Origin: Vampirovibrio chlorellavorus
Lineage (GTDB): Bacteria; Cyanobacteriota; Vampirovibrionia; Vampirovibrionales; Vampirovibrionaceae
Direction: 5' to 3'
Length of the DNA stretch: 64,000 nt
Assembly: GCA_903866275.1 (NCBI GenBank)
Contig: CAIPMU010000011.1
Location: forward strand, 1 to 64,000
Under the pieces are notes generated by a model, which was given only the letters and a program-made list of their open reading frames with translations, was not told the origin of the DNA and did not search any database. This document shows, in pieces, positions 1-64,000 of this stretch. How positions within the stretch are numbered: the first letter of the stretch is position 1; the number at the start of each line of letters is the position of its first letter. A program made the position numbers and the translations under genes.

Positions 1-224
1 CTACCCATCACCTGATCTGGGAAACAAGCCCAAATTAACTCCCACTCCTGCTCACTTAATCTGCGGTATGCCATTGAAAACGCTGCTCCAGTTCAACCAG
101 ACAGCCAATATTCTACAACGAACTTACCGGATAGGTTCTAGAATTTCGCAATCACTACGTTCCCAAACCAGCACTACTTGCCAATGACGAGGTACATCCC
201 AAAGCACTACAGCTCACGGAGAAA

Positions 225-566
225 ATGGTTGACCATGCAGTTGTCAGGCATTGGCTCGTTTCAGGCCCTAGCGGAAAAATATACGAATTTGAAAATAAAG
301 TGATTCTGGAAATCCCAAACCGTTTTTTTTGCACCCAATCCACCGACCCAAACGACCTCTCTGTTCAGGCATCTACATTGTTTTCGCCGATACTTAATAA
401 CTATGCCACACGACTTGAATTACAAGTGTCATTTTGGGAGTCTGAAAGAATAAAAAATGGTCAGGCCACCCGGCTTGCAATGGATATTATTAAAACCGAT
501 GATACGTTTCTGGAAGATTGCCTTGAAGACCTGAAGCACCACATTGAAGTTGGCCAAACCCAATAA
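225..566 (+). CDS. Hypothetical protein, possibly the 3' part of a frameshifted gene
   Basis: I do not recognise this 113-residue protein. It is acidic, shows no signal peptide or membrane segment, and ends about 45 bases before the convergent prephenate dehydratase gene. The ATG at 225 lacks a clear ribosome binding site. The same frame stays open upstream to about 135 and reads like protein (NHYVPKPALLANDEV, then LQLTEKMVDH). Frame 2 is open from the window edge to about 185, with an ATG at 68. A single-base shift near 135-180 would join the two, so the gene may start earlier and be frameshifted, or carry a sequence error. Confidence 0.45.
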   Translation: MVDHAVVRHWLVSGPSGKIYEFENKVILEIPNRFFCTQSTDPNDLSVQASTLFSPILNNYATRLELQVSFWESERIKNGQATRLAMDIIKTDDTFLEDCLEDLKHHIEVGQTQ

Positions 567-612
567 CAGCCTCCACTTTAGGTGCGCTGTAGCACTCATT
601 CCAGAAATTAAT

Positions 613-1323
613 TTATTTCAGCACCACATGGATAAAGCGGGTGTAGTTTTGCGCTGCGTCTTGCAGGTTATCTTCCAGCACTTGCAGGCCATAAATGGAG
701 GCCAGCACTTTGCTGCCCATAACTGCGGTGTTATCCGGTAAAATTCGATGGGCCAGGGCTTCGGCGGTTTTGGCGTTGTCGACCATTTCGCCCTCGCCGC
801 TGGTTTGCTTAAGTTGCGGGTACTTGGTTTTTAAATTGGTTTTACATTGCGCCAGCACTTGCGAATGACACATCACGGTGTCAATTTTGGAAAACTCCTG
901 ATCCGGGCGAATCATGATGGCATGGGCAATTTTAATTTCAAACTCCCGGAGAATTTTCACAGGGGCCGATTCCAGCGCGGTGGTGGTTTCTTCCACATAC
1001 CCACCCACGGAATTATAAATCGCACACTGGCCCACATGAATTTCCCCACGCTGCAGGGCATCCATCACGTTGCCCGAGGTGTATAAATAGCGCACCTGGG
1101 CCGCATCGGGACTGTTGGCAAAGGGAGAGTGTTTTAAAAAATGCTGAATGGCTTCTTCGTTAAAGCTGCCTTGGCCGCCTTGAATGCCAAAAAGAATCGG
1201 GGTGGTCTGAACAGGGGAATCTGAAGGAGCGGCGGGATGGTTGTAAGCGATGACTGTGGAGGAAGAGAGTGGGTTGGAGCGCATGGTTTGAGTGGTACGA
1301 AGGGAATAATCGGGGTCGGTCAT
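613..1323 (-). CDS. pheA: Prephenate dehydratase lacking an ACT domain
   Basis: Converts prephenate to phenylpyruvate in phenylalanine synthesis, in the cytoplasm. The 236 residues hold the PDT signatures: GQGSFNEEA near residue 52, NSVGG near 105, CHSQVLAQC near 152, and the catalytic NYTRF near 227. The protein stops just after TRF, so the C-terminal ACT domain that gives phenylalanine feedback in most bacterial PDTs is absent. The first 40 residues look like a disordered extension. The start overlaps the chorismate mutase stop by four bases (ATGA), which indicates translational coupling. It is the last gene of the five-gene aromatic operon. The assignment is firm; the regulatory consequence is inferred. 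Confidence 0.9.
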   Translation of the reverse strand: MTDPDYSLRTTQTMRSNPLSSSTVIAYNHPAAPSDSPVQTTPILFGIQGGQGSFNEEAIQHFLKHSPFANSPDAAQVRYLYTSGNVMDALQRGEIHVGQCAIYNSVGGYVEETTTALESAPVKILREFEIKIAHAIMIRPDQEFSKIDTVMCHSQVLAQCKTNLKTKYPQLKQTSGEGEMVDNAKTAEALAHRILPDNTAVMGSKVLASIYGLQVLEDNLQDAAQNYTRFIHVVLK

Positions 1324-1628
1324 GAATGGGGCTCGCTATGGCTTTCTAATTTTAAACTGTACTCGTGGATTAAATGGTAAAGGGCCTCAATAAACTCGGG
1401 GCAGAGATCCAGTGCCTGGGCGCGTTGCAGGTTATTGTCCAAAACCTGACGCCAGCGATTGGCATCCAGCGGCTCCAGATTGCGGACTTTTTTATAGCGG
1501 CCAATGTCATCCACCAGCCGGGCGCGTTCGGCCAGCAGGGCCAATAAATTGGCATCCAGCGCGTCAATTTTTTGTCTTAAATCGTGCAGTTCATCGGTCA
1601 TGGTGATCATTTCATTCATCCGTTCCAT
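1320..1628 (-). CDS. Chorismate mutase, AroQ class
   Basis: Rearranges chorismate to prephenate. The 102 residues are all-helical, with the AroQ pattern: LRQKIDALDANLLALLAERARLV, then IGRYKK, then a helix ending LIHEYSLKLE. The first helix carries the conserved Arg and the Asp/Leu face of the active site. The ATG at 1628 is used here, but in-frame Met codons at residues 4, 7 and 10 are possible, and the last leads straight into the domain. It sits 16 bases after chorismate synthase and overlaps prephenate dehydratase by four bases, so the two act as consecutive unfused steps. In enterobacteria the same activities are fused in PheA. Confidence 0.88.
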   Translation of the reverse strand: MERMNEMITMTDELHDLRQKIDALDANLLALLAERARLVDDIGRYKKVRNLEPLDANRWRQVLDNNLQRAQALDLCPEFIEALYHLIHEYSLKLESHSEPHS

Positions 1629-1644
1629 CTAAGCGTAAAGCATT

Positions 1645-2766
1645 TTAGGAGAATTGGGCAACCGACTCCGGGATGGAAGTCGATTGATTCTGCGCCGCGT
1701 GACGCAGATAGTGATCCATCATCACCAACGCGGCCATCGCTTCTACAATGGGCACCGCACGAGGCAACACACAGGGATCATGCCTTCCGATGGCGGCCAT
1801 GGTCACTTCTTCCTGCTCGCGGGTCACGGTGTGTTGCGTTTTGCTGATGGTCGACGTCGGTTTCACGGCCACCCGGAAATAAATGCTCTCCCCGTTGGAG
1901 ATGCCACCCAGCACGCCACCCGCGTGATTGGTGCGGGTGCGCACCCGCTCACCTTCGGTGTAAAAGGCATCGTTGTGCTCGCTGCCGCGCAGGTTGACAC
2001 CCGCGAACCCCGAACCGATTTCAAAGCCCTTCACCGCGTTAATGCTAAGCATGGCCTTGCCGAGATCGGCGTGCAATTTATCAAACACGGGCTCGCCCAA
2101 GCCCACAGGGGCATTTTTCACCAGACAACGAATCACACCACCCACCGAATCGCCGTCATCGCGCACGGTTTCGATGAGTGCAATCATGTGCGCCGCGGCC
2201 TCAGCATCCGGGCAGCGCACGATATTGGATTCCACTTGGGTCAGCGTCACCGATTCCGGATCAATCGCGGATTGCACCGGGCCGACTTGCTCCACATAGG
2301 CCACAATATCCATGCCCAATTGGGTCTTCAGAAATTTTTTGGCAATCGCCCCGGCAGCCACGCGGCCCAGGGTTTCACGCGCTGAAGAACGCCCGCCGCC
2401 CCGCCAGTCGCGCAGGCCGTACTTTTGCTGAAAGGTAAAATCGGCGTGGCCCGGCCGGTATAAATCCTGCAAATTGTTGTAATCTTCGGATTTTACATCC
2501 TTGTTAAAGGCCATCAACATGATGGGCGTGCCGGTGGTTTGGCCGTTCAACAAGCCGGAAAACACATGGATCTCGTCCTGTTCATTGCGCGGGGTGGTAA
2601 TGACGCTTTGGCCGGGACGACGGCGATCCAGCTCGTGCTGAATTTCCGCGATAGAAATGGGCAGGCCGGGCGGGCAGCCGTCAATCACCACGCCCACACC
2701 GCCGCCGTGGGATTCGCCGAAGGTGGTAATTCTAAAGAGATGTCCAAAAGAGTTTCCGGCTGTCAT
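1645..2766 (-). CDS. aroC: Chorismate synthase
   Basis: Makes chorismate from EPSP with reduced FMN, the last step of the shikimate trunk. The 373 residues match the family length and show its signatures: GESHG near residue 17, the RRRPGQ segment near 48, RPGHADFTF near 103, and [10 protein letters not shown] near 123. The C-terminal part keeps the conserved [14 protein letters not shown] segment. The start lies 59 bases after the aroA-aroK stop, and the gene runs into chorismate mutase after 16 bases, so all are probably one transcript. A long plus-strand open frame at 1654-2385 is a codon-bias shadow of this gene. Confidence 0.96.
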
Positions 2767-2825
2767 GGGGGAGGGGTCTTTCTGCTGTTAAAACGAAATG
2801 AACGGGTTCGCGGCGCTATGCCAAA

Positions 2826-4847
2826 TTAAACGGCACAAACGGTCGAGTGATTTTCCAACGCCAAGCCCAGGGCTTGCAAAATTTCCGCCGCGACTTGGGC
2901 GGAACTGCGCTCGGCAGTCTCTATTGTGACCTGAGCGGCCTGGGCATACAAGGGCTGACGCATGCCAAACAGGGCTTCAAATTGGGCCTTGTTCCGCATC
3001 AGCGGGCGATTCTGATCCGAGCCGATGCGCTGGTAAACCGTGGTCAAGGGGGTTTCCAAAAAGATCACCGTCGCCGATTGCGCCAAGGCCCGCATGGCCC
3101 GATCGCTCATCACCACGCCGCCGCCGGTGGCAATCACCATTTGCTGCGCCGAGGCCAGTTCACAGGCGACCAATTCTTCCAGCGCCCGAAAATGGGGTTC
3201 GCCCTGGCGATCAAAAATTTCCGTCACACTTCCCCGACCGGAGCGCGCCACAATGTGGGCGTCCATGTCCACAAAATCAAAGCCCAACAAATCCGCTAAC
3301 CGCTGCCCCACGACACTCTTCCCTGCCCCCATAAAACCAATTAAAACGATTTTCTGGTGGTTTGGATGGGCTAAATTGGCGCTATTCGCAGCGGTCGCTT
3401 TCAATTCAGTGCCCGTTGAAATGGGTGACTCGCCCTCATTAGAGGAAGCAGAGGAGGCTGAGTCGCTCGCTTGCACGAGCTGAACGCCCATGCCCAACTG
3501 GCGCAAGGCCTCCCAGAATTCGGGATAGGTTTTATTCACCACCGGGGGATCTTCAATTTCCAGACCCGACAAACGGGCCCCTGCCACGGCAAACGCCATG
3601 GCCATGCGATGATCGCCATAAGTGGCAATGCGGGCGGCATGGGGATGCCCGCCATGAATCACCAGCGCATCGGGTTCGGCTTCGGTGCGAATGCCCAGCC
3701 TGGTGAGCTCCTGAGCCGTGGAAGCAATACGATCCGTTTCTTTCACCCGCAGGGATTTCAAACCCTCAATGCGGGTTACGCCGGGCGCGAAAGCGGCCAA
3801 CACCGCCAGCGTTTGAGCCTGATCCGGGCAGTCTTCCATATTGACCGTAATCGGCCGAATGGCTTTGGGGTTTCCGGTGAGGGTTAATTCATCGCCGCGC
3901 CATTCTAGCCGGTGGCCCATGTCTTTTAAAATCTGGGCAAAGCGCATGTCGGCCTGCACGGAGTTCGGGTTGAGATGCTTAATAGTAATACTGGAACCGG
4001 TCAAGGCCGCAATGGCCAAAAAGTAGGCCATACTGGAGGCATCGGGTTCCACGGCATAAGTTTGGGTTTGATACATTTGCCCAGCGGCAATGCTAAATTG
4101 CCGGTATTGCTGATGTTCCACCGTCACGCCAAAATCGCGCATGATGGCCATGGTCATTTCCAGATATGGCGTGGACACCGGATCGTCGGTGAGCGCAATG
4201 GTGATGGGCTGCGCCGTTTGATTTGCCTGAGCGGCCTGACCAGCCTGAACGAGGGGCGCAATCATCATCAGAGCGGAAATATACTGGCTACTGGTCGCAC
4301 CAGACACCGCAAAGCGATGAGCCTCAATGCGACTGGCATTGACCCGCACCGGCGGGTAGCCTTCGAGATCCAGATACTCAATATCGGCACCGATGGCCCG
4401 CAGGCTGTCCACCAGATCCCGCACCGGGCGCTTGTTCAGCCCCGGCTTGCCCAACAAGGTTTGCCGTCCGGGAATGACTGCCGCCAGCGCAATTAAAAAC
4501 CGCAACGTGGCCGCCGATAAATCCGCGTTCAGCTCGTAATCGCCCGGCTGAATCTCGGTGACGCTATTATGTACTTCAATCCAACGGGTGGTTTCATGGT
4601 TTTCATCTGGGTGAATGGTGGTTTGAATGCCCAACTGGTTCAGACAAGCCAGAATGGCCTGACTGTCATCGCTAAACAACGGATTCAGCACCCGCACCGG
4701 CGCGCCGTCTGGCTTGGGGGTCATGGCCGCCAGCAAGAGGGCCCGAATGGTGTAGCTCTTGGAGCCCGGCACGGTCACAGCGGCTGTCACCGGATGGCTC
4801 AGGCTCAGAGGCTGAAGAATCACGTGGTCTTCGCAAGGATTGCTCAT
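2826..4847 (-). CDS. aroA-aroK: EPSP synthase-shikimate kinase fusion
   Basis: One 673-residue polypeptide carries two steps. Residues 1-455 are EPSP synthase: SSQYISALMM, DASSMAYFL, RVKETDRI and GDHRMAMAFA are all present. Residues 495-673 are shikimate kinase: Walker A GFMGAGKS near 502, DMD for shikimate and magnesium, GEPHFR, ATGGGVV and the NRPLM lid. A Ser/Ala/Asn-rich linker of about 40 residues joins them. In the usual EPSPS NAGTAMRPL loop this protein has DLSAATLRFL (109-118). Anchored on the Arg, alanines 112-113 replace the usual Gly and Thr. The start overlaps the DAHP synthase stop by four bases. The enzymes act in reverse chain order (kinase last), so the fusion may be about dosage rather than channelling. 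Confidence 0.95.
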   Translation of the reverse strand: MSNPCEDHVILQPLSLSHPVTAAVTVPGSKSYTIRALLLAAMTPKPDGAPVRVLNPLFSDDSQAILACLNQLGIQTTIHPDENHETTRWIEVHNSVTEIQPGDYELNADLSAATLRFLIALAAVIPGRQTLLGKPGLNKRPVRDLVDSLRAIGADIEYLDLEGYPPVRVNASRIEAHRFAVSGATSSQYISALMMIAPLVQAGQAAQANQTAQPITIALTDDPVSTPYLEMTMAIMRDFGVTVEHQQYRQFSIAAGQMYQTQTYAVEPDASSMAYFLAIAALTGSSITIKHLNPNSVQADMRFAQILKDMGHRLEWRGDELTLTGNPKAIRPITVNMEDCPDQAQTLAVLAAFAPGVTRIEGLKSLRVKETDRIASTAQELTRLGIRTEAEPDALVIHGGHPHAARIATYGDHRMAMAFAVAGARLSGLEIEDPPVVNKTYPEFWEALRQLGMGVQLVQASDSASSASSNEGESPISTGTELKATAANSANLAHPNHQKIVLIGFMGAGKSVVGQRLADLLGFDFVDMDAHIVARSGRGSVTEIFDRQGEPHFRALEELVACELASAQQMVIATGGGVVMSDRAMRALAQSATVIFLETPLTTVYQRIGSDQNRPLMRNKAQFEALFGMRQPLYAQAAQVTIETAERSSAQVAAEILQALGLALENHSTVCAV

Positions 4848-5677
4848 GCCGGGATAGCTTTCCGTTCGACCAAAGTCGCGGCGGCAGCCACGGCGGCATC
4901 GACATTAGCCATCATAGCATCCAGCTGATCCCAGGTGATTTGCTGGGCGGCATCCGTCCAGGCCATGCGGGGGTTGGGGTGCACTTCAATCACCAGACCG
5001 TCGTAGGCGTGTTCAACCATCTCCATAGCCACCTGCTCCAGCTTGTCCACGGCACCGGCGATGTGGGAAATATCCAACACCATCGGCAGCTTGGTTTTGG
5101 CGCGAACGCGCATGGCCATCTCGGAATCGGCCACGTTGCGCAAGCCATCGGGGTTCGGGTGGTGCACATCCGGGGTGAAACCACGGTGGCAGATGATCAG
5201 GTTCTCGGGAGCCATGCCAGCATCGAGGGCGTGCTCCACAATGCCTTCCCAATGGGATTCGGAATGCCAGGGCTGGTTTTTCAGCATCAGCTTCACGCGG
5301 GAATCCTGGCTGGCAATGCGGGCGATGTCGCGTTGCACGAAGTGATTCTGGTTGCGGGCGCCAATCCACAGCAACAGTTGGCCGTTTTCGCCGAGATCCG
5401 GCAACACGCCGTCCATTACGGACTGGGCCTGTTCGCCCACCAGTACTTCGGTGCCGGGGTTAATGCCCATGCGAGCCGCTTCAGCCAGCAAGGGAATCCC
5501 TGCTTCTTTCAGACCGTCGAAGCCGGGCTTGGTGCGGGGCTTCCACAGGCTGATACGCACGAAGTCCACATTGCGCTGCTGGGCTTGTTCCAGCGAGAAC
5601 ATAATCTGATCGCGGCCTTCGGCGGAGCAGGGGCCGGCAATCAACATGGGCTTGTGGGTGGAATGGTGTTGCGTCAT
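4844..5677 (-). CDS. aroF: 3-deoxy-7-phosphoheptulonate synthase (type I beta-like, no regulatory domain)
   Basis: Condenses phosphoenolpyruvate and erythrose 4-phosphate to DAHP, the entry step of aromatic synthesis. The 277 residues cover only the TIM barrel: AGPCSAE near residue 14, SLWKPRTKPG near 43, LWIGARNQ near 103, ICHRGF near 162, and DISHIAG near 203. It resembles the catalytic part of enzymes that are fused to chorismate mutase in Bacteroidetes; here the mutase is a separate gene in the same operon. There is no ACT, ferredoxin-like or mutase domain for feedback. AGGAG lies 11 bases before the ATG. It is the first structural gene after the aromatic leader peptide and terminator. 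Confidence 0.93.
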   Translation of the reverse strand: MTQHHSTHKPMLIAGPCSAEGRDQIMFSLEQAQQRNVDFVRISLWKPRTKPGFDGLKEAGIPLLAEAARMGINPGTEVLVGEQAQSVMDGVLPDLGENGQLLLWIGARNQNHFVQRDIARIASQDSRVKLMLKNQPWHSESHWEGIVEHALDAGMAPENLIICHRGFTPDVHHPNPDGLRNVADSEMAMRVRAKTKLPMVLDISHIAGAVDKLEQVAMEMVEHAYDGLVIEVHPNPRMAWTDAAQQITWDQLDAMMANVDAAVAAAATLVERKAIPA

Positions 5678-5721
5678 GAGGTGATGAACTCCTGTAGGTG
5701 ATTAATGAATCGGTGACAAAC

Positions 5722-5750
5722 AAAAAACAGCTCCCGTGTGTGGGAGCTGT
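5722..5750 (-). terminator. Intrinsic terminator in the aro operon leader (attenuator)
   Basis: Read on the minus strand, ACAGCTCCC, a six-base ACACAC loop and GGGAGCTGT form a perfect 9-bp stem, followed at once by six T. It lies between the leader peptide stop (29 bases upstream) and the aroF start (45 bases downstream), where a terminator only makes sense as an attenuator. The 5' arm CTCCC (5742-5746) can also pair with GGGAG inside the leader peptide gene (5798-5802), a possible competing antiterminator of five to six pairs. The hairpin is directly visible; the switching is inferred. Confidence 0.88.
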
Positions 5751-5779
5751 CTGTGAATCGAGTAAATCTTTTTTATGCT

Positions 5780-5854
5780 TTACACGTCAACAAACGACTC
5801 CCGCGGAAGCCAGTAATAAAAAAAGCTAAAATATTGTTGCGTGCGTGTATTCAT
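5780..5854 (-). CDS. Aromatic leader peptide of the aro operon
   Basis: A 24-codon minus-strand gene starts at ATG 5854 and stops at TAA 5780-5782. Residues 8-15 read YFSFFYYW, with one more Phe at 21, so 8 of 24 residues are Phe, Tyr or Trp. It is followed by an intrinsic terminator and then by DAHP synthase, the arrangement of ribosome-mediated attenuators such as those of trp and pheA. Stalling at scarce charged tRNA-Phe, -Tyr or -Trp would leave the downstream GGGAG free to pair with the terminator's 5' arm. No good ribosome binding site precedes the ATG, and the best promoter would start transcription only about 3 bases upstream, so translation may be leaderless. Confidence 0.85.
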   Translation of the reverse strand: MNTRTQQYFSFFYYWLPRESFVDV

Positions 5855-5863
5855 AATATTGAC

Positions 5864-5894
5864 ACCATAACCTAAGTCACCCCCACTTTGTCAA
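5864..5894 (-). promoter_or_regulatory. Candidate promoter of the aro operon
   Basis: On the minus strand, a consensus TTGACA (5889-5894) is followed after 18-19 bases by TTATGG or TATGGT (5864-5870). The -35 is perfect and the -10 is weak. The predicted RNA start is about 5857, three bases before the leader peptide ATG. That implies leaderless translation, unless another promoter lies upstream. Confidence 0.5.
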
Positions 5895-6043
5895 CCCTTA
5901 CAGCTCAGATAGTTACATTTCCTCACGCAAAAAACAGCCTGACCGACAACCCCATGAGGCTTTTCAGGATTTTTCAGACATGGCCCTAATATTCACAAGA
6001 CTAACAAAGTCATCCGTATCATTCCCCAGCACTCTAGAATTCA

Positions 6044-8059
6044 ATGTCACCTGATGTCATCAAACTTCGACTGTTTACGGGACGCCAACAGGCACCTGCA
6101 CCGGTCATACTGGAAAAAACCCACAGCCAAAGGCAAACCCAACCCATGGATCAAGCCCCCTACTGGTCAAGCAACGAAACCGCCCTACGCCGCAGTCATG
6201 CCCAGCATGCGGCACTCTTGGCGACCCTCCAGACCGTGCAGGCCACCACTGACTTTCAGCTGTGCAACACCCCCGCGGGGGACTACACCCTGCATTATGA
6301 GGGCGGTTTTCTGCATAGCCCGCAAGGAGCCATGCAGGAAGCCGCGGAAGCCGTTTTAAACCAGTGTCAACCGGGGCTGGGGCGCGCCCATTTGTTGATG
6401 GGGCTGGGCCTGGGTTACGTTCTGGATACGCTGTATCAGCACACCCCAGGGCAGATCGTGGTCTATGAACCCGACTTGCCCCTGCTGAAGTTCATTCTGG
6501 AAAACGTAAATCTGGCAGATGCCTGGGCATCAGGCCGGGTACAACTGGTCACCCACATCCCTGAGGTACTCAACGCCTTGCGTCCCCTGGTTGTGGGAGA
6601 AAACCCGCTGGATGTCATTCTGGTTCCCGGCGAAGCCCAGCGATTACACCGGGACATCCCGCCGCTGATGGCCCAACTGGTGGACATGGTGGAAGAGCGG
6701 ATTCGGGACTTCCGCACCGGACAGCACTTTCATCGGCAATGGATCCGCCAATTCTTCCAAAACCTGCCCCATTTTGCCCAAACCACCCCCTTTGAAGCCA
6801 TCGCCCCCACCTTTGCGAACAAGCCCGCGCTCATCATCGGGCGGGGCCCCTCGCTGGATGCAGCACTGGATGACATTCACGCCATGGCCGACGGGATGAC
6901 CCTGATTGCGGCGGGCAGTGCCTTACACGCCCTCTATCAGGCGGGCATTACCCCGGATATGGCCGTATTTTATGACCCCAACGGCGTGAAAGAACAATTA
7001 CACGGCTTGCCGGACAGCTATCTTCGCCAGATTATTTTCTGTATCAGCGCATTCACCGACCCGCTGGCCTTTGCCGCACCCAACCGAGCGAAAATCCTGT
7101 TTTACCCCCAAAGCGGCGAGGCCTTTGCCCACTGGCTGGCCGCCGAATGCCCGGAAGTCTCAGAATGCAAGGTATTGAGCCAGCCGTTGTTGCTAGAGGG
7201 CGGTGGAACCGTTTCCGTGGTGGCCATGCAACTCGCTTTGGCCTTGCACAGCAGCAGCATCACGCTCATCGGACAGGATCTGGCCTTTCCCAACCAGCAA
7301 GTTTATGCCGGTGGCATCGCGCTTCAGCAGGACGAAAATGGTCGATTGGCCCTGCCCCAAAGCGAGACCCTTTTCACGGCACCCGAAGCCATGACCACGG
7401 TGCTGGGACAGAACCATGAAAATCTGCCTGCATTAAAGGCCTACACCGGATTCATCCGCCATTTTGAGCGACTGGCCGAAGCCAACGCCCAAAGTAATCA
7501 GCCCATTTCACTCTTCAACGCCTCAATCGGCGGAGCCGCCATTGCGGGCTACACCCTAAAACCCCTCCGCGATTTCAGAGACACTGATGCCCCTTTCCTG
7601 CGCGATTTCTCCAGCGCACCTGACGGCCGCTCTACCGAATCAGCCAATGTGCTCGAAGCGCTTCGATTTGCCGTAACCCGCCTTCAGGGCGACCTGCATG
7701 CGTGTGTCCGACTGCATGAGGCCACATTGGCGATAAACGAGAACACGCCAGAGCCGCTGAACCAGATGCCCATAACCACAACATCCCAACCCAATCAGGC
7801 CTTGTTTGCGTTTTTGAATCAGCATCCACTCATTGCCCACTTTTTGCTGTTTGAGATGATTACCGTGCAACAGCGCTACAGGCTGGAACCAAACAACCCT
7901 GCCGCCATTGAAGCCAATCAGACCTTGCTAAACCAGAGCACGATGCAGTGCATTGCCCTGTTGCGCGAAGAAATTCTGCCCATGGTCATTCAGGCCCAGC
8001 AAACCCTGGAAGCCCAACGCCACGCCACAGCCCCGAAAGCTGTCCAGCAACGCACATAG
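6044..8059 (+). CDS. DUF115 / MAF-type motility-accessory or glycosyltransferase-like protein
   Basis: A 671-residue protein of the DUF115 family (6-hydroxymethylpterin pyrophosphokinase MptE-like; 'motility associated factor'). Members near flagellin genes add nonulosonic acids to flagellin. The core signature PALIIGRGPSLD at about 263-274 is followed by the ITPDMAVFYDPN segment. An N-terminal alpha/beta domain shows LLMGLGLGYVLD near 119, and a helical tail begins near 510. No flagellar or sugar-nucleotide gene is visible in the window, so the substrate is unknown; type IV pilin is possible. The start is uncertain: no good ribosome binding site precedes 6044, and Met 35 (6146) is an alternative. 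Confidence 0.72.
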   Translation: MSPDVIKLRLFTGRQQAPAPVILEKTHSQRQTQPMDQAPYWSSNETALRRSHAQHAALLATLQTVQATTDFQLCNTPAGDYTLHYEGGFLHSPQGAMQEAAEAVLNQCQPGLGRAHLLMGLGLGYVLDTLYQHTPGQIVVYEPDLPLLKFILENVNLADAWASGRVQLVTHIPEVLNALRPLVVGENPLDVILVPGEAQRLHRDIPPLMAQLVDMVEERIRDFRTGQHFHRQWIRQFFQNLPHFAQTTPFEAIAPTFANKPALIIGRGPSLDAALDDIHAMADGMTLIAAGSALHALYQAGITPDMAVFYDPNGVKEQLHGLPDSYLRQIIFCISAFTDPLAFAAPNRAKILFYPQSGEAFAHWLAAECPEVSECKVLSQPLLLEGGGTVSVVAMQLALALHSSSITLIGQDLAFPNQQVYAGGIALQQDENGRLALPQSETLFTAPEAMTTVLGQNHENLPALKAYTGFIRHFERLAEANAQSNQPISLFNASIGGAAIAGYTLKPLRDFRDTDAPFLRDFSSAPDGRSTESANVLEALRFAVTRLQGDLHACVRLHEATLAINENTPEPLNQMPITTTSQPNQALFAFLNQHPLIAHFLLFEMITVQQRYRLEPNNPAAIEANQTLLNQSTMQCIALLREEILPMVIQAQQTLEAQRHATAPKAVQQRT

Positions 8060-8202
8060 ACTGCTGGATGCCCTAAACCGACCAAACGGCCCATACAGGT
8101 TGAGCAAAACGGGGGGCCTTCCGTTAGTCCGTCGAGGCATTGTCGTCGGCATGGCATCGGGAGCATACTGATGGAACTCGTCAAGCGCCCCTCAATACCC
8201 AT

Positions 8203-8210
8203 AAAGGAGA
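8203..8210 (+). promoter_or_regulatory. Strong ribosome binding site that fixes the zinc-ribbon gene start
   Basis: AAAGGAGA lies five bases before ATG 8216. It argues against the longer reading from ATG 8171, which has no comparable site and would add 15 residues before the zinc ribbon. Confidence 0.7.
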
Positions 8211-8215
8211 CGCCC

Positions 8216-8431
8216 ATGTTTCAGATTTGCCCGGACTGCAGCAACGACAAACTCAAGGTGAAAACTCTGGAAAAACGCCTGTACGATCCTGCAACAACCC
8301 GCACCACGGTTCATCCGGGAATCGATATGGTGGAATACCATTGCGCGGTCTGTGGCTGGACCATCCTCGTGGAAGACTCCCCCTCCGAGCCGACCAGTCG
8401 CATCCCGGCGCCGACCAGCACCCCAGCCTAA
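8216..8431 (+). CDS. Small zinc-ribbon protein
   Basis: A 71-residue protein. CPDC near residue 5 and CAVC near 44 form a likely four-cysteine zinc ribbon, and a Ser/Pro/Thr-rich tail follows. The shared features CPxCxN, LEKRL and a second CxxC make it look related to the small gene at 10956-11174. I do not recognise a family function; such ribbons bind nucleic acid or protein partners. It faces the convergent gene at 8488. The 156 bases upstream, after the MAF gene, show no clear terminator. Confidence 0.6.
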   Translation: MFQICPDCSNDKLKVKTLEKRLYDPATTRTTVHPGIDMVEYHCAVCGWTILVEDSPSEPTSRIPAPTSTPA

Positions 8432-8487
8432 TAAAGCCAGCCAGTATCCCAGTCCAATAAACCCCATCCGATAAACACAGCGACGCT

Positions 8488-8883
8488 TTACTCGGGCGCT
8501 ATTTCAGCCGACGACTCTGAAGCGTGCCGCTCAGCAGCCTCACCCGCAAACGATAGCAGACGGCCGACCGGAGACTCCGGGCGCGCCTTCCGTTCAGTGA
8601 CAGTACCGCACTCTGCGGGACCGTTGGTTTCAAACAGTTGCAAGGTGGTATCTACCAGATTTTCAATAAACTTTTCCCCGGCCTGCCACTGCTGCCCTTT
8701 TTCGACGTAGTAAAACGCCTGATCCGAGATTGCCATAGCCAGCAAAAACGTCATAAACTCTTCGGAAATTTCTTGCCGTTGCTCTTCCAGTAGCGTGAGC
8801 AACTCCTTTGCAGCCTGACGTAGCTGCTTGCTCTTTTCGCTTCTGGCCTTCCGGGATTCGGCAAGATTTACAACACTATCCAT
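8488..8883 (-). CDS. Hypothetical helical protein
   Basis: The 131 residues are not recognised. Residues 1-45 are charged and predicted helical or coiled coil (SRKARSEKSKQLRQAAKELL, then LEEQRQEISEEF). Residues 45-90 look like a globular helical segment with aromatic residues, and the last 40 are probably disordered and acidic. GGGAG seven bases before ATG 8883 supports the start. It follows the hemerythrin-cupin gene in the same direction after 132 bases, so co-transcription is possible but unproven. There is no membrane segment or signal peptide. Confidence 0.6.
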   Translation of the reverse strand: MDSVVNLAESRKARSEKSKQLRQAAKELLTLLEEQRQEISEEFMTFLLAMAISDQAFYYVEKGQQWQAGEKFIENLVDTTLQLFETNGPAECGTVTERKARPESPVGRLLSFAGEAAERHASESSAEIAPE

Positions 8884-9015
8884 TACTGACTCCCGATATA
8901 ACAGAAGCGATCATAACGGATTCCAAGCATTAGGGCATCCCTCCCGGACATATTTTCCCAATAAACGGTCTCGGATTCATCCAGATGCAGGAGCCCAGCC
9001 AATTCGGAGGCATGC

Positions 9016-9975
9016 TCAAGCCTTGGTGTAATGGGGGTGAGGCCACACTTTCACCAGAATCATCAGCACTTCCGTCTCAGCCGACAACGCATACACCAGC
9101 CGGGAATCCAGTGTCAGGGTATCACCCGGTTCAAGGCGCTCGGTTATACCCTCCTCTGAAGCCACCGTCTGACCGCCGGTCAGTGTCCCGACCTGAAACC
9201 CCAGCGTCCCAGACAGGACCAGAATGAACTGGGTTTGACCCGCCCAGTGCAAGGCCTGTTTTTGCCCGGCTTGCAGCCGCAGGGTCTGCACCTGACTGTG
9301 CCCCTGCTCGAATAAGGTCTGGTAAAGCATGGGTGGATAGGTTTCCAGGGCCGTTTTAGACGATTGAGCCCGCTGAATCCGATAGCCCGGCAACGGTCGC
9401 ACCAACTGATACGCCTCCGGCTCAGTGGTTTCTACCAGCTCGGTAAGGAGGCGCAGGACTTTCACCTTCTCCTCCAGCTCCAGGCTGGCGTTGGCCAGAG
9501 GAAAAACCCCGCGCTCCTCTTCCAGGATATGCCCCTGCAATCGTGCCTTGAACGTTTGAAAACGCCGCACGACAGACACCATATCGACTTGCGCCATCAA
9601 CCGCTCAGGGTTGAAGTGCATTAAACCCTCTGCAAACTCGGACTGCAGCTGGAGCAAATCCTCATGCTCCACTGCCATGAGCATCATACTGCGGTATTGG
9701 CTCAGCACCGGAAACAGAGCCTTTTCCTCCAGCGCATAATGCCGCTGCAAATCATCAGCCAACGTCTGATACAGGGCCTGAGCTTCCAGCACCCGGTTCA
9801 GCTCAACGCTTTCAACGGCCGCCATTTCCAGAAGCAGGGTTTCCAGACGTTCCAGCAAGGCTTCCGTGCGGCGATGTTCCTCAATCAGGAGCTCGCAACA
9901 ATTGATCCCGCCCTCTGATGAGAAGCTGGCGCCCAGCGTTGGAAGGTTAACCCGTTCATTTTCTGTCTCGGTCAT
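9016..9975 (-). CDS. Hemerythrin (HHE) and cupin-like fusion protein
   Basis: A 319-residue cytoplasmic protein. Residues 25-165 are a hemerythrin-like four-helix bundle with all the expected diiron ligands: His34, His79, Glu83, His104, His149 and a Glu at 152-154. Residues 215-319 look like a cupin barrel (LRLAGQKQALHWAGQTQFI-type strands, then LSGTLGFQVG, then LEPGDTLTLDSRLVYAL). Hemerythrin HHE proteins sense or bind oxygen, NO or iron, and help repair iron-sulphur centres. A fused cupin suggests a sensor or a small-molecule enzyme. A flavin-binding general-stress protein lies upstream on the same strand, consistent with redox or nitrosative stress. I know no named protein with this architecture. 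Confidence 0.75.
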   Translation of the reverse strand: MTETENERVNLPTLGASFSSEGGINCCELLIEEHRRTEALLERLETLLLEMAAVESVELNRVLEAQALYQTLADDLQRHYALEEKALFPVLSQYRSMMLMAVEHEDLLQLQSEFAEGLMHFNPERLMAQVDMVSVVRRFQTFKARLQGHILEEERGVFPLANASLELEEKVKVLRLLTELVETTEPEAYQLVRPLPGYRIQRAQSSKTALETYPPMLYQTLFEQGHSQVQTLRLQAGQKQALHWAGQTQFILVLSGTLGFQVGTLTGGQTVASEEGITERLEPGDTLTLDSRLVYALSAETEVLMILVKVWPHPHYTKA

Positions 9976-10073
9976 TGCCTCATCTTACCCGGAGCAGGCC
10001 GAATTTTCATGTTTTGGACACATTCCGGCAACCGCCTCTGTTACGCCCTAATGCAACGCTAAGCGCTTGACCG

Positions 10074-10574
10074 CTACATCTCCAGCCGACCATGCTGGAC
10101 GCCCTCTCTGGCCTGAGGCCGGGTGCCGGTCAAATAGGCACGCAGGGATTCCAGCGCAAACGACGCTTTGTTGAGCCCGGAATTATCCCAGAATTCACCC
10201 TGACGACCCGAAACATGCAACAGCACAATACTGGAATCCTGCTGACCTTCGGGAAACCAGACCTTGAATGGCTCCTGCCAGAGCATTGCCAGCTTTTGAG
10301 GATCTCGAACCACTTCGGCACGACCCGATAAACTGACAAACTCGGATCGCTTATTCTGAAAAGTCACCAGGACTTCATCGTTCGTTCGAATCTCCATCGC
10401 TTTGGGACTCTCCGTGCTAGTGATAAACCATAAATCGCAATTCTCCTCAACCTGAGCCACAGCCATGGGTCGTGCGTGCAAGCTATTGTTCCCGGTGTGA
10501 GTGATGAGCATGCCCGTATCAAAGCGGGTCAGCAGGTCGTGAAATTTACTCAGCGTCTCGGTTGCCGTCGTCAT
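10074..10574 (-). CDS. General stress protein 26-like flavin-binding split-barrel protein
   Basis: A 166-residue member of the pyridoxamine 5'-phosphate oxidase-like superfamily, closest to the general stress protein 26 group. Evidence: FDTGMLITHT, LHARPMA, DLWFITSTESPKAMEIRTNDEVLVTFQ, FVSLSGRAEVVRD and FKVWFPEGQQD, in the family order. Members bind FMN, FAD or F420 and are induced by stress; few have known substrates. GGAGGG eight bases before the ATG supports the start. The gap to the hemerythrin gene is about 100 bases, so the two may share a transcript. Confidence 0.85.
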   Translation of the reverse strand: MTTATETLSKFHDLLTRFDTGMLITHTGNNSLHARPMAVAQVEENCDLWFITSTESPKAMEIRTNDEVLVTFQNKRSEFVSLSGRAEVVRDPQKLAMLWQEPFKVWFPEGQQDSSIVLLHVSGRQGEFWDNSGLNKASFALESLRAYLTGTRPQAREGVQHGRLEM

Positions 10575-10955
10575 CGGTTAGCCCTCCGTTCAGTCATTCT
10601 AATACTTGCGCCTGCCCTAGCCCGGCTCAGGAGATCACAAGCCACGCTTTAACTTACCCCGGCCAGCCAAAGCCCAGCAATCCGTATTCTGGCTAAAAGA
10701 TAAAGGCCAATCGGGGGGTGTACTGAAGCAACCCAGCCCCACACAATGGTTTCAAGCCAAACCCGGGAACGACGTTGAACGGGCCAGCCCTTTTGGTTCG
10801 GACCGGTTCGTTGGCCTCTTTTCACCAGCCTTTCCAAGGCTTAGGGGATGCCAAAACGATTCCCGCCTTCAAACTAACTATCCGGGTAATAGACAGCTCG
10901 GTAACAGCTTTTATAATGAAACTGGAAGTTTTTAGACTCTGTGAGGGAGAGATCA
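10575..10955. other. Intergenic region between divergent stress and zinc-ribbon genes
   Basis: No convincing gene. A TTG-initiated 62-residue minus-strand frame (10649-10837) has no ribosome binding site and odd composition. The right end holds a good plus-strand promoter (10890-10917); the left end holds the ribosome binding site of the stress protein gene. Confidence 0.5.
10890..10917 (+). promoter_or_regulatory. Candidate promoter of the zinc-ribbon gene at 10956
   Basis: TAGACA (10890-10895, five of six) is separated by 16 bases from a perfect TATAAT (10912-10917). The RNA would start near 10924, leaving a short leader with GAGGGAGA just before ATG 10956. Confidence 0.6.
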
Positions 10956-11174
10956 ATGAGCAGCCGCTGCCCCCAATGTGGAAACAACAGTGTTGTCACT
11001 CAGGATATTGAAACCCTGAGCAATTCAGCCCTTCTGGTCAAGCTGGAAAAGCGCCTGCAACTCACCTGTCAACAGTGCGGCCGCATCGAATTTGACGACC
11101 CCAACCGGCGACTGGCGCAAACCCCGCCAAATCCTTTCCACAGCCTCATCAAACCAGCCCAGGCCTGCATCTAG
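10956..11174 (+). CDS. Small zinc-ribbon protein, second copy
   Basis: A 72-residue protein. CPQCGNN near residue 5 and CQQCG near 42 form a four-cysteine zinc ribbon separated by a helix with VKLEKRL, like the gene at 8216. GAGGGAGA lies six bases before the ATG, so the GTG at 10941 (inside that site) is not the start. The tail is Pro-rich. Function is unknown. The promoter upstream and the position next to stress-type genes suggest a small regulatory or RNA-associated protein, but nothing in the sequence proves it. Confidence 0.62.
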   Translation: MSSRCPQCGNNSVVTQDIETLSNSALLVKLEKRLQLTCQQCGRIEFDDPNRRLAQTPPNPFHSLIKPAQACI

Positions 11175-11490
11175 CTAGATGCTTTCCTATTCAGCAAAAC
11201 CATGCTTTCATGGGAACGCCCTGAACTGATTGTGTTAAATCGGGTTGAGCGGGCGAAACGCCCCATTGCTCCTACGCCCTCACCCACGACTGCCCAATAC
11301 CCCACTCTTCGCCACGCCGAGCGCTGGCATTTGCGTTCTCATCATCTCGTGATAGAATATCTTCCAAAAGTGGGTTATTTAAAAACTTTGGGTTTCATAC
11401 AATGACCAGCAATACGGTCAGGGGTGTCCTGACCAGATTGGTCATCTTTCGTGTCAGGCTGTTCAGCCCTACCATAGGAAACACCACTCG
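11175..11490. other. Intergenic region upstream of the EEP-family gene
   Basis: No gene is convincing; a 67-residue frame at 11202 has no ribosome binding site and atypical composition. A candidate promoter lies at 11331-11358. Confidence 0.45.
11331..11358 (+). promoter_or_regulatory. Candidate promoter of the EEP-family gene
   Basis: TTGCGT (11331-11336), 16 bases, then TAGAAT (11353-11358, five of six). It leaves a leader of about 125 bases before ATG 11491. Confidence 0.4.
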
Positions 11491-12717
11491 ATGATTCCAG
11501 CGTTTCATCAACCGTTACGCGGCTTTTTGCCTTTCATGCGCCCGCTTAACTCGCTCTTTTCAAAGCCAAAGCCCAAACAAATTGACCCGGATCATTTCAC
11601 CAGGTCACGTCATTTCTCGGAAGCGTGCGCCTTTCTGGAGCCCAAAACCCCTGAACCGCTCCAAGTCAGGAACCATCCGTCCCGATCGACCAACCCGCTA
11701 AACCCGTTTTCCTATCACATTGCACCCAACACCAGCCAGCCCCAGTGGCCAACACCTCAAGCACCCCCAGTTACGCAGGTTTGGCCCCGTCATAAATTAA
11801 TGTCGTATAACGCCGAAAATTTTGTACGAACCAGCCACGGCAAAATGGTCAAATCCCGCAGCAGTATTCAGGCGCTGGCCGATGTCATTTTGCAGGAAAA
11901 CCCCGATATTATCGCCCTGCAGGAAGTGGGCAATCATAAATTATTGTCTGAGTTTAACCAGAAGCACTTAGGCAATCAGTACCCCCATATCGTTTGCCCT
12001 CCCAGCGCAAACCCTTCGGATCTGCAAGTTGCCATTCTCAGTAAACCGCATATCAAACTGATTGATCAAAAGAGCCATCTGTCCACGATGAGTCAGGGGG
12101 CCCATTACGCCCACAAAAGGGATCTACTGGAAGCCACGTTCCAGACGGACAACGGTTTTCGATTTACCGTCTACAACGCGCACTGTAAATCCATGGTCGG
12201 CGGCGAAGGAAGAACCGCCCCGGTCCGCATGCAGGAAGTCCGTAATTTAAGCGGTATTTTAAAACATAAATTGACCCATGAGCCAGACGCCCCGGTATTG
12301 ATTGCCGGCGATTTTAATCTCATCCACAACACCCCGCATGGTCAACCGATCCTCGATACCCTGCTTCATCTGGATGACCCGACTCACGCCCCCCAACTGG
12401 CCGAAGTCATGCTCAAGGATAACAAGGCAGAGCCGACCCACAATGGCAACGGTTATTACCCCAATCAAAAACTGGATTATATTTTTGTCTCCAAAACCAT
12501 GATTCCTCAAATTAAAAATGCTTACGTGGCAGGGACCTTCGCCAAGGCTCCCTGGCGTCACGCCTCCGATCATCTGCCCTATGTCACCGAATTTGAAGAG
12601 CTGCCGCAGCCCATCCCCCTCCAAAACAATGTAATTCCCTTCTTGATTCAGGAAGAAAATCGGCACTCCCCATTGAAGCAATATATGGCGATCCGGAAAA
12701 AAAGACGCCGCCTATAG
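11491..12717 (+). CDS. Endonuclease/exonuclease/phosphatase family protein
   Basis: A 408-residue metal-dependent phosphodiesterase of the EEP (DNase I-like) fold. Motifs in order: MSYNAENF near 108 (Asn), IALQEVG near 145 (Glu), YNAHCKS near 229 (His), AGDFNLIHN near 270 (Asp/Asn), LDYIFVSK near 326 and ASDHLPY near 353 (catalytic Asp-His). About 100 N-terminal residues are Pro-rich and low in homology; there is no clear signal peptide. Substrates in this superfamily include DNA, RNA, phosphoinositides and sphingomyelin, so the target cannot be read from the sequence. TAGGAAA lies 11 bases before the ATG. Confidence 0.82.
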   Translation: MIPAFHQPLRGFLPFMRPLNSLFSKPKPKQIDPDHFTRSRHFSEACAFLEPKTPEPLQVRNHPSRSTNPLNPFSYHIAPNTSQPQWPTPQAPPVTQVWPRHKLMSYNAENFVRTSHGKMVKSRSSIQALADVILQENPDIIALQEVGNHKLLSEFNQKHLGNQYPHIVCPPSANPSDLQVAILSKPHIKLIDQKSHLSTMSQGAHYAHKRDLLEATFQTDNGFRFTVYNAHCKSMVGGEGRTAPVRMQEVRNLSGILKHKLTHEPDAPVLIAGDFNLIHNTPHGQPILDTLLHLDDPTHAPQLAEVMLKDNKAEPTHNGNGYYPNQKLDYIFVSKTMIPQIKNAYVAGTFAKAPWRHASDHLPYVTEFEELPQPIPLQNNVIPFLIQEENRHSPLKQYMAIRKKRRRL

Positions 12718-12843
12718 CTGAGCCCGAGATTCCATAGGGCGACCGTGGTAATGTAAGGATTGAATTTTATTCAATCTAACCCCGGATAAAACCTGGGTTC
12801 TCCCATCAAACACCTGTTACCCACTTCAACCGAAAAGACCGAC

Positions 12844-13665
12844 ATGCCTGTAAATTCCGATCCCTCAGCCCCAATGCCAACCCGATCGGCCACCGAGCCC
12901 GCCAGGCCGCTGGCACTTGAAAATACCCGGTTGGCGCACAGCATTGATCACACCAAACTCACCTTCAGTCCCGGTGAAGATGAAACCCAGGCCATCACCC
13001 AACTATGCGACGAAGCAAAAACATACGGCTTCTATGCCGTTTGCCTGCGCCCACAACATATTGTTCTGGCAAAAAATTTACTGACTGGTAGCCCCGTGAA
13101 AGTCGCCACCGTCATTGGGTTTCCAGCAGAAAAAGTACAATTGGCCGATGAGCTACAACAACCGACTGTCGGCCATTTTCCCACACACGCCAAAGTTCAG
13201 GAAACCCTGCAAGCCCAGACCGACGGCGTGGATGAACTGGATCTGGTGATTAATGTGGCCCATCTAAAACAGGACGTGAAAACAGGTAGCCGCCAGATGA
13301 TAGCAGAACTAGAGGCCATTCGGGACGCCGCCAAAGACCTGCCCATCAAAGTCATTATTGAAACCGATCTGCTAACCCCTGAGGAAATTGACTGGGCCAC
13401 GACGGCCTGCGCCCAAACGGGCATGTGCATGGTAAAGACCTCCACCGGCATGGTCGTCAATGGACAAGGGGCCACCCTCACGACGGTCCAGCGCATCGCA
13501 GACCGTTTGCAGGCGTTGCAAGTCAACACCGGCATCAAGGCCAGCGGCGGGCTTAAAACGCGAGAGCAGGCGATGGCCTTTCTCGCGCTGGGCGTGCAAC
13601 GACTCGGCACCAGCTCCGGCGTGGCCATTCTGCAAGACAAAACCGTTGCCCCCGAAGCCTATTAA
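12844..13665 (+). CDS. deoC: Deoxyribose-phosphate aldolase
   Basis: Splits 2-deoxyribose 5-phosphate into acetaldehyde and glyceraldehyde 3-phosphate in deoxynucleoside breakdown. The Schiff-base lysine is Lys198 in VKTSTG; Lys232 in GIKASGG is the second conserved lysine. IDHTKL near 37, CLRP, VIGFP and ELDLVIN complete the family pattern. At 273 residues it is longer than the usual 220-250 because of a 30-residue N-terminal extension and a short insert (LADELQQPTVGHFPTH) after VIGFPAEK. No other deo gene is adjacent. The ribosome binding site is weak (GAAAAGA). Confidence 0.93.
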   Translation: MPVNSDPSAPMPTRSATEPARPLALENTRLAHSIDHTKLTFSPGEDETQAITQLCDEAKTYGFYAVCLRPQHIVLAKNLLTGSPVKVATVIGFPAEKVQLADELQQPTVGHFPTHAKVQETLQAQTDGVDELDLVINVAHLKQDVKTGSRQMIAELEAIRDAAKDLPIKVIIETDLLTPEEIDWATTACAQTGMCMVKTSTGMVVNGQGATLTTVQRIADRLQALQVNTGIKASGGLKTREQAMAFLALGVQRLGTSSGVAILQDKTVAPEAY

Positions 13666-13722
13666 AAGCCGAATCATTCTAATCAGTAGGCCACCCCATG
13701 CCGAAAACAAGCTCTGATTGCC

Positions 13723-14949
13723 TTAATGAACCGCCAATGACTGAATAAAGGCATCACTTTGATCCACAATAAAGGGATAATCGGCCTCATTCAGGCTGTG
13801 CTTGGTTTTGGGCATTTTCACAATCTGCCGGGGGGCCTTGTTTTCCGCCGGGATACAGGCTTTCAGTGCCTCCGCCATCGCGACGGGTGTATTTTTATCG
13901 TGGTCGCCCTGCAAAAACAATACGGGCACTTCGCGGTTTTTCTGGAGAGCCTGCCGGGAGTCCAGTTTGACATCAATCCGTTCGGCGTCCAGCATCCATC
14001 CCAACCCAAACCGGTTCAGATACTGTAAAAATCCCTCTTGCACCTTGGGAAAAGAACTGACCATGATCAACCCCTTGGGTTTCTCGCCCAGGGTTTGCAA
14101 GGCACTGACCACCTGAGCCGAAACAGAACTTCCCAGTGAGTTTCCCATGATCACCTGATTGGCAATTGGCTGGTGCAAAACATCTCGGGCATACAGGCTG
14201 GCCGACAGTCCTGCCTTGAACAAACGCTGCTCCACAGCCTTAATGTCATCCAGCTGCCGCCGGGGATACTCATAGATCAGCACGTCATAGCCTTTGTTCA
14301 TAAACCCTTTTAACATGCCTTCCATTTCGCCCATCGTGGAGCCACGTCCGTGACTGTATATTATGCACGGCCTGGGCTGACAGCTGCCTTTGGGTTGCTT
14401 TCCCGGAATATACCAGGCATGAAGCGGCACATCGTCATGTCCGGGATGAAAGCCCAACCCGCTTCGGGTGAGTTCCTGCCGGTAATCCTCCATCTGAAAC
14501 AGCTGTGGTCGAATGGCCTGACGCAAGGCCTTATCCTTTTGACTGCCGGGGGAGGGCAGATGCTTGGGCCCAAACAAGAACCGACCCTGCACATAGCTTT
14601 TCACCCGAGAAGACACTGGAAAAAAGGTCAGCAAGCCCAGACCTAGCAACCCGACCCACTTCATGAGCATCATCACGGTGGATGCGAGATCGCACACCCA
14701 GCGAGCAATCTGCTTTAGCCCTTCCCAGGGTTTTCGCATCAGCCAGTTCAAGGCTTGCCGAGGTCGAGATAACACCGATGCTGGATGACCACTGGCCCCA
14801 AAACGCGGTATAAACGCATCCCGATGCGAGGATTGTCCTGCAATCCCATTCCCGGAAACCCCGGATTGCGTCAAGGCAGCCTGCGGGGCACTGGAGTCCA
14901 CCAAGGGAGATCCAGCATTGGGCATCGCATTGAACCACTGAACCGACAT
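13723..14949 (-). CDS. Membrane-associated alpha/beta hydrolase, copy A
   Basis: A 408-residue serine hydrolase. The triad is visible: Ser271 in GNSLGS, an Asp at 349 or 351 in GDHDK, and His384 in KTKHS. The oxyanion strand reads IIYSHGRGSTMG near 196. Residues 92-112 are one hydrophobic helix (MMLMKWVGLLGLGLLTFF), so the catalytic domain is probably membrane-tethered; the first 60 residues are low complexity. It resembles copy B (15252-16562) in layout: N-terminal tail, helix, short ARG-rich stretch, SHGR motif. The substrate is unknown. The gene converges with deoC. Confidence 0.75.
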   Translation of the reverse strand: MSVQWFNAMPNAGSPLVDSSAPQAALTQSGVSGNGIAGQSSHRDAFIPRFGASGHPASVLSRPRQALNWLMRKPWEGLKQIARWVCDLASTVMMLMKWVGLLGLGLLTFFPVSSRVKSYVQGRFLFGPKHLPSPGSQKDKALRQAIRPQLFQMEDYRQELTRSGLGFHPGHDDVPLHAWYIPGKQPKGSCQPRPCIIYSHGRGSTMGEMEGMLKGFMNKGYDVLIYEYPRRQLDDIKAVEQRLFKAGLSASLYARDVLHQPIANQVIMGNSLGSSVSAQVVSALQTLGEKPKGLIMVSSFPKVQEGFLQYLNRFGLGWMLDAERIDVKLDSRQALQKNREVPVLFLQGDHDKNTPVAMAEALKACIPAENKAPRQIVKMPKTKHSLNEADYPFIVDQSDAFIQSLAVH

Positions 14950-15251
14950 ACGCTTTAGAGTTCATCCTGTCTGAAAAGAGGACAAGGACCGGGCTTGTTC
15001 TCGCCCTAAAGCAAGATCAGCCCAGACGCCGCCAACCACACCGATACCGGGACTCACCGTGAAACCATCGGCCCGTTTAGCGTTATCTTGTTAAACCCCC
15101 TGAAGCAGAATTCATGCCAAACCACCCTATTTTTGCTAAAAATGAATTGCACCCTCCCGCACAGGCAGCCACCCCCAAACAGCACGGCCACAGGCCAGCA
15201 TCCATTACCTTCAATACTTCAGACGCAGCTTCGCTCCCCGTAGAGGGCTGA
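14950..15251. other. Intergenic region between the two hydrolase paralogues
   Basis: I see no supported gene. A 45-codon plus-strand frame (15113-15250) lacks a good ribosome binding site. The hydrolase genes run in the same direction, and no strong terminator separates them. Confidence 0.4.
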
Positions 15252-16562
15252 TCAGACCATCCCCGTCACGGCTTGTGCCGGTTTCGGATGAGACCAGCCT
15301 CGGGTATCTTCGGCATACGCGATGACATCCTCCAACTGATCCGGCTTGTTAAACTTATGCCCGGTATTTTTCTCAAGAATCTCGCGCTTTTTGAGTACCG
15401 TGACCACCTGATGTAAATTGACCCCCTGCTCAACAGGAATCACCGGATCATGCTTACAATGCACCACCATAATCGGCGTCTTGTGGATCCCCTGAATATT
15501 ATTCACGGTATCAAACTTCAAGCCGGTTCTATCCGAGTCAAACCACTGGGCAATTTTTTGATGGAATCGATTGAACTGAATTTGAAAGGCCGATTTAATG
15601 TTCGTAAAGGTATTCACCAGAATCAATTTTTGAGGCAAGTTCGCCTGACCTGTCGCGGCAGTGCCCGCCTCCTGCTCCAGACGACGGGCGACCTTCACGG
15701 CCACAGCCCCGCCCAGGGAGTAACCCATTAATATTTGCTGTTGATAAGGCACACCATAACCCGAGGCCTGATAGCACTCATCCCCCGCCAGAAAACGACA
15801 GGCCGCCACGCCAGCATCTTCCAGAGTTTGCTCATCAGGATGGCCCTCGCTTCGGCCAAAACCTGGGTAATCATAGGCAAAGAAGCCGTACCCCTTGTTT
15901 TTGGCCCCCTGAAACAAGCCACCGAGATGCCCAATATTGGTATCCCGGCCATGAGAAAACACAATGGTCGGCTTTCCCGGCTGTGCCTTTAAATAGAAAC
16001 TATGGATGGTATTCAGATTTGAAGTCCCCGGAGCAACCTGAAAAGAGTTGGACAGGATGCTGCGATTCAACGCCTCTCTGACTTCAGCGCTGGCAGCATC
16101 ATTCAAAACTTCGCCCGGCGTATCTTTCAGTCGCAATGGGTTTAACACCTTCCGAGGGGAGTAAAAATAGGCACGACAGATGCGCTTCAGCAGCCAGTTT
16201 GGCATCGGTACAACACTCGCCAGGGCAATCATACAACCGGCCACCCAGGTCCGCAGCTTGTTACTCAAGCCCTCCAGGGCAGTGAGCACCCGCATCTTCT
16301 GTCGGGGGAACCACCGTTGATGCTCCGCCGCCCAGTAGGAATAGCTCAGCGCTTGCGATACGCGTCCCGAAAAATGCACGCCATCCTGAGCCAAAGCGCC
16401 TGCATGGCGAGTACCGCTACCAGCCAAATCAGTATTAGACATACCTTGAGACAAGTGAGGGCGCCTGCTAAATAGATCGCAGGCACCTGCAATTTCCCGG
16501 CAGTCGGCGGACTGAGACGGGTGAACGACACTTTGGGTGTTCAACGGCGAGGCTACGATCAT
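15252..16562 (-). CDS. Membrane-associated alpha/beta hydrolase, copy B
   Basis: A 436-residue paralogue of copy A. Triad: Ser282 in MGYSLGG, Asp372 in CKHDPVIP, His402 in NTGHKF. The oxyanion strand is IVFSHGRDTNIG near 200, and a helix near 104-122 (TWVAGCMIALASVVPMP) probably tethers it. YDYPGFGRSEGHPDE is typical of the ABHD13/17-like group, whose known members are thioesterases or depalmitoylases, but the substrate here is open. The first 75 residues are poorly conserved and may be disordered. It lies upstream of copy A on the same strand, a tandem duplication that has diverged well away from the active site. Confidence 0.75.
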   Translation of the reverse strand: MIVASPLNTQSVVHPSQSADCREIAGACDLFSRRPHLSQGMSNTDLAGSGTRHAGALAQDGVHFSGRVSQALSYSYWAAEHQRWFPRQKMRVLTALEGLSNKLRTWVAGCMIALASVVPMPNWLLKRICRAYFYSPRKVLNPLRLKDTPGEVLNDAASAEVREALNRSILSNSFQVAPGTSNLNTIHSFYLKAQPGKPTIVFSHGRDTNIGHLGGLFQGAKNKGYGFFAYDYPGFGRSEGHPDEQTLEDAGVAACRFLAGDECYQASGYGVPYQQQILMGYSLGGAVAVKVARRLEQEAGTAATGQANLPQKLILVNTFTNIKSAFQIQFNRFHQKIAQWFDSDRTGLKFDTVNNIQGIHKTPIMVVHCKHDPVIPVEQGVNLHQVVTVLKKREILEKNTGHKFNKPDQLEDVIAYAEDTRGWSHPKPAQAVTGMV

Positions 16563-16807
16563 AAGGGTCTATCCGCTTTTCATCAAAAGCAGTTGACTGG
16601 ATTAAACAGACACCAGTGTTCTAAAGAAAATAGACACGCCCCGTTTTGTTGCGCCCAACAGCTGGACTGACCCTCCACTGCTTCACAATTCGAAACAATT
16701 CAATCGACGAGGACGGCTAAACCATGAGTAGCTCTTTACGGAAGCACTCAAATTCAAGAGCGGTTTCGTTTTTGGTTTCACCCTCACCCTTTCGGGTGAA
16801 TTGAGGA

Positions 16808-16836
16808 TTGACGGTCACTTTGCAAAATAATATATA
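16808..16836 (+). promoter_or_regulatory. Distal hup promoter
   Basis: TTGACG (16808-16813), exactly 17 bases, then TATATA (16831-16836). The TTG that would open a 150-residue version of HU is part of this -35 box, which argues against that start. Confidence 0.6.
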
Positions 16837-16868
16837 TAAAATCACATCATCACCATCACTTTATATAT
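16832..16868. repeat. A+T-rich inverted repeat upstream of hup
   Basis: ATATATAAA (16832-16840) and TTTATATAT (16860-16868) flank a 19-base spacer rich in ATCAC/ATC units. It overlaps the -10 of the distal promoter. It could be an operator or a bend site for HU itself. Confidence 0.45.
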
Positions 16869-16918
16869 CAATAAAATTCATCCTCGTTCGACTAATTGCA
16901 CTATGTGCAGGTGAACAG

Positions 16919-16947
16919 TTGCCTTTTTCCGAAACCGTACTTATAAT
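16919..16947 (+). promoter_or_regulatory. Proximal hup promoter
   Basis: TTGCCT (16919-16924), 17 bases, then a perfect TATAAT (16942-16947). RNA would start near 16954, about 28 bases before the HU ATG. Confidence 0.7.
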
Positions 16948-16981
16948 CAGCTTGTTAGCTATTGTTGGAGTGTGGAAGAGA

Positions 16982-17260
16982 ATGAACAAAGAAGAACTGG
17001 TACAAGAAATCGCCAAGAAAACCAAAAGCCCCCAAAAAGCGGTGGCCCTGATTTTGGGTGCAACCCTGGAAACCATTGGCAAAACCGTTTCCAAAGGTAA
17101 AAAAGTGACCTTGGTGGGTTTTGGCACCTTTGAAAGCCGCAAGCGCGCTGCTCGCACTGGACGCAACCCGCAAACCGGCAAGAAAATTCAAATCAGCGCC
17201 AAAACGGTTCCCGTTTTCACGCCTGGCAAAAAATTCAAGGAATTGGTTGCCAAGAAATAG
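16982..17260 (+). CDS. hup: DNA-binding protein HU
   Basis: A 92-residue nucleoid protein that binds and bends DNA as a dimer. It has the family pattern throughout: MNKEELVQEIAKKT, then VTLVGFGTFE, then RKRAARTGRNPQTGKKI for the DNA-clamping arm, then VPVFTPGKKFKELV. The ATG at 16982 is preceded by GGAAGAG and follows a strong promoter by 35 bases. The longer in-frame reading from 16808 adds residues not found in HU and starts inside a promoter. A strong terminator follows 25 bases after the stop, so this is a single-gene unit. Confidence 0.97.
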   Translation: MNKEELVQEIAKKTKSPQKAVALILGATLETIGKTVSKGKKVTLVGFGTFESRKRAARTGRNPQTGKKIQISAKTVPVFTPGKKFKELVAKK

Positions 17261-17280
17261 GCCCCTTCAAGCCACAAACA

Positions 17281-17312
17281 AAAAAGATCTGCTGAAAGGC
17301 AGATCTTTTTTA
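17281..17312. terminator. Bidirectional intrinsic terminator after hup
   Basis: GATCTGC (17286-17292), loop TGAAAG, GCAGATC (17299-17305), flanked by A5-6 on the left and T6-7 on the right. The A and T tracts extend the stem. It serves hup on the plus strand and could serve the convergent minus-strand gene. Confidence 0.9.
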
Positions 17313-17372
17313 ATGTCAATTTTAAACGCAGTCAGTTCCGAACCAACAGGGGTTCCGTTCCATCAGTTGGCT

Positions 17373-17768
17373 TTATAAAAAGCGAACCGGTAACTCGTTC
17401 TCACCGACCATGTTCAGGTAATTGCGAGCCAACTCTTCAATACCCGAGGGCGAAGAATAAACCTTGATTTTATTCTGCAGCACCTGATTTTCATGTTTGG
17501 TCTGATTGAACATTTGCTGCACCGAGGACTGGGTGTTCATCAGTAACGACAAGTGTAAACTGTCACTCACCAAAGCACGCACACATTGCACCAGTCCAAA
17601 AATCAAAGCCGCATTCACCAGAATGTACAAAATGTATTCCGCGCGAGTGGTTTGCTTCTTGTTTTTAGAGCGCGCAGGCGACTGGCGCCGAATTTGTCTT
17701 TCGGTAACAGGTTGCAGCTCTGGATAGGCCAAATCCGCATACGAAATTTTATGATTGGAATAAGCCAT
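17373..17768 (-). CDS. FtsB/DivIC-like septum formation initiator
   Basis: A 131-residue single-pass membrane protein. It has a basic cytoplasmic N-terminus (RRQSPARSKNKKQTTR), a transmembrane helix near 44-66 (YILYILVNAALIFGLVQCV), a coiled-coil stretch (MFNQTKHENQVLQNKIKVYSS) and the C-terminal pattern GIEELARNYLNMVGENE. The last resembles the IEElARe.lgmv.pgE segment of FtsB/DivIC, which bridges FtsQ and FtsL in the divisome. A GTG two codons earlier is possible, but AGG sits at proper distance from ATG 17768. The gene stands apart from other division genes. Confident on topology, fairly confident on family. Confidence 0.72.
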   Translation of the reverse strand: MAYSNHKISYADLAYPELQPVTERQIRRQSPARSKNKKQTTRAEYILYILVNAALIFGLVQCVRALVSDSLHLSLLMNTQSSVQQMFNQTKHENQVLQNKIKVYSSPSGIEELARNYLNMVGENELPVRFL

Positions 17769-18164
17769 ACTCACCCTGGTAACTCTTTATCTGCCTCTAA
17801 CTTCAGGCCCAGAAACAAGACCAAGGTACAAAATGTACAGACTAAAAGGTCTTCTACTGCTCTGGGGGAAACGCCTTTTGAGACAACCCTGTTGTCCACG
17901 CCAATCAATTATAGCAGAGAACCTGTTTCTGCATACATTTTTTTTCTTTTGAGGCCACATATTTACTCCGTGTAACGTAGCAGAAGCACCCCCGCCAAAA
18001 TACCAACAACCCGATAAACGCGCGACGAGCCAAACCAAGCCAGAACATCTGTTTGAAACATCTCCTCCAGTGAAATTACTCTATCCAAAGGGCTTTTCAG
18101 CGAAAGATGGTCAAAATATGTTAAGATATATTATGCCCATAGTATCTTCAATATTTGAGCGTAT
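17769..18164. other. Divergent regulatory region between ftsB-like and pilMN genes
   Basis: No gene seen. On the minus strand a perfect TATAAT (plus-strand positions 17908-17913) would give a leader of about 130 bases for the FtsB-like gene. On the plus side, the A+T-rich stretch 18110-18140 contains TGTTAAGAT and TATATT -10-like boxes before pilMN, without a clear -35. Confidence 0.4.
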
Positions 18165-19700
18165 ATGAGTTCCAAAAAGTTACCGCTTTCAATCAACGTC
18201 TTCCCCACCCTGGACTTCGTTGAACTGGTTCAACTGGATCCTAAGTCAGGCCAGTTGGAAAAGGCTGTGGCCTTGCCCTGTCAATTTGACCCGCTCACCC
18301 GACAAGTAACTGATCGGGATGCCTTTTTACAAACCATCCGGGATCTTTACAGCTTAACCCGAATCCCCCTGAACACCCCTGCAGTATTGGTTCTGCCAGG
18401 CTTTTTCACTCGCGAAATCGAGCTCCCTGCTGAATTCAAGAAGGATGAACTCCGCTTTGCACTGGTTTCCGAAGCAGAGCGCTTCTACCTGTTTAAAAAA
18501 TCGGAGCCCCAGATTGACTGGATTAATCTGGACTCTCATCGGCTGCTGTATGCCGCCTTCCATAAAAACGAGATTGAAAAGTACCAGAAGATCTTTCAGG
18601 AACTACGCATTCCACTGCTGGCCATTGAACTGAGCTACTTTGCCCTGTTACGCGGTCTGATTGCCACTGGCGCCATTCAGGATGAAATCGATAACAACAG
18701 TCACTGGGGGATGCTCAGCATTAGCGATAGCTCTTTCTTTGCCTCCATTCAGGAAGGCAGTAAAATTCTGCGTACGACGGATGCCCCACTCTCGATGAGT
18801 GGCGACGAAGCACAATCAGTACTGCAAGAAATTCAGCTGGACGTGGAAGCCTTTCTGGAAAGTGAACTGGTGAACAAGCTGGTCATCATCAACAACTCAG
18901 CGCATCGAGGCATTGACGCACTGGCACACACCCTGAATATCAGCGCCCCCGTGGTTTTCATTGAGCAAAACGAAAACACTCTGGGATCAAGAGGTGCCAC
19001 AGAGGGCGAATATCCCTGCAGCCTCGAAGGTCTCGGCGGCATTTTTTACAAACAATTCCCCGATACACCGGAACTCAACTTTTTACCCGAAACCAGTGAA
19101 GACATTGTCGGCATTCTCCATTATCAAAAGCAGGCCGTTCTCTGGCTCGCTGTATTCAATGGCGCATTATTCCTGCTGCTTTTAATAACCTGGGGCGTTT
19201 TTTATCTACTCACCTGGAGCAAGGATCAGGAACATGAAGCGCTCGTCAAGGAATCCAGTAAAATTTCAAGCTCTCTGGATCCGGCCCGCCTGGCAGAAAT
19301 TAAACGCCGCAAGTACATCCAGAGCGTGATCGATAAAAATGTAGAACTGAACAATTTTATGGTTGCGCTAGGCACCAACATCAAAGATGAAATCTGGCTG
19401 GACAAAATCGAAATTATCGCCCCGGGCTCTGATCAACCCCTTGCCGTTAAATTGGACGGTGGCACAATTGATAAGCTGGATGATGTGAATAAAGTAGCCA
19501 CAACCCTGAACGCCAGCATTAAAAATACCAGCCTGGAAGTATCAAACGCGGCCCAAAACACCTCCGCCGACGGGCAATCCTTTTTCTCCTGGAGCATCCA
19601 GAATACCAATGCGCCTGCCGCTGCACCTCCTACAGCAGGCCAGGGAGGCATGCCCACAGCAACACCTGGACCTGCGGCAACGCCCGGAGGCGCTCACTAA
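18165..19700 (+). CDS. pilMN: PilM-PilN fusion, type IV pilus inner-membrane assembly protein
   Basis: A 511-residue protein that appears to join two pilus subunits. Residues 1-300 resemble the PilM actin-like ATPase fold (LPGFFTREIELP, ERFYLFKK, a TGAIQDE region, repeated SISDSSFFASIQ strands), with weak phosphate loops. One transmembrane helix follows at about 325-350 (AVLWLAVFNGALFLLLLITW). Then comes a coiled segment and a PilN-like ferredoxin-fold periplasmic domain ending in a Pro/Ala/Thr-rich tail. PilM normally binds the N-terminal tail of PilN, so fusion would make that contact permanent. It overlaps pilO by one base (TAATG). Annotation rests on architecture and neighbour; sequence similarity is modest. 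Confidence 0.72.
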   Translation: MSSKKLPLSINVFPTLDFVELVQLDPKSGQLEKAVALPCQFDPLTRQVTDRDAFLQTIRDLYSLTRIPLNTPAVLVLPGFFTREIELPAEFKKDELRFALVSEAERFYLFKKSEPQIDWINLDSHRLLYAAFHKNEIEKYQKIFQELRIPLLAIELSYFALLRGLIATGAIQDEIDNNSHWGMLSISDSSFFASIQEGSKILRTTDAPLSMSGDEAQSVLQEIQLDVEAFLESELVNKLVIINNSAHRGIDALAHTLNISAPVVFIEQNENTLGSRGATEGEYPCSLEGLGGIFYKQFPDTPELNFLPETSEDIVGILHYQKQAVLWLAVFNGALFLLLLITWGVFYLLTWSKDQEHEALVKESSKISSSLDPARLAEIKRRKYIQSVIDKNVELNNFMVALGTNIKDEIWLDKIEIIAPGSDQPLAVKLDGGTIDKLDDVNKVATTLNASIKNTSLEVSNAAQNTSADGQSFFSWSIQNTNAPAAAPPTAGQGGMPTATPGPAATPGGAH

Positions 19701-20650
19701 TGCTGGACAAGATAAAAACATTCAACTGGAAGCGGCATGGCAACACGGTCTATAAAGTACTGATCGATTTCAAGGTGATCGCTTTACTGTTCCTGGGAGG
19801 CTTTACGGTTTACGGCATTGGCTGGGAAACAGTGATCAAGCCGAGCTTGGATGGCCTGCAAGCAAAAGACAAAATCATCAAAGAGCAAAAAGAGGCAATG
19901 GAAAAGCGCCAGCACATCCAGCAGCAGTATGGCACCCTGGAGGACAAACTGAAGGACCTGGACGTTCGCATGATGATTTTCCGTCCGGGAACCTCTGCCA
20001 AAATTGTTTCGGTCACCGAAGCTGCTGAACTGACGGAACTTACAATGGGAAAGCATCGGGCCAGCAACCTGCCCCCGCTGCCCGCGCCCCATAATATCCT
20101 GGAAAACATCAACCTTAAACTCATTGATTCTGCAACCATTGATATTCTGAATCTGAATGGGGCAGCTGCCAGCACAGATGCCAAACCGGCCGATGCAGCT
20201 TCTCCAGGAGCAGATGCCTCGCAAATCACCAGTCTACCGGTGGAACAGTATAACTATGATCTCAGCGTAACCGGAACATACCCGGCCTTGGTCGACCTGC
20301 TCAATCAGTTGGTTGCCAGCAAAAAGCTTTTCAGAATCAATAAAGTGATCATCAGCAAGCCAACCACCGCCATTCAGGAAATTCCGGATGCCAAGGAATA
20401 TCCCGACTTTCCCGTGAAGCTGGATATGGTCGTTTCCCTGTCGCTGTTCCTGTACGAAGATAGCAGTTCTCCCGCGCCCAGTGATGCACAGGCGCCAGCA
20501 GCAGCGCCACCTGCACCGGCCCCAGTGGCAACGGGCCCAACCACACCCGCCCCAGCGACATCAACGACATCTACGCCCACCACCCCAGGCATGCCGGGCC
20601 CGATCCCGAATCCGACACCAGCCCCTGCAACAGCACCTTCAACCCCTTAA
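19700..20650 (+). CDS. pilO: PilO-like type IV pilus assembly protein
   Basis: A 316-residue protein with a short cytoplasmic start, one transmembrane helix (residues 26-46, VIALLFLGGFTVYGIGW), a coiled coil (KDKIIKEQKEAMEKRQHIQQ) and a periplasmic domain with the PilO pattern VEQYNYDLSVTGTYPALVDLLNQLVASKKLFRINKV. It pairs with PilN in the alignment complex between the cytoplasmic ATPases and the PilQ secretin. The last 55 residues are almost only Pro, Ala and Thr, a likely disordered periplasmic tail. It is coupled to pilMN by a TAATG overlap. No pilP or pilQ follows. Confidence 0.8.
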   Translation: MLDKIKTFNWKRHGNTVYKVLIDFKVIALLFLGGFTVYGIGWETVIKPSLDGLQAKDKIIKEQKEAMEKRQHIQQQYGTLEDKLKDLDVRMMIFRPGTSAKIVSVTEAAELTELTMGKHRASNLPPLPAPHNILENINLKLIDSATIDILNLNGAAASTDAKPADAASPGADASQITSLPVEQYNYDLSVTGTYPALVDLLNQLVASKKLFRINKVIISKPTTAIQEIPDAKEYPDFPVKLDMVVSLSLFLYEDSSSPAPSDAQAPAAAPPAPAPVATGPTTPAPATSTTSTPTTPGMPGPIPNPTPAPATAPSTP

Positions 20651-20651
20651 G

Positions 20652-21668
20652 GTGCGTATTCTGCTTTGTGGTTATGGGCATTTGGGACTGGCCTTGCTGG
20701 ATGGATTATTGACTTGCGCTGATCAGTGTGAAATTGTCGGTGTCTTCCGCTGGTCAGCCCGGCCGGGTGGCCATGGGTATTGGGATGCCACAGAAGCGGA
20801 CTTCCAGAAACGCATCCAAACAGCGGCATTAAACGATATTCAATGCAAAGGCATGAACGCCTATGAGTTCATTAGCCAGCTACAAATACTCAAGCCTGAC
20901 GTGGTGCTGGTCGGCTCCTGGGGTGAAATTCTCCAGCCCCACCTGTTGACGCCTGACACCCCGCTGATGATCAACTGCCATCCCTCCAAACTTCCGGCAC
21001 ATCGGGGCGCAAACCCTTATTCATCGGTCATTCGGACTGGTGAGCCTGAAACCGGCGTCACCTTTCATCGCATGGCGCCACAAATTGATGCGGGGCCAAT
21101 CATCCTGCAACGAGCCTTCCCTCTCAATGATTGGGAAACCGGCGATTCGCTTCGGGAAAAATGCGCCCAAACCGCACAAAACATGGTCCCGGAACTAGTG
21201 CAGTTGCTTCATGATCATCTACACAATGGCGCAACGTTACCCATGCAAGAGCAAGACCCCAGCCAAAAGAGCTACTTCCCCCAACTCAAAGCAGAAGACG
21301 GCGCCATTGACTGGAAAAGCAGTATCGAAGCACTCAGCCAACAGCTACGCGGGCTATTTCCCTGGGTGGCCTGCTATGGGATCCTTGAAAACCGGCACAC
21401 TGTCCTGTTCTATGATCCCAAACTCGTGGACCTCGACCCACAAACATCGTCTTCAAGCCCGCCCCCAATGCCCGGCACCATTTTGAGCCATGAGCGCGGG
21501 GTCATTCGCATTGCCCTGAATACCCCCCAGACTGTATTGGAAGTCTCTCAGTACCAGTTTGGAAAACCGGGACAACCAACATACTGGCCACTCTGGCTCA
21601 GTCGATTTCGAGGCCCCTTTATTTTGCGCCCCGGCCTGCGCTTTATCACATCCAAAGCAAAATCATAA
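20652..21668 (+). CDS. Methionyl-tRNA formyltransferase-like protein
   Basis: A 338-residue formyltransferase. The catalytic triad is Asn108, His110 (in INCHPSKLP) and Asp146 (QIDAGPI). The C-terminal segment KAEDGAIDWKSSIEALSQQLRGLFPW matches the Fmt C-terminal domain that binds tRNA, rather than the sugar formyltransferases. SKLPAHRG replaces the usual SLLPRYRG loop. I chose GTG 20652, right after the pilO stop: the N-terminus VRILLCGYGHLG then begins the Rossmann fold, while the frame upstream is the PilO tail in another frame. Whether it is the only Fmt of the genome, or a second specialised one, cannot be told here. Confidence 0.75.
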   Translation: MRILLCGYGHLGLALLDGLLTCADQCEIVGVFRWSARPGGHGYWDATEADFQKRIQTAALNDIQCKGMNAYEFISQLQILKPDVVLVGSWGEILQPHLLTPDTPLMINCHPSKLPAHRGANPYSSVIRTGEPETGVTFHRMAPQIDAGPIILQRAFPLNDWETGDSLREKCAQTAQNMVPELVQLLHDHLHNGATLPMQEQDPSQKSYFPQLKAEDGAIDWKSSIEALSQQLRGLFPWVACYGILENRHTVLFYDPKLVDLDPQTSSSSPPPMPGTILSHERGVIRIALNTPQTVLEVSQYQFGKPGQPTYWPLWLSRFRGPFILRPGLRFITSKAKS

Positions 21669-21729
21669 AGGACATGCATTCCTTATATGTGCATCCCATA
21701 TCAGGCTCAACCCGAACGATGTTTTAAGG

Positions 21730-22614
21730 TTAGTCCAGATCAAGACCCACGTCGATCGCAGGCACACCCAGCGTGATCTTGCTGGTGGAAATGTAATCCA
21801 CGCCGGTTTCAGCATATTCCCGCAGGGTTTCCAGCGAAATTCCGCCACTGGCCTCGGAAATGGCCCGTTTTTGAATGATGGCCAACGCATCACGAATCAT
21901 CGCAGGGCTCATGTTATCCAGCAGAATAATATCGGCGCCAGCATCCACGGCTTGCCGCACCTGCTCCAGCCGATCCGCCTCGACTTCAATCTTGGTGGTA
22001 TGCGACAACTTGCCCCGCAGAAGCCCAATAGCATCAGCGATGGGATTCTCACTGTGTTCGGCCAACGCTTGTAAATGGTTGTCTTTCAACATCACACAAC
22101 TGCCCAGATTCAGCCGGTGCGGTGCGCCACCCCCATGAAGCACCGCCTGCTGTTCCAGCAACCGCAAGCCGGGGGTGGTTTTACGGGTATGCGTAATGCG
22201 CGTGTGAGTACCCGCCACTGCAGCGACATAGCGCTGGGTTTCCGTGGCAATGCCACTGAGGTACTGAATAAAGTTCAGCGCCGTGCGCTCTGCTTTCAGA
22301 ATAGAGGCCATTGAGCCGGTCACCTGACCAATCACCTGACCTGCGGCCACCGACTGCCCATCCTGCGCCAGCGGTTCAAAAAGCAGGGTGGCATCGACAG
22401 CTTGAAAAACAAGAGCCGCCACCGCCATCCCGGAAACCACACAGGCCTGACGTACCCGAAGCACGGCGGTCTTCTGAATTTCCGCCAACCGAGGCAGGTT
22501 ATCCGTCGTAACATCCCCTTGACCCAGGTCCTCCAGCAAAGCCGCCTCCACAAGAGGGCGGATTGCCTGACTCAAGGGTGATTCGGCAGAGAGCAAATTT
22601 GGAATCTGGGTCAT
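21730..22614 (-). CDS. nadC: Nicotinate-nucleotide pyrophosphorylase (carboxylating)
   Basis: Turns quinolinate and PRPP into nicotinate mononucleotide, with loss of CO2, in NAD synthesis. The 294 residues carry EDLGQGDVTTD near 30, RTALNFIQYLSGIAT near 113, THTRKTTPGLRLLEQQAVLHGGG near 137-160 (substrate binding), KDNHL, and EVEADRLEQV, then ILLDNMSP. The start overlaps the nadB stop by four bases (ATGA), so the two are translationally coupled. Nothing is unusual about it. nadA is not in the window. Confidence 0.96.
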   Translation of the reverse strand: MTQIPNLLSAESPLSQAIRPLVEAALLEDLGQGDVTTDNLPRLAEIQKTAVLRVRQACVVSGMAVAALVFQAVDATLLFEPLAQDGQSVAAGQVIGQVTGSMASILKAERTALNFIQYLSGIATETQRYVAAVAGTHTRITHTRKTTPGLRLLEQQAVLHGGGAPHRLNLGSCVMLKDNHLQALAEHSENPIADAIGLLRGKLSHTTKIEVEADRLEQVRQAVDAGADIILLDNMSPAMIRDALAIIQKRAISEASGGISLETLREYAETGVDYISTSKITLGVPAIDVGLDLD

Positions 22615-24245
22615 GGCGTGTGTGTTCCTCCTAGAGCCATCGCGGCCAAAGCCAGCTGAGGTTCAGTTTCAGGGAAATCCAATCTGTGATGCGCACCGAG
22701 ACTTTCCTCGCGTTCCAAAGCCGCCTGACAAACCAGACGGGCAACCATCAACTGATTCTCCAACTCAACACCCACCGGAACCGACAAGTCCCACTGAGTC
22801 CGTTCGACTTGTTCACGCATCGCCTCAATCTGTTCCAGCGCTTGGGTCAATCCCTGAGCATCCCGCAAAATACCCGCATTCTCCCACATCAGGCGATGCA
22901 GCGTATTCAATGCCTCATGCATGGCTGGCTCCGAGCCAAATTGGTAAGCGCCCAAAGGGTGTTTTAAACTCTGAAGGCGTACATCAGACTGTGAAAACTG
23001 CTCAGACGATGAAGCCTTAGGGGACTGCTCGGCGTGATGAGCCACGAAATAAGCCACCCGACGAGCCAGAACCACACATTCCAGCAGGGAATTGCTGGCC
23101 AGACGGTTTGCACCATGCAAGCCCGTGGAAGCGGTTTCTCCTACCGCATACAGGCCTTTAACCGTAGACTTGCCGTCCACATCCACGGTGATCCCACCCA
23201 TTAAATAGTGCGCGGCAGGCGCAACCGGGATCCAGTCCTTTCGAATATCCACGCCAAACTGGAGACAGCTGGATAAAATCGTGGGGAAACGCTGCTCAAT
23301 GGTTTCCACGGGTAGGTGTGTAATGTCCAGATAAACGTGCTGGGTGTGTGCCTGTCGCATTTCAGCGTAAATAGCCCGGGTCACAATATCACGAGGGGCC
23401 AGTTCGCCATCCGGATGGTACTTAAAGGCAAACCGCTCGCCATTGGCCAGCCGCAGAATGCCACCTTCGCCCCGTAACGCCTCGGAAACCAGAAAGTGCA
23501 ACTTGCCTTCCGAGTAAAACGCGGTCGGGTGGAACTGCACAAATTCCATGTAGTCGATCCGGGCGCCAGCCTGGGCTGCCAACGCCAAGCCATCGCCTGT
23601 TGCAATGCCCGGATTGGTCGTATGGCTATACAATCGCCCCAAACCGCCGGTGGCCAGAATAACATTCGGACTGGCGATCAGCCACTCCTGCTGATGGTGG
23701 TAATCAACCGCACGGCAACCCAGGCATCGACCTTCAGCGACCAGAAGTTCCACCACCTGAGCGTACTCGATGACCTCAATGTTAGCATCCTGCTTGATTT
23801 TGTCGATCAGGGTCATTTCCACCGAGTGCCCGGTCGCATCGCCCCCCGCATGTAAAATTCGCCCCACGCTGTGCGCGGCTTCGCGGGTCAGGGCCAACTC
23901 CTGATTGGCGTTGCGGTCAAAAGGGACCCCAAAGTCCAGCAGATCCGCAATGGCCGTGTACCCTTCCGCCAGAATGGAACGGGCAGCCGCCTCATCACAC
24001 AGGCCCGCTCCGGCCCGAATTGTATCTTGCAAGTGCAAGTCCAGAGAATCTTGCGGGTTACCGGGCAACACAGCAGCGATTCCGCCCTGTGCATAGCGGG
24101 AGTTACTCTCATCCAAGGAGGATTTGGTCACCAGCAATACTTTCACCCCGTAGGATGAAAGCTTCAGCGCGGTAAAAAGTCCGGAAATACCGGTACCAAT
24201 TACCAAGGCGGGCACTTGTACTGTTTTTACACTGGCACTTGTCAT
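22611..24245 (-). CDS. nadB: L-aspartate oxidase
   Basis: Oxidises L-aspartate to iminoaspartate with FAD, the first step of de novo NAD synthesis. The 544 residues have the Rossmann motif VIGTGISGLFTALKL near 15, then SRYAQGGIAA near 47, HSVGRILHAGGDATG near 126, MEFVQFHPTA near 225, and APAAHYLMGGITVD near 345. The C-terminal helical domain is complete. A -10 box TATAAT (24284-24289) and a small hairpin that includes AGGAG precede it. The AGGAG is 18 bases from the ATG, further than usual. Confidence 0.96.
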   Translation of the reverse strand: MTSASVKTVQVPALVIGTGISGLFTALKLSSYGVKVLLVTKSSLDESNSRYAQGGIAAVLPGNPQDSLDLHLQDTIRAGAGLCDEAAARSILAEGYTAIADLLDFGVPFDRNANQELALTREAAHSVGRILHAGGDATGHSVEMTLIDKIKQDANIEVIEYAQVVELLVAEGRCLGCRAVDYHHQQEWLIASPNVILATGGLGRLYSHTTNPGIATGDGLALAAQAGARIDYMEFVQFHPTAFYSEGKLHFLVSEALRGEGGILRLANGERFAFKYHPDGELAPRDIVTRAIYAEMRQAHTQHVYLDITHLPVETIEQRFPTILSSCLQFGVDIRKDWIPVAPAAHYLMGGITVDVDGKSTVKGLYAVGETASTGLHGANRLASNSLLECVVLARRVAYFVAHHAEQSPKASSSEQFSQSDVRLQSLKHPLGAYQFGSEPAMHEALNTLHRLMWENAGILRDAQGLTQALEQIEAMREQVERTQWDLSVPVGVELENQLMVARLVCQAALEREESLGAHHRLDFPETEPQLALAAMALGGTHTP

Positions 24246-24252
24246 AAAAGCG

Positions 24253-24267
24253 GGAGTGGGGCACTCC
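24253..24267 (-). promoter_or_regulatory. Hairpin in the nadB leader containing the AGGAG
   Basis: On the minus strand GGAGTG, CCC and CACTCC form a six-pair stem located 7 bases before the nadB ATG. The 5' arm contains the only Shine-Dalgarno-like sequence, so folding would hide it. It may also be read as a 15-base palindromic operator. Confidence 0.45.
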
Positions 24268-24431
24268 TGAAAAATACCCAGTCATTATACATTAAAAAAA
24301 ATAGCGCCCATTCAATCCGCGGTCTCCTTGCTAACAGGCCGAGCCTCCACGCAAACCCATACCGTATCGCCACCCCCCCCCCGAAACCCCAGGACAAGAG
24401 CAAGAAAGCAGCCATTAAACCCAGGTGTGTC

Positions 24432-24458
24432 TTGCCATATTTTTGTTTATGTTAAAAT
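24432..24458 (+). promoter_or_regulatory. Candidate promoter of the rimP-nusA-infB operon
   Basis: TTGCCA (24432-24437) and TAAAAT (24453-24458) with a 15-base spacer. The TG one base before the -10 (extended -10) compensates for the short spacing. The RNA leader is about 95 bases. Confidence 0.5.
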
Positions 24459-24559
24459 CGAAAAACTTCTTGATGATGGTCGGAGGTGGGTCAATTTTGT
24501 GAGCCCACTTCTTTTCATAAATAAGAGGAATCGACTTTTCCAAAGGAGTGCCACCCCCA

Positions 24560-25174
24560 ATGAAACGTGTGCCGGCTAAACCGATCCAGTTAACGGCGGA
24601 GCAGATTCAGGTCATTGAATCCGCTGTATTTGCCGCCGTGGAACCCATACTTCCCGAAAAATTCTACCTGCTGGATGTGACCCTGGAGAAAGAAGCTGGC
24701 TTCTGGTACCTGCGGATTTATGTCGAAGAAAAATTGCAAGGCATTGCCCTCAGCGATTGCGAAACCATCAGTCGCCTGCTTGACCCCATGATCGACGCAT
24801 TGCCCGAACTTCAAGACCTTACCTACAGCCTGGAGGTCAGCTCCCCCGGACTGTTTCGCCCATTACGCCGCCAGCGGGAATTTGAGTTTTTCCTGAACCA
24901 GCCCGTGCGTATCGAAGATCGCCCGCCCAGCACCAAAGGTAAAAAGACCGTGGTGCCGATTGCTAAAAGTAAAGTAGAAGAAGGCCTCATGGCAGGCTAC
25001 GATTTGGAAAAATCGCTCGTAACGCTGAAAGACCCGGTCACTCAGCAAACCCGGAATGTCCCGCTGGACGATTCTAAAATCATCTGCCTGAACCCGGCCA
25101 TTCGTTTCCCGGAAGATGAAACCGAAGACAAACCCTTACAAGGCAACACACCTGAACTAACCCCGGTACAATAA
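24560..25174 (+). CDS. rimP: Ribosome maturation factor RimP
   Basis: A 204-residue protein needed for late 30S subunit assembly. It shows the RimP pattern LLDVTLEKEAGFWYLRIYVEE, then DCETISRLLDPMID, then YSLEVSSPGLFRPLRR, then FFLNQPVRI. A longer-than-usual C-terminal domain and an acidic tail follow. The ATG at 24560 follows AAAGGAG by 11 bases; the GTG at 24548 overlaps that site and is unlikely. First gene of the classic rimP-nusA-ylxR-infB-rbfA operon, 60 bases before nusA. Confidence 0.94.
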   Translation: MKRVPAKPIQLTAEQIQVIESAVFAAVEPILPEKFYLLDVTLEKEAGFWYLRIYVEEKLQGIALSDCETISRLLDPMIDALPELQDLTYSLEVSSPGLFRPLRRQREFEFFLNQPVRIEDRPPSTKGKKTVVPIAKSKVEEGLMAGYDLEKSLVTLKDPVTQQTRNVPLDDSKIICLNPAIRFPEDETEDKPLQGNTPELTPVQ

Positions 25175-25234
25175 CATAACCTTTAACACCCACAATTGAA
25201 TACTAGACAACTGAATACAGGAGGCAACTACAAC

Positions 25235-26566
25235 ATGATTAAAGTCGGACCCGCATTGATGGAACACGCCGAGCAACTCGAGCGGGAACGTGGCATTCCG
25301 CGTGATGTCGTATTGTCCTCCCTGAAGGAAGCCATGCTGGCGGCCTATAAGCGTTACGCCAAACTGGAAACCCTGACCGGCTTTGAGTGCCGCCTCAACG
25401 AAAAATCCGGGGAAATTGGCATTTTTGAATTAAAACGGGTTGTGGAAGAATTAAGCGACCCGGAAGATGTCGAGCTGGATGAAGAGGGCGAGGAAATTCC
25501 CCGCGAACCTGAAATTCTGCTCAAAGAAGCGCGCAAAATTAAACCGGACGTTGAATTAAACGACATTCTGGAGATTGAAGTCACCCCTGATGAATTTGGT
25601 CGGATTGCCGCCCAATCCGCCAAGCAGGTGATTACCCAGCGTATTCGCGAAGCCGAGAAGAAACTGGTTCAAAAAGAATTCGAAGACAAGCGTGGCTCGG
25701 TAAGCACTGCCGTGGTGCAACGCATTGAAGGTCGCAACGTGATTGTGAACATTGGCAAATCCGAAGCGATTCTGCCACCCCGTGAACAGCTGCCCTCGGA
25801 ATACTACCGGGTCGGGAACAAGCTGCGGGTCTACATTCTGGACCTGAAAGATTCCGGTCGCGTGCCGCAAATCATTGTATCGCAAGCTCACCCGGCGATG
25901 GTCAAGGAAGTATTTGAACTGGAAGTCCCGGAAATCGAGGACGGCCTGGTCGAAATCAAGAGCATCGCCCGCGAAGCCGGATACCGCACCAAAGTGGCCG
26001 TGGTCTCCCACGATCCGGATGTGGACGCTCAAGGCGCTTGCATCGGCACACGGGGCAGCCGGATTCAGGCCATCGTCAACGAGCTGAAAAACGAGAAGAT
26101 CGATATTATCCGCTGGTCTGAAAACCCGGTGGATTTCATCATCAATGCTTTGGCCCCCGCCAAAATCATTCGGGTTCTGCTCATTCACGACCCCCGTCAG
26201 GCACGCGCGCTGGTCATTGTGCCGGATGAGCAACTCTCTCTGGCCATTGGCCGCGAAGGGCAGAATGTGCGTCTGGCCGCCAAGCTGACCGGCTTCAAGC
26301 TGGACATCAAGAGCATCAGCCAGATTGAGCACGAAGGCGGCATGGCCTACTTCGAGCAACTGGCTGCCCCCCCGGCGGACTTTGTGCCGGAAGGCGCTGA
26401 AGAAGGCGAATTCTTTGAAGCACCGCCGGAAGCAGGCGAGAGCGAGCTGGCTTTGGTCGCCGCTGGCGAATTTAGCGAAGAAGTCGCGGAAGAAGCACCT
26501 CATGCAGACACCGGGCATGAAGCAGAAGCCTCCACTGAAGAAGCGGCCCTCGACGACGCAGAATAA
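25235..26566 (+). CDS. nusA: Transcription termination/antitermination factor NusA
   Basis: Binds RNA polymerase and nascent RNA and modulates pausing, termination and antitermination. The 443 residues comprise the polymerase-binding N-terminal domain (1-125), an S1 domain near 135-200 (VVQRIEGRNVIVNIGKSEAI), and two KH domains (CIGTRGSRIQAIVNEL near 270, AIGREGQNVRLAAKLTGF near 337). An acidic Glu/Ala-rich tail takes up the last 65 residues in place of the AR repeats of E. coli. The start at 25235 is fixed by CAGGAGG 10 bases upstream. The longer frame from 25196 is rejected. Confidence 0.96.
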   Translation: MIKVGPALMEHAEQLERERGIPRDVVLSSLKEAMLAAYKRYAKLETLTGFECRLNEKSGEIGIFELKRVVEELSDPEDVELDEEGEEIPREPEILLKEARKIKPDVELNDILEIEVTPDEFGRIAAQSAKQVITQRIREAEKKLVQKEFEDKRGSVSTAVVQRIEGRNVIVNIGKSEAILPPREQLPSEYYRVGNKLRVYILDLKDSGRVPQIIVSQAHPAMVKEVFELEVPEIEDGLVEIKSIAREAGYRTKVAVVSHDPDVDAQGACIGTRGSRIQAIVNELKNEKIDIIRWSENPVDFIINALAPAKIIRVLLIHDPRQARALVIVPDEQLSLAIGREGQNVRLAAKLTGFKLDIKSISQIEHEGGMAYFEQLAAPPADFVPEGAEEGEFFEAPPEAGESELALVAAGEFSEEVAEEAPHADTGHEAEASTEEAALDDAE

Positions 26567-26588
26567 GCCCATTAACCGGAGATTTCAT

Positions 26589-26858
26589 TTGACGGATCAA
26601 CGCGTAAGACAATGCATTCACTGCCGCCAGCATCTGGCCCGGAATGAAATGCTGCGCCTGACCGCCAGTGGTGATCACCGTTTTTCCATCGACAGCAGAC
26701 CGCCCCTTCAAGGGCGGTCTGCCTATGTTTGCCGGAACAGCTCGTGCCTAAGCGAAGCCTTGAAAGCCCGGAAGTTTCAACGAACGTTGAAAAGAGCGAT
26801 CCCGGATGATATAGTTGAAAACCTGAATACCCAATTGAAAGGAATGACCTCACCGTGA
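26589..26858 (+). CDS. ylxR: YlxR family RNA-binding protein
   Basis: An 89-residue member of the DUF448/YlxR family, nearly always found between nusA and infB and reported to contact RNase P RNA in B. subtilis. Family motifs: RQCIHCRQHLARNEMLRLT, FSIDSRPPLQGRSAYVCRNSSCLSEALKARKFQRTLKR. The four cysteines may bind zinc. It starts at TTG 26589, with GGAGA seven bases upstream. It stops inside the infB start (GTGA overlap). The frame is open far upstream inside nusA, but that part is a shadow. Confidence 0.9.
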   Translation: MTDQRVRQCIHCRQHLARNEMLRLTASGDHRFSIDSRPPLQGRSAYVCRNSSCLSEALKARKFQRTLKRAIPDDIVENLNTQLKGMTSP

Positions 26859-29422
26859 CGGCGCCAAAAGTAAGAGTCCATGAAATAAGCAAAATCCTTG
26901 GCGTCAGCAATGCCGAGGTGATCGACGTTCTTGCCAAACAGTTCAAGGTGCAGGCCAAAAGCCATTCCAGCACCGTTGAGCAGGATATTGCCGATAAATT
27001 AATTGCAGCAATGAAAGGGGCCAGTACCGCCCCAAAACCCACCAAAGAAGCCCCTTCCAAGCAGGCTAGCCCACCCGCTTCCAAAATAAGCCCGAAGAAA
27101 CCGGAGGCTAAAATGCCTGTTGAAGCTCCCCCACAACCCGCCAAAGCAAATCCTGAGGCAGAAAAGCCCACAACGGCAGCCTCTCCAAAAATTGAAGAGA
27201 CTGCACCCAGAACCATTAAACCGTTACCCAGCTTTCCATCCCCGCAATACCGCCCCGGCGTAAGCCAAACGGGACAAAGACCCCCACAAGGTCAGTACGG
27301 ACCTCGTCCTCAGCCACCTAATGGCCCCGGTCAATATGGCCCTCGCCCACAACCAGCCGCTGGTCAGGGCCAATACCCACCCCGCAACCCACAAGCCACA
27401 CAAGGTGCAGGTCAGTATCCACCCCGGAGTCCACAGCAACCAGGCTCAGCCCCTGCACGCCCCGGCTTTGGGCCAAACCGGGGGCCTGCTCAGCCGTATC
27501 GACCCTCTAATCAGCGCGGTAACCAGTCTAAAGGCTCACAACATTCGCAACGGGCTCCGCAAGTCGAACGTATTACGCCCCGTCAAAAGCGCGAGGAAGA
27601 GCTGGCCGCACAAGCTGCACTGCCCAAAATCTGTAGCATTGATGAGCCGCTGGATATTCGCGCATTGGCTGAAAAGCTACGCATGCGTGACACCGAAGTC
27701 ATCAAGCATTTGTTCATGAAAGGCATGATGGTCACGGTCAACCAGACGCTGGACATTGATTTTGCCAAAGGCGTGGCCAGAGAACTCGGCTTTGAAGTCA
27801 TCGAAACCGAAGTGGTAAAGCACGAAGGCGAGTACACGCACCTCAGCAACGAACCCGCCAAAGTGCTTGATGCCGATCAATCCAAAAATTTGCAACCGCG
27901 TTCACCGGTAGTGTCCATTATGGGCCACGTTGATCACGGCAAAACCACCTTGCTGGATTCCATTCGCCAAACCCGCCACAAAGTGGTGGACAGCGAAGCC
28001 GGCGGGATCACCCAGAGCATCGGTGCCTACACCGTCGAAAAAGAAGATCAAACCATTGTGTTCCTGGATACACCGGGCCACGAAGCGTTTACCGCCATGC
28101 GGATGCGCGGCGCACAGGCCACAGACATCGCCATTCTGGTGGTCTCCGCCGATGACGGTGTGATGCCGCAGACCATTGAAGCCATCAACCACGCCAAAGT
28201 GGCCAAAATCCCCATCATCGTGGCCGTCAACAAGATCGACAAGGCCGATGCAGACCCGGATCGGGTGCTGGTGCAGTTGTCTGAATACGGACTGTCCGCG
28301 GAAAAATGGGGCGGCGACACCTTGACGGTGGAAGTTAGCGCGCTGCAAAAGCTGGGCCTGGATGACTTGCTAGACTCGATCCTGCTGGTTTCCGAACTGC
28401 TCGAACTAAAAGCCGATGCCACCATTCCCGCCGAAGGCGTGATTATTGAATCCCAACTCGACAAACGCATGGGTCCCGTTGCCACGGTACTCGTGAAAAA
28501 CGGCACCTTACGCGTCGGCGATAACGTCTTGATTGGCTCCACAGGCGGCCGAATCCGTGCCTTAATCGATGATCACGGCGCACGCATTCAGGAAGCTGGG
28601 CCGTCTACCCCGGTTGAAATTCTGGGGCTGGACAGCGTGCCGAATGCGGGCGAAAGCTTCAAGGTCATGCGCAACGACAAGTTGTTCAAACAGGCCTTGG
28701 CCGATGAAAAACGCAAGGAACGTGATCAACGCATTGGCGTGAGCCGTGCGGTATCCGCGGGCTTCAGCGGTAAATCCGAGATTGAAAGCGACAACGCGGT
28801 CAAGGAAAACCAGTTCAACCTCCTGGTCAAAGCCGATACGCAAGGTTCTCTGGAAGCCGTGGTGGAAGTGCTGCAACGGATGACCAGCGACGAGGTGAAG
28901 ATCAACATCGTGCACAGTGCGACCGGGGATGTCTCGGAAGCGGATGTGATGCTGGCCTCCACGGCAAAAGCCCTGGTGATCTGCTTCAATACCAAAGCGG
29001 ATGTCAACGCACAACGCCTGGCAGAGCTGGAAGGCTTGAACATCAAGCGCTACGACGTGATTTACCATATTACAGAAGACATTGAAAAATGGGTCTTGGG
29101 CCAACTGGCTCCGGAAACCGAAGAGGTACAAGTCGGCACCGCTGAAGTGCGCCAGATCTTCAAAGTAGGCAAAACGGGCATTATTGCAGGCTGTATGGTC
29201 ACCAGCGGGAAACTGCTACGGAACGCCAAAGCCAATGTCATGCGCGCCGGCAAAGAAGTATACTCCGGACCGTTGAACAACCTGAAGCGATTCAAGGATG
29301 ACGTGAAAGAAGTCGCCTCGGGCTACGAGTGCGGTATCTCCTTCGATCGCTTCCACGACCTGCAAGAAGGCGACATTGTGGAAGTCTACACCGTGAAATC
29401 GATGGAACGCACCTCCTTATAA
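26855..29422 (+). CDS. infB: Translation initiation factor IF-2
   Basis: The GTPase that brings fMet-tRNA to the 30S subunit and promotes subunit joining. The 855 residues comprise a small N-terminal IF2_N domain (1-55: ISKILGVSNAEVIDVLAKQF) and a 200-residue Pro/Gln/Ala linker with imperfect GQYxPRxPQ repeats (about residues 143-195). A second IF2_N-like domain sits near 250-330. The G domain has GHVDHGKTTLLDS near 355, DTPGH and NKID, and domains II-IV follow. It starts at GTG 26855, overlapping ylxR. The linker is the variable part; everything from 250 onward is canonical. Confidence 0.97.
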   Translation: MTAPKVRVHEISKILGVSNAEVIDVLAKQFKVQAKSHSSTVEQDIADKLIAAMKGASTAPKPTKEAPSKQASPPASKISPKKPEAKMPVEAPPQPAKANPEAEKPTTAASPKIEETAPRTIKPLPSFPSPQYRPGVSQTGQRPPQGQYGPRPQPPNGPGQYGPRPQPAAGQGQYPPRNPQATQGAGQYPPRSPQQPGSAPARPGFGPNRGPAQPYRPSNQRGNQSKGSQHSQRAPQVERITPRQKREEELAAQAALPKICSIDEPLDIRALAEKLRMRDTEVIKHLFMKGMMVTVNQTLDIDFAKGVARELGFEVIETEVVKHEGEYTHLSNEPAKVLDADQSKNLQPRSPVVSIMGHVDHGKTTLLDSIRQTRHKVVDSEAGGITQSIGAYTVEKEDQTIVFLDTPGHEAFTAMRMRGAQATDIAILVVSADDGVMPQTIEAINHAKVAKIPIIVAVNKIDKADADPDRVLVQLSEYGLSAEKWGGDTLTVEVSALQKLGLDDLLDSILLVSELLELKADATIPAEGVIIESQLDKRMGPVATVLVKNGTLRVGDNVLIGSTGGRIRALIDDHGARIQEAGPSTPVEILGLDSVPNAGESFKVMRNDKLFKQALADEKRKERDQRIGVSRAVSAGFSGKSEIESDNAVKENQFNLLVKADTQGSLEAVVEVLQRMTSDEVKINIVHSATGDVSEADVMLASTAKALVICFNTKADVNAQRLAELEGLNIKRYDVIYHITEDIEKWVLGQLAPETEEVQVGTAEVRQIFKVGKTGIIAGCMVTSGKLLRNAKANVMRAGKEVYSGPLNNLKRFKDDVKEVASGYECGISFDRFHDLQEGDIVEVYTVKSMERTSL

Positions 29423-29574
29423 ATCGACGCCCGGTTCAGAGCACCACCGAAAAGCCTCACCGATCTATCCATTCATATCCGGGAGCAACCCGACAATTAG
29501 TCCCATCCAAGATTGAGATGATCAGTTGCTCCCAGCACACTACCCCTAAAGGTAAACCACCGGAGGTCAGGCCA

Positions 29575-29943
29575 ATGGCCAACAGAAACGAATTTAGCCG
29601 GACGGACCGGGTCCGCAAAGCCATCATTCGCGAGTTCAGCGATATTCTCACCCACGAGGTCAAAGATCCCAAGCTGGTCAATCAGCTGATTTCCGTCACC
29701 GATGTGGAAGTCAGTGGCGACATGCGTCACGCCAAGGTGTTTGTGAGCATTATGGGTGATGAAGCCCTGCAAAATGACATCATGGATGTCTTGATTGCCA
29801 ATACGCCCAAAATCCGCTCGGCGTTAGGGCAACGTATTCGCCTGCGCTACACCCCGGAAATCGGCGTGTTTCTAGACAACTCTCTGGAGCGCGGCACCCG
29901 AATCACCCAACTCCTCAACCAGATTTCTCGCGGCGAAGTTTAA
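29575..29943 (+). CDS. rbfA: Ribosome-binding factor A
   Basis: A 122-residue KH-type protein that helps mature the 3' end region of 16S rRNA in the 30S subunit. Pattern: RTDRVRKAIIREFSDILTHEVKDPKL, then VTDVEVSGDMRHAKVFVSIMG, then IRLRYTPEIGVFLDNSLERGTRI, typical of RbfA. ATG 29575 follows GGAGG by eight bases; the frame upstream to 29329 is not conserved. It ends the rimP operon, 28 bases before a terminator. The gap after infB is 152 bases. Confidence 0.95.
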   Translation: MANRNEFSRTDRVRKAIIREFSDILTHEVKDPKLVNQLISVTDVEVSGDMRHAKVFVSIMGDEALQNDIMDVLIANTPKIRSALGQRIRLRYTPEIGVFLDNSLERGTRITQLLNQISRGEV

Positions 29944-29970
29944 GTTTACCAAGTCTTTCAATTCCTTTTC

Positions 29971-30004
29971 AAACCACAGCGTTCTAATTGAATGCTGTGG
30001 TTTT
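29971..30004 (+). terminator. Terminator of the rimP-rbfA operon
   Basis: AACCACAGC (29972-29980) pairs with GCTGTGGTT (29994-30002) around a small inner stem, followed by TTTT. A leading A run makes it partly bidirectional, for the convergent pdxA gene. Confidence 0.8.
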
Positions 30005-30067
30005 GTATGCAGACAATCCGCCAGCACGTTATCCACAAAGCATTACGGCCCAGATTCACTCAGCTTG

Positions 30068-31105
30068 CTAAACCTGAACCGGCAACCCCGCAGGCTCAAT
30101 GTTCTGAAGCGGAGACATCAGCTCAACAGCATTGTGATAAGCCTCGATCAGGCTGGCCGGATCCGCGATCCCCTGACCTGCAATGTCGGGGGCCGTACCA
30201 TGACTCACCGAGGTACGCAGGAAGGGCAGACCAATGGTCACATTGACGGCACTGAGGCCCGCCACCATCTTAAAGGGAATCAGGCCCTGATCGTGGTAAG
30301 CGGCCACAAAGGCGTCATAGTGCAGATGATTCAAATCAAAATGCCGAAAAGCGGCATCTGCTGGCATCGGTGGTTCAATGCCAAATCCGTATTTTTGAGT
30401 AATCAGCCTCAAGGCAGGCTTGAGGACACGCTCTTCCTCGTCACCGTCAATTTCTCCGGCATGAGGATTGACGCCCAACATACAGAACCTTGGACGTTGA
30501 ATGCCACAATAATCCTGAAAAAACTCGGCCAGATTGCTCAATGAGCGGGTCACACCCTTTATGGTCAGCTCTTCCGAAACTTTCCGAAGCGCCACATGCC
30601 GGGTCAGCAACAGCATCCGGAATTGCCGGAACACAAAGAGCATGTCCGACTGGCAGGGGCGCTGATACAACTTGCGGGCCTGATGCTGCAAAATTTCCGT
30701 ATGTCCAGAAAACGGAATCCCGACCGCTTCCAGGTGCGCTTTGGAAATGGGACCCGTGACCAACACTTGAGCATGCCCCTGATGAATATCCGTGGTGGCC
30801 GCAATCAGGCTCTCGTAGGCGATCTCCCCGGGCAGTTTGGGCATTATGCCTAGCCCATGCGTTTGCACATCCACATAACGATAATTGACGCCCTGCGGCA
30901 AGTCCAGCTGAAGGCTGGCCGCGGTCTGGGCCAAATGATCAATGTCCCCATAAATGACCAACGGCCGCGCGTTCGAGGACGCTGCAAGCAAACCAGCGAC
31001 ATGTTGCTTTAAAAACTTCACGGCAATCTCCGGGCCGATCCCGGTGGGATCTCCAATGGTCAGCGCGATGGCAGACGGATAAGGTTGCTGTGGTGCGTTC
31101 AACAT
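30068..31105 (-). CDS. pdxA2: PdxA family dehydrogenase, probably PdxA2
   Basis: A 345-residue NAD- and metal-dependent dehydrogenase of the PdxA family: TIGDPTGIGPEIAVKFL near 15, PISKAHLEAVG and FSGHTEIL near 137-155, LGVNPHAGEIDGDEEERVL near 228-245, and YHDQGLIPFKM near 280. Classical PdxA serves vitamin B6 synthesis. The gene 37 bases upstream encodes a DUF1537 kinase, and the pair is the known module for threonate/erythronate breakdown, where PdxA2 oxidises and decarboxylates the 4-phosphate to dihydroxyacetone phosphate. I favour PdxA2 on context; the protein alone does not decide it. ATG 31105 fits the family start; an upstream extension overlaps the kinase gene. Confidence 0.82.
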   Translation of the reverse strand: MLNAPQQPYPSAIALTIGDPTGIGPEIAVKFLKQHVAGLLAASSNARPLVIYGDIDHLAQTAASLQLDLPQGVNYRYVDVQTHGLGIMPKLPGEIAYESLIAATTDIHQGHAQVLVTGPISKAHLEAVGIPFSGHTEILQHQARKLYQRPCQSDMLFVFRQFRMLLLTRHVALRKVSEELTIKGVTRSLSNLAEFFQDYCGIQRPRFCMLGVNPHAGEIDGDEEERVLKPALRLITQKYGFGIEPPMPADAAFRHFDLNHLHYDAFVAAYHDQGLIPFKMVAGLSAVNVTIGLPFLRTSVSHGTAPDIAGQGIADPASLIEAYHNAVELMSPLQNIEPAGLPVQV

Positions 31106-31142
31106 GATGACAAAAGGCAAGGTTGGATCGGGCTTGAACCGC

Positions 31143-32516
31143 TCAGGCGTGAACAGAGGTGGTTTCTCGTTGTTTGATAAACTGTACCACGTTCGCCAGC
31201 GCCATGGGAGAACCAAATCCACCGGACTTGGTGACCACCCAGCGCCCCTGGGCATCTGCCATCAGGGGAATGGACTCATCCGCTTCGGCCAACAGCTGTA
31301 ATTCACTGATCCCCAGTGTTTCGCAGATTTGGCAGGTGGTTTCACCCCCGGCCAGCACCAGTTTCACCGTGCGAGCCTTGGTCACTTCGGCGGTAATGGC
31401 AGCCAGTACCTCCTGGGCCTTCTGGCTGGCCATTTGCTCGGAAATATTGTGCTCCCGGGCCAGACCCAAGGTGTGCGCATAGGCATCTTCGCTGATTGCG
31501 GTGGACAAGACCACCGTGTTGCGGTCGCCCAGAGCTTCAATAATCCGAGAGATGGTCTCCTGCACCGGACTCAAGCCCAACACCTGATCCGCGGGCAGGT
31601 CAAACATGGCCAGCTGGGAGCCTTGCCCGTAATAGGCGTAATTTTCGTTCAGACGTAACACCTGCTGCCGGGTGGTATCCGTGTTACTGCCGCTTACAAT
31701 CAAAATGGGAGACATCGGCACCAGAGGCAAGTCTTTTGAGTAGAGCACAGAGCCATCCTCAGACTCAATGGCCCATAAATCAGCCAGAGCCAGTGCTAGA
31801 CCGGCAGAACCGCAAGGCAGGACCTTGGCGTACTGCTGGGCCTTTTCAATGGCGAGGGCGATTTGCTCCAGATCTTCGGTGCTGGTGGCATCAATGACCA
31901 CCAGTTTCTTGCCCTCCTTGATCAGCTCATTCAGCTTGACCAGAATGGGGCCAGCCCCGTGCAACACCATCGACAAGGGAATATAACCCACCAGCTCCGG
32001 TCGGGTCGTCTGCTGCGCCAAAAGGGTAGGCACATGGGATTGCCGCACTGGACACAGCGGATCGCGGGCCACGATGGTTTTTTCCACCGGAACCCCGCGC
32101 ACCAGCTGATAACCTCCCACCGTTCGCCGACCGGCTTGTGGATAAGCCGGGGCAATCACGGCGCATTGAGCCTTCAGCTCATCCAGCATGCCCAGACACT
32201 CATGAGCAATGTTACCGCGCAAGGTGGAATCCATCTTCTTGTAAAAGTTTTCCACCCCAAAGCGATCGCGGCACAGGGCCACAGCCTGACGCACCCGAGT
32301 CTGGGCTTCTTGCGGCTCCAGATGCCGAGTGCTGGTATTGATGGACCAGAGCTGATTTTCCTGCGTTGGCACCGAATCTGAAGGCGTTTGGGCCAAACGC
32401 TGCACATTCATCAGCACATGCGATTTGGCGTGGCTCGAAAAAAACTGCAAGGCCGTATCACAGGCACCCGTGAGGTCATCGGCCACAATGCCCACGTTTA
32501 AGCCGGGAATGTGCAT
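31143..32516 (-). CDS. Four-carbon acid sugar kinase (DUF1537)
   Basis: A 457-residue kinase of the OtnK/DtnK type that phosphorylates D-threonate, L-threonate or D-erythronate with ATP. The N-terminal substrate domain shows VGIVADDLTGACDTALQFF near 8 and FYKKMDSTLRGNIAHE near 95. The C-terminal nucleotide domain shows ILIVSGSNTDTTRQQ near 274, LVLAGGETTCQICE near 395, and TKSGGFGSPMALANVVQF near 430. Its direct follower is PdxA, the usual partner. AAGGAG lies five bases before ATG 32516. No isomerase, aldolase or transporter of the pathway is next to it; instead ssb is the upstream gene. Confidence 0.85.
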   Translation of the reverse strand: MHIPGLNVGIVADDLTGACDTALQFFSSHAKSHVLMNVQRLAQTPSDSVPTQENQLWSINTSTRHLEPQEAQTRVRQAVALCRDRFGVENFYKKMDSTLRGNIAHECLGMLDELKAQCAVIAPAYPQAGRRTVGGYQLVRGVPVEKTIVARDPLCPVRQSHVPTLLAQQTTRPELVGYIPLSMVLHGAGPILVKLNELIKEGKKLVVIDATSTEDLEQIALAIEKAQQYAKVLPCGSAGLALALADLWAIESEDGSVLYSKDLPLVPMSPILIVSGSNTDTTRQQVLRLNENYAYYGQGSQLAMFDLPADQVLGLSPVQETISRIIEALGDRNTVVLSTAISEDAYAHTLGLAREHNISEQMASQKAQEVLAAITAEVTKARTVKLVLAGGETTCQICETLGISELQLLAEADESIPLMADAQGRWVVTKSGGFGSPMALANVVQFIKQRETTSVHA

Positions 32517-32549
32517 AAAGCTCCTTCAGAGAAACAAGGAGGAAACACG

Positions 32550-32903
32550 CTAGTAGGCGGCGCCAGCTTCCATCGGGGCGACGTTGTCACGCTTGCTTCC
32601 CACGAAGCCTACGTCATTGGCGCGAACCAAGGGCCATTCTTTGGGATTGCCCGCCTGATCGGTGTAACGGTTCACTTCCAGCTGGCCAGACACGCTCACC
32701 AATGCGCCTTTTTTAATCCATTCACCCACAAATTCTGCTTTACGGCCCCACACTTCGATGGTGAACCAATCGGTCACCTTGTTTTCCTTGGAAAAGCCAC
32801 GGTCCACAGCCAGAGAAAAACGCGCTTTCACGCTGCCGCTCTCGAAATACTTAATCTCCGGATCCTGGCCCAAGCGCCCGACAATAACCACCGAGTTTGC
32901 CAT
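32550..32903 (-). CDS. ssb: Single-stranded DNA-binding protein, short form
   Basis: A 117-residue OB-fold protein: NSVVIVGRLGQDPEIKYFESGSVKARFSLAVDR, then DWFTIEVWGRKAEFVGEWIKKGALVSVSGQLEVNRY. The DPEIKYFESGSV stretch is typical of cyanobacterial SSBs. It ends in VAPMEAGAAY right after the fold: the flexible tail and the acidic DDDIPF-type tip that recruits repair and replication partners are missing. So this is either an accessory SSB or one that works without tip contacts. GGGAG lies about 10 bases before the ATG. The downstream gap to the acid sugar kinase is only 33 bases. Confidence 0.92.
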   Translation of the reverse strand: MANSVVIVGRLGQDPEIKYFESGSVKARFSLAVDRGFSKENKVTDWFTIEVWGRKAEFVGEWIKKGALVSVSGQLEVNRYTDQAGNPKEWPLVRANDVGFVGSKRDNVAPMEAGAAY

Positions 32904-32937
32904 AATGAGGATTCTCCCATTTCAGTTGATTGCGCCC

Positions 32938-32966
32938 ATTATACTGCAACGGGCTTTCAAACCCAA
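32938..32966 (-). promoter_or_regulatory. Candidate promoter of ssb
   Basis: On the minus strand TTGGGT (plus-strand 32961-32966), 17 bases, and a perfect TATAAT (32938-32943), 34 bases before the ssb ATG. Confidence 0.6.
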
Positions 32967-33048
32967 TGCCCGAACCGGATAAAGCGCCTGTTTGTAAAGT
33001 TATCCATGAGGCTGCCAGACGATTGAAGCTGTAAAGAACCTCTCCTTA

Positions 33049-33921
33049 TTAGGGATCCAGCGCCAGTAAATCCTGAACCTCTTGATGCAAGGCGTTTCCG
33101 TTGCTGCCAATCAGGTGAATACGCCTCTGGGTCAAGGGCAGGGGCCCACCCGTCAGATTGGTCACCGTACCGCCCGCTTCTTCCACCAGCAGGGCGCCAG
33201 CCGCAATATCCCACAGGGAGAGTTTCAGCTCCCAGAAACCATCCAGACGGCCCGAAGCCACATAGGCCATATCCAGGGCGGCGGCGCCGGGACGTCTCAC
33301 GCCATGACAGCGAGGGGCAATGCGCTGAAAATGATCGATATTGTTCACGCTGGATCCAGCAATATCGTAGGGGAAACCCGTCGCCAGGAGGGCATGATCC
33401 AGGGTGTGTACCCGGTTCTTGCTCACGAAAATGGGCTCATCGTTTAAAAAAGCACCCCGGTTCCGCAGGGCATAGTACATTTCCTGCTTGATGGGATCGT
33501 AAACAACGCCCAGCACCGGCTGACCGTCCAGAAAGTAGGCGATGGACACCGCAAAATAAGGAAAACCGTGCGCATAATTGGTGGTGCCGTCCAGTGGGTC
33601 GATCACCCAGGTGTGGGAGAGATCCACAGACTGGCCTTCCACGAAGGTTTCCTCGGTGATAAACAAATCGGTGGGGCAGGCCTTTTGCAGGCTTTCCACA
33701 ATGGCCGCGTCGCAGGCCTTGTCCACAGCGGTCACCAGATCGATACTGGTGCCCTTGGTGGTAATATCCTGTACGCCGCCAAAGCCTTCGAGTTGTCGTT
33801 TTCCCGCCAGACGGGCCGCCTTTTGGGCTGCCTTCAGGTAATGATCCGCCAGTTCCGGGGACAGTTCAGGCATCGGAAGCACCTCATCGGCCAATTCTGA
33901 CGGTGGTATGGAATGGTTCAT
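33049..33921 (-). CDS. suhB: Inositol monophosphatase family protein
   Basis: A 290-residue magnesium-dependent phosphatase. Metal and catalytic motifs: DLVTAVDKACD near 61, TEETFVEG near 95, WVIDPLDGTTNYAHGFPYFAVSIAY near 107-130, and WDIAAGALLVEEAGG near 226-240. RPGAAALDMAYVASGRLDGFWE is typical of SuhB-type enzymes that dephosphorylate myo-inositol 1-phosphate; bacterial SuhB also binds the rRNA antitermination complex. Histidinol-phosphatase or FBPase-like activity is a less likely alternative. It is divergent from the dihydrouridine synthase gene across 113 bases, which hold a palindromic TGATATATCA at 33948-33957. Confidence 0.88.
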   Translation of the reverse strand: MNHSIPPSELADEVLPMPELSPELADHYLKAAQKAARLAGKRQLEGFGGVQDITTKGTSIDLVTAVDKACDAAIVESLQKACPTDLFITEETFVEGQSVDLSHTWVIDPLDGTTNYAHGFPYFAVSIAYFLDGQPVLGVVYDPIKQEMYYALRNRGAFLNDEPIFVSKNRVHTLDHALLATGFPYDIAGSSVNNIDHFQRIAPRCHGVRRPGAAALDMAYVASGRLDGFWELKLSLWDIAAGALLVEEAGGTVTNLTGGPLPLTQRRIHLIGSNGNALHQEVQDLLALDP

Positions 33922-34034
33922 TTTGGACAGCCTCTCGTTTTTAGATATGATATATCAATTGTGCGCCAAAGAAAGCACCGCACTCTTCTTTCAACACCCC
34001 ACCCGAACGCTCAAACTGGATTGAATCGATCGCC

Positions 34035-35078
34035 ATGAATTTTAACGCCTATCAACCCCTCAAAATTGGCCCAGTTACGGTGAATAGCCGCGTGATGCTG
34101 GCCCCCATGGCCGGGGTGACCGATGTGGTGTTTCGGGGCATTGTGCGCCGCTGGGCGCCGGAATCGCTGATTTGCACCGAGATGATCAGCTCGAACGGGC
34201 TGGTGTACTCCAAGCGCTTTGATGCGCCCATTCTGGACAAAACAGTCAGTGATCAACCCATTGCTTACCAGTTGGCGGCGCATCGGGAAGAAGTCCTGCT
34301 GGAAGCCGCACGCACCATCACTCGGGAACGCCAGCCGGATACGCTGGATCTAAACATGGGCTGTCCGGTCAAAAAAATCACGGGGAACTTTGAAGGCTGC
34401 GCCCTAATGAAAGAGCCCGAGCTTGCCTATAAGCTGATCTCCGCGTTGGTGAAAGCGCTGGAGCAAGACGGCACGCCCACACCCATCACAGTAAAATTCC
34501 GGCTGGGCTGGGATAGCGAGCATATGAACTACAAGGAATTCGGCCAAATGTGCCAGGATGCCGGAGCCGCGATGGTGACGCTGCATGCCCGCACCCGCGC
34601 CCAGGGCTACAAGCCCGGATGTAAGTGGGAAGCCTTCGGCGAGCTGAAGGAAGCCCTAAGCATCCCCGTCATTGCCAACGGGGACATTAATACAATGGAA
34701 GACGCCTTGCACATTATGACCACCTACGGCGTGGATGGCGTGATGATTGGTCGGGGCTCCCTGGGGCAGCCGTGGCTGATTGGCGAAATTGACAAAGCCC
34801 TGAAATCAGGGGTGGCTCCGGCGGAACCCAGTATTGAAATGCGTATGGAGAGCGCGTTTGAACATGCGCGCCTGCTGGTAGATTATCGGGGTGAGAACAC
34901 TGGCGTGCGCGAAATGCGGCGCCATTTAACCGATTATGTGAAAGGCTTTGCGGGCGCCAGCCAATACCGCCATCGCCTGACCGCCGTGAATACCCTGCAA
35001 GATGTGCGCGATATTCTGGATGAGATTTTAGAGGCACAAGCCAGCGAGCACTTGGCGCTGGCGCTTTCAGCTTATTGA
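34035..35078 (+). CDS. dusB: tRNA-dihydrouridine synthase
   Basis: Reduces specific uridines of tRNA with NADPH through FMN. The 347 residues carry VMLAPMAGVTDVVFR near 21, LDLNMGCPVKKITGNFEGCALMKE near 98 (catalytic Cys in the NFEGCALM-type loop), VKFRLGW, LHARTRAQGYKPGCKWE near 182, VIANGDI and MIGRGSLGQPWL near 240. Membership in the DusB-like group is probable; the exact target position cannot be read. The loop GNFEGCALMKEP resembles the usual GSGAALLRDP segment but with an inserted Cys. The start is ATG 34035. Confidence 0.9.
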   Translation: MNFNAYQPLKIGPVTVNSRVMLAPMAGVTDVVFRGIVRRWAPESLICTEMISSNGLVYSKRFDAPILDKTVSDQPIAYQLAAHREEVLLEAARTITRERQPDTLDLNMGCPVKKITGNFEGCALMKEPELAYKLISALVKALEQDGTPTPITVKFRLGWDSEHMNYKEFGQMCQDAGAAMVTLHARTRAQGYKPGCKWEAFGELKEALSIPVIANGDINTMEDALHIMTTYGVDGVMIGRGSLGQPWLIGEIDKALKSGVAPAEPSIEMRMESAFEHARLLVDYRGENTGVREMRRHLTDYVKGFAGASQYRHRLTAVNTLQDVRDILDEILEAQASEHLALALSAY

Positions 35079-35232
35079 TTCAGCTCCCCCATCTCGACGA
35101 TCCCGGAAAATGGGTCAGCGGTTAAGCTGAGGATAACATTCCGACAGCCGATCCGGGCCATTTCACTGGGTGATCCAGCTTGGCCAGCCGACCCAGTACC
35201 AACCCCGATCGCCAACCTTGGGACAGAGCTGA

Positions 35233-38200
35233 TTGGGCATTGCGCGCAACCATCACAACCCCTTTACCGTCTGGCTAGGCTTGCCCCTGACTCTTGTCAT
35301 GGCTGCAGGACCATTTGGCGTGGCTTTAGCGCAACCGGACTACTACACCCTCAAAGCGCACGGCAGATCCATCGGTCAGGTCCGGATTGATCATTATCCC
35401 GCCAGTCATCTGGCCAGTTCAGACTCGCCAAGTGCTTCTGCCAACAGGTATTCCCACACCGTTGGCCTCATCGACGGACATCCCGACGATATGGTCACCG
35501 AAATTTTGAACACCAACCACTTTACCCGTGAAGGGATGCCCTTTGGACTCAACGAGGTCAGCCGGTTTGTGGAACGTGGCCCCAATCGCCAACCACTGAG
35601 CTTTAGCTACCAATACGCTCTGGGGGAGCAACGCCTGCTGGCCGCTCAGGGACAATTACAGGGCAACGCGCTGGATTTACAATTCCAGCGGGAGAACAGT
35701 ATTGCCCAAGGCACAGCCCCCATTGCGGGCGAACGATTTTTATTCCCGGATGGCGAGGCCATGCATCAGGTGTACCGGCAGCATTTTTCCGATCCCGCCG
35801 GTAGCCGGTTTGAATTTCAGACCCTCGCGCTGGGCATGCAGCCGCAAATCGTCAACACCGAAGTGGTTTCCGGCAAGCGAGAACGCCTGAAGCTGGGGCG
35901 TGGCCACCGCCCCGTAGTGCGCCGTTTTGAAGTCAAAAATCCCGCGAACCCCACAAGCAGCATCCACGAGTGGCGAGATGCACAAGGCAAGCTCTACAAG
36001 GCCAAATCCAGCGGAAGTGATGAACTGGAAATGGTGTTAGCCGCCGTTGGCGATGAGCAACACTGGGCCAAACTGGATGTGATCAACACCTCGGCCGTCC
36101 TCAGCAACCGGATTGCCCAGCCGCGCATTACCACAGAGGGCTTGTATCGGCTCAGCCCCATTCATGGACAAAGCATTATATGGACCAAAACCGTACCCCA
36201 AGGCGATCGCCAAACCTACGACCGACCAAGCAACCAGCAACTGTATCTCAAAGTGATCCAGCGAGAACCTCAGGACTCCAGCATTACATTTCCCATCGAT
36301 GGCCCGCCGGAGTATTTGCGCAGTACACCCTACCTGCAATCCACCGACCCCGAGATTGACGCTCTGGCGCTGGACATCGCCGGAAAAGAGCAGCGCGCCT
36401 ATTACGCCGCCAAACGATTGCAGCAATGGGTCTATCAACACATTGAACAAAAAGATCTCTCGCTGGGTTTCGCCAGCGCCAAAGAAACACTGGCCCGCCG
36501 TCAGGGAGACTGCACGGAACACGCCGTTCTACTGACCGCCCTGAGCCGGGCGCTGGGCATTCCGGCGCGTGTGGCGGTGGGGCTGATTTACCTGCCCAAT
36601 GGCGATAGCCAGCTGGGTCGCTTTGTATACCACATGTGGACCGAAATCTATCTGGGCGATCGCTTTCAGGGCGAATGGATCCCACTGGATGCCACCACCG
36701 CAAAACCCTTGGCCGATGCCACCCACATTAAGCTCGCCGATAGCACGCTGAACAGCGTCAACGATGTAATTGGACTCACCCAGCGCGTCACCGATGTGAT
36801 GGGCCGCATGAAAATTGATGTACTCAAAGCCATGTCACTCTCGCAAAGCGTCCTGAACATGGACCCTCAAGCCAAAATCACCGCCACCGCGCAACGTCAG
36901 GTCGATTTAGACCGCATTGACATTCAAGCGCTCTCCAGACAGGCGATTCAACGATTCAAAGTAGAACTCCCCCCGCCGGAGATGTCGAAAGATCGACCCG
37001 AAGGGCTATTCACCTATGGGGTGACCGCGCTCTCCAAAGGGCAGTACACGACCGCAGAAGGTTACTTTCAGCAGGCGCTGGCCCAAACTCGTCAACCCGT
37101 TGCCCAATACCGACTGGGAGAGCAACTTGCCGGACTGGAGCTCTATGACTTCGCCCGCGAAGCCTTTGAAACCGCAGCCCGCCAGGACCCTCGCCTGAAG
37201 CCACTGACAGAGGACTGGGAGACGAGCTACCTGCCCGCAAAACCCCTACCGGCCAAACTGAATTCAGCCTATCTGGAAGCACTCAACAACCTCAACTCAG
37301 CCACGGCGATGCTACAACTTCAGATGATTACATCACAGGCCCCGGATTTTGCGCCTGCTTTACGGCATCTGGGAGAAATGCAACAGGGCAACGAAGCAAT
37401 TCAAACTCTGAAACAGGCCGTGGCCATTGCTCCCAACGATTTCCGAAATCTGGACAGTCTGGGAGACAAACTGCTCGGCCAGGGCAAGTACTCAGCCGCC
37501 ATTCAAGCGTATCAGCGCGCCATCATCACCTTGAAAAACAACCTGGCTTTCCGGCAAAGCAAGCCCGAATGGATAGAGTCGCTGACCGGCAAGCTCACGC
37601 TGGCACAAGGCACTCAAGCCCTCAGCCAAAACGAACACAGCCTTTCCGGCTGGCTGAACATAAGCAAGGGCTTGCTCCAGCAAAAACGGCGGAGCGAAGC
37701 CTCGAGGGCGCTCGATAACGCCATTCGCCTTGCACCGGATAACCTGCAAGTTGAAGAATTGCGGTTTCGCATGGCCTTACAGACCGGAGACTGGCAAACC
37801 CTGCTGGCCCAGAAAGACAGGATGGCCAACCTCGCCAGTCAGCATACCGATGCCGCCCTATTGATTGGCCTCTATCAGATGCGCAGCCGTCAGTATCAAC
37901 CGGCTATCCACAGCCTGAGGCAAGCCATCGCGGCATCCCCCGGCGAAGGCGAAAGCTATCGGGCCCTGAGCCAGACCTACTTACGATTGGCCGAACTCGC
38001 CTTGCAAAAACCGGGCACTGCAGCGAGCCGACTCAGTCAGCAATACAATCGAGAGGCAAGAGCAACACTTCGACAAGGCATTATACAAGCCAGACACAGC
38101 CTTACCCGGCAATCTCTGGCCTTACAGCTGGCCCGTTTACTGCTCAAGAGCGGTCAGACGCCCGAAGCGCAAAAACTGACAGACGATGTGCTCAGTCAAA

Positions 38201-39177
38201 ACCCCATCCACGGGGAAGCCTGGACCATTCTGGGAAAAACGCAATTCTATCAGGGAGACAACATCACGGCTCGTAAAAGCCTTGAAACCGCGCTGACCCT
38301 GAACCCCAACGATCCGGACACGCTCGTGCTGCTTGGCCATGTGTGCAAGGAAGAAGGTCGAGACACCACCGCTCTGGATTTCTACCAGAAAGCCTTCAAG
38401 GCGGACCCGTTTCATCAGGAAGCCGCAGATTCCGTCCGTAGCCTGATGGCCGAACTCAAGATTGCCGGCCACCAACCGCCCGCCTACTGGTTTCTCACTG
38501 ACGATGAACACGACTATCTAGTGCAGCTGCTCTATCAGGGGAAAACCCTGAAGCAGCATACCCTGAAATATCTGCAAACCCTGAATGCCCTGCCGGGCCG
38601 AGCCGGAAAGATCACGTTCAGCAGTCAGGGCATCCAGGCCACGACCGCCCTGCACGACACGCTGAAAAGCATGCAGTCTCAGGAATCGGCTCTGTTTCAT
38701 CAGCTGGATCAAGCCGTGGTGCCGCAGCGCTTTAAGTCAGTCCATGCCGAACTCCAGTCTGCCGTGTTAAGTCAGATCAACATGCTGGCGCTCGCCACCC
38801 AGGAAGGGCCCGTACTCTCACACAGCGCAGGAGAAAGCAGCCGCGAGGCATACCAGCAATTGCTACTCACCCCGCAAAATGCACAGGCCCCGCTGGACCA
38901 TCTGGTGAATCAGCTTCAGGCCAACATGCCCGTGCCTATTTATAACAGCCTACTGGCCGAAGCCCAGCTGGGGGATCTCGGCACACTGAATCAGGAAATC
39001 GCCAGCCTGACCCAGATTCTAAGCAACAAAAAAGATAGCGTTTCTGAGAATCAAAAACCCATCACAAAATCCGCAGGGATGGCACCGCCACCCCATGGAC
39101 TCTTCCGTAAAATACCACGCACTGGCCTGATGCCACCGCCTGAAAAGCCTCCCGGCAAAGGGAAACAAGCCCATTAA
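35233..39177 (+). CDS. Exported transglutaminase-like protein with long TPR array
   Basis: A 1,314-residue protein. The N-terminus is a signal peptide (hydrophobic near 12-31, ending VALAQP), so it acts in the periplasm or outside. A beta-rich region (40-380) leads to a transglutaminase-like core with a full triad: Cys427 in RQGDCTEHAVLL, His467 in YHMWTEI and Asp486 in PLDAT. From about 590 to 1120 there are many tetratricopeptide repeats (for example AEGYFQQALAQ, YSAAIQAYQRAI, ITARKSLETALTLNPNDPDTLV). The tail is Pro-rich. Such proteins often act on cell-wall peptides or as scaffolds. The TTG start has no strong ribosome binding site; Met 23 is an alternative but would cut the signal peptide. 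Confidence 0.78.
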   Translation: MGIARNHHNPFTVWLGLPLTLVMAAGPFGVALAQPDYYTLKAHGRSIGQVRIDHYPASHLASSDSPSASANRYSHTVGLIDGHPDDMVTEILNTNHFTREGMPFGLNEVSRFVERGPNRQPLSFSYQYALGEQRLLAAQGQLQGNALDLQFQRENSIAQGTAPIAGERFLFPDGEAMHQVYRQHFSDPAGSRFEFQTLALGMQPQIVNTEVVSGKRERLKLGRGHRPVVRRFEVKNPANPTSSIHEWRDAQGKLYKAKSSGSDELEMVLAAVGDEQHWAKLDVINTSAVLSNRIAQPRITTEGLYRLSPIHGQSIIWTKTVPQGDRQTYDRPSNQQLYLKVIQREPQDSSITFPIDGPPEYLRSTPYLQSTDPEIDALALDIAGKEQRAYYAAKRLQQWVYQHIEQKDLSLGFASAKETLARRQGDCTEHAVLLTALSRALGIPARVAVGLIYLPNGDSQLGRFVYHMWTEIYLGDRFQGEWIPLDATTAKPLADATHIKLADSTLNSVNDVIGLTQRVTDVMGRMKIDVLKAMSLSQSVLNMDPQAKITATAQRQVDLDRIDIQALSRQAIQRFKVELPPPEMSKDRPEGLFTYGVTALSKGQYTTAEGYFQQALAQTRQPVAQYRLGEQLAGLELYDFAREAFETAARQDPRLKPLTEDWETSYLPAKPLPAKLNSAYLEALNNLNSATAMLQLQMITSQAPDFAPALRHLGEMQQGNEAIQTLKQAVAIAPNDFRNLDSLGDKLLGQGKYSAAIQAYQRAIITLKNNLAFRQSKPEWIESLTGKLTLAQGTQALSQNEHSLSGWLNISKGLLQQKRRSEASRALDNAIRLAPDNLQVEELRFRMALQTGDWQTLLAQKDRMANLASQHTDAALLIGLYQMRSRQYQPAIHSLRQAIAASPGEGESYRALSQTYLRLAELALQKPGTAASRLSQQYNREARATLRQGIIQARHSLTRQSLALQLARLLLKSGQTPEAQKLTDDVLSQNPIHGEAWTILGKTQFYQGDNITARKSLETALTLNPNDPDTLVLLGHVCKEEGRDTTALDFYQKAFKADPFHQEAADSVRSLMAELKIAGHQPPAYWFLTDDEHDYLVQLLYQGKTLKQHTLKYLQTLNALPGRAGKITFSSQGIQATTALHDTLKSMQSQESALFHQLDQAVVPQRFKSVHAELQSAVLSQINMLALATQEGPVLSHSAGESSREAYQQLLLTPQNAQAPLDHLVNQLQANMPVPIYNSLLAEAQLGDLGTLNQEIASLTQILSNKKDSVSENQKPITKSAGMAPPPHGLFRKIPRTGLMPPPEKPPGKGKQAH

Positions 39178-39183
39178 ACAGTT

Positions 39184-39948
39184 TCAAGGTATTTCCAGCG
39201 CCAATCGCAAACGCTCCGCATACTGTGTTGCCAGGGTCAACATGGCATGCGCCACTAACGAAGACACATGCGTTTCATCTTTCCATGGCTTCCAGGCGCA
39301 CTGCTCATAAACAAAAGCCAATGGAGTTTCCGGATAGCTGGCGCAAATACCGGGTCGTTTGTCCGTGCCATAAATCGAACAACGGTTGTCCTCGCCGATA
39401 TAGGGGCAATGATAAAAGAAAATACGCGCTTCACCCTCGTCCGCAAGCTCCGGAGCATCCGATGCCTCCCCCGCTTCTGCCAGCACCGCGGCCACAACAT
39501 CCGGAGCCTGCTCCCGCGCCGCCGCCCGAGAAGCATAAGGCAAAAACACACTGGTAAATTGCCGGGCAAACTCATCACCAGCCTCGGCCTTGGCGAGTAA
39601 CTCCTCATACGAGGAATCCGAGCTGGCCATGCGGCAACACATGCCACACATGTGGCAATCAAAGGTGTTTTTGTAAGCCGTGATGGCATCCAGGGAAGCC
39701 ACTACAGGCCGCATGGCCTCGCCTTCCAGCCACGCCAGAGAAGCCTGCTGCCATCCTCGAAACCCACAACCGTTATGCAACTGTCCCAACCCCGCCTCCA
39801 GCGAGATGTCCGCACCAAGACGGCAAACCTCACAGGAGAACTGATCACGCAGGCTGAGCAAATAGACTTGTAAGGCCTCCTGTTGGGCCTGCACCATCTG
39901 CCGGTATTGTTGTTTTGTATCAGCCAATGAAAGATAATAAGGGCGCAT
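39184..39948 (-). CDS. YkgJ-type cysteine-cluster protein
   Basis: A 254-residue protein of the zinc/iron-chelating CxxCxxCC family. FDCHMCGMCCR places Cys98, 101, 104 and 105; later Cys residues in FYHCPYIGEDNRCSIYGTDKRPGICASYPETP and YEQCAW complete the cluster. Two extra cysteines (39 and 42) precede the motif. The middle (135-165) is an acidic Ala/Glu-rich insert not normal for the family. The function of YkgJ proteins is largely unknown; a metal or Fe-S role is usual speculation. It converges with the TPR gene with only six bases between the stop codons. Confidence 0.82.
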   Translation of the reverse strand: MRPYYLSLADTKQQYRQMVQAQQEALQVYLLSLRDQFSCEVCRLGADISLEAGLGQLHNGCGFRGWQQASLAWLEGEAMRPVVASLDAITAYKNTFDCHMCGMCCRMASSDSSYEELLAKAEAGDEFARQFTSVFLPYASRAAAREQAPDVVAAVLAEAGEASDAPELADEGEARIFFYHCPYIGEDNRCSIYGTDKRPGICASYPETPLAFVYEQCAWKPWKDETHVSSLVAHAMLTLATQYAERLRLALEIP

Positions 39949-40047
39949 CGCTTTATTTTAACGGATATTATTCCCTCTGAACCGGACATGCCAACCGTGC
40001 AAAACTAAAGTAGAGGCACCGCTAACGCTCGAGATGGATATGCGCGC

Positions 40048-41184
40048 TTGAAACACTGGATTGCCCGTCAACATTATCCAACCCACGGCAAGAGGGGGCT
40101 GGCATTGTGGCCACTCCTGCCACTGTCGTGGCTTTATGGGCTAGGGGTTCAGCTCCGACTGTGGGCCTATCAGCGCCACTGGCTGAGTGCTTACGCGCCC
40201 GAAGTCCCCGTAATCAGCATTGGGAACCTGACTACAGGCGGCACCGGCAAAACGCCCATTGTGGTGGAACTGGCCCGCGGGCTGATTCGAGCGGGCAAGC
40301 GGGTGGTGGTGCTATCTCGGGGCTATGGTGCGAGCGAGCCCTTGGCCTATGGCCGAGCCATTCACCCCCAGCACGGGGATGAAGCATATATGATCCAAAC
40401 CCAAGTCCCCAAAGCCGTGGTGATTGTGGGCCGGGATCGCGTGCAAACCCTGCAACAAGCCATCACAGAGCACCAGCCTGACTATATCCTGCTGGATGAC
40501 GGCTTTCAGTATCTGCGCCTGAACCGGGCCATGAATATTCTGCTGATTGATGGCGCACGCCTGTTGGGCAATGGCCAACTCCTCCCCGCCGGGCCTTTGC
40601 GCGAGCCTTTGGCTCAATTGCGCCGGGCTGACCTGATTTTTGTGACCCAAGCTGTCACCCAGGAGTCCATGAATACCATTCAAGGCTGGATGCAACGATA
40701 CGGTAAAGCGGAAACACCGATACTACCCGTCCCTTTTCAACTAATCGGGTTACAGGCTGTAGCCCCGCCCCCACCACTGTACCGTTTCAATTCACCCGAA
40801 ATGACAGCGCTACTGGATCGCCCGGTGATTGCCGTATGTGGCATTGCCAACCCGGCAGGCTTTGAACAGGGCTTGCGGGCGCAAGGCTTCCAGTTGACTC
40901 ACTGCCTGCGATTTGCGGATCATCATGTCTACACCGAGCAGGACGTGCAAGCCATCGCCGCTCGGTTTCATCAGCATCAGGCCGAGCAGCCCCTGCTCAT
41001 CACCACAGAGAAAGATCTCCCCAAACTGCTGCCCTGGCTGAGCCAAAGCATTCAGGAGCACACCTACACCCTGCAACGCCAGCCCACTCTGGATGGCCGC
41101 TGGTTTTACGATGAATTTATCAGCCAAATCCCCGGATTGGCGGAAACAGAGGCGCATGCCCACCCCTCCACCCCCAGTCGTTAA
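40048..41184 (+). CDS. lpxK: Tetraacyldisaccharide 4'-kinase (lipid A kinase)
   Basis: Phosphorylates the 4' position of the lipid A disaccharide at the inner membrane. The 378 residues show an N-terminal amphipathic/hydrophobic anchor (LALWPLLPLSWLYGLG), the P-loop NLTTGGTGKTPIVVELAR near 60, VVLSRGYG near 88, DYILLDDGFQYLRLNR near 146 (catalytic Asp) and LPAGPLREP. It shows that the organism makes lipid A. The start is TTG 40048; a five-codon ATG frame overlaps it. It runs into a glycosyltransferase with a 29-base overlap, forming a lipopolysaccharide unit. Confidence 0.95.
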   Translation: MKHWIARQHYPTHGKRGLALWPLLPLSWLYGLGVQLRLWAYQRHWLSAYAPEVPVISIGNLTTGGTGKTPIVVELARGLIRAGKRVVVLSRGYGASEPLAYGRAIHPQHGDEAYMIQTQVPKAVVIVGRDRVQTLQQAITEHQPDYILLDDGFQYLRLNRAMNILLIDGARLLGNGQLLPAGPLREPLAQLRRADLIFVTQAVTQESMNTIQGWMQRYGKAETPILPVPFQLIGLQAVAPPPPLYRFNSPEMTALLDRPVIAVCGIANPAGFEQGLRAQGFQLTHCLRFADHHVYTEQDVQAIAARFHQHQAEQPLLITTEKDLPKLLPWLSQSIQEHTYTLQRQPTLDGRWFYDEFISQIPGLAETEAHAHPSTPSR

Positions 41185-42289
41185 GCCCCGCCAGCGCATT
41201 CTGGTCATGCGGTATCGATTCATCGGCGATACGCTTCTGACGGTGCCCTTTTTGAGAAACCTGCGGGCAGCCTACCCGGACGCCATAATCGATCTGCTGG
41301 TGGCCCCAAACTCGGGGGAACTCCTGCGGGATTGCCCGTACATTAACGAGCTGATACTATTCGACACCACCCGCAAGCATCGCTATGAAAACCCGGATAA
41401 CGCCACCCCACGGCGTTCGTTTTGGCAGTATGTGCAACTACTCCGCGCTAGACATTACGATACCGCCTTTGTGCTGAAACGATCCTTTTCCTCGGCAGGC
41501 TTGGCCTTTTTGGCGGGCATCCCGGAGCGCATTGGCTTTGACACCGAGGGCCGGGGCTTTTTGCTGACGCACCGGGTACCGTATCGTAACGGCAGAGCGT
41601 CCACCCAAGCCGGACAAGAACGCATCCACGAGATTGACGCCTTCCTCAGTGTCCTGCAGGCCGTGAACATTCCCGTCCACGATCGCCACTTAGAGAGCTG
41701 GTGGCAACCCCCGGAAGCGGAAATGGCGGATCGCCTCCTGCGGGCCAGCTCCCGAGAAATAGATCCCGACCAGGCACCGGGGCATAGCCCCTTGCAGCAC
41801 GTGGTGTTGCACCTGACCAGTTCCAACGAGGCCAAGCAGTGGCCCATGCCTCACGCCCAGCAACTGGCCGAATGGCTCCTGCAAGAACCACAGCGCCTGA
41901 TTCACTGCTTGGGCACACCGGCCGATGCCGTGCTGTACCGGGAACTGCGCAAACTGCTCCCGCTGGGGCAGCAACCCAGGCTGCATATCCATTGCGGCCA
42001 GCTCAACTTACTGGAGAGCATGGCCTTTTTGCACCACATGAATCTGGTGGTTGGCGTGGATTCGGGCACCCTGCACATGGCCGCCGCCGCAGGCGTCCCG
42101 GTGGTGGCCCTGTTTGGCCCTATGGATGAACAAAAATGGGTGCCCCCCGGTGCCCAGGTAGTCAGTAACCCCATCGCCTGCCGCCCCTGCAATCTGGATA
42201 CGCCGTGTCGTTTCAATCTGGAATGCATGAAGGGCTTGCAGCCTGAGACCGTCATTGAGACAATCAAGGCCTATGCTGGATTCATTTGA
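41156..42289 (+). CDS. Glycosyltransferase family 9 (heptosyltransferase-like)
   Basis: A 377-residue GT-B enzyme of the ADP-heptose:LPS heptosyltransferase type. Motifs: ILVMRYRFIGDTLLTVPFLRNLR near 15, YDTAFVLKRSFSSAGLAFLAGIPERIGF near 100-130, VVLHLTSSNEAKQWP near 220, and LVVGVDSGTLHMAAAAGVPVVALFGP near 300-325. Near the C-terminus, CRPCNLDTPCRFNLECMKGL is the Cys-rich tail common in this family. ATG 41156 is taken because of AGAGG before it; the frame upstream lies inside lpxK. It probably adds a core sugar to lipid A, consistent with the neighbour. The sugar donor is not proven. Confidence 0.85.
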   Translation: MPTPPPPVVKPRQRILVMRYRFIGDTLLTVPFLRNLRAAYPDAIIDLLVAPNSGELLRDCPYINELILFDTTRKHRYENPDNATPRRSFWQYVQLLRARHYDTAFVLKRSFSSAGLAFLAGIPERIGFDTEGRGFLLTHRVPYRNGRASTQAGQERIHEIDAFLSVLQAVNIPVHDRHLESWWQPPEAEMADRLLRASSREIDPDQAPGHSPLQHVVLHLTSSNEAKQWPMPHAQQLAEWLLQEPQRLIHCLGTPADAVLYRELRKLLPLGQQPRLHIHCGQLNLLESMAFLHHMNLVVGVDSGTLHMAAAAGVPVVALFGPMDEQKWVPPGAQVVSNPIACRPCNLDTPCRFNLECMKGLQPETVIETIKAYAGFI

Positions 42290-44708
42290 ACTACTGGAAT
42301 GGCCCCTGCTCTTTGAGCACCTGCTGGCCGAATGCCTAACCCCCTATGGGGTTCAAGCGTGGGAATCTTCCCCATTTCTGGAGGATACACAGGTCATGCA
42401 ACGGCATGCCGCCGAAGTGGACGCCCTGAAAACCCTGCTGATCCGCTACGGGGATGTCACCAGTGAAACCACCCTGCCCGATATTAGCCCCACCCTGCGC
42501 CGTTTGAGCAAAGAGGCACATCTTTCCCTCAATGAATTCAGGCAGATTCTGCGGGTTTTATCGCTGGGCGGCCGACTGCTGCGGCATTTTTCCCGCACCT
42601 TAAAAAGCGAACCCCAGCTTGACAATCTGCTGGGCGAGATTTTAAACGAGGGGGTTATCCCAGACGAGGTACTGGCCTATCTCTCCGACTTTATTGACGC
42701 CGATGGCAGCATCAAGGACACCGCCAGCCCCCTGCTGCTCAGCCTGCGACAAAAACTGCGCCATCAACGACAAGCCCTAAACCAGAAACTCCAGCACTAC
42801 CTGCGAGATGCGGAATACGCCTCGGCCCTGCAAAGCACCACGGCCACCGAACGCGAAGGGCGCACCGTCCTGCCCGTGAAAGTGGAGTACAAGAGCAAGC
42901 TCCCCGGCGTGATTCACGGGGCCTCCTCCACGGGTTCCACCATTTTTGTGGAACCACACGCCCTGGTGGAGATCAACAACGCCATGCAGGGCCTGCAAGC
43001 CGACCTGCTCAAGGAAATTGAACGCATCCTGAAAACGCTATCGGTCTATCTGCACCCCCACTGGGAGGCCCTGCAAGCGTTGATTGACGCTTTGGGCACT
43101 CTGGATCGCCGCTTGGCCGCCGCGCGCCTGAGCCGCCTGCTGAACGCCAACCCGGTAGAGATTTTAGAGAACACGCAAGCCATTGAAGTGCGGCAAGCCC
43201 GCCATCCCTTGCTGGTACTCAATAACAGAAAACGCCCGGAACCCATTCAGGTGGTCGCCAACGACATTACCGTGGGTGGTGGGGTTCGCACGCTGGTGGT
43301 GACAGGCCCCAACACGGGCGGTAAAACCGTCCTGCTGAAAACCATTGGGCTGTTTGCCTGCATGTTACGCGCGGGGCTGCACCTGCCCGTGGCCGAACAA
43401 TCGAAGATGTCCTGCTTTGACCCTATTCTGGTGGACATCGGCGATCAGCAGAGCATCGCGCAAAGCCTGTCCACATTTTCGGCGCACATGGGCCGCCTCA
43501 AGGTTTTTCTGGCGGAAGAAACCGACCTGAGCCGAGGCTTGGTGCTGATTGATGAGATCGCCGCCGGGACGGATCCCGCCGAAGGGGCCGCGCTGGCCAA
43601 AGCCGTGCTGGATGAACTTTACCAAAAGGGCGCGCTGTCCATCGTAACCACCCACCTGGGCGAGCTCAAGCTCGACGCGCACCAACATGAGGGCTTCATG
43701 AACGCCAGCGTGGAGTTTGATGCCGAGACGCTCAGCCCCACCTACCGGCTGATGATCGGTGTGCCGGGGGCCAGCAACGCCATCACCATCGCCCAAAAGC
43801 TGGGGATTCAGCAGCACGTCATCGACAAAGCCAAAGCCGCCCTCAGCGCGCCCGTGCGAGAAGCCGCTGACTTGTTGCAAGAACTGGAAACCCGCAATCG
43901 GCAGCTGGCCGATGAGCTGCAAAGCGCGCGCTCCTTCCGTGTAGAAGCCCAGACCGCTTATGAAAAGGTAGAATTTGAGCGCCAAAAGCTGGAAGAGGAG
44001 AAGCGCCAAACCCTCAAGCAATTCCAGACCGGGCTAAAGGGGCGCATTCATGATCTCGAAGAACAGATTAAAATCCTGCGCAAAGAGATCCAGCAAGGCG
44101 AAGCGCCGGATTTAAACACGCTCTCTGGCAAGCTGAAAGCGATGGGCCGCAAGGCGGATCAGGTCTTTGGAGACACTCGCGAGAGCATCAGCGAGGCTTC
44201 GCGCCTGACGGTGGCCGATTTAAAAGTGGGCGAAACCGTGTTTAGCCGCCAATTAGAGCTCACCGGGGAGATTGTCTCCATCAACAAGGCCACGCAAGAA
44301 GTCTCCCTGCAGGCGGGCATTTTGCGGCTGACCGTCCCGGTTTCTGACTTACAGAAACCCTACAAGAGCAAGCTCAAGGGCAAGCAAGCCCCTAGGGATC
44401 GCCGACTGGATCGCCCTAGCCGGGCCAGCGAAGGGGCGTCGGTGGTGGATGAGCCGCTCGATCCCAGTTTAAGCTGCGACGTGCGGGGTCAACGCACTGA
44501 GGACGCTATGCTGGCCGTGGAAAAGTTCCTCGATGAGGCCATGATGTCCGGGTATCAGGCCGTGGGCATTGTGCATGGGATGGGTACCGGTATTCTCAAA
44601 AAAGAAATTCGACAGTACCTGAGCCAATCGGGCTATGTGAAACGGCATTATCCCGCCCAGGCCACCCAGGGCGGCGATGGCAAAACCATCGTCGAATTGC
44701 GGGGTTAA
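42273..44708 (+). CDS. mutS2: MutS2 endonuclease / ribosome-rescue ATPase
   Basis: An 811-residue MutS family ATPase. It has no mismatch-recognition domain. The core helices and clamp run to about 300; the ATPase shows VTGPNTGGKTVLLKTIGLFA near 345, STFSAHM, LVLIDEIAAGTDPAEGAAL and VTTHLGELK. A long coiled coil (535-620), a KOW-like region and a C-terminal Smr domain (last 80 residues; DVRGQRTEDA and IVHGMGTGILK) follow. MutS2 suppresses recombination and, in B. subtilis, splits collided ribosomes. ATG 42273 overlaps the glycosyltransferase stop by 17 bases. The Smr core motif HGxGTG is intact. Confidence 0.95.
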   Translation: MLDSFELLEWPLLFEHLLAECLTPYGVQAWESSPFLEDTQVMQRHAAEVDALKTLLIRYGDVTSETTLPDISPTLRRLSKEAHLSLNEFRQILRVLSLGGRLLRHFSRTLKSEPQLDNLLGEILNEGVIPDEVLAYLSDFIDADGSIKDTASPLLLSLRQKLRHQRQALNQKLQHYLRDAEYASALQSTTATEREGRTVLPVKVEYKSKLPGVIHGASSTGSTIFVEPHALVEINNAMQGLQADLLKEIERILKTLSVYLHPHWEALQALIDALGTLDRRLAAARLSRLLNANPVEILENTQAIEVRQARHPLLVLNNRKRPEPIQVVANDITVGGGVRTLVVTGPNTGGKTVLLKTIGLFACMLRAGLHLPVAEQSKMSCFDPILVDIGDQQSIAQSLSTFSAHMGRLKVFLAEETDLSRGLVLIDEIAAGTDPAEGAALAKAVLDELYQKGALSIVTTHLGELKLDAHQHEGFMNASVEFDAETLSPTYRLMIGVPGASNAITIAQKLGIQQHVIDKAKAALSAPVREAADLLQELETRNRQLADELQSARSFRVEAQTAYEKVEFERQKLEEEKRQTLKQFQTGLKGRIHDLEEQIKILRKEIQQGEAPDLNTLSGKLKAMGRKADQVFGDTRESISEASRLTVADLKVGETVFSRQLELTGEIVSINKATQEVSLQAGILRLTVPVSDLQKPYKSKLKGKQAPRDRRLDRPSRASEGASVVDEPLDPSLSCDVRGQRTEDAMLAVEKFLDEAMMSGYQAVGIVHGMGTGILKKEIRQYLSQSGYVKRHYPAQATQGGDGKTIVELRG

Positions 44709-44756
44709 ACACACTTTTAAATCCATTTTGTATTTTCTGAAATTGCTCAATCTGTC

Positions 44757-44784
44757 TTGTAAAAATATATGCAAGTGATATAAT
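44757..44784 (+). promoter_or_regulatory. Strong promoter before the orphan gene at 44822
   Basis: TTGTAA (44757-44762), 16 bases, then a perfect TATAAT (44779-44784), with TG one base before it (TGATATAAT), an extended -10. RNA starts near 44791, about 30 bases before the ATG. Confidence 0.72.
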
Positions 44785-44821
44785 TACGATGGCTTAAAAA
44801 CAATATTGTGGGTGGAAAGCA

Positions 44822-45310
44822 ATGAAGCAGGGTACGAACCAGGACGCAATGAAACCGATTGTTCCAATTCAGCGTTGGTACGATCAGGATCCGCAATTAA
44901 GCGAACTGGTGAGAACCATGGAAACCCTGAGTCCCGATTGCCAGAAGTTGTTTGCCCTCCTGATTCAGGACACCTGTAACCGCATCATCCTGCTTCGGGG
45001 ACGGGATTTCATCCGGAATCTGGATTGGACAATTTTCATTGGACTCATCAAATCCCGCCGCAGTCGTCGCTGGTATGACCGGGAAGAACTGCTTCGCAAA
45101 GCCTTTAAAACCCTGTACTCCCTCAGTTTTCCGGATAAAGCGCTAGTGGGAAAAGAGCTCAGTGTGCCCGTCCAGCTGGTGAAACGCTACGAAAACTATT
45201 GCCAGAAGCAGGACGCCGAGATCAGCCTGGATATGGTGCAAACCATCGTGGAAACCTGCATCAAGGAAGGCCCCGATAACGCCCACGACATCTATTCCAT
45301 CTTTCACTAG
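44822..45310 (+). CDS. Orphan helical protein of unknown function
   Basis: I do not recognise this 162-residue protein. It has no signal peptide or membrane segment. It is rich in Arg/Lys and aromatics: WYDQDPQLSELVRTMETLS near 19, CNRIILLRGRDFIRN near 51, IKSRRSRRWYDREELLRKAF near 75 and VPVQLVKRYENYCQKQ near 115. The basic RSRRWY stretch could bind nucleic acid, which is speculative. It has its own strong extended -10 promoter and GTGGAAAG before the ATG, so it is probably well expressed on its own. It is not part of the mutS2 operon, and it converges with folK. Confidence 0.65.
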   Translation: MKQGTNQDAMKPIVPIQRWYDQDPQLSELVRTMETLSPDCQKLFALLIQDTCNRIILLRGRDFIRNLDWTIFIGLIKSRRSRRWYDREELLRKAFKTLYSLSFPDKALVGKELSVPVQLVKRYENYCQKQDAEISLDMVQTIVETCIKEGPDNAHDIYSIFH

Positions 45311-45323
45311 GCCCTCTCAAGCC

Positions 45324-45935
45324 CTAAACCGAGAGAGATGGACCCACACAGACTGTGGACTCAACGCATCGGGGCGCTTTTACACCCAAGGCTTCAGTCA
45401 GCTGTGCCATCGTCTGGCCCAAAACCGGATGTACCCACGCCGAAGCCAGCTCTCGCAAGGGATATAGCGCAAAGGCCCGCTCATGCAAGCGCGGATGCGG
45501 CACCGTCAGACCGGGCTGACAGAGGATCTGCTGCCCATAGAACAGCACGTCCACATCCAGCGTGCGAGACAAGGCCCCACCAGGCTGCGGCGGATTGGAT
45601 GCCGAAGCGTCCTCGCACTGCCCGGACAACGCAGGCGCAACCGGTCCTCCGGTGGGCGAGCGATCCCGACCCAATTGATGCTCCACATCCAGACAAAACG
45701 CCATCAGCGCCTGGGAAGGCAAGCTGGTTTCAATCCGGGCGGCGGCATTCACAAACCAAGGAATACACACCCCTTCACTGGGCGCCATGCCCACCGGCTC
45801 CGTTTCATAAAACGAGGAAACCGCCACCACCTCAATCTGCGGATGATCGTTCAACAGGATTAAAGCCTGACGAATGGCCGCTTCGGGCTGGCCCAAATTG
45901 CCACCCAGTCCCAAAAAGGCAGTTTCAGTCATCAA
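45324..45935 (-). CDS. folK: 6-hydroxymethyl-7,8-dihydropterin pyrophosphokinase
   Basis: Transfers pyrophosphate from ATP to hydroxymethyldihydropterin in folate synthesis. The 203 residues include FLGLGGNLG near 7, VSSFYETEPVGM near 40, WFVNAA near 60, TLDVDVLFYG near 129 and VPHPRLHERAFALYPL near 149. An insert of about 25 residues (RSPTGGPVAPALSGQCED and onward) separates the conserved GRD from the RTLDVD magnesium site, where most FolKs have about 10 residues. That makes it some 40 residues longer than usual. It is coupled to miaB by a four-base overlap (ATGA). Confidence 0.92.
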   Translation of the reverse strand: MMTETAFLGLGGNLGQPEAAIRQALILLNDHPQIEVVAVSSFYETEPVGMAPSEGVCIPWFVNAAARIETSLPSQALMAFCLDVEHQLGRDRSPTGGPVAPALSGQCEDASASNPPQPGGALSRTLDVDVLFYGQQILCQPGLTVPHPRLHERAFALYPLRELASAWVHPVLGQTMAQLTEALGVKAPRCVESTVCVGPSLSV

Positions 45936-47335
45936 GGTGCGACAGCCCCGGACAAAACAGCGGACTGAGACAGTTCGGCAGGCAGCACCATCTGCCCAAT
46001 CAGGGAAAAGGGCAGGGCTTCCTGAATTTTCACCTGAATCAGCTGACCCACCAAGGCGTCTTCGCTGAGCGAAGTCTCAAAGTTCACCACCTTGTTGCTG
46101 CGGGTGCGTCCGGTCAGGCGATTGGGGTTGCGCTTGCTCTTGCCTTCCACCAGCACTTCCACTTCGCAGTTAAGGTAACCCTGATTTTTCTTCAAAGATT
46201 GCGCCCGGATGGCTTCAATCAGGATTTGCAAGCGTTCTTCCTTGACTGCTTCAGGTATTTCCTCGCCATGCAGCTCCCAGAAAGCCGCAGGCGTTTGCTT
46301 ACGAGGTGAGTAGGCCGCTGAGTTGGCATTATGAATCCCCGACAGGGCCACAGATTCTACGGTCCGCTGAAACTGGGCGTCGGTCTCGCCAGGAAAGCCC
46401 ACGATATAATCGCCGCTCACGGCGGCGTTGGGCACCCGATCATAAATCTTGCGCACCAGATCGTAATACTGCTGACTGGTATAACCCCGGCGCATACGGG
46501 CCAAAATCTCATCATCGCCCGCCTGCATGGGGATGTGAATGTACTCCATCACCTTGGGCAGCTCGGCCACGGCATCGATAATGCGATCGGTCAAGTCCAG
46601 CGGGTGAGAGGTCATGAAGCGAATGCGCTCAATGCCCTCAATCTCGTGCAGCTCGTACAACAGTTCAGCCAGACCATAATGCCGGTCGGTGAAATCCTTG
46701 CCATACGAGTCCACCGTCTGCCCGAGCAGAGTGATTTCCTTAAAGCCCTGAGCCGCCAACTGAAAGACTTCCCGGATAATGGACTCCGGGGTGCGGCTAA
46801 TCTGCCGCCCACGGGTGTAAGGCACCACGCAGTAGGTACAAAAGTAATCACAGCCTTCAATAATGGTCACCCAAGCCGAAATATCGTTCTCGCGCCGGGG
46901 AGCCACATCGGTTAAATAATCGTAGGTGTTACGCGGCTTTTGGCGATCCACGGCCAGTACCCGGTTATTGCCCTCAAAGGCCCGTCGCACCAGCTCCGGC
47001 AGCTCATGAATGTTCTGGGTACCAAAGACAATATCAACGTAAGGGGCACGTTTGAAAATACCGTCCTTGGTCTGCTGAGCCACGCAGCCCGCCATGGCAA
47101 TCTTGATTTTGGGGTTTTTGGCCTTAAGCTTGCCCCAGGTGCCCAAGTGGCTAAAGGCCTTATCTTCCGCAGAGCCCCGAATTTGGCAGGTGTTCACAAT
47201 CAGCAAATCCGCGTCCAGCTTGTTTTCCACCGGCTCGAAGCCTTCTTTTTGCAGCAAGCCCAGCATCACTTCAGAATCGTTGAAGTTCATCTGGCAGCCA
47301 AGCGTTTCCAGGTAGACTTTGCGTGGGGTGGTCAT
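45932..47335 (-). CDS. miaB: tRNA-2-methylthio-N6-dimethylallyladenosine synthase
   Basis: A radical SAM methylthiotransferase acting on A37 of tRNAs that read UNN codons. The 467 residues place the auxiliary cluster cysteines at 14, 50 and 84 (TLGCQMN, VNTCQIR, AGCVAQ). The radical SAM triad is at 162, 166 and 169 (GCDYFCTYC). A TRAM domain occupies the C-terminal 65 residues (LNCEVEVLVEGKSKRNPNRLTGRT). ATG 47335 begins directly at the family start; the TTG six codons earlier has no ribosome binding site. UNN codons include Phe, Tyr and Trp codons, the tRNAs the aro leader would sense, but that link is only suggestive. Confidence 0.96.
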   Translation of the reverse strand: MTTPRKVYLETLGCQMNFNDSEVMLGLLQKEGFEPVENKLDADLLIVNTCQIRGSAEDKAFSHLGTWGKLKAKNPKIKIAMAGCVAQQTKDGIFKRAPYVDIVFGTQNIHELPELVRRAFEGNNRVLAVDRQKPRNTYDYLTDVAPRRENDISAWVTIIEGCDYFCTYCVVPYTRGRQISRTPESIIREVFQLAAQGFKEITLLGQTVDSYGKDFTDRHYGLAELLYELHEIEGIERIRFMTSHPLDLTDRIIDAVAELPKVMEYIHIPMQAGDDEILARMRRGYTSQQYYDLVRKIYDRVPNAAVSGDYIVGFPGETDAQFQRTVESVALSGIHNANSAAYSPRKQTPAAFWELHGEEIPEAVKEERLQILIEAIRAQSLKKNQGYLNCEVEVLVEGKSKRNPNRLTGRTRSNKVVNFETSLSEDALVGQLIQVKIQEALPFSLIGQMVLPAELSQSAVLSGAVAP

Positions 47336-47528
47336 AGACAGCGGTGCTCGCAAGGGTTTTAAACATTAAAAAAGAGTTATGCCCAGGCAAGGAGCACGCC
47401 AACAAGCGGTCTATAGCACCAACTCAGGAATGCGTAGCCTGTAGCAATTCAAGGTATCAAAAAAGAATTTTGACCTCAAGCTAGCACAAACTTTGCTTCG
47501 TTGGCGTTATTTCAGGTAGCCTTACACA

Positions 47529-47556
47529 TGTAAAATCCTTCACTCGGATTTTTACA
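47529..47556 (+). promoter_or_regulatory. Inverted repeat just before the orphan gene at 47572
   Basis: TGTAAAATCC (47529-47538), a seven-base loop, and GGATTTTTACA (47546-47556, one extra T). It ends six bases before the GGGAG ribosome binding site, so it could be an operator or an RNA hairpin that gates translation. Confidence 0.5.
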
Positions 47557-47571
47557 AAATTTGGGAGTCCC

Positions 47572-48153
47572 ATGATGTCCGTCTCAGCAGCATATTCCTC
47601 ATTAAAAACTGGATTCACTAGCGTTGCCCAAAAATTGAGCAGATCTACAGAAAAAGATGTCGCTGCCAATCTGATGAAAAAGCAGGATGAGGTTGCAAGC
47701 GTTTTCTCCACGCTGAGTGAAGATTCTTTTGGCCCTGAAACTTTAAAACCTGTCAAAAACGATCTTGCCGGTGCACTTAATAATCTCCCAGCAAATATTA
47801 AACAAATGTTCAAGGGCATTACCTTTGATGCCAATGGTACTCCCATGCTACTGACACCCGAAGGGAAAAACATCATTGCCCGCGATCAAAAGAAAGCCAT
47901 CCAACAACTCATCAACCCGACCAAATTAGAAGCCTATGCTCAACTTCGAGGCGTGGGTGCCATTGAGAACGCGGCAGCTAAAATCTCAAATAAGGTCACC
48001 ACATTTTTAAACAAAATCACCGCATTCGGCCGCAAGGTCTTGAATGCCATCACCGCCCCATTTCGGTATATTTACAATCAAGTGCAAGGACTGTTTGTAA
48101 GGACGCCTGAAGCGATCTCTGCGACGCCACCGCACACCACACCAACCGCCTAG
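47572..48153 (+). CDS. Orphan protein, A+T-richer than its neighbours
   Basis: The 193 residues are not recognised. It is mostly helical, Lys/Asn/Thr-rich, with no signal peptide and no clear membrane segment. Residues 130-175 (AKISNKVTTFLNKITAFGRKVL, then FRYIYNQVQGLF) look amphipathic and basic; the tail is Pro/Thr-rich. Codon use is visibly more A/T than adjacent genes. It is a monocistronic unit, with an inverted repeat and GGGAG at the front and a strong terminator at the end. That profile fits a lineage-specific or acquired protein, perhaps membrane-binding or secreted by a non-Sec route. Two ATGs (47572 and 47575) are both possible starts. Confidence 0.62.
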   Translation: MMSVSAAYSSLKTGFTSVAQKLSRSTEKDVAANLMKKQDEVASVFSTLSEDSFGPETLKPVKNDLAGALNNLPANIKQMFKGITFDANGTPMLLTPEGKNIIARDQKKAIQQLINPTKLEAYAQLRGVGAIENAAAKISNKVTTFLNKITAFGRKVLNAITAPFRYIYNQVQGLFVRTPEAISATPPHTTPTA

Positions 48154-48162
48154 ACATTTTGC

Positions 48163-48196
48163 AAAAAAGCTCCGGCAATAACCGGAGCTTTTTTTT
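48163..48196. terminator. Bidirectional intrinsic terminator
   Basis: AGCTCCGG (48168-48175), loop CAATAA, CCGGAGCT (48182-48189), flanked by six A on the left and eight T on the right. It sits between the convergent orphan gene and the flavodoxin gene. Confidence 0.93.
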
Positions 48197-48258
48197 GACT
48201 TTTAAAATTGATAACCCGCTACGATAAACAACTAGCGCCTACTCTGGCCAGCCTCTCG

Positions 48259-49104
48259 TTATTTACCCAGTGCGGATAACACGCCTTTCAGCCATTTGTC
48301 GTAATTGGCTTCGTAGTTCAGGTCGCAATCCACACGGGAAAAGAGGCGCTGACCACCCTGTTTGGCCAGGAACTCATCAAAGTCCTTGCCGCACTTGCAG
48401 AACAGCGGATACGCGGTATCACCCAAGGCCAACACGCTGAACCCGGTTTTGCTGAGGTCCACTTTTTCTTTTTGCAGGGCTTCCCAAAGATCAATCCCGT
48501 TGGACGGCGGCTCACCATCGCCCCAGGTGCTGGTGATGACCAGCACTTTAGCAAATCCTGCCAAGTGACTGGCTTTCACAGCCGCCATACTGACAGCGCG
48601 GGCGCTTAACCCGGCATCCTTGATTCTGGTTTCGGTCATTTCGGCCAAGCCTTGTGCAGTGCCGGTTTCAGAACCCCACAGCACCAAGACATCCACATCA
48701 CCCGCCACGACTGGCGCAACAGCAGCCAGAGGGGCTTCCTCGACAGTTTCGGCAGCAGCAGGGGCCACAGATGCGTCATCGGGTGCAGCCTCATCAGAGC
48801 CTTGTGCTAACGCCTTGGCTTCCGCCAGTTCACGGGCACGACGCTCCCAGGGTTCTTCTTTGGGTTTGCGAGCACGGGGCATGGTGACAATGGCCAGAAT
48901 CAACAATGCACCCAAAATCAGCAAGGGCAACCAACCCAAACCTGGCAAGGTAAAAGTAGGAAGCAGTCCCATAATGCCCATGCAGATCAGCAAACCCAGC
49001 ACAATGGCGGGCCAGAAGGACAGGTAGCCAATCGGACTGTACTTCAAATCCTCTTCAGTCACAACAGACTGCGGATGCTCGGTTGAGGAGGGTGCATTAT
49101 TCAT
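48259..49104 (-). CDS. Membrane-anchored flavodoxin-domain protein
   Basis: A 281-residue protein. Two transmembrane helices (27-48 and 54-74) are followed by a charged segment, an Ala/Glu-rich linker, and a flavodoxin domain from about 136. FMN-binding loops: WGSETGTAQ (143-151), TSTWGDGEPPSNG near 192 and LALGDTAYPLFCKCGKDFDE near 226. It resembles the flavodoxin domain of CysJ and cytochrome P450 reductases, but the FAD/NADPH reductase half is missing. It would carry electrons at the inner face of the membrane between unknown partners. It is the last gene on this strand before the terminator; a promoter candidate lies at 49277-49305. Confidence 0.82.
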   Translation of the reverse strand: MNNAPSSTEHPQSVVTEEDLKYSPIGYLSFWPAIVLGLLICMGIMGLLPTFTLPGLGWLPLLILGALLILAIVTMPRARKPKEEPWERRARELAEAKALAQGSDEAAPDDASVAPAAAETVEEAPLAAVAPVVAGDVDVLVLWGSETGTAQGLAEMTETRIKDAGLSARAVSMAAVKASHLAGFAKVLVITSTWGDGEPPSNGIDLWEALQKEKVDLSKTGFSVLALGDTAYPLFCKCGKDFDEFLAKQGGQRLFSRVDCDLNYEANYDKWLKGVLSALGK

Positions 49105-49276
49105 CGTTCAGGATTCCCAATTTCGCTTGACTAAAACGGTAGGCAATCATCGCCTAAATACTGATAAAGCGGACTCTGACCAAACTGCAACTGTCGCTCT
49201 CAAAAACCAGACGTTGGGGATATACCCCGGCAGCGGTATAGGTCATCGCTGACTAATCCAGGCTCGGTTGGTACTT

Positions 49277-49305
49277 ATCATATTTCATGCAAAAACTTTC
49301 AGCAA
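49277..49305 (-). promoter_or_regulatory. Candidate promoter of the flavodoxin gene
   Basis: On the minus strand TTGCTG (plus-strand 49300-49305), 17 bases, then TATGAT (49277-49282). It is flanked by a 9-base inverted repeat, GGCTCGGTT (49261-49269) and AACCGAGCC (49307-49315), which could be an operator or a long-loop terminator for ftsX. Confidence 0.4.
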
Positions 49306-49328
49306 GAACCGAGCCCCACGCCGGCACA

Positions 49329-50204
49329 CTAGATTTTGAGGTATTTGTGCGTCGAGGTGGCCGCGCCGCCGCCGCCCACCACAATGCCCATCAGCACCAG
49401 CACCAGAAACACTACGCTCAGGCTGTAGTTACTGGTGGAAAACTGGAAGTAGTTAAACAGCAAGCCCAGATAATGTTCCACCACGCTCAGGGGGACCGTC
49501 GCAATCAACGCGCCAACCAGACCGTACACGGCGCCCTGCATCAGAAAAGGCAAGCGAATGTACCAGTTGCCCACGCCCATCATGCGCATGATTTCAATCT
49601 CTCGGCTGCGGGCCTCAATCAGCAGGTGAATGGTGTTGCTGATGATGAAAAAGGTCAAAGTCCCCAAAAACAGGCTCACGGCCAGCCCGATGAAGGAGGT
49701 CAGTCGGGAAATATTTTGCAATTTATCCAGCACACTTTTGGCGAAGGTCACTTCTTCCACGCCGGGCAAGGCTTTCAGCTTTTCCACCGTGGGACGGATT
49801 TCATCCTGACCTTTCACCTGCACATGAAAGGTGTTGGGCAGCGGGTTTTGAATATCCGGCACCTGATACTGTTTTTTCATATCGGTCCAGGCTTTTTCCT
49901 TGGGAATCACTTCCACGGCCTTGACCGTAGGCAGGGCCAGCATGCGGGCCTGTAACTCGTTCACGCTGGCGGAATCCTTGGCGTAGACGGAAATTTTCAG
50001 CGCCGAGCCAATGTTTTCCACAAAAAGCTGGGTTTCCAGCACAAAGACCGACAAGGTCCCAAAGATACTCAAAATGGAGGCCATGGTCACCACAATGATC
50101 AGGTTCATCCAACCGGTGCGCTTGATCCCGCCTAGGGTTTCCTGAAAAATCCGCCCGGTGATGCGGAACTCGGTGGCCACGTTGTCCATAAAATGGGAAC
50201 TCAT
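49329..50204 (-). CDS. ftsX: Cell division permease FtsX
   Basis: A 291-residue membrane protein of the FtsEX complex that couples ATP use to activation of peptidoglycan hydrolases at the septum. The first membrane helix (IIVVTMASILSIFGTLSVFVL) is near 35-57. A periplasmic loop (70-165: ISVYAKDSASVNELQ, VIPKEKAW and VEEVTFAKS) is followed by three helices. The cytoplasmic contact EARSREIEIMRMMGVGNWYIRLPFLMQGAVYG is near 202. Topology and length are typical. It is preceded by ftsE with a 55-base gap. Confidence 0.94.
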   Translation of the reverse strand: MSSHFMDNVATEFRITGRIFQETLGGIKRTGWMNLIIVVTMASILSIFGTLSVFVLETQLFVENIGSALKISVYAKDSASVNELQARMLALPTVKAVEVIPKEKAWTDMKKQYQVPDIQNPLPNTFHVQVKGQDEIRPTVEKLKALPGVEEVTFAKSVLDKLQNISRLTSFIGLAVSLFLGTLTFFIISNTIHLLIEARSREIEIMRMMGVGNWYIRLPFLMQGAVYGLVGALIATVPLSVVEHYLGLLFNYFQFSTSNYSLSVVFLVLVLMGIVVGGGGAATSTHKYLKI

Positions 50205-50259
50205 AGCGACTCCTGTTCACCCACAACGCCATCCAGCGCCTGACGGGCAACCCATTCCA

Positions 50260-50934
50260 TTACTCATACACTCCCTGATACACGTCCCGCACCAACTCGC
50301 CGCCCTGCATGGTGATCACCCGCTTGCGCATCTGGTTGACGATTTGATGGTTGTGGGTCGAGATCAAAATGGTGGTGCCACGCTGATTGATCTGCTCCAG
50401 CAGGTTCATAATATCCAGCGAGGTGGCCGGATCGAGGTTCCCGGTCGGCTCATCGGCAATTACCAGAGACGGTCCGTTCACAATGGCGCGAGCAATGCCC
50501 ACCCGTTGCTGCTCGCCCCCGGAAAGCTCTTCAGGCGTGGCGTCCACTTTATCAATCAGACCAACCACCTTAAGCGCGCCCAGCACCCGCTTGCGGATCT
50601 CGGTAGGACCCACGCCCAGCGCGCGCAGGACATAGGCCACGTTATCAAAGGCGGTTTGTCCCGGCAGGAGCTTGAAATCCTGGAACACAATCCCCATCCG
50701 GCGGCGCAGCTTGGGCACCTGAGTCGGACGAAGCTGAGAAATGTCGACGCGTCCCACCAGGACGGTGCCGGAGGTGGCAACTTCCTCGCGGTAAATCAGC
50801 TTCATAATGCTGGATTTACCCGCACCAGAAGGCCCCACGAAGAATACGAACTCGCCCATCTCGATGTCAAAACTGACATCGCGGAGTGCGTACGTATTCC
50901 CATAACGCTTGGTGGTATTGATAAATTTAATCAT
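50260..50934 (-). CDS. ftsE: Cell division ATP-binding protein FtsE
   Basis: The 224-residue ABC ATPase partner of FtsX. It has Walker [13 protein letters not shown] near 34, Q-loop [15 protein letters not shown] near 83, the signature [19 protein letters not shown] near 135, Walker [14 protein letters not shown] near 156, and the switch STHNHQIV near 192. The PSGAGKSS with FQDF...LL pattern is that of FtsE rather than of transporters. It lies downstream of the phosphorylase-like gene on the same strand (78 bases); co-transcription is possible. Confidence 0.95.
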
Positions 50935-51012
50935 GCGTTTTCAAATCAGCTATATCAAACTCTTCCCAAGACAAAACCAAGAGGTAGGGGATTGCGTTCT
51001 ATTATACCTGTT

Positions 51013-52656
51013 TTAAATCGCGATGGACTTGTAAAGTCTCACAAAGTACTCAATCGCCATACGGTCAGAGTCAAAGTAGCTTTGCGATGTGCGGATCGCG
51101 TGCACCATCAGGTCGGCCCACCGTTTTTTGTTGTTGTAGTAGGTGGGGATGATTTCATTCTCCAGAATGTTCATCATGATCTCGTAGTCCTGTTTGTGGC
51201 GATCTTCGGCGTTCAGGAATTCCAGGGCTTCACCATCACGTTCCTGAATCAGGTAGCCGTTGATGTTGTCGAAGGTGCCTTCCACAGCCCAACCATCGTA
51301 GATGGAGAAGTGGATTGAACCGTTCATGTTCGCCGACATCCCGGAGGTGCCCGAAGCTTCCAGCGGACGCACCGGCGTGTTCAGCCAGACATCAGAACCG
51401 CGTTTCAGCAAGCCGCTCAACTCCAGCTCGTAGCCAGGGCCAGTCAGCACCACCAATTCAGGAATATGACGCGCATGCTCCAAGACTTCGTTAAACAGCT
51501 CGCGGCCCGTGGTGTCATTCGGGTGGAACTTGCCGGCGTAAATCAACTGAATTTGCTTGCCGTTGAAGAGCTTCTTGATGCGCTCCAGATCTTGCAGAAT
51601 CAGGGTAGGGCGCTTGTACTCGGTAAAGCGACGGGCCCAAACCACAGTCAGAATATCGGGATCAAACTGCTTGCCGGTGGTTTTCTTGATGTAGTCAAAC
51701 AGTTCCACTTTCATTTCACGTTTGACGGCCCACAGCTTGTCACATTGTTCCACGTTGTGAATGCGGGGGTCTTGCCAGTATTGCAGGCTGGTGCCGTTGG
51801 TCACGGCAATAATGGGGCAACGGTTGTCGACCCAATGCCACATGTTGTTGGCCACCAGGCCGTGCAACTGGGACACGCCATTGGAGAGACGGCTCATACG
51901 CAGCGCAGCCACGGTGAGCGAGAAATCTTCCCCACCCAGACGAATGGCTTCCTGAACGGGCATGTTTCCAAAGAAACCCGCTTCAGCCAACAGGTGGACG
52001 TTGTGGGTTTCGTTCCCGGCAGCCACCGGGGTGTGCGTGGTGAACACGGTGGACTGACGGACTTTTTCCACGTCGCCGCCCATATCTTCCAGCAGTTCGA
52101 ATACGGCAGGCAATGCGTGCCCTTCGTTCATGTGGATCAGGTTCATGGTTTCGCCAGCGGCTTTTAAAATACGCAGACCACCGATGCCCAGGATGATCTC
52201 CTGAGCGATGCGAATCTTCTGATCCCCATCGTACAGTTTATCGCTCCAGCTGCGGTGTTCCGGAGTGTTCTCCGGAATATCGGTAGTCAAGAAGTAAATC
52301 GGCACCGTACCGAAGGTTTCAGGCTTCAGCAAGAATGCCTTGATTTTGACTGGCTGGCCAAAAATCTGGACTTCCACCATCAGGCCAGTGTCTTTCAGGA
52401 AAGGGTATTCCCGTTTGACGTAGACGATTTCCACGTTGCCATCGGCGCCGACTTGCTGATCGCCGTAACCCACGCCCCACAGGATACTCACCCCGACCAT
52501 GGGCAGGTTCAGGTGACCAGCGGAACGCATGTGACTTCCGGAGAGAAAGCCTAAGCCCCCAGAGTATGTGTGCAGAGACTGTTCAATGGCCATTTCCATT
52601 GAAAAATAGGCAACTTTAGGTAAAGGCATCGGGGAAGAAACTCCATGTTTTAACAT
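51013..52656 (-). CDS. Alpha-glucan phosphorylase homologue lacking the PLP lysine
   Basis: A 547-residue GT35 family member of the short 'archaeal-type' alpha-glucan phosphorylase group: VAYFSMEMAIEQSLHTYSGGLGFLSG near 15, NEGHALPAVFELL near 175, VWARRFTEYKRPTLIL near 340 and NTPVRPLEASGTSGMSANMNGS near 425-446. True phosphorylases have Lys in the GTSGMK segment, where it forms the Schiff base to pyridoxal phosphate; here the residue is Ser441 (codon at 51334-51336), and no Lys lies nearby. Classical phosphorolysis is therefore doubtful; it may be a different glycosyltransferase or a regulatory protein. TTHTPVAAGNE near 207 and the catalytic shape are kept. Confidence 0.8.
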   Translation of the reverse strand: MLKHGVSSPMPLPKVAYFSMEMAIEQSLHTYSGGLGFLSGSHMRSAGHLNLPMVGVSILWGVGYGDQQVGADGNVEIVYVKREYPFLKDTGLMVEVQIFGQPVKIKAFLLKPETFGTVPIYFLTTDIPENTPEHRSWSDKLYDGDQKIRIAQEIILGIGGLRILKAAGETMNLIHMNEGHALPAVFELLEDMGGDVEKVRQSTVFTTHTPVAAGNETHNVHLLAEAGFFGNMPVQEAIRLGGEDFSLTVAALRMSRLSNGVSQLHGLVANNMWHWVDNRCPIIAVTNGTSLQYWQDPRIHNVEQCDKLWAVKREMKVELFDYIKKTTGKQFDPDILTVVWARRFTEYKRPTLILQDLERIKKLFNGKQIQLIYAGKFHPNDTTGRELFNEVLEHARHIPELVVLTGPGYELELSGLLKRGSDVWLNTPVRPLEASGTSGMSANMNGSIHFSIYDGWAVEGTFDNINGYLIQERDGEALEFLNAEDRHKQDYEIMMNILENEIIPTYYNNKKRWADLMVHAIRTSQSYFDSDRMAIEYFVRLYKSIAI

Positions 52657-52767
52657 CTAGGGTCAGTTGAAACGCAAAAAAGGATTATTGACGGGGTGAA
52701 CTTAAATGCAGACATCTGTCATTTGATTTGGAAAGGCGCCACAAACTTTTTTAAAATTGCATTCATT

Positions 52768-52792
52768 TATACAACATGTCGACAATTGTATA
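52768..52792. repeat. Palindromic operator candidate
   Basis: TATACAA and TTGTATA arms, 7 bp each, around 11 bases containing GTCGAC. Centre-to-centre spacing is 18 bases, as in many repressor sites. It lies about 115 bases before the start of the phosphorylase homologue. Confidence 0.5.
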
Positions 52793-52793
52793 G

Positions 52794-52823
52794 ACTATCG
52801 ATTAATAGGGAAACACTATCGAT
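52794..52823. repeat. Direct repeat pair ACTATCGAT
   Basis: Two exact 9-base copies at 52794-52802 and 52815-52823, 21 bases apart, or two helical turns. This spacing suggests paired binding of one regulator. Confidence 0.5.
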
Positions 52824-53010
52824 GAAAATCATCGGGAAGGCAAGTTAGTACTTAATCTAATTTGGCGATCCAACAAAACGTTTCAATTGTATATCACGTC
52901 CAGCCCACACTGATCAAGGGATTGAGGCGTTGCCCCTAGCGTATCTAAATGTTACGCTGTGACTCTTTATAATCAAACAGTTGTTGTGCAAAGAGGGTTG
53001 AACATTCCAC

Positions 53011-54378
53011 ATGGCAGCATCGAAGCCAACCCCGGATGCCCCGGATCCGGAACAAAATCTGCAAGTGAAAGATCCCGCCCATACTGCTGCGGGCTGGTTC
53101 ACAGGTATCGGAAAATACCACCTGATGGTCTTTTTAGGCTGCTGGCTGGGCGGCATTTTCGATGGCATGGACTCCACGCTGATGTCCGTGGTCATGCCCA
53201 CCGCCATTGGCGAACTGGTGGGCAGCAGTGACAAGGCTGTGATCGGCCCCATTGCAGCCTATGTCACCAGCATCTTTCTGGTGGGCTGGATGCTGGGCGG
53301 TATCCTGTTCGGCATTATTGGGGATAAACTGGGCCGGGTTCGCTCCATGGTCTTTTCCATCTTGCTCTATGCCATTTTTACAGGGCTGGCCGGACTGGCC
53401 CACGACTGGCATCAACTCGCACTCTGCCGATTCCTGACCGGCCTTGGCATCGGGGGAGAGCTGGTGAGCATTTCCACATTTCTGGCCGAAGTCTGGCCCA
53501 ACCGCTCTCGCGCCATTGCCATTGGGGTGCTGATCACCTCCTATCAGGCGGGCGTTTTCATTGCGGGATCGATCAACACCATCTTCCATGACTGGCGGAC
53601 CGCCTTCTGGTTTGGGGCGATGCCCGCCCTGCTGGTTATCTTCATGCGACTGGCCATGCGGGAATCGGATCGGTGGATGGAAGCCAAAGAACGCAGTTTA
53701 CAGAGCAACGAGAAAAACGCTCACTTTCAGGCACTCTTTAAGCCGCGGCACACCAAAAGTTTGCTGGTCGGCGGACTGGCCTTTGGGGGGCTACTGATCG
53801 GCTACTGGGCCTCGCTGGCCTGGATTCCGCTTTGGGTGCAAGACCTGCTGCACAATAGCGGCACCGGCAACGAACGCGGCATTGCAACCATGTATCAGGG
53901 GGTAGGCGCCATGCTGGGTTGTGGGCTGGCCGGGGTCTTGTCCGACTGGATTGGACGGCGCAGCACCATTATGATCTCGGCCATTGGTTGCTTTGGAGCT
54001 TCTGCTTTACTGTTTTTAACCAACACCACGTTTTCTCCGGCGATCTATTGGGAATCCTCCCTGCTGGGGCTGTTTATCGGCCTGATTCAGGCGGTGATGT
54101 ACATCTATCTCCCTGAGCTATTTCCCACCCTCATTCGTGCTTCCGGTACCGGGTTTTGCCTGAATTTGGGTCGCTTCATCACAGCCATTGCCGTCTTTTA
54201 CGTGGGAGATTTGCTCAAGCTGGTGACCGCTCATAATCTGGCCCAAACCTGGTTAGGCAACGCTGCTTTATCGGCTTATGGCGTGGCTGCGTTCCTCTTT
54301 TCCCTGGCCTATCTGGTGGCCGTGGGAGCCGCCCTGTTTGGCGATGAAACCCGAGGTCGCCCCCTTCAGGATGAATAA
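53011..54378 (+). CDS. MFS transporter, sugar/metabolite:proton symporter type
   Basis: A 455-residue, twelve-helix major facilitator. The motif between helices 2 and 3 reads GIIGDKLGRVRSM near 107, and the related cytoplasmic loop SDWIGRRSTIM near 310 is present. RFLTGLGIGGE near 148 is the helix 4 motif of the sugar/sialate/aromatic acid symporter group, and PELFPTLIRASGTGF near 370 is typical of this branch. The substrate cannot be told from sequence. It stands alone, divergent from the phosphorylase homologue with repeats between them; a link to glucan use is possible but unsupported. Confidence 0.85.
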   Translation: MAASKPTPDAPDPEQNLQVKDPAHTAAGWFTGIGKYHLMVFLGCWLGGIFDGMDSTLMSVVMPTAIGELVGSSDKAVIGPIAAYVTSIFLVGWMLGGILFGIIGDKLGRVRSMVFSILLYAIFTGLAGLAHDWHQLALCRFLTGLGIGGELVSISTFLAEVWPNRSRAIAIGVLITSYQAGVFIAGSINTIFHDWRTAFWFGAMPALLVIFMRLAMRESDRWMEAKERSLQSNEKNAHFQALFKPRHTKSLLVGGLAFGGLLIGYWASLAWIPLWVQDLLHNSGTGNERGIATMYQGVGAMLGCGLAGVLSDWIGRRSTIMISAIGCFGASALLFLTNTTFSPAIYWESSLLGLFIGLIQAVMYIYLPELFPTLIRASGTGFCLNLGRFITAIAVFYVGDLLKLVTAHNLAQTWLGNAALSAYGVAAFLFSLAYLVAVGAALFGDETRGRPLQDE

Positions 54379-54766
54379 CAACACAGCAACGCTTTGACCT
54401 GGCACTGAAATCAAAACCGGAATCTGGTTAGCGATTCACCCCGTTCTATCGGGAGAAATTGCGACTTTTTTTCTGAAAACGCAATTTACGCCCCGAAAAA
54501 CTGTTTTTATTTTTCAAAAAAGGATTGATTTCACAACCAAAATCGCTTAATATTTCCTTTATATCTAGACCATTTGGTCGTGGCGACAACCCACCCAATC
54601 CGATTACACTGTTCATTACCAAGCGGGTTCTTCAACAGGTTTCATTTCATCATCTTTTCGGCAGAGGCAAGGAACCCAAGCCTTTTTCCAAAGCTTGTTT
54701 ATCGCACTGGCTATCACAGCCCAGATCATACAGGGACTGTCCAAGCCCAACATCAGGTGTAACGAT
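54379..54766. other. Intergenic region upstream of the lipase-like gene
   Basis: No gene. AAATTGCG (54456-54463) and CGCAATTT form an inverted repeat around a T-rich loop, of uncertain role after the MFS gene. A good promoter is at 54525-54553. Confidence 0.45.
54525..54553 (+). promoter_or_regulatory. Promoter of the lipase-like gene
   Basis: TTGATT (54525-54530), exactly 17 bases, then TAATAT (54548-54553). The leader to TTG 54767 would be about 210 bases. Confidence 0.55.
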
Positions 54767-56284
54767 TTGAGAGCTAATCGCAACAGCAGACGTACGATTC
54801 TCGCCATAGCGCTGACCCTGAGCGTGCAAACAGCCAGCTTTGCCGATCCCTCATCTTACGGGGGAGCTGCAGTCGTCAATCAACAGCATCGGCTGACCTC
54901 AGTGACGCAACAGGTTCAGGCCCAGAAAGAGCAGATCCTCAGCGGACTGGAAGCCTATGATGATAGTCCACTCGCTGCCCGCACGCCCCTGATCCTGATT
55001 CATGGCATTGCCAGCTATGCTGGCGACAGTTTCCATTGGGAAAACTTCCTGAACTATACCGAGAAGCGCCCCGATTTTCAGGCCAAGTATAAACTTTACC
55101 TCTACCACTACGACAGTACCCGGAGCGTGCCCAACATCAGTAAAAATCTGCAAGTCACACTCAAGGGCTTTATTGGCGGGCTGGGCGGACGTAACATCAA
55201 AATTCTGGCCTACAGCGAAGGGGGTCTGCTGACCCGCAACGCCTTACAGGACCCCTACCTCGATACCCATACCGAAGAAGTGCTCGCCATCGCGACCCCC
55301 TTTCACGGCTCGCCACTGGCCAACCCCCATTGGATTCAGCAACAGGTCAAAACCGAGAGCGCCTTCTCCATTGTGCGCATCGGTCAAAAAATTGCCTATA
55401 AAATTACGGGCCACAAATACCCCACGTTCAAGCAGGACTTCCATTGGGACAACTTTGACGGGGCCATCCCCATGTCGGAGTACATCAAGGATAATGGTCC
55501 CATCGAAAACACCGCTTATTCTCTGGCCAAAAAGAACCACTTTGTGACTTACGGTAGTTATTTTGGGCTGGATGTAGACCCTGGCATCATTCAGAAAGAG
55601 CTGGACTTACAGGCGCCACAACCGAAAGAACACCCGGTTTTTGGCAACCTGTTCCGTAAAAACTTTATGTTCTCACTGATTCGTAACAACATTGGCCGGT
55701 TACCGCTCGCCAACCATGACGACAGCGAGTTCAGCAGCCTGTCTCAACTGGGGTCTATCAACGCCACCCCAGGCGTATCCGCCCTTGAGGAGCCCCAACT
55801 TACAAACCCTGCGTCCAATGATCTTGATCATCTGAAATCCGCAGTGGAAACCGGACCGGCACCTGTCAGCAGCCAAAGCCTGATGCTGACCACTGATGCC
55901 AAAACCGTGGTCAAACAGCTTGCAGAAGTACATCTGGACAGCAAGGCCCTGATTGGAGCAGCCAACAAGCCTCAGGCACCCAAAAGCGTCTCGCCGGTGT
56001 CCATGATGATGTTCAATGACGGAATCAGCCCCATTAGCAGTAGCCTTTGGCTGGGACGTTACACCCAAAACACCAACGGCTCCAGCATTCCCGTCGATCG
56101 CTTATGGTCTGCCCTCAAGAGCTTAAAGGGCAGCCGTCAGGCCCGTCTGTTTGCCGGGCTCGATCATCGCAACTGGATGGACGGCACGACCCGCACCGGT
56201 CAGGAGCTCATTCAGGATCTATTAAACCCGGACGAACCCCCACGGACCGTGTTTGACTGGATCGTGTACGACCTGATGAGCTAA
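54767..56284 (+). CDS. Exported lipase-like alpha/beta hydrolase
   Basis: A 505-residue protein. I place the start at TTG 54767, which follows CAGGTG and opens a clean signal peptide (RRTILAIALTLSVQTASFA). The frame runs further up to 54695 but adds residues before the peptide. The fold signature is LILIHGIASYAGDSFHW near 75-91 and the nucleophile Ser150 in LAYSEGGLLTR, with AIATPFHGSPLA near 175. The Asp and His of the triad cannot be placed with certainty; the late LDHRNWMDG may hold the His. Residues 330-420 look disordered. Probably a periplasmic or secreted lipase/esterase. Confidence 0.72.
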   Translation: MRANRNSRRTILAIALTLSVQTASFADPSSYGGAAVVNQQHRLTSVTQQVQAQKEQILSGLEAYDDSPLAARTPLILIHGIASYAGDSFHWENFLNYTEKRPDFQAKYKLYLYHYDSTRSVPNISKNLQVTLKGFIGGLGGRNIKILAYSEGGLLTRNALQDPYLDTHTEEVLAIATPFHGSPLANPHWIQQQVKTESAFSIVRIGQKIAYKITGHKYPTFKQDFHWDNFDGAIPMSEYIKDNGPIENTAYSLAKKNHFVTYGSYFGLDVDPGIIQKELDLQAPQPKEHPVFGNLFRKNFMFSLIRNNIGRLPLANHDDSEFSSLSQLGSINATPGVSALEEPQLTNPASNDLDHLKSAVETGPAPVSSQSLMLTTDAKTVVKQLAEVHLDSKALIGAANKPQAPKSVSPVSMMMFNDGISPISSSLWLGRYTQNTNGSSIPVDRLWSALKSLKGSRQARLFAGLDHRNWMDGTTRTGQELIQDLLNPDEPPRTVFDWIVYDLMS

Positions 56285-56412
56285 AGCGGTGTAGGCATTC
56301 CAACTTCTGGCGCACGGACACAACCTGCTTTCAGACCGGTTTCAGCCTGCAATCAGCCCTGTAAGCTTCACAGAACGATAACCTTCAGGCAACCAGCGCG
56401 TTCAGCTCAGTC

Positions 56413-57576
56413 TTAAGGCACCGGTGCACGGTTTGAATAAGTCGCAGAGGCCACTGTATCCATAGGGGCACCGTGGACCAGAAACTCATTGAGGCGATAC
56501 CGTTTGCCTTTGAATACAACAAACTCGACAGATTCCCCAATGCTAATGCGCTGACGGCGGGGACCATCAGTGACGCTGGGTGGCAAGGCGAATTCCACCA
56601 GATAAAAGTACTCGCCATAGAGGCGATAGCCGCCAATATGGCACCACTTGGTGCCCACGGGCGTACCCGTGACAACCAGCGTATCGGTGCCAGCGCCACC
56701 ACTCAAGGCGCTTTTGTAAATGTTGTAGGCCGTCCAGGTAACACCCATCGCGGCCAGCTCATCCCTAGTCGGGTTTCGCATCGCCGCATTGGACTGCGCC
56801 TGCATCAGCGAAATGGTATCCTCGCCGGCACCGGTTCGCGTGAGCATATTGGTGTTGTTACCCGCCAGATAAATGTGGTCGTTGCCATTGTATGCGAGGA
56901 TAGAGCCACCATCGGAATTGACGACCATGGCCACGTTGTTGCCCCGGCCCATACAAATGGAATAGCTGTTGATGTCTCTTAGCTGAATCTGACTGCCCCC
57001 ACCGGCGGTTTCGATATGAAAATCGCTGGTCACATGCATATTGGGATTGCTGTAATAACGGGCGCTCTGCCGCAAGGAGACATTCGTGCTGTAAGATTCA
57101 ATCGGTAGAGAATTCGAGGGCGTGAAATCATTAAAACTGGCCACTGGCATGCCCCCGCTGACTACCGTTTCCGGCAAATCCGCAAACCGGTCGCAGGTGA
57201 CCAGCTCAGCGGGCGTTGATTTTTCCAGATAATGGGGATTTGACCGCTCAAATTCAGAACGAGCAACCGTATGATAACTGCCGCCAGATGTGATGGCAGC
57301 ACCACCCACAGCCCCGGAAGGCACACTGACTGCGCTGGCCGGTATCGCAGCCCCGGCAGCATCATAGTCCTTGGCACAACAGGATTCCTGTGAATCGTTA
57401 TCAAAATTCAGACGTGAATTGGGTAAGGTCGGATGAATCTGCACAAAATTTTCCGGCGGAAAATAAGCCTCGCCATTGTTTCGGGCTTCCTGACACAAGG
57501 CAGGCAACGTGAAGAATAGGAGGGTAACCCCCAACAAACCAACAGCACTCAGGCTCAATGAACAATTTCGACGCAT
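56413..57576 (-). CDS. Exported protein with RTX-like repeat fragments
   Basis: A 387-residue secreted protein of unknown function. ATG 57576 follows GAGG by seven bases and gives a clear signal peptide (LSLSAVGLLGVTLLFFTLPALC). That peptide ends at a possible lipobox-like LPALCQ, so it may be a lipoprotein. Residues 215-290 hold short GGxGxD-type units (SDGGSILAYNGNDHIYLAGN, TGAGEDTISL and GGAGTDTLVVTG), reminiscent of calcium-binding RTX repeats but few and degenerate. Two adjacent cysteines (QESCCAKD) and several later Cys could form disulphides. The family is not recognised. Confidence 0.6.
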   Translation of the reverse strand: MRRNCSLSLSAVGLLGVTLLFFTLPALCQEARNNGEAYFPPENFVQIHPTLPNSRLNFDNDSQESCCAKDYDAAGAAIPASAVSVPSGAVGGAAITSGGSYHTVARSEFERSNPHYLEKSTPAELVTCDRFADLPETVVSGGMPVASFNDFTPSNSLPIESYSTNVSLRQSARYYSNPNMHVTSDFHIETAGGGSQIQLRDINSYSICMGRGNNVAMVVNSDGGSILAYNGNDHIYLAGNNTNMLTRTGAGEDTISLMQAQSNAAMRNPTRDELAAMGVTWTAYNIYKSALSGGAGTDTLVVTGTPVGTKWCHIGGYRLYGEYFYLVEFALPPSVTDGPRRQRISIGESVEFVVFKGKRYRLNEFLVHGAPMDTVASATYSNRAPVP

Positions 57577-57705
57577 GCAAAGACCTCGGGTTCTGGAACG
57601 CTCCAACGGGGACTCCGATTAAACAACAGAGACTCAATACGGTTTATATAAAAATAAAAACATTCTCACGCAGAAATTTGACTTTACCCGGCCGAGCCCT
57701 GCATA

Positions 57706-57748
57706 GTTCAAGCCCCGATGCCTCCCAGGGACGCATCGGGGCTTGAAC
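57706..57748. repeat. Perfect 16-bp inverted repeat
   Basis: GTTCAAGCCCCGATGC (57706-57721) and GCATCGGGGCTTGAAC (57733-57748) with an 11-base loop. It starts 16 bases past the stop of the stress-type gene (minus strand). There is no T tract, so it is either an atypical terminator or an RNA-stabilising hairpin. Confidence 0.75.
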
Positions 57749-57763
57749 AGTGGACTGGATGGA

Positions 57764-58339
57764 TCAACCGCCAATCTTGACCGATTGGGCACCGCATCGC
57801 TTAAAGATGTTGCGGACTTCGTTCTTCAGGCTTTTGGGCACATGGGCCACAACCAGAACATTACCGCGCTGCTGAATGGAGTCCTGATAGAACCTGGCCT
57901 CATTCTCTGGTAAGCCCAGCCCCACCAGCGCACCCACAAAGCCCCCTGCGGCACTCCCAATGGCGCCGCCTGTGATGGCCCCGACAATGGGTCCTGCCAC
58001 CAGCAAACCGACACCGGGGAGCAGCACACTGCCGACCAGCGTTAATCCGCCAATAAGCCCACCCAGAATACCACCCGCCAGGCCACCCGAAGCCGCCCCT
58101 TCTGGAAGCTTGGTGGTTTGACGGAAGGCTTCCCCACTGGAAGGCTGACCCAGAGAAGTCTCTGTCCCCAGAAACTCGTCATAATGTCCGCGCGTTTGCT
58201 CACTCATCAAGACACTCACATGATCGCGAGTGACACCCAGCGCCATAAACGCATCAAACAGTTCCTGCAAGCTCTGCTGAGAGCTAAAAATCCCGGAAAC
58301 CACTTCCAGATTACGATCCAGATCTCGATTAAACGCCAT
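57764..58339 (-). CDS. General stress protein with glycine-zipper core
   Basis: A 191-residue protein of the YflT/general stress 17M-like group. An N-terminal alpha/beta region (VVSGIFSSQQSLQELFDAFMALGVTRDHVSVLM, residues 12-45) and a C-terminal one (EARFYQDSIQQRGNVLVVAHV, near 155) flank a Gly/Ala-rich segment (GGLAGGILGGLIGGLTLVGS, then GAITGGAIGSAAGGFVGALVG). That segment is a glycine zipper which may insert in membranes. ATG 58339 is fixed by GGGAGGAAC just upstream; the 50-residue extension to 58489 is rejected. Members are stress-induced; the molecular role is unknown. A perfect hairpin follows the gene. Confidence 0.78.
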   Translation of the reverse strand: MAFNRDLDRNLEVVSGIFSSQQSLQELFDAFMALGVTRDHVSVLMSEQTRGHYDEFLGTETSLGQPSSGEAFRQTTKLPEGAASGGLAGGILGGLIGGLTLVGSVLLPGVGLLVAGPIVGAITGGAIGSAAGGFVGALVGLGLPENEARFYQDSIQQRGNVLVVAHVPKSLKNEVRNIFKRCGAQSVKIGG

Positions 58340-58830
58340 ACAAAGTTCCTCCCTATCCCTTATCGTTGTAACGTGCATGAATAACGGCCTTTGAATCCAG
58401 AAATTGCAGCCTATCCCCAAGGCGCCCCGGTTGATCAGTTCCCCTGAAGTAGACGCTAAAATCATCCACTCCCCGGTGAACCGTTTCACTCTAGGGGAAA
58501 AGCACGACCGGGCTCAATTGGTTGAGCGGCTAATCCCAACACGCCTAAAGTCTAACCGCCTCATCCGCCACTGACGTTCTGCCGAACTTGAGAAGCCGGA
58601 CAAACCGCTCAGGGCTAGCTGGTCACCCCACACGTCAAAATCCCCCAATACCCCAGGAGTAAATTCCATCTTCTTGTTCTGATGCTAATTTGCTCATTGC
58701 GACCCGGAAGGAACACCAGAAATTCTCGCTAAACGGAAACTTTTATCGAAGAGCTACGTCCTTGATCAAAATATTCCCCAATATTTCATTCATTGCAGAT
58801 CACCCCCAGCCCTGAAGGAGCCTCTCCCTT
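58340..58830. other. Long intergenic region with two small inverted repeats
   Basis: No gene seen on either strand. GCTCAA/TTGAGC (about 58513-58530) and AAATATT-CCCC-AATATTT (58769-58786) are the only structures. The second sits 45 bases before the next gene and could be an operator. Confidence 0.45.
58769..58786. repeat. Inverted repeat before the Cys-motif gene
   Basis: AAATATT and AATATTT, 7 bp each, around CCCC. It overlaps the likely promoter zone and ends 44 bases before ATG 58831. Confidence 0.5.
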
Positions 58831-59646
58831 ATGTCCGATTTTCTCAACGCCATCACCGTAGCCTCTCCCTGCACCGCCGACTGGAACACGATGGTGGGAG
58901 ATGATCAGGTCCGATTTTGTCAACAGTGCCAACTCAACGTCTACAACCTGTCTGGCATGACACCATCAGCGGCCGAAACCCTGGTGCAAAATCAGGAGGG
59001 CAGGCTTTGCGTCCGGTTTTACCAGCGCCCCGATGGCACCATGCTGACGCAGGATTGCCCGGTCGGCGTGCAAGCGCTCCATCGCAGCCGCTTGCAGCAA
59101 ACCGGTAAAGCCCGTTGGGGCAAGCTTGCCGCCGCCATGACAATACTGACATTGGCTGGCACCTTCCAGCTGAGCACTTCTGCCCAGTCCGCACAGACCA
59201 ACCATGCGGCACCAAGTCCAGTAACAGGACAGCAAGAACCATTTTCCCGCCCTATGATGGGCAAAATGATGATGGGGGATGTGGCCACACCCACGCCACC
59301 AACCACACCCTCTGTTTCTCCCGCTGGTTCACAACCCGATCCCCAACCCGGCCAGACCATTCAGGGGAATATCGCATTCCCGATCCAGCAGTCCCAGCCA
59401 TCTGCTCACCCCAAAAAGCCCTGCAAGCCTCCATCGGTTAAAACCCAAAAAATACAAGACAGCCAACCGGAGAAGCCCGCAAAGCTTCACGACCTTTCAG
59501 AATTGCAACCCTTCCCGTCCATGATGGGCAGCATTGCCCCGCGAAGAGAAAACTCACCCAACGCAAATCCTGCACCCACCGAACAACCTGATAACACCCC
59601 CCACCCGCAACAGCCAACCCCACCGGAAAACCCCTTGGCTCAGTAA
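58831..59646 (+). CDS. Membrane protein with N-terminal Cys motif and proline-rich domain
   Basis: A 271-residue protein. Residues 1-80 form a small domain with Cys14, 30, 33, 60 and 76 in SPCTADW, RFCQQCQLNVYNLS, GRLCVRFY and DCPVG. The same pattern occurs at the N-terminus of many exported proteins of Bacteroidetes and Acidobacteria, and may bind metal or heme. A transmembrane helix (98-118) follows, then a 150-residue Pro/Gln/Ser-rich periplasmic tail with two PMMG repeats. GAAGGAG precedes the ATG by 12 bases. The function is unknown; the layout suggests a sensor or anti-sigma-like role, which is speculative. Confidence 0.68.
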   Translation: MSDFLNAITVASPCTADWNTMVGDDQVRFCQQCQLNVYNLSGMTPSAAETLVQNQEGRLCVRFYQRPDGTMLTQDCPVGVQALHRSRLQQTGKARWGKLAAAMTILTLAGTFQLSTSAQSAQTNHAAPSPVTGQQEPFSRPMMGKMMMGDVATPTPPTTPSVSPAGSQPDPQPGQTIQGNIAFPIQQSQPSAHPKKPCKPPSVKTQKIQDSQPEKPAKLHDLSELQPFPSMMGSIAPRRENSPNANPAPTEQPDNTPHPQQPTPPENPLAQ

Positions 59647-59982
59647 AGCAGCGCTCTCTAAAACCAGTTTTCTGTACATTCTGGCAGCCAACGATCCTGC
59701 CAGGCCTGGGCGCTAATACAGGAAGCCTGACAGAATTCAAGAGCTTTCAAGGGATAGCCCTTGCGCTCAAGCACGTTGCTGAGGCAATTCGCCATGTCCC
59801 GTTGTTTTTATGCACTTGTCTTCTTGCCGCCAGACGGGTCAGCGTTTACAATCGTTTGATATGTCATGCAAGGAGTCGAACCCGGCCTGACCCGCTGTTC
59901 GCCTTTCCTGCAAGCTTTTTTAGCCCAACAGAGAATATGGCAGCCCACTTGCGAACTCCCCTGCAACAATTCAATAAAGGTA
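59647..59982. other. Intergenic region upstream of the LCP gene
   Basis: I see no gene or strong structure. A stretch near 59875 resembles part of a tRNA T-arm on the minus strand, but no stem closes. The AAAGG at 59976-59980 serves the next gene. Confidence 0.4.
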
Positions 59983-61308
59983 ATGCCTGTGACTTCCGTA
60001 CAAACGCCCCCTCCGAATATGCTCCGTAAGCCGCCCATGAAAAGACGACCGCGCGGGCCTCTGATTGGACTGGTCGTATTGGGCGGTATCGCTTGCGCTT
60101 TGCTGATTTTCATTGGCATCAAGCTACTCAGTAGCTCCATCGTCATTAAAGACCCCATTTTTCATAAGGAACTGGTTTCCTGGCACGGTAACCCCGGCCA
60201 GAAAGTGATTTTGCTGATGGGCGTGGATGCTCCCAATAAAAGCATTCGCAAAAAGGACGAGGATTCCTTTGAAGGCACCCGAACAGACACCATGATGCTG
60301 GTGCGGGTGAACGCCTCCAAGCAGCGGGTGGCGGTGGTCTCTATTCCCCGGGACAGCAAGGTCTACCTCTCCGGCAACCGGGGCATCGACAAAATCAACG
60401 CCGCGCATGCGCTGGGTGGCCCCGAACTGTCGGTGCAAACCGTGCAGGATTCCTTTGGCATTCCCATTGACAACTTTATTGTGGTGAACCTACGTGGCGT
60501 TCGTGAAATGGTGGAAGTTCTGGGCGGCATCGATCTGTTCGTGGAAAAGCCCATGCACTACACCGACAACACCGCCAAACTTTTTATCAACTTTGAGCCC
60601 GGCGTTCATCATCTGGACGGCGTGCAGGCAGAAGCCTTCCTGCGTTTTCGCCATGACCAGCTTGGCGACATTGGCCGGATTCGCCGCCAGCAACAGTTTA
60701 TTATGGCCCTGACCAAAAAACTGCGCGAACCCAGCGTGGTCTTTAAAATCCCGGAACTGGTCAAAGTGGCCAACCAGTATGTCGAAACTGACCTGACAGC
60801 CAACGACATGCTCACCCTGGCCTTTTTTGGCAAAGATTTGAACATGAATTCGGTTCGCACCGCGACGCTACCCGGCCATCCTGGTGGTATCCGCGTGAGC
60901 TACTGGGTGATCGACCCTCAGCAGGCCCAGCTCATTCTGGATCGCCTCATTCTGGACAATCCTCAACCGCTCAACCCCATTGGCGCCAACAACAGCACCG
61001 CCAGCAAACTCAAGGTCGGCATCTACTTTGACCCAGCCTTGGCCAATGCCCTGCCCGCGATTGTCAAAAATCTGGAAGCGAATGATTATGAAGTGGTTTG
61101 TAAATCCAGCCAGCGGCGCACCAGCACCCAAATTATCGAACACACCAGCCGGGTGACGGACGATTTGACCGATGCCCTGCGTGGCACAGACTCCCGGTTG
61201 GCAAACGCCCGCTTGATCTTTGCGCCTGTGGGCACTACATTTGAAAATAACGCCTGCAGCGTGGGTGAAGACTACACGCTCGTTCTCGGCGCTGACAGCA
61301 AACCGTAG
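59983..61308 (+). CDS. LCP family (LytR-CpsA-Psr) protein
   Basis: A 441-residue membrane protein. It has a short basic cytoplasmic start, a transmembrane helix (23-47, LIGLVVLGGIACALLIFIGI) and an extracytoplasmic LCP domain (60-290). The LCP domain shows LLMGVDAP, RTDTMMLVRVN near 103, VSIPRDSKVYL near 120, DNFIVVNLRGVREMVEVLGGIDLFVEKPM, and QAEAFLRFRHD..GDIGRIRRQQQFI near 215-240. A LytR_C domain ends the protein (LKVGIYFDPALANALPAIV onward). LCP enzymes attach glycopolymers to peptidoglycan; here in a lipid A-making cell. ATG 59983 is two bases from AAAGG, so GTG 59989 may be the true start. Confidence 0.88.
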   Translation: MPVTSVQTPPPNMLRKPPMKRRPRGPLIGLVVLGGIACALLIFIGIKLLSSSIVIKDPIFHKELVSWHGNPGQKVILLMGVDAPNKSIRKKDEDSFEGTRTDTMMLVRVNASKQRVAVVSIPRDSKVYLSGNRGIDKINAAHALGGPELSVQTVQDSFGIPIDNFIVVNLRGVREMVEVLGGIDLFVEKPMHYTDNTAKLFINFEPGVHHLDGVQAEAFLRFRHDQLGDIGRIRRQQQFIMALTKKLREPSVVFKIPELVKVANQYVETDLTANDMLTLAFFGKDLNMNSVRTATLPGHPGGIRVSYWVIDPQQAQLILDRLILDNPQPLNPIGANNSTASKLKVGIYFDPALANALPAIVKNLEANDYEVVCKSSQRRTSTQIIEHTSRVTDDLTDALRGTDSRLANARLIFAPVGTTFENNACSVGEDYTLVLGADSKP

Positions 61309-61336
61309 TGGTTCGACGACCGGAGAGTGCCTCAAT

Positions 61337-62206
61337 ATGCCCGATTTTATTCGCCTGAATTTTCTTTGCATGAAACCAGCAAAGCGGTATCCTCTGGGCC
61401 TGATTGTTGCGACCTCCCTGATCCTGGCGGCTACCGCATCCACGTTGTCGCTTCAGGGGCAGGCGCAAATAGGACCTCAAGCCCCTGAGCCCAAACCCCC
61501 GATGGAAAATTCAGTCGGTAAAGCTTTAAAAAAAATATTGCAAACCCAAAAAGTGGAAAAATCAGGCACCGTCACGAAAGTTGACCGCAATGTCACCCCG
61601 GATGACAACTACCTGCCCGGCGGTAAGCGACCCACCATTCAGGTTCCCGCTCAGCGCCCGGTTCAGGCTCCGCCTATGCAATCAGCCATTAAGCATCCGC
61701 CCTTGCTGGTGCAACCGCCTTTAACCAGCGTCAAAATTGATCAGACCGAAGTGGACAGCGAGAATCCGCCCGTCATGGGGCATCCCAAACTGGATGATCC
61801 CACCAACCCGCTGGGCTTTGCGGATGCGGAGCAAAAACTGAAACACCTGAGCATGCTGGTTGAACAGAAACGCTTCCCGGAAGCCAAACCGGGACTGGTG
61901 CAACTGCGCCAGACGCTCGTGGACCTCACCGAAGCGCATATCGGCCTGTATAAAACCCTGAATCAGCTGCCCTCGGCACGCGGGCAGGCCGAACTGGAAA
62001 AGGAACTGGCGCTGGAGTTCGCGCAACTGCGAGATCGGGCGATGATGGAAACCGCCAAGGTTTATATCTCGGAGAAAGAATATACCAAAGCAGTGAAAGA
62101 ACTGGCAGACGTCGTGAAATCGCAGCCCCGCAGCAAGCTAGGTTTGCGCTCCTACGAAATTTTGCAAGAGATCGGGTTCACGGAAAAATTGCAGTTGACC
62201 CAATAA
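61337..62206 (+). CDS. Exported helical-repeat protein
   Basis: A 289-residue protein not recognised by family. The signal peptide near 17-43 (LGLIVATSLILAATASTL) is followed by a Pro/Gln-rich stretch (45-150). The C-terminal 140 residues are helical, TPR-like (AEQKLKHLSMLVEQKRFPEAKPGLVQL and AKVYISEKEYTKAVKELADVVKSQPRSKLGL), ending in tandem helices. GGAGAG precedes ATG 61337 by nine bases. It directly follows the LCP gene and continues with a small ORF, so it may take part in envelope polymer assembly. Confidence 0.65.
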   Translation: MPDFIRLNFLCMKPAKRYPLGLIVATSLILAATASTLSLQGQAQIGPQAPEPKPPMENSVGKALKKILQTQKVEKSGTVTKVDRNVTPDDNYLPGGKRPTIQVPAQRPVQAPPMQSAIKHPPLLVQPPLTSVKIDQTEVDSENPPVMGHPKLDDPTNPLGFADAEQKLKHLSMLVEQKRFPEAKPGLVQLRQTLVDLTEAHIGLYKTLNQLPSARGQAELEKELALEFAQLRDRAMMETAKVYISEKEYTKAVKELADVVKSQPRSKLGLRSYEILQEIGFTEKLQLTQ

Positions 62207-62218
62207 CGGGGAACACTC

Positions 62219-62572
62219 ATGGTACCTCACACCCCTACTCAACGGCTTCAAACCTATATTTTGAAGGGCTATGGGGCCATTGAGCCGCAATGGGTGCAGT
62301 CTTGCCTCCACCTGTTCAAGCTGGAGCAAGTTAATCTGCGGAAGGTGATACTCCTGAAAAACAACACGCCCGATTGCTTCTCGATGCTGGAAATTCATTT
62401 TCTTCTGGCTCAACCTGAGGATCAAAATCAGGGAAAACACAGCCCGAGTGGGGCGAACCCTTCGACAAGCGGAGACCCTGCTGAGCCCTCACATCCTTTT
62501 CTGCAAGCCTTACAGGGCATTCTGGCCCAGCAAACGTGGCAGGAACAAAGCATCCAGCGGAGTTTCCGCTAG
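62219..62572 (+). CDS. Small hypothetical protein
   Basis: The 117 residues are not recognised. Residues 5-65 look like a compact helical-plus-strand unit (TQRLQTYILKGYGAIEPQWVQSCLHLFKL, then LLKNNTPDCFSMLEIHFLL); the rest is Ser/Pro/Gln-rich. It starts 12 bases after the helical-repeat gene, with GGGGA before the ATG, and is likely the last gene of the LCP-helical-repeat transcript. No signal peptide is visible. Confidence 0.55.
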   Translation: MVPHTPTQRLQTYILKGYGAIEPQWVQSCLHLFKLEQVNLRKVILLKNNTPDCFSMLEIHFLLAQPEDQNQGKHSPSGANPSTSGDPAEPSHPFLQALQGILAQQTWQEQSIQRSFR

Positions 62573-62768
62573 CCTTCAGCAAGCCCGTGCTGGACAACCA
62601 ACCCCATGAGAGAGAGGAACAACCCCAGAGCCGAAGCTGAACCCTTCGTCATCCGTTTAGTCCCTGAAATTCAACCATCTGGTCAATGAGACAAAGCAGC
62701 TTACCTGCTATGATGCCACTATCGATGTTGTACCGAATGCCCTGACCCTCAATAAGGACAGATCTGCC

Positions 62769-63380
62769 ATGCGCCTTACCGGCTTGTTGTTCAATCGTTT
62801 CTTGCTTGGGCTCAGCCTGTTGGCCTTGACCCTCTTCACGAATCAGGGCGGGTTGCCCGCCTGCGCCGCCGATGACAACATTCTGACGCTCAGCATTGCC
62901 AATGAGCCCTCGGATGAAACGAGCAAAGCCGTTCAAGCCCGGCTGCTGCTGAAGGCACCACCGCAACTGGTCTGGCAAACCATTACCAACTACCCGGAAA
63001 TCAGGCACATTCTGCCGGGCTATGACAAAAGCACCGTCCTGAAATCCAGCGGCGGCACCAAGCTGGTGGATATTGCCATGCGCGTGGCAGCCTTCCTGCC
63101 TGCCTATCACTATCAGGTGCAAATGCAAGAGGACGCCGCCAGCTACAATTTGAGCATGAAGCGGGTGTCGGGGGATTTCAAATCGCTCAATGGCAACTAC
63201 AAGCTGGTGTCGCAAAATAACGGGGCCCGTACCCTGCTTATCTATACCCTCAAGCTGGATCCCGGCTACAACCTTCCCGGATCGCAAGCCCTGATTCGCG
63301 CCAACACCGAACGATCCATGAAAGCCCTGAGCCGACATATCGCGCAAGAGAGCCGTAAAAGCCTGATTGGACAGCGCTAG
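62769..63380 (+). CDS. Exported SRPBCC-type lipid-binding protein
   Basis: A 203-residue protein: signal peptide (FLLGLSLLALTLFTNQGGLPACA, ending near 34), then a START/SRPBCC fold like polyketide cyclases (VQARLLLKAPPQLVWQTITNYPEIRHILPGY near 57-87; LIYTLKLDPGYNLPG near 160). The wide cavity of this fold binds hydrophobic ligands. It is exported, which is unusual for the superfamily. It is 23 bases before coaX. The function is unknown. Confidence 0.72.
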   Translation: MRLTGLLFNRFLLGLSLLALTLFTNQGGLPACAADDNILTLSIANEPSDETSKAVQARLLLKAPPQLVWQTITNYPEIRHILPGYDKSTVLKSSGGTKLVDIAMRVAAFLPAYHYQVQMQEDAASYNLSMKRVSGDFKSLNGNYKLVSQNNGARTLLIYTLKLDPGYNLPGSQALIRANTERSMKALSRHIAQESRKSLIGQR

Positions 63381-63403
63381 CGGTTCCCGCTATATTAGAT
63401 GAT

Positions 63404-64000
63404 ATGAATCTTTTGGCTGTAGACATTGGGAACACCGACATCAAGTTCGGCATTTTTCGCGATGGCGAGCTGACCCAGCAGTGGCGCGCCTCTGGCACCC
63501 GCACCCACCCCGAAAAATTCAGCGCCATGCTGCGAGACAGTCTGGCGCGCACCGGCGTGGATTTTGGCGCACTGGTCTATACCAGCGTGGTGCCGGATAT
63601 TGAGCTGGTCTTCCGCAAGACCATCCAATATTGCTTCCACCTGCCGGATGCCCGCATTTTTGCCGTGAACCCGCAAACCATTCAACTGCCGCTGGACTTC
63701 AGCCATTATCCGCTGGAGCAACTCGGCATGGATCGACTGGTCAATGCTTGCAGCGCAAGGCTCCTGTACCCGAACACTCCCTTGATTGTTGTGGACATGG
63801 GGACGGCTACCACGTTCGATCTGGTCAGCGCGGACGGGGTTTATCTGGGTGGGGCCATTACACCCGGCTTGCGGACGTTTATGGACAGCCTAACCCTGAA
63901 GGCCCCTCGCCTGCCAGAAGTCTCCCTGATTGATAAATCCTATGACACACTGAAAATGGGTTCCAACACGGTTGCCTGCATCGAAGCGGGCTTAGGGCTT
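63404..64000 (+). CDS. coaX: Type III pantothenate kinase (partial, runs off the window)
   Basis: First 199 codons of a coaX gene, first step of coenzyme A synthesis: ATP plus pantothenate to 4'-phosphopantothenate. The actin-like ATPase motifs are intact: LLAVDIGNTDIKFGIF near 3, LGMDRLVNA near 107, VVDMGTATTFDLV near 128 and GGAITPGLRTFMDSL near 147. Type III enzymes are insensitive to CoA feedback and need a monovalent cation. The start ATG 63404 follows the exported SRPBCC gene by 23 bases. About 55-60 codons are missing at the right edge. Confidence 0.93.
   Translation, partial: MNLLAVDIGNTDIKFGIFRDGELTQQWRASGTRTHPEKFSAMLRDSLARTGVDFGALVYTSVVPDIELVFRKTIQYCFHLPDARIFAVNPQTIQLPLDFSHYPLEQLGMDRLVNACSARLLYPNTPLIVVDMGTATTFDLVSADGVYLGGAITPGLRTFMDSLTLKAPRLPEVSLIDKSYDTLKMGSNTVACIEAGLGL

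Follow-up and report, generated by a model that had tools for sequence, protein, structure and literature searches.

A predicted aromatic amino acid attenuator upstream of the aroF operon of Vampirovibrio chlorellavorus and related leaders in Cyanobacteriota and Patescibacteria

Organization of the aroF operon and its leader

A five-gene operon (aroF, aroA-aroK, aroC, and the genes of chorismate mutase and prephenate dehydratase) lies behind a short leader gene on the minus strand of the window, that is, the whole stretch of 64,000 nucleotides that was analysed. The following features were located in this region:

5889..5894, minus strand: -35 box TTGACA, present in the sequence and matching the consensus
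5864..5869, minus strand: probable -10 box TATGGT, a weak match with a long spacer of 19 nt
5780..5854, minus strand: leader peptide gene of 24 codons, MNTRTQQYFSFFYYWLPRESFVDV, with counterparts in congeners and in CPR
5810..5833, minus strand: control codons YFSFFYYW (codons 8–15), read from the sequence
5795..5812, minus strand: protector hairpin 1:2, TGGCTTCCGCGGGAGTCG, directly 3' of the control codons
5790..5802, minus strand: antiterminator arm 2, GGGAGTCGTTTGT, within the leader frame
5742..5754, minus strand: arm 3, ACAGACAGCTCCC, common to antiterminator and terminator
5722..5751, minus strand: intrinsic terminator 3:4 with T6 (-17.8 kcal/mol), also recovered by a consensus scan
4844..5677, minus strand: aroF, a DAHP synthase with a single domain, from a divergent subfamily also present in Patescibacteria (PF00793, 75 bits)
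2826..4847, minus strand: aroA-aroK fusion, EPSP synthase and shikimate kinase (TIGR01356 over the cut-off, PF01202)
1645..2766, minus strand: aroC, chorismate synthase (TIGR00033 over the cut-off)
1320..1628, minus strand: chorismate mutase of the AroQ type (PF01817)
613..1323, minus strand: prephenate dehydratase (PF00800 only)

AroF was matched by the NCBIfam DAHP synthase models below their cut-off, and its nearest solved chains are DAHP synthases. The gene starts at 5677 with AGGAG just before it, and the start of aroA-aroK overlaps it. Since the upstream neighbour (6044..8059, plus strand) is divergent, the operon needs its own promoter between both genes. The earlier note had placed the common trunk, the mutase, and the dehydratase under the control of the leader. 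The latter two genes are present, together with four of the seven trunk steps (aroF, aroK, aroA, and aroC); aroB, aroD/Q, and aroE are not part of the operon. No ACT domain was detected in the prephenate dehydratase (613–1323) with Pfam, and feedback by Phe on this enzyme may therefore be missing.

The leader gene (5854..5780, ATG to TAA) encodes MNTRTQQYFSFFYYWLPRESFVDV, in which eight of the 24 residues are aromatic (Y8, F9, F11, F12, Y13, Y14, W15, and F21). Its stop codon is followed after 29 bases by the 9-bp terminator stem, formed by ACAGCTCCC (5750–5742) and GGGAGCTGT (5735–5727), with T6 at 5727–5722. The coordinates and counts reported previously for the leader, the stem, T6, and TTGACA were all correct. 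Short ORFs with at least five aromatic residues in eight occurred six times in the 64-kb window (both strands), and only the leader had a terminator behind it.

TTGACA or TTGACT was found upstream of the leader in nearly all relatives, and the congeners carried TAAACT or TAAAGT at the -10 position. The predicted transcription start is a few bases at most from the leader ATG, with a predicted 5' UTR of about 2 nt. No convincing Shine-Dalgarno match was observed at the window leader or at most leaders of its relatives. In most leaders, 6–13 nt separated the end of the -10-like box from the start codon; three CPR leaders (L033, L050, and L052) fitted the leaderless pattern poorly. The short distance between the -10-like box and the start codon, together with the lack of a convincing Shine-Dalgarno sequence, suggests leaderless or nearly leaderless translation, which makes the earlier suggestion of a leaderless gene plausible for the window and for most relatives. 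The ilvB leader of Corynebacterium glutamicum is reported to be translated without a ribosome binding site (Morbach 2000, as cited by PMC4046766).

Alternative folds of the leader RNA

The pairing of GGGAG in the leader with the CTCCC arm of the terminator, proposed from the first inspection of the sequence, is present (5802–5798 with 5746–5742) and extends with mismatches to GGGAGTCGTTTGT and ACAGACAGCTCCC. None of 300 dinucleotide-shuffled spacers gave an antiterminator fold as strong as that of the window leader (z -3.5). The mean z over 18 leaders of the window type was -3.2 against dinucleotide-shuffled spacers, with two CPR leaders (L035 and L051) individually unconvincing. A MAFFT alignment of these 18 leaders placed the arms out of register and was replaced by separate folds of each leader with shuffles. 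All 18 followed one plan of control codons, hairpin 1:2, antiterminator 2:3, and terminator 3:4; in most of them, the antiterminator enclosed a variable inner hairpin. The aromatic share of the run in the 18 leaders was 94% in frame vs. 33% and 38% in the other two frames. The distance from the end of the aromatic run to arm 2 was 12–16 nt in nearly all leaders, roughly the spacing at which a stalled ribosome would hide the 5' strand of hairpin 1:2 without covering arm 2.

Folding the leader in both states, a check suggested in the earlier note, showed that simulated stalls switch the computed structure between antiterminator and terminator. For stalls at Y13–W15, the terminator was favoured in the equilibrium fold of the full leader, and the switch would therefore need to operate kinetically.

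Conservation in Vampirovibrio and Patescibacteria

Vampirovibrio belongs to a class of the cyanobacterial phylum whose members are not photosynthetic. The closest AroF loci belonged to Vampirovibrio, one of them to V. chlorellavorus NCIMB 11383, and leader and terminator preceded aroF in all four Vampirovibrio species carrying this gene, which made up the genus sample. A terminator also accompanied each leader of the congeners, MKNTRWQNSFYFFYFYGFPVGVVC (two genomes) and MNTRPQQSFYFFYFYGFRQGDVC. Outside the genus, the most similar AroF proteins were those of Patescibacteria (49–58% identity), those from the rest of the class being about 30% identical. Among the Patescibacteria loci with the closest AroF, 16 could be assessed and 15 had a leader and a terminator, for example MNIQSQVNYFWFYFATRREVS, MKLTQNYFWFYFTSPKEG, MSSAQAWFYFYFTSLTGR, and MNKFAAFYFYFTSLTGR; the contig of one further locus (L053) was cut. 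The locus L037 had no leader upstream of aroF, as the gene is located directly behind trpA. The AroF subtype itself was rare in Patescibacteria (3 of 380 sampled genomes), with 13 of 82 in the order of one carrier. The aromatic codons and the hairpin are thus kept in relatives, as the earlier note had expected of a genuine leader, and this conservation of the arrangement places the leader beyond chance. A covariance model built from nine CPR leaders found the window site as its sole match in the 3.0-Mb genome, albeit a weak one (21.6 bits, E 2.9).

Two Patescibacteria loci had additional genes. In a Pacebacteria genome, the aromatic leader (L034:78-175, plus strand) heads a longer operon, in which genes resembling a PfkB-type kinase and a class II aldolase, according to their translations, precede aroF, aroB, and aroA. 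At another Patescibacteria locus (L054:1139-1247 and downstream, plus strand), a short ORF is inserted between the aromatic leader and aroF.

Distribution and covariation in the phylum

The CPR-leader model also matched other genera of Vampirovibrionia, in which the DAHP synthase is only about 30% identical, and an ORF scan confirmed leaders in these genera, e.g., MNRNTNTYFYFYFFSRACRSCED. Of 73 DAHP synthase loci, among which a few genomes are counted twice, 36 had a leader and a terminator upstream; control sequences totalling 471 kb gave eight such sites, one of which was the real L034 leader. Among large-genome members of the phylum outside the class, at least one leader was present at each of 24 loci (L076–L099), and 21 of these carried both types in tandem, YFYFWFR.VHR[EG] (type 1) and WFYGFYFWPR.SSG (type 2). 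Nearly all leaders at the 12 loci inspected had their own terminator. Tandem leaders were also observed in three Vampirovibrionia genomes of one family (L007, L058, and L062). No leader was found at any of 20 loci of a paralogous DAHP synthase (L106–L125).

In the type-1 antiterminator (28 sequences), 95.1% of cells could pair, vs. 25–53% in slid controls, and double changes occurred in six of 11 pairs. Double-change cells numbered 24 vs. 7.0 in shuffles, none of 500 shuffles being as high; the type-1 terminator paired in 100% of cells. The corresponding values for type 2 (17 sequences) were 85.9% pairing and 10 double-change cells (0 of 500 shuffles as high). Both alignments were made with MAFFT and not fitted to the structure, and the shuffles ignore relatedness. 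The conserved VHR and SSG ends of the peptides are explained by their role as RNA arms. In one type-1 leader (L095:2511-2624, minus strand), the frame ends early (MFTANSYFYFWYP) with the antiterminator arm and its pairing intact, which indicates that the function of the RNA is separable from that of the peptide.

Proposed mechanism and amino acids sensed

Clustered codons for the products of the pathway, a terminator before the first gene, and a phased antiterminator that excludes this terminator are all found at the locus. Together with the conservation in relatives, they support the original proposal of an attenuator with competing hairpins before a shikimate/Phe operon, and we consider classical ribosome-mediated attenuation of transcription highly probable for the aroF operon. 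The transcript would begin at the leader ATG or immediately upstream of it, and the leader would at once be translated by a ribosome. With ample charged tRNA-Phe and tRNA-Tyr, the ribosome would reach the stop codon and cover arm 2; arms 3 and 4 would then form the terminator, and transcription would stop before aroF. A shortage of charged Phe or Tyr tRNA would stall the ribosome in YFSFFYY, where it would hide the 5' strand of the protector hairpin; arm 2, left free in this way, would pair with arm 3 while arm 4 has yet to be transcribed. The antiterminated polymerase would proceed into aroF, aroA-aroK, aroC, and the genes of chorismate mutase and prephenate dehydratase.

The earlier note had ascribed sensing of all three aromatic amino acids to the leader. 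The Phe and Tyr control codons of the window leader are located 13–31 nt before arm 2, and the single Trp codon, W15, ends the run at 10 nt from it. A ribosome stalled at W15 would probably cover the antiterminator arm; for this stall, the computed antiterminator dropped from -21.1 to -11.7 kcal/mol, and a Trp stall is expected to work poorly in the window species. Within the genus, Trp was found in the run of the window species only and was absent from that of the three congeners. In addition, trpE of the window genome has a separate WWW leader, MFEQSQQAPAQGWWWRGFANLPAGLG, with a terminator, and leaders of this kind, also with a terminator, precede trpE in the three congeners (L126–L128). The codons thus fit the operons, Trp codons being found in the Trp branch and mainly Phe and Tyr codons in the trunk/Phe operon, which also provides an internal control. 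Control by Phe and Tyr is therefore expected for the window leader, and Trp sensing is doubtful in view of the placement of W15, the runs of the congeners, and the WWW leader. The WWW leader of the window genome (L129, G000:C9) is located upstream of a trpE-like gene at 7800–8558.

The same attenuator might nevertheless respond to Phe, Tyr, and Trp alike and act as an overall gauge of aromatic-tRNA charging. W15 does belong to the run in the window species, and Trp is present in 27 of 28 type-1 and all 17 type-2 leaders of the cyanobacterial type, as well as in most CPR leaders, there at 22–30 nt from arm 2; all three amino acids occur together in 44 of the 45 type-1 and type-2 leaders. The presence of a codon is no proof of sensing, since the aroR leader of C. 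glutamicum contains a Tyr codon, yet Tyr availability had no effect (PMC11802643). Given also the weakened antiterminator of the W15 stall, the congeners without Trp in the run, and the trpE leader, we regard a three-amino-acid gauge as possible but rather unlikely for the window leader.

A terminator of the ordinary or protein-controlled kind, preceded by a short ORF that is incidental or by U-rich RNA that is not translated, is an improbable reading of the locus. The U-rich codons and the lack of a Shine-Dalgarno sequence would agree with this explanation; the frame-specific aromatic content with its constant phasing to arm 2, the in-frame Tyr and Trp codons kept across two phyla, and the presence of leaders at all 24 loci of one gene vs. 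none of the 20 of its paralogue argue against it. Control by a T-box, a riboswitch, or another ligand-binding RNA, which would also agree with a structured 5' leader that can form a terminator and an antiterminator, is very improbable, as no Rfam riboswitch or T-box was detected at gathering thresholds and the best match below threshold was the Phe leader peptide family. Equally remote is a function of the short peptide itself (e.g., as a small membrane peptide), with its site before aroF being secondary: the aromatic peptide is conserved, but outside the run its sequence varies except for the parts that serve as RNA arms (the VHR and SSG ends of cyanobacterial leaders), and L095 retains the pairing without the peptide end.

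Origin and significance of the attenuator

In a phylogenetic tree, AroF of Vampirovibrio and CPR grouped together behind a 100/100 branch, far from the other sampled sequences. The tree covered this phylum and Patescibacteria with few cyanobacterial A-type proteins and contained long branches, and it supports only the split of the Vampirovibrio and CPR group from the rest. No match to the ancestral-type DAHP synthase was found in the window genome at 1e-30. It is likely that the ancestral enzyme was replaced by horizontal transfer in the Vampirovibrio lineage. In similarity to the Vampirovibrio leader, both a CPR leader (L036) and a leader from the family to which Vampirovibrio belongs (L029) scored above all or nearly all shuffles. 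We lean slightly toward the view that mixed attenuators are ancient in the phylum and were in tandem before oxygenic cyanobacteria and Vampirovibrionia split, and that aroF of Vampirovibrio was replaced by the one shared with Patescibacteria, which has the same kind of attenuator; gene and attenuator possibly moved together. In a survey of four Rfam motifs from 2013, amino acid attenuators were regarded as possibly gamma-proteobacterial in origin, with few transfers (PMC3766115). A family across Cyanobacteriota and some Patescibacteria argues against this picture.

A tiny gene rich in Phe and Tyr codons seems to turn on the aromatic pathway during a shortage of charged tRNAs. Unannotated switches of the same type are found throughout the cyanobacterial phylum and also in some ultra-small bacteria. 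No extra regulatory domain was found in the window DAHP synthase; as the dehydratase also lacks a detectable ACT domain, attenuation may carry much of the feedback in the aromatic pathway. DAHP synthase gates the entry of carbon into aromatics, also in those photosynthetic cyanobacteria that are employed in bioproduction, and the attenuator family represents a directly testable and possibly multivalent sensor.

Comparison with known attenuators

The aroR leader of the C. glutamicum aroF operon reportedly goes back to work by Neshat in 2014. In the earlier note, the aromatic attenuators known so far were taken to respond to a single amino acid and to act on a single branch. This is overstated, as aroF is preceded by one known attenuator, aroR (PMC11802643, PMC4046766), and by a predicted one, uORFC-13-1 (PMC8632094). 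According to PMC11802643 and PMC4046766, aroR (Phe-Tyr-Phe) attenuates the aroF operon and hence resembles the window leader as an aromatic leader peptide with an attenuator before a DAHP synthase operon. It differs, as far as these descriptions allow comparison, in its shorter run, in that no Trp is reported, in its response to Phe but not to Tyr, and in its phylum. uORFC-13-1 is a predicted uORF with at least one Phe codon and a terminator, located exclusively upstream of aroF and known from 24 examples in Acholeplasma and environmental sequences (PMC8632094). Compared by description, it differs from the window leader in having a ribosome binding site, and no mixed run is described for it; its environmental members could overlap with our CPR set. 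No such family was among the Rfam matches.

In Rfam scans of the window and related leaders at gathering and low thresholds, no family reached its cut-off. The best match of the window was Phe_leader (RF01859; 28.6 bits, E 0.0058 on 301 bases), and L038 reached 47.7 bits with this family, both below its gathering score of 55. The pheA leader of Escherichia coli, represented by RF01859, likewise has aromatic codons followed by competing hairpins; it differs in its Phe codons and in controlling one branch. The trp leader of E. coli (Trp_leader, RF00513) has the classical four-segment logic with Trp codons only, and the window genome carries its own leader of this kind at trpE. The ilvGMEDA and thr leaders are multivalent attenuators with codons for several amino acids. 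These are branched-chain or Thr/Ile codons and not aromatic ones.

No aromatic attenuator of Cyanobacteriota or Patescibacteria was found described in the open-access literature, in line with the earlier note, which knew of no such leader in a cyanobacterium-like lineage. Ribosome-mediated attenuation is a known mechanism, and DAHP synthase is known as its target from aroR and, as a prediction, from uORFC-13-1. What appears to be new is a family of mixed aromatic attenuators on the entry step of the shikimate pathway, mostly in tandem in cyanobacteria, and the breadth of its occurrence: upstream of one DAHP synthase type, mixed Phe/Tyr/Trp leaders are found in other Vampirovibrionia and, mostly as tandem pairs with covarying base pairs, in large-genome relatives of cyanobacteria.
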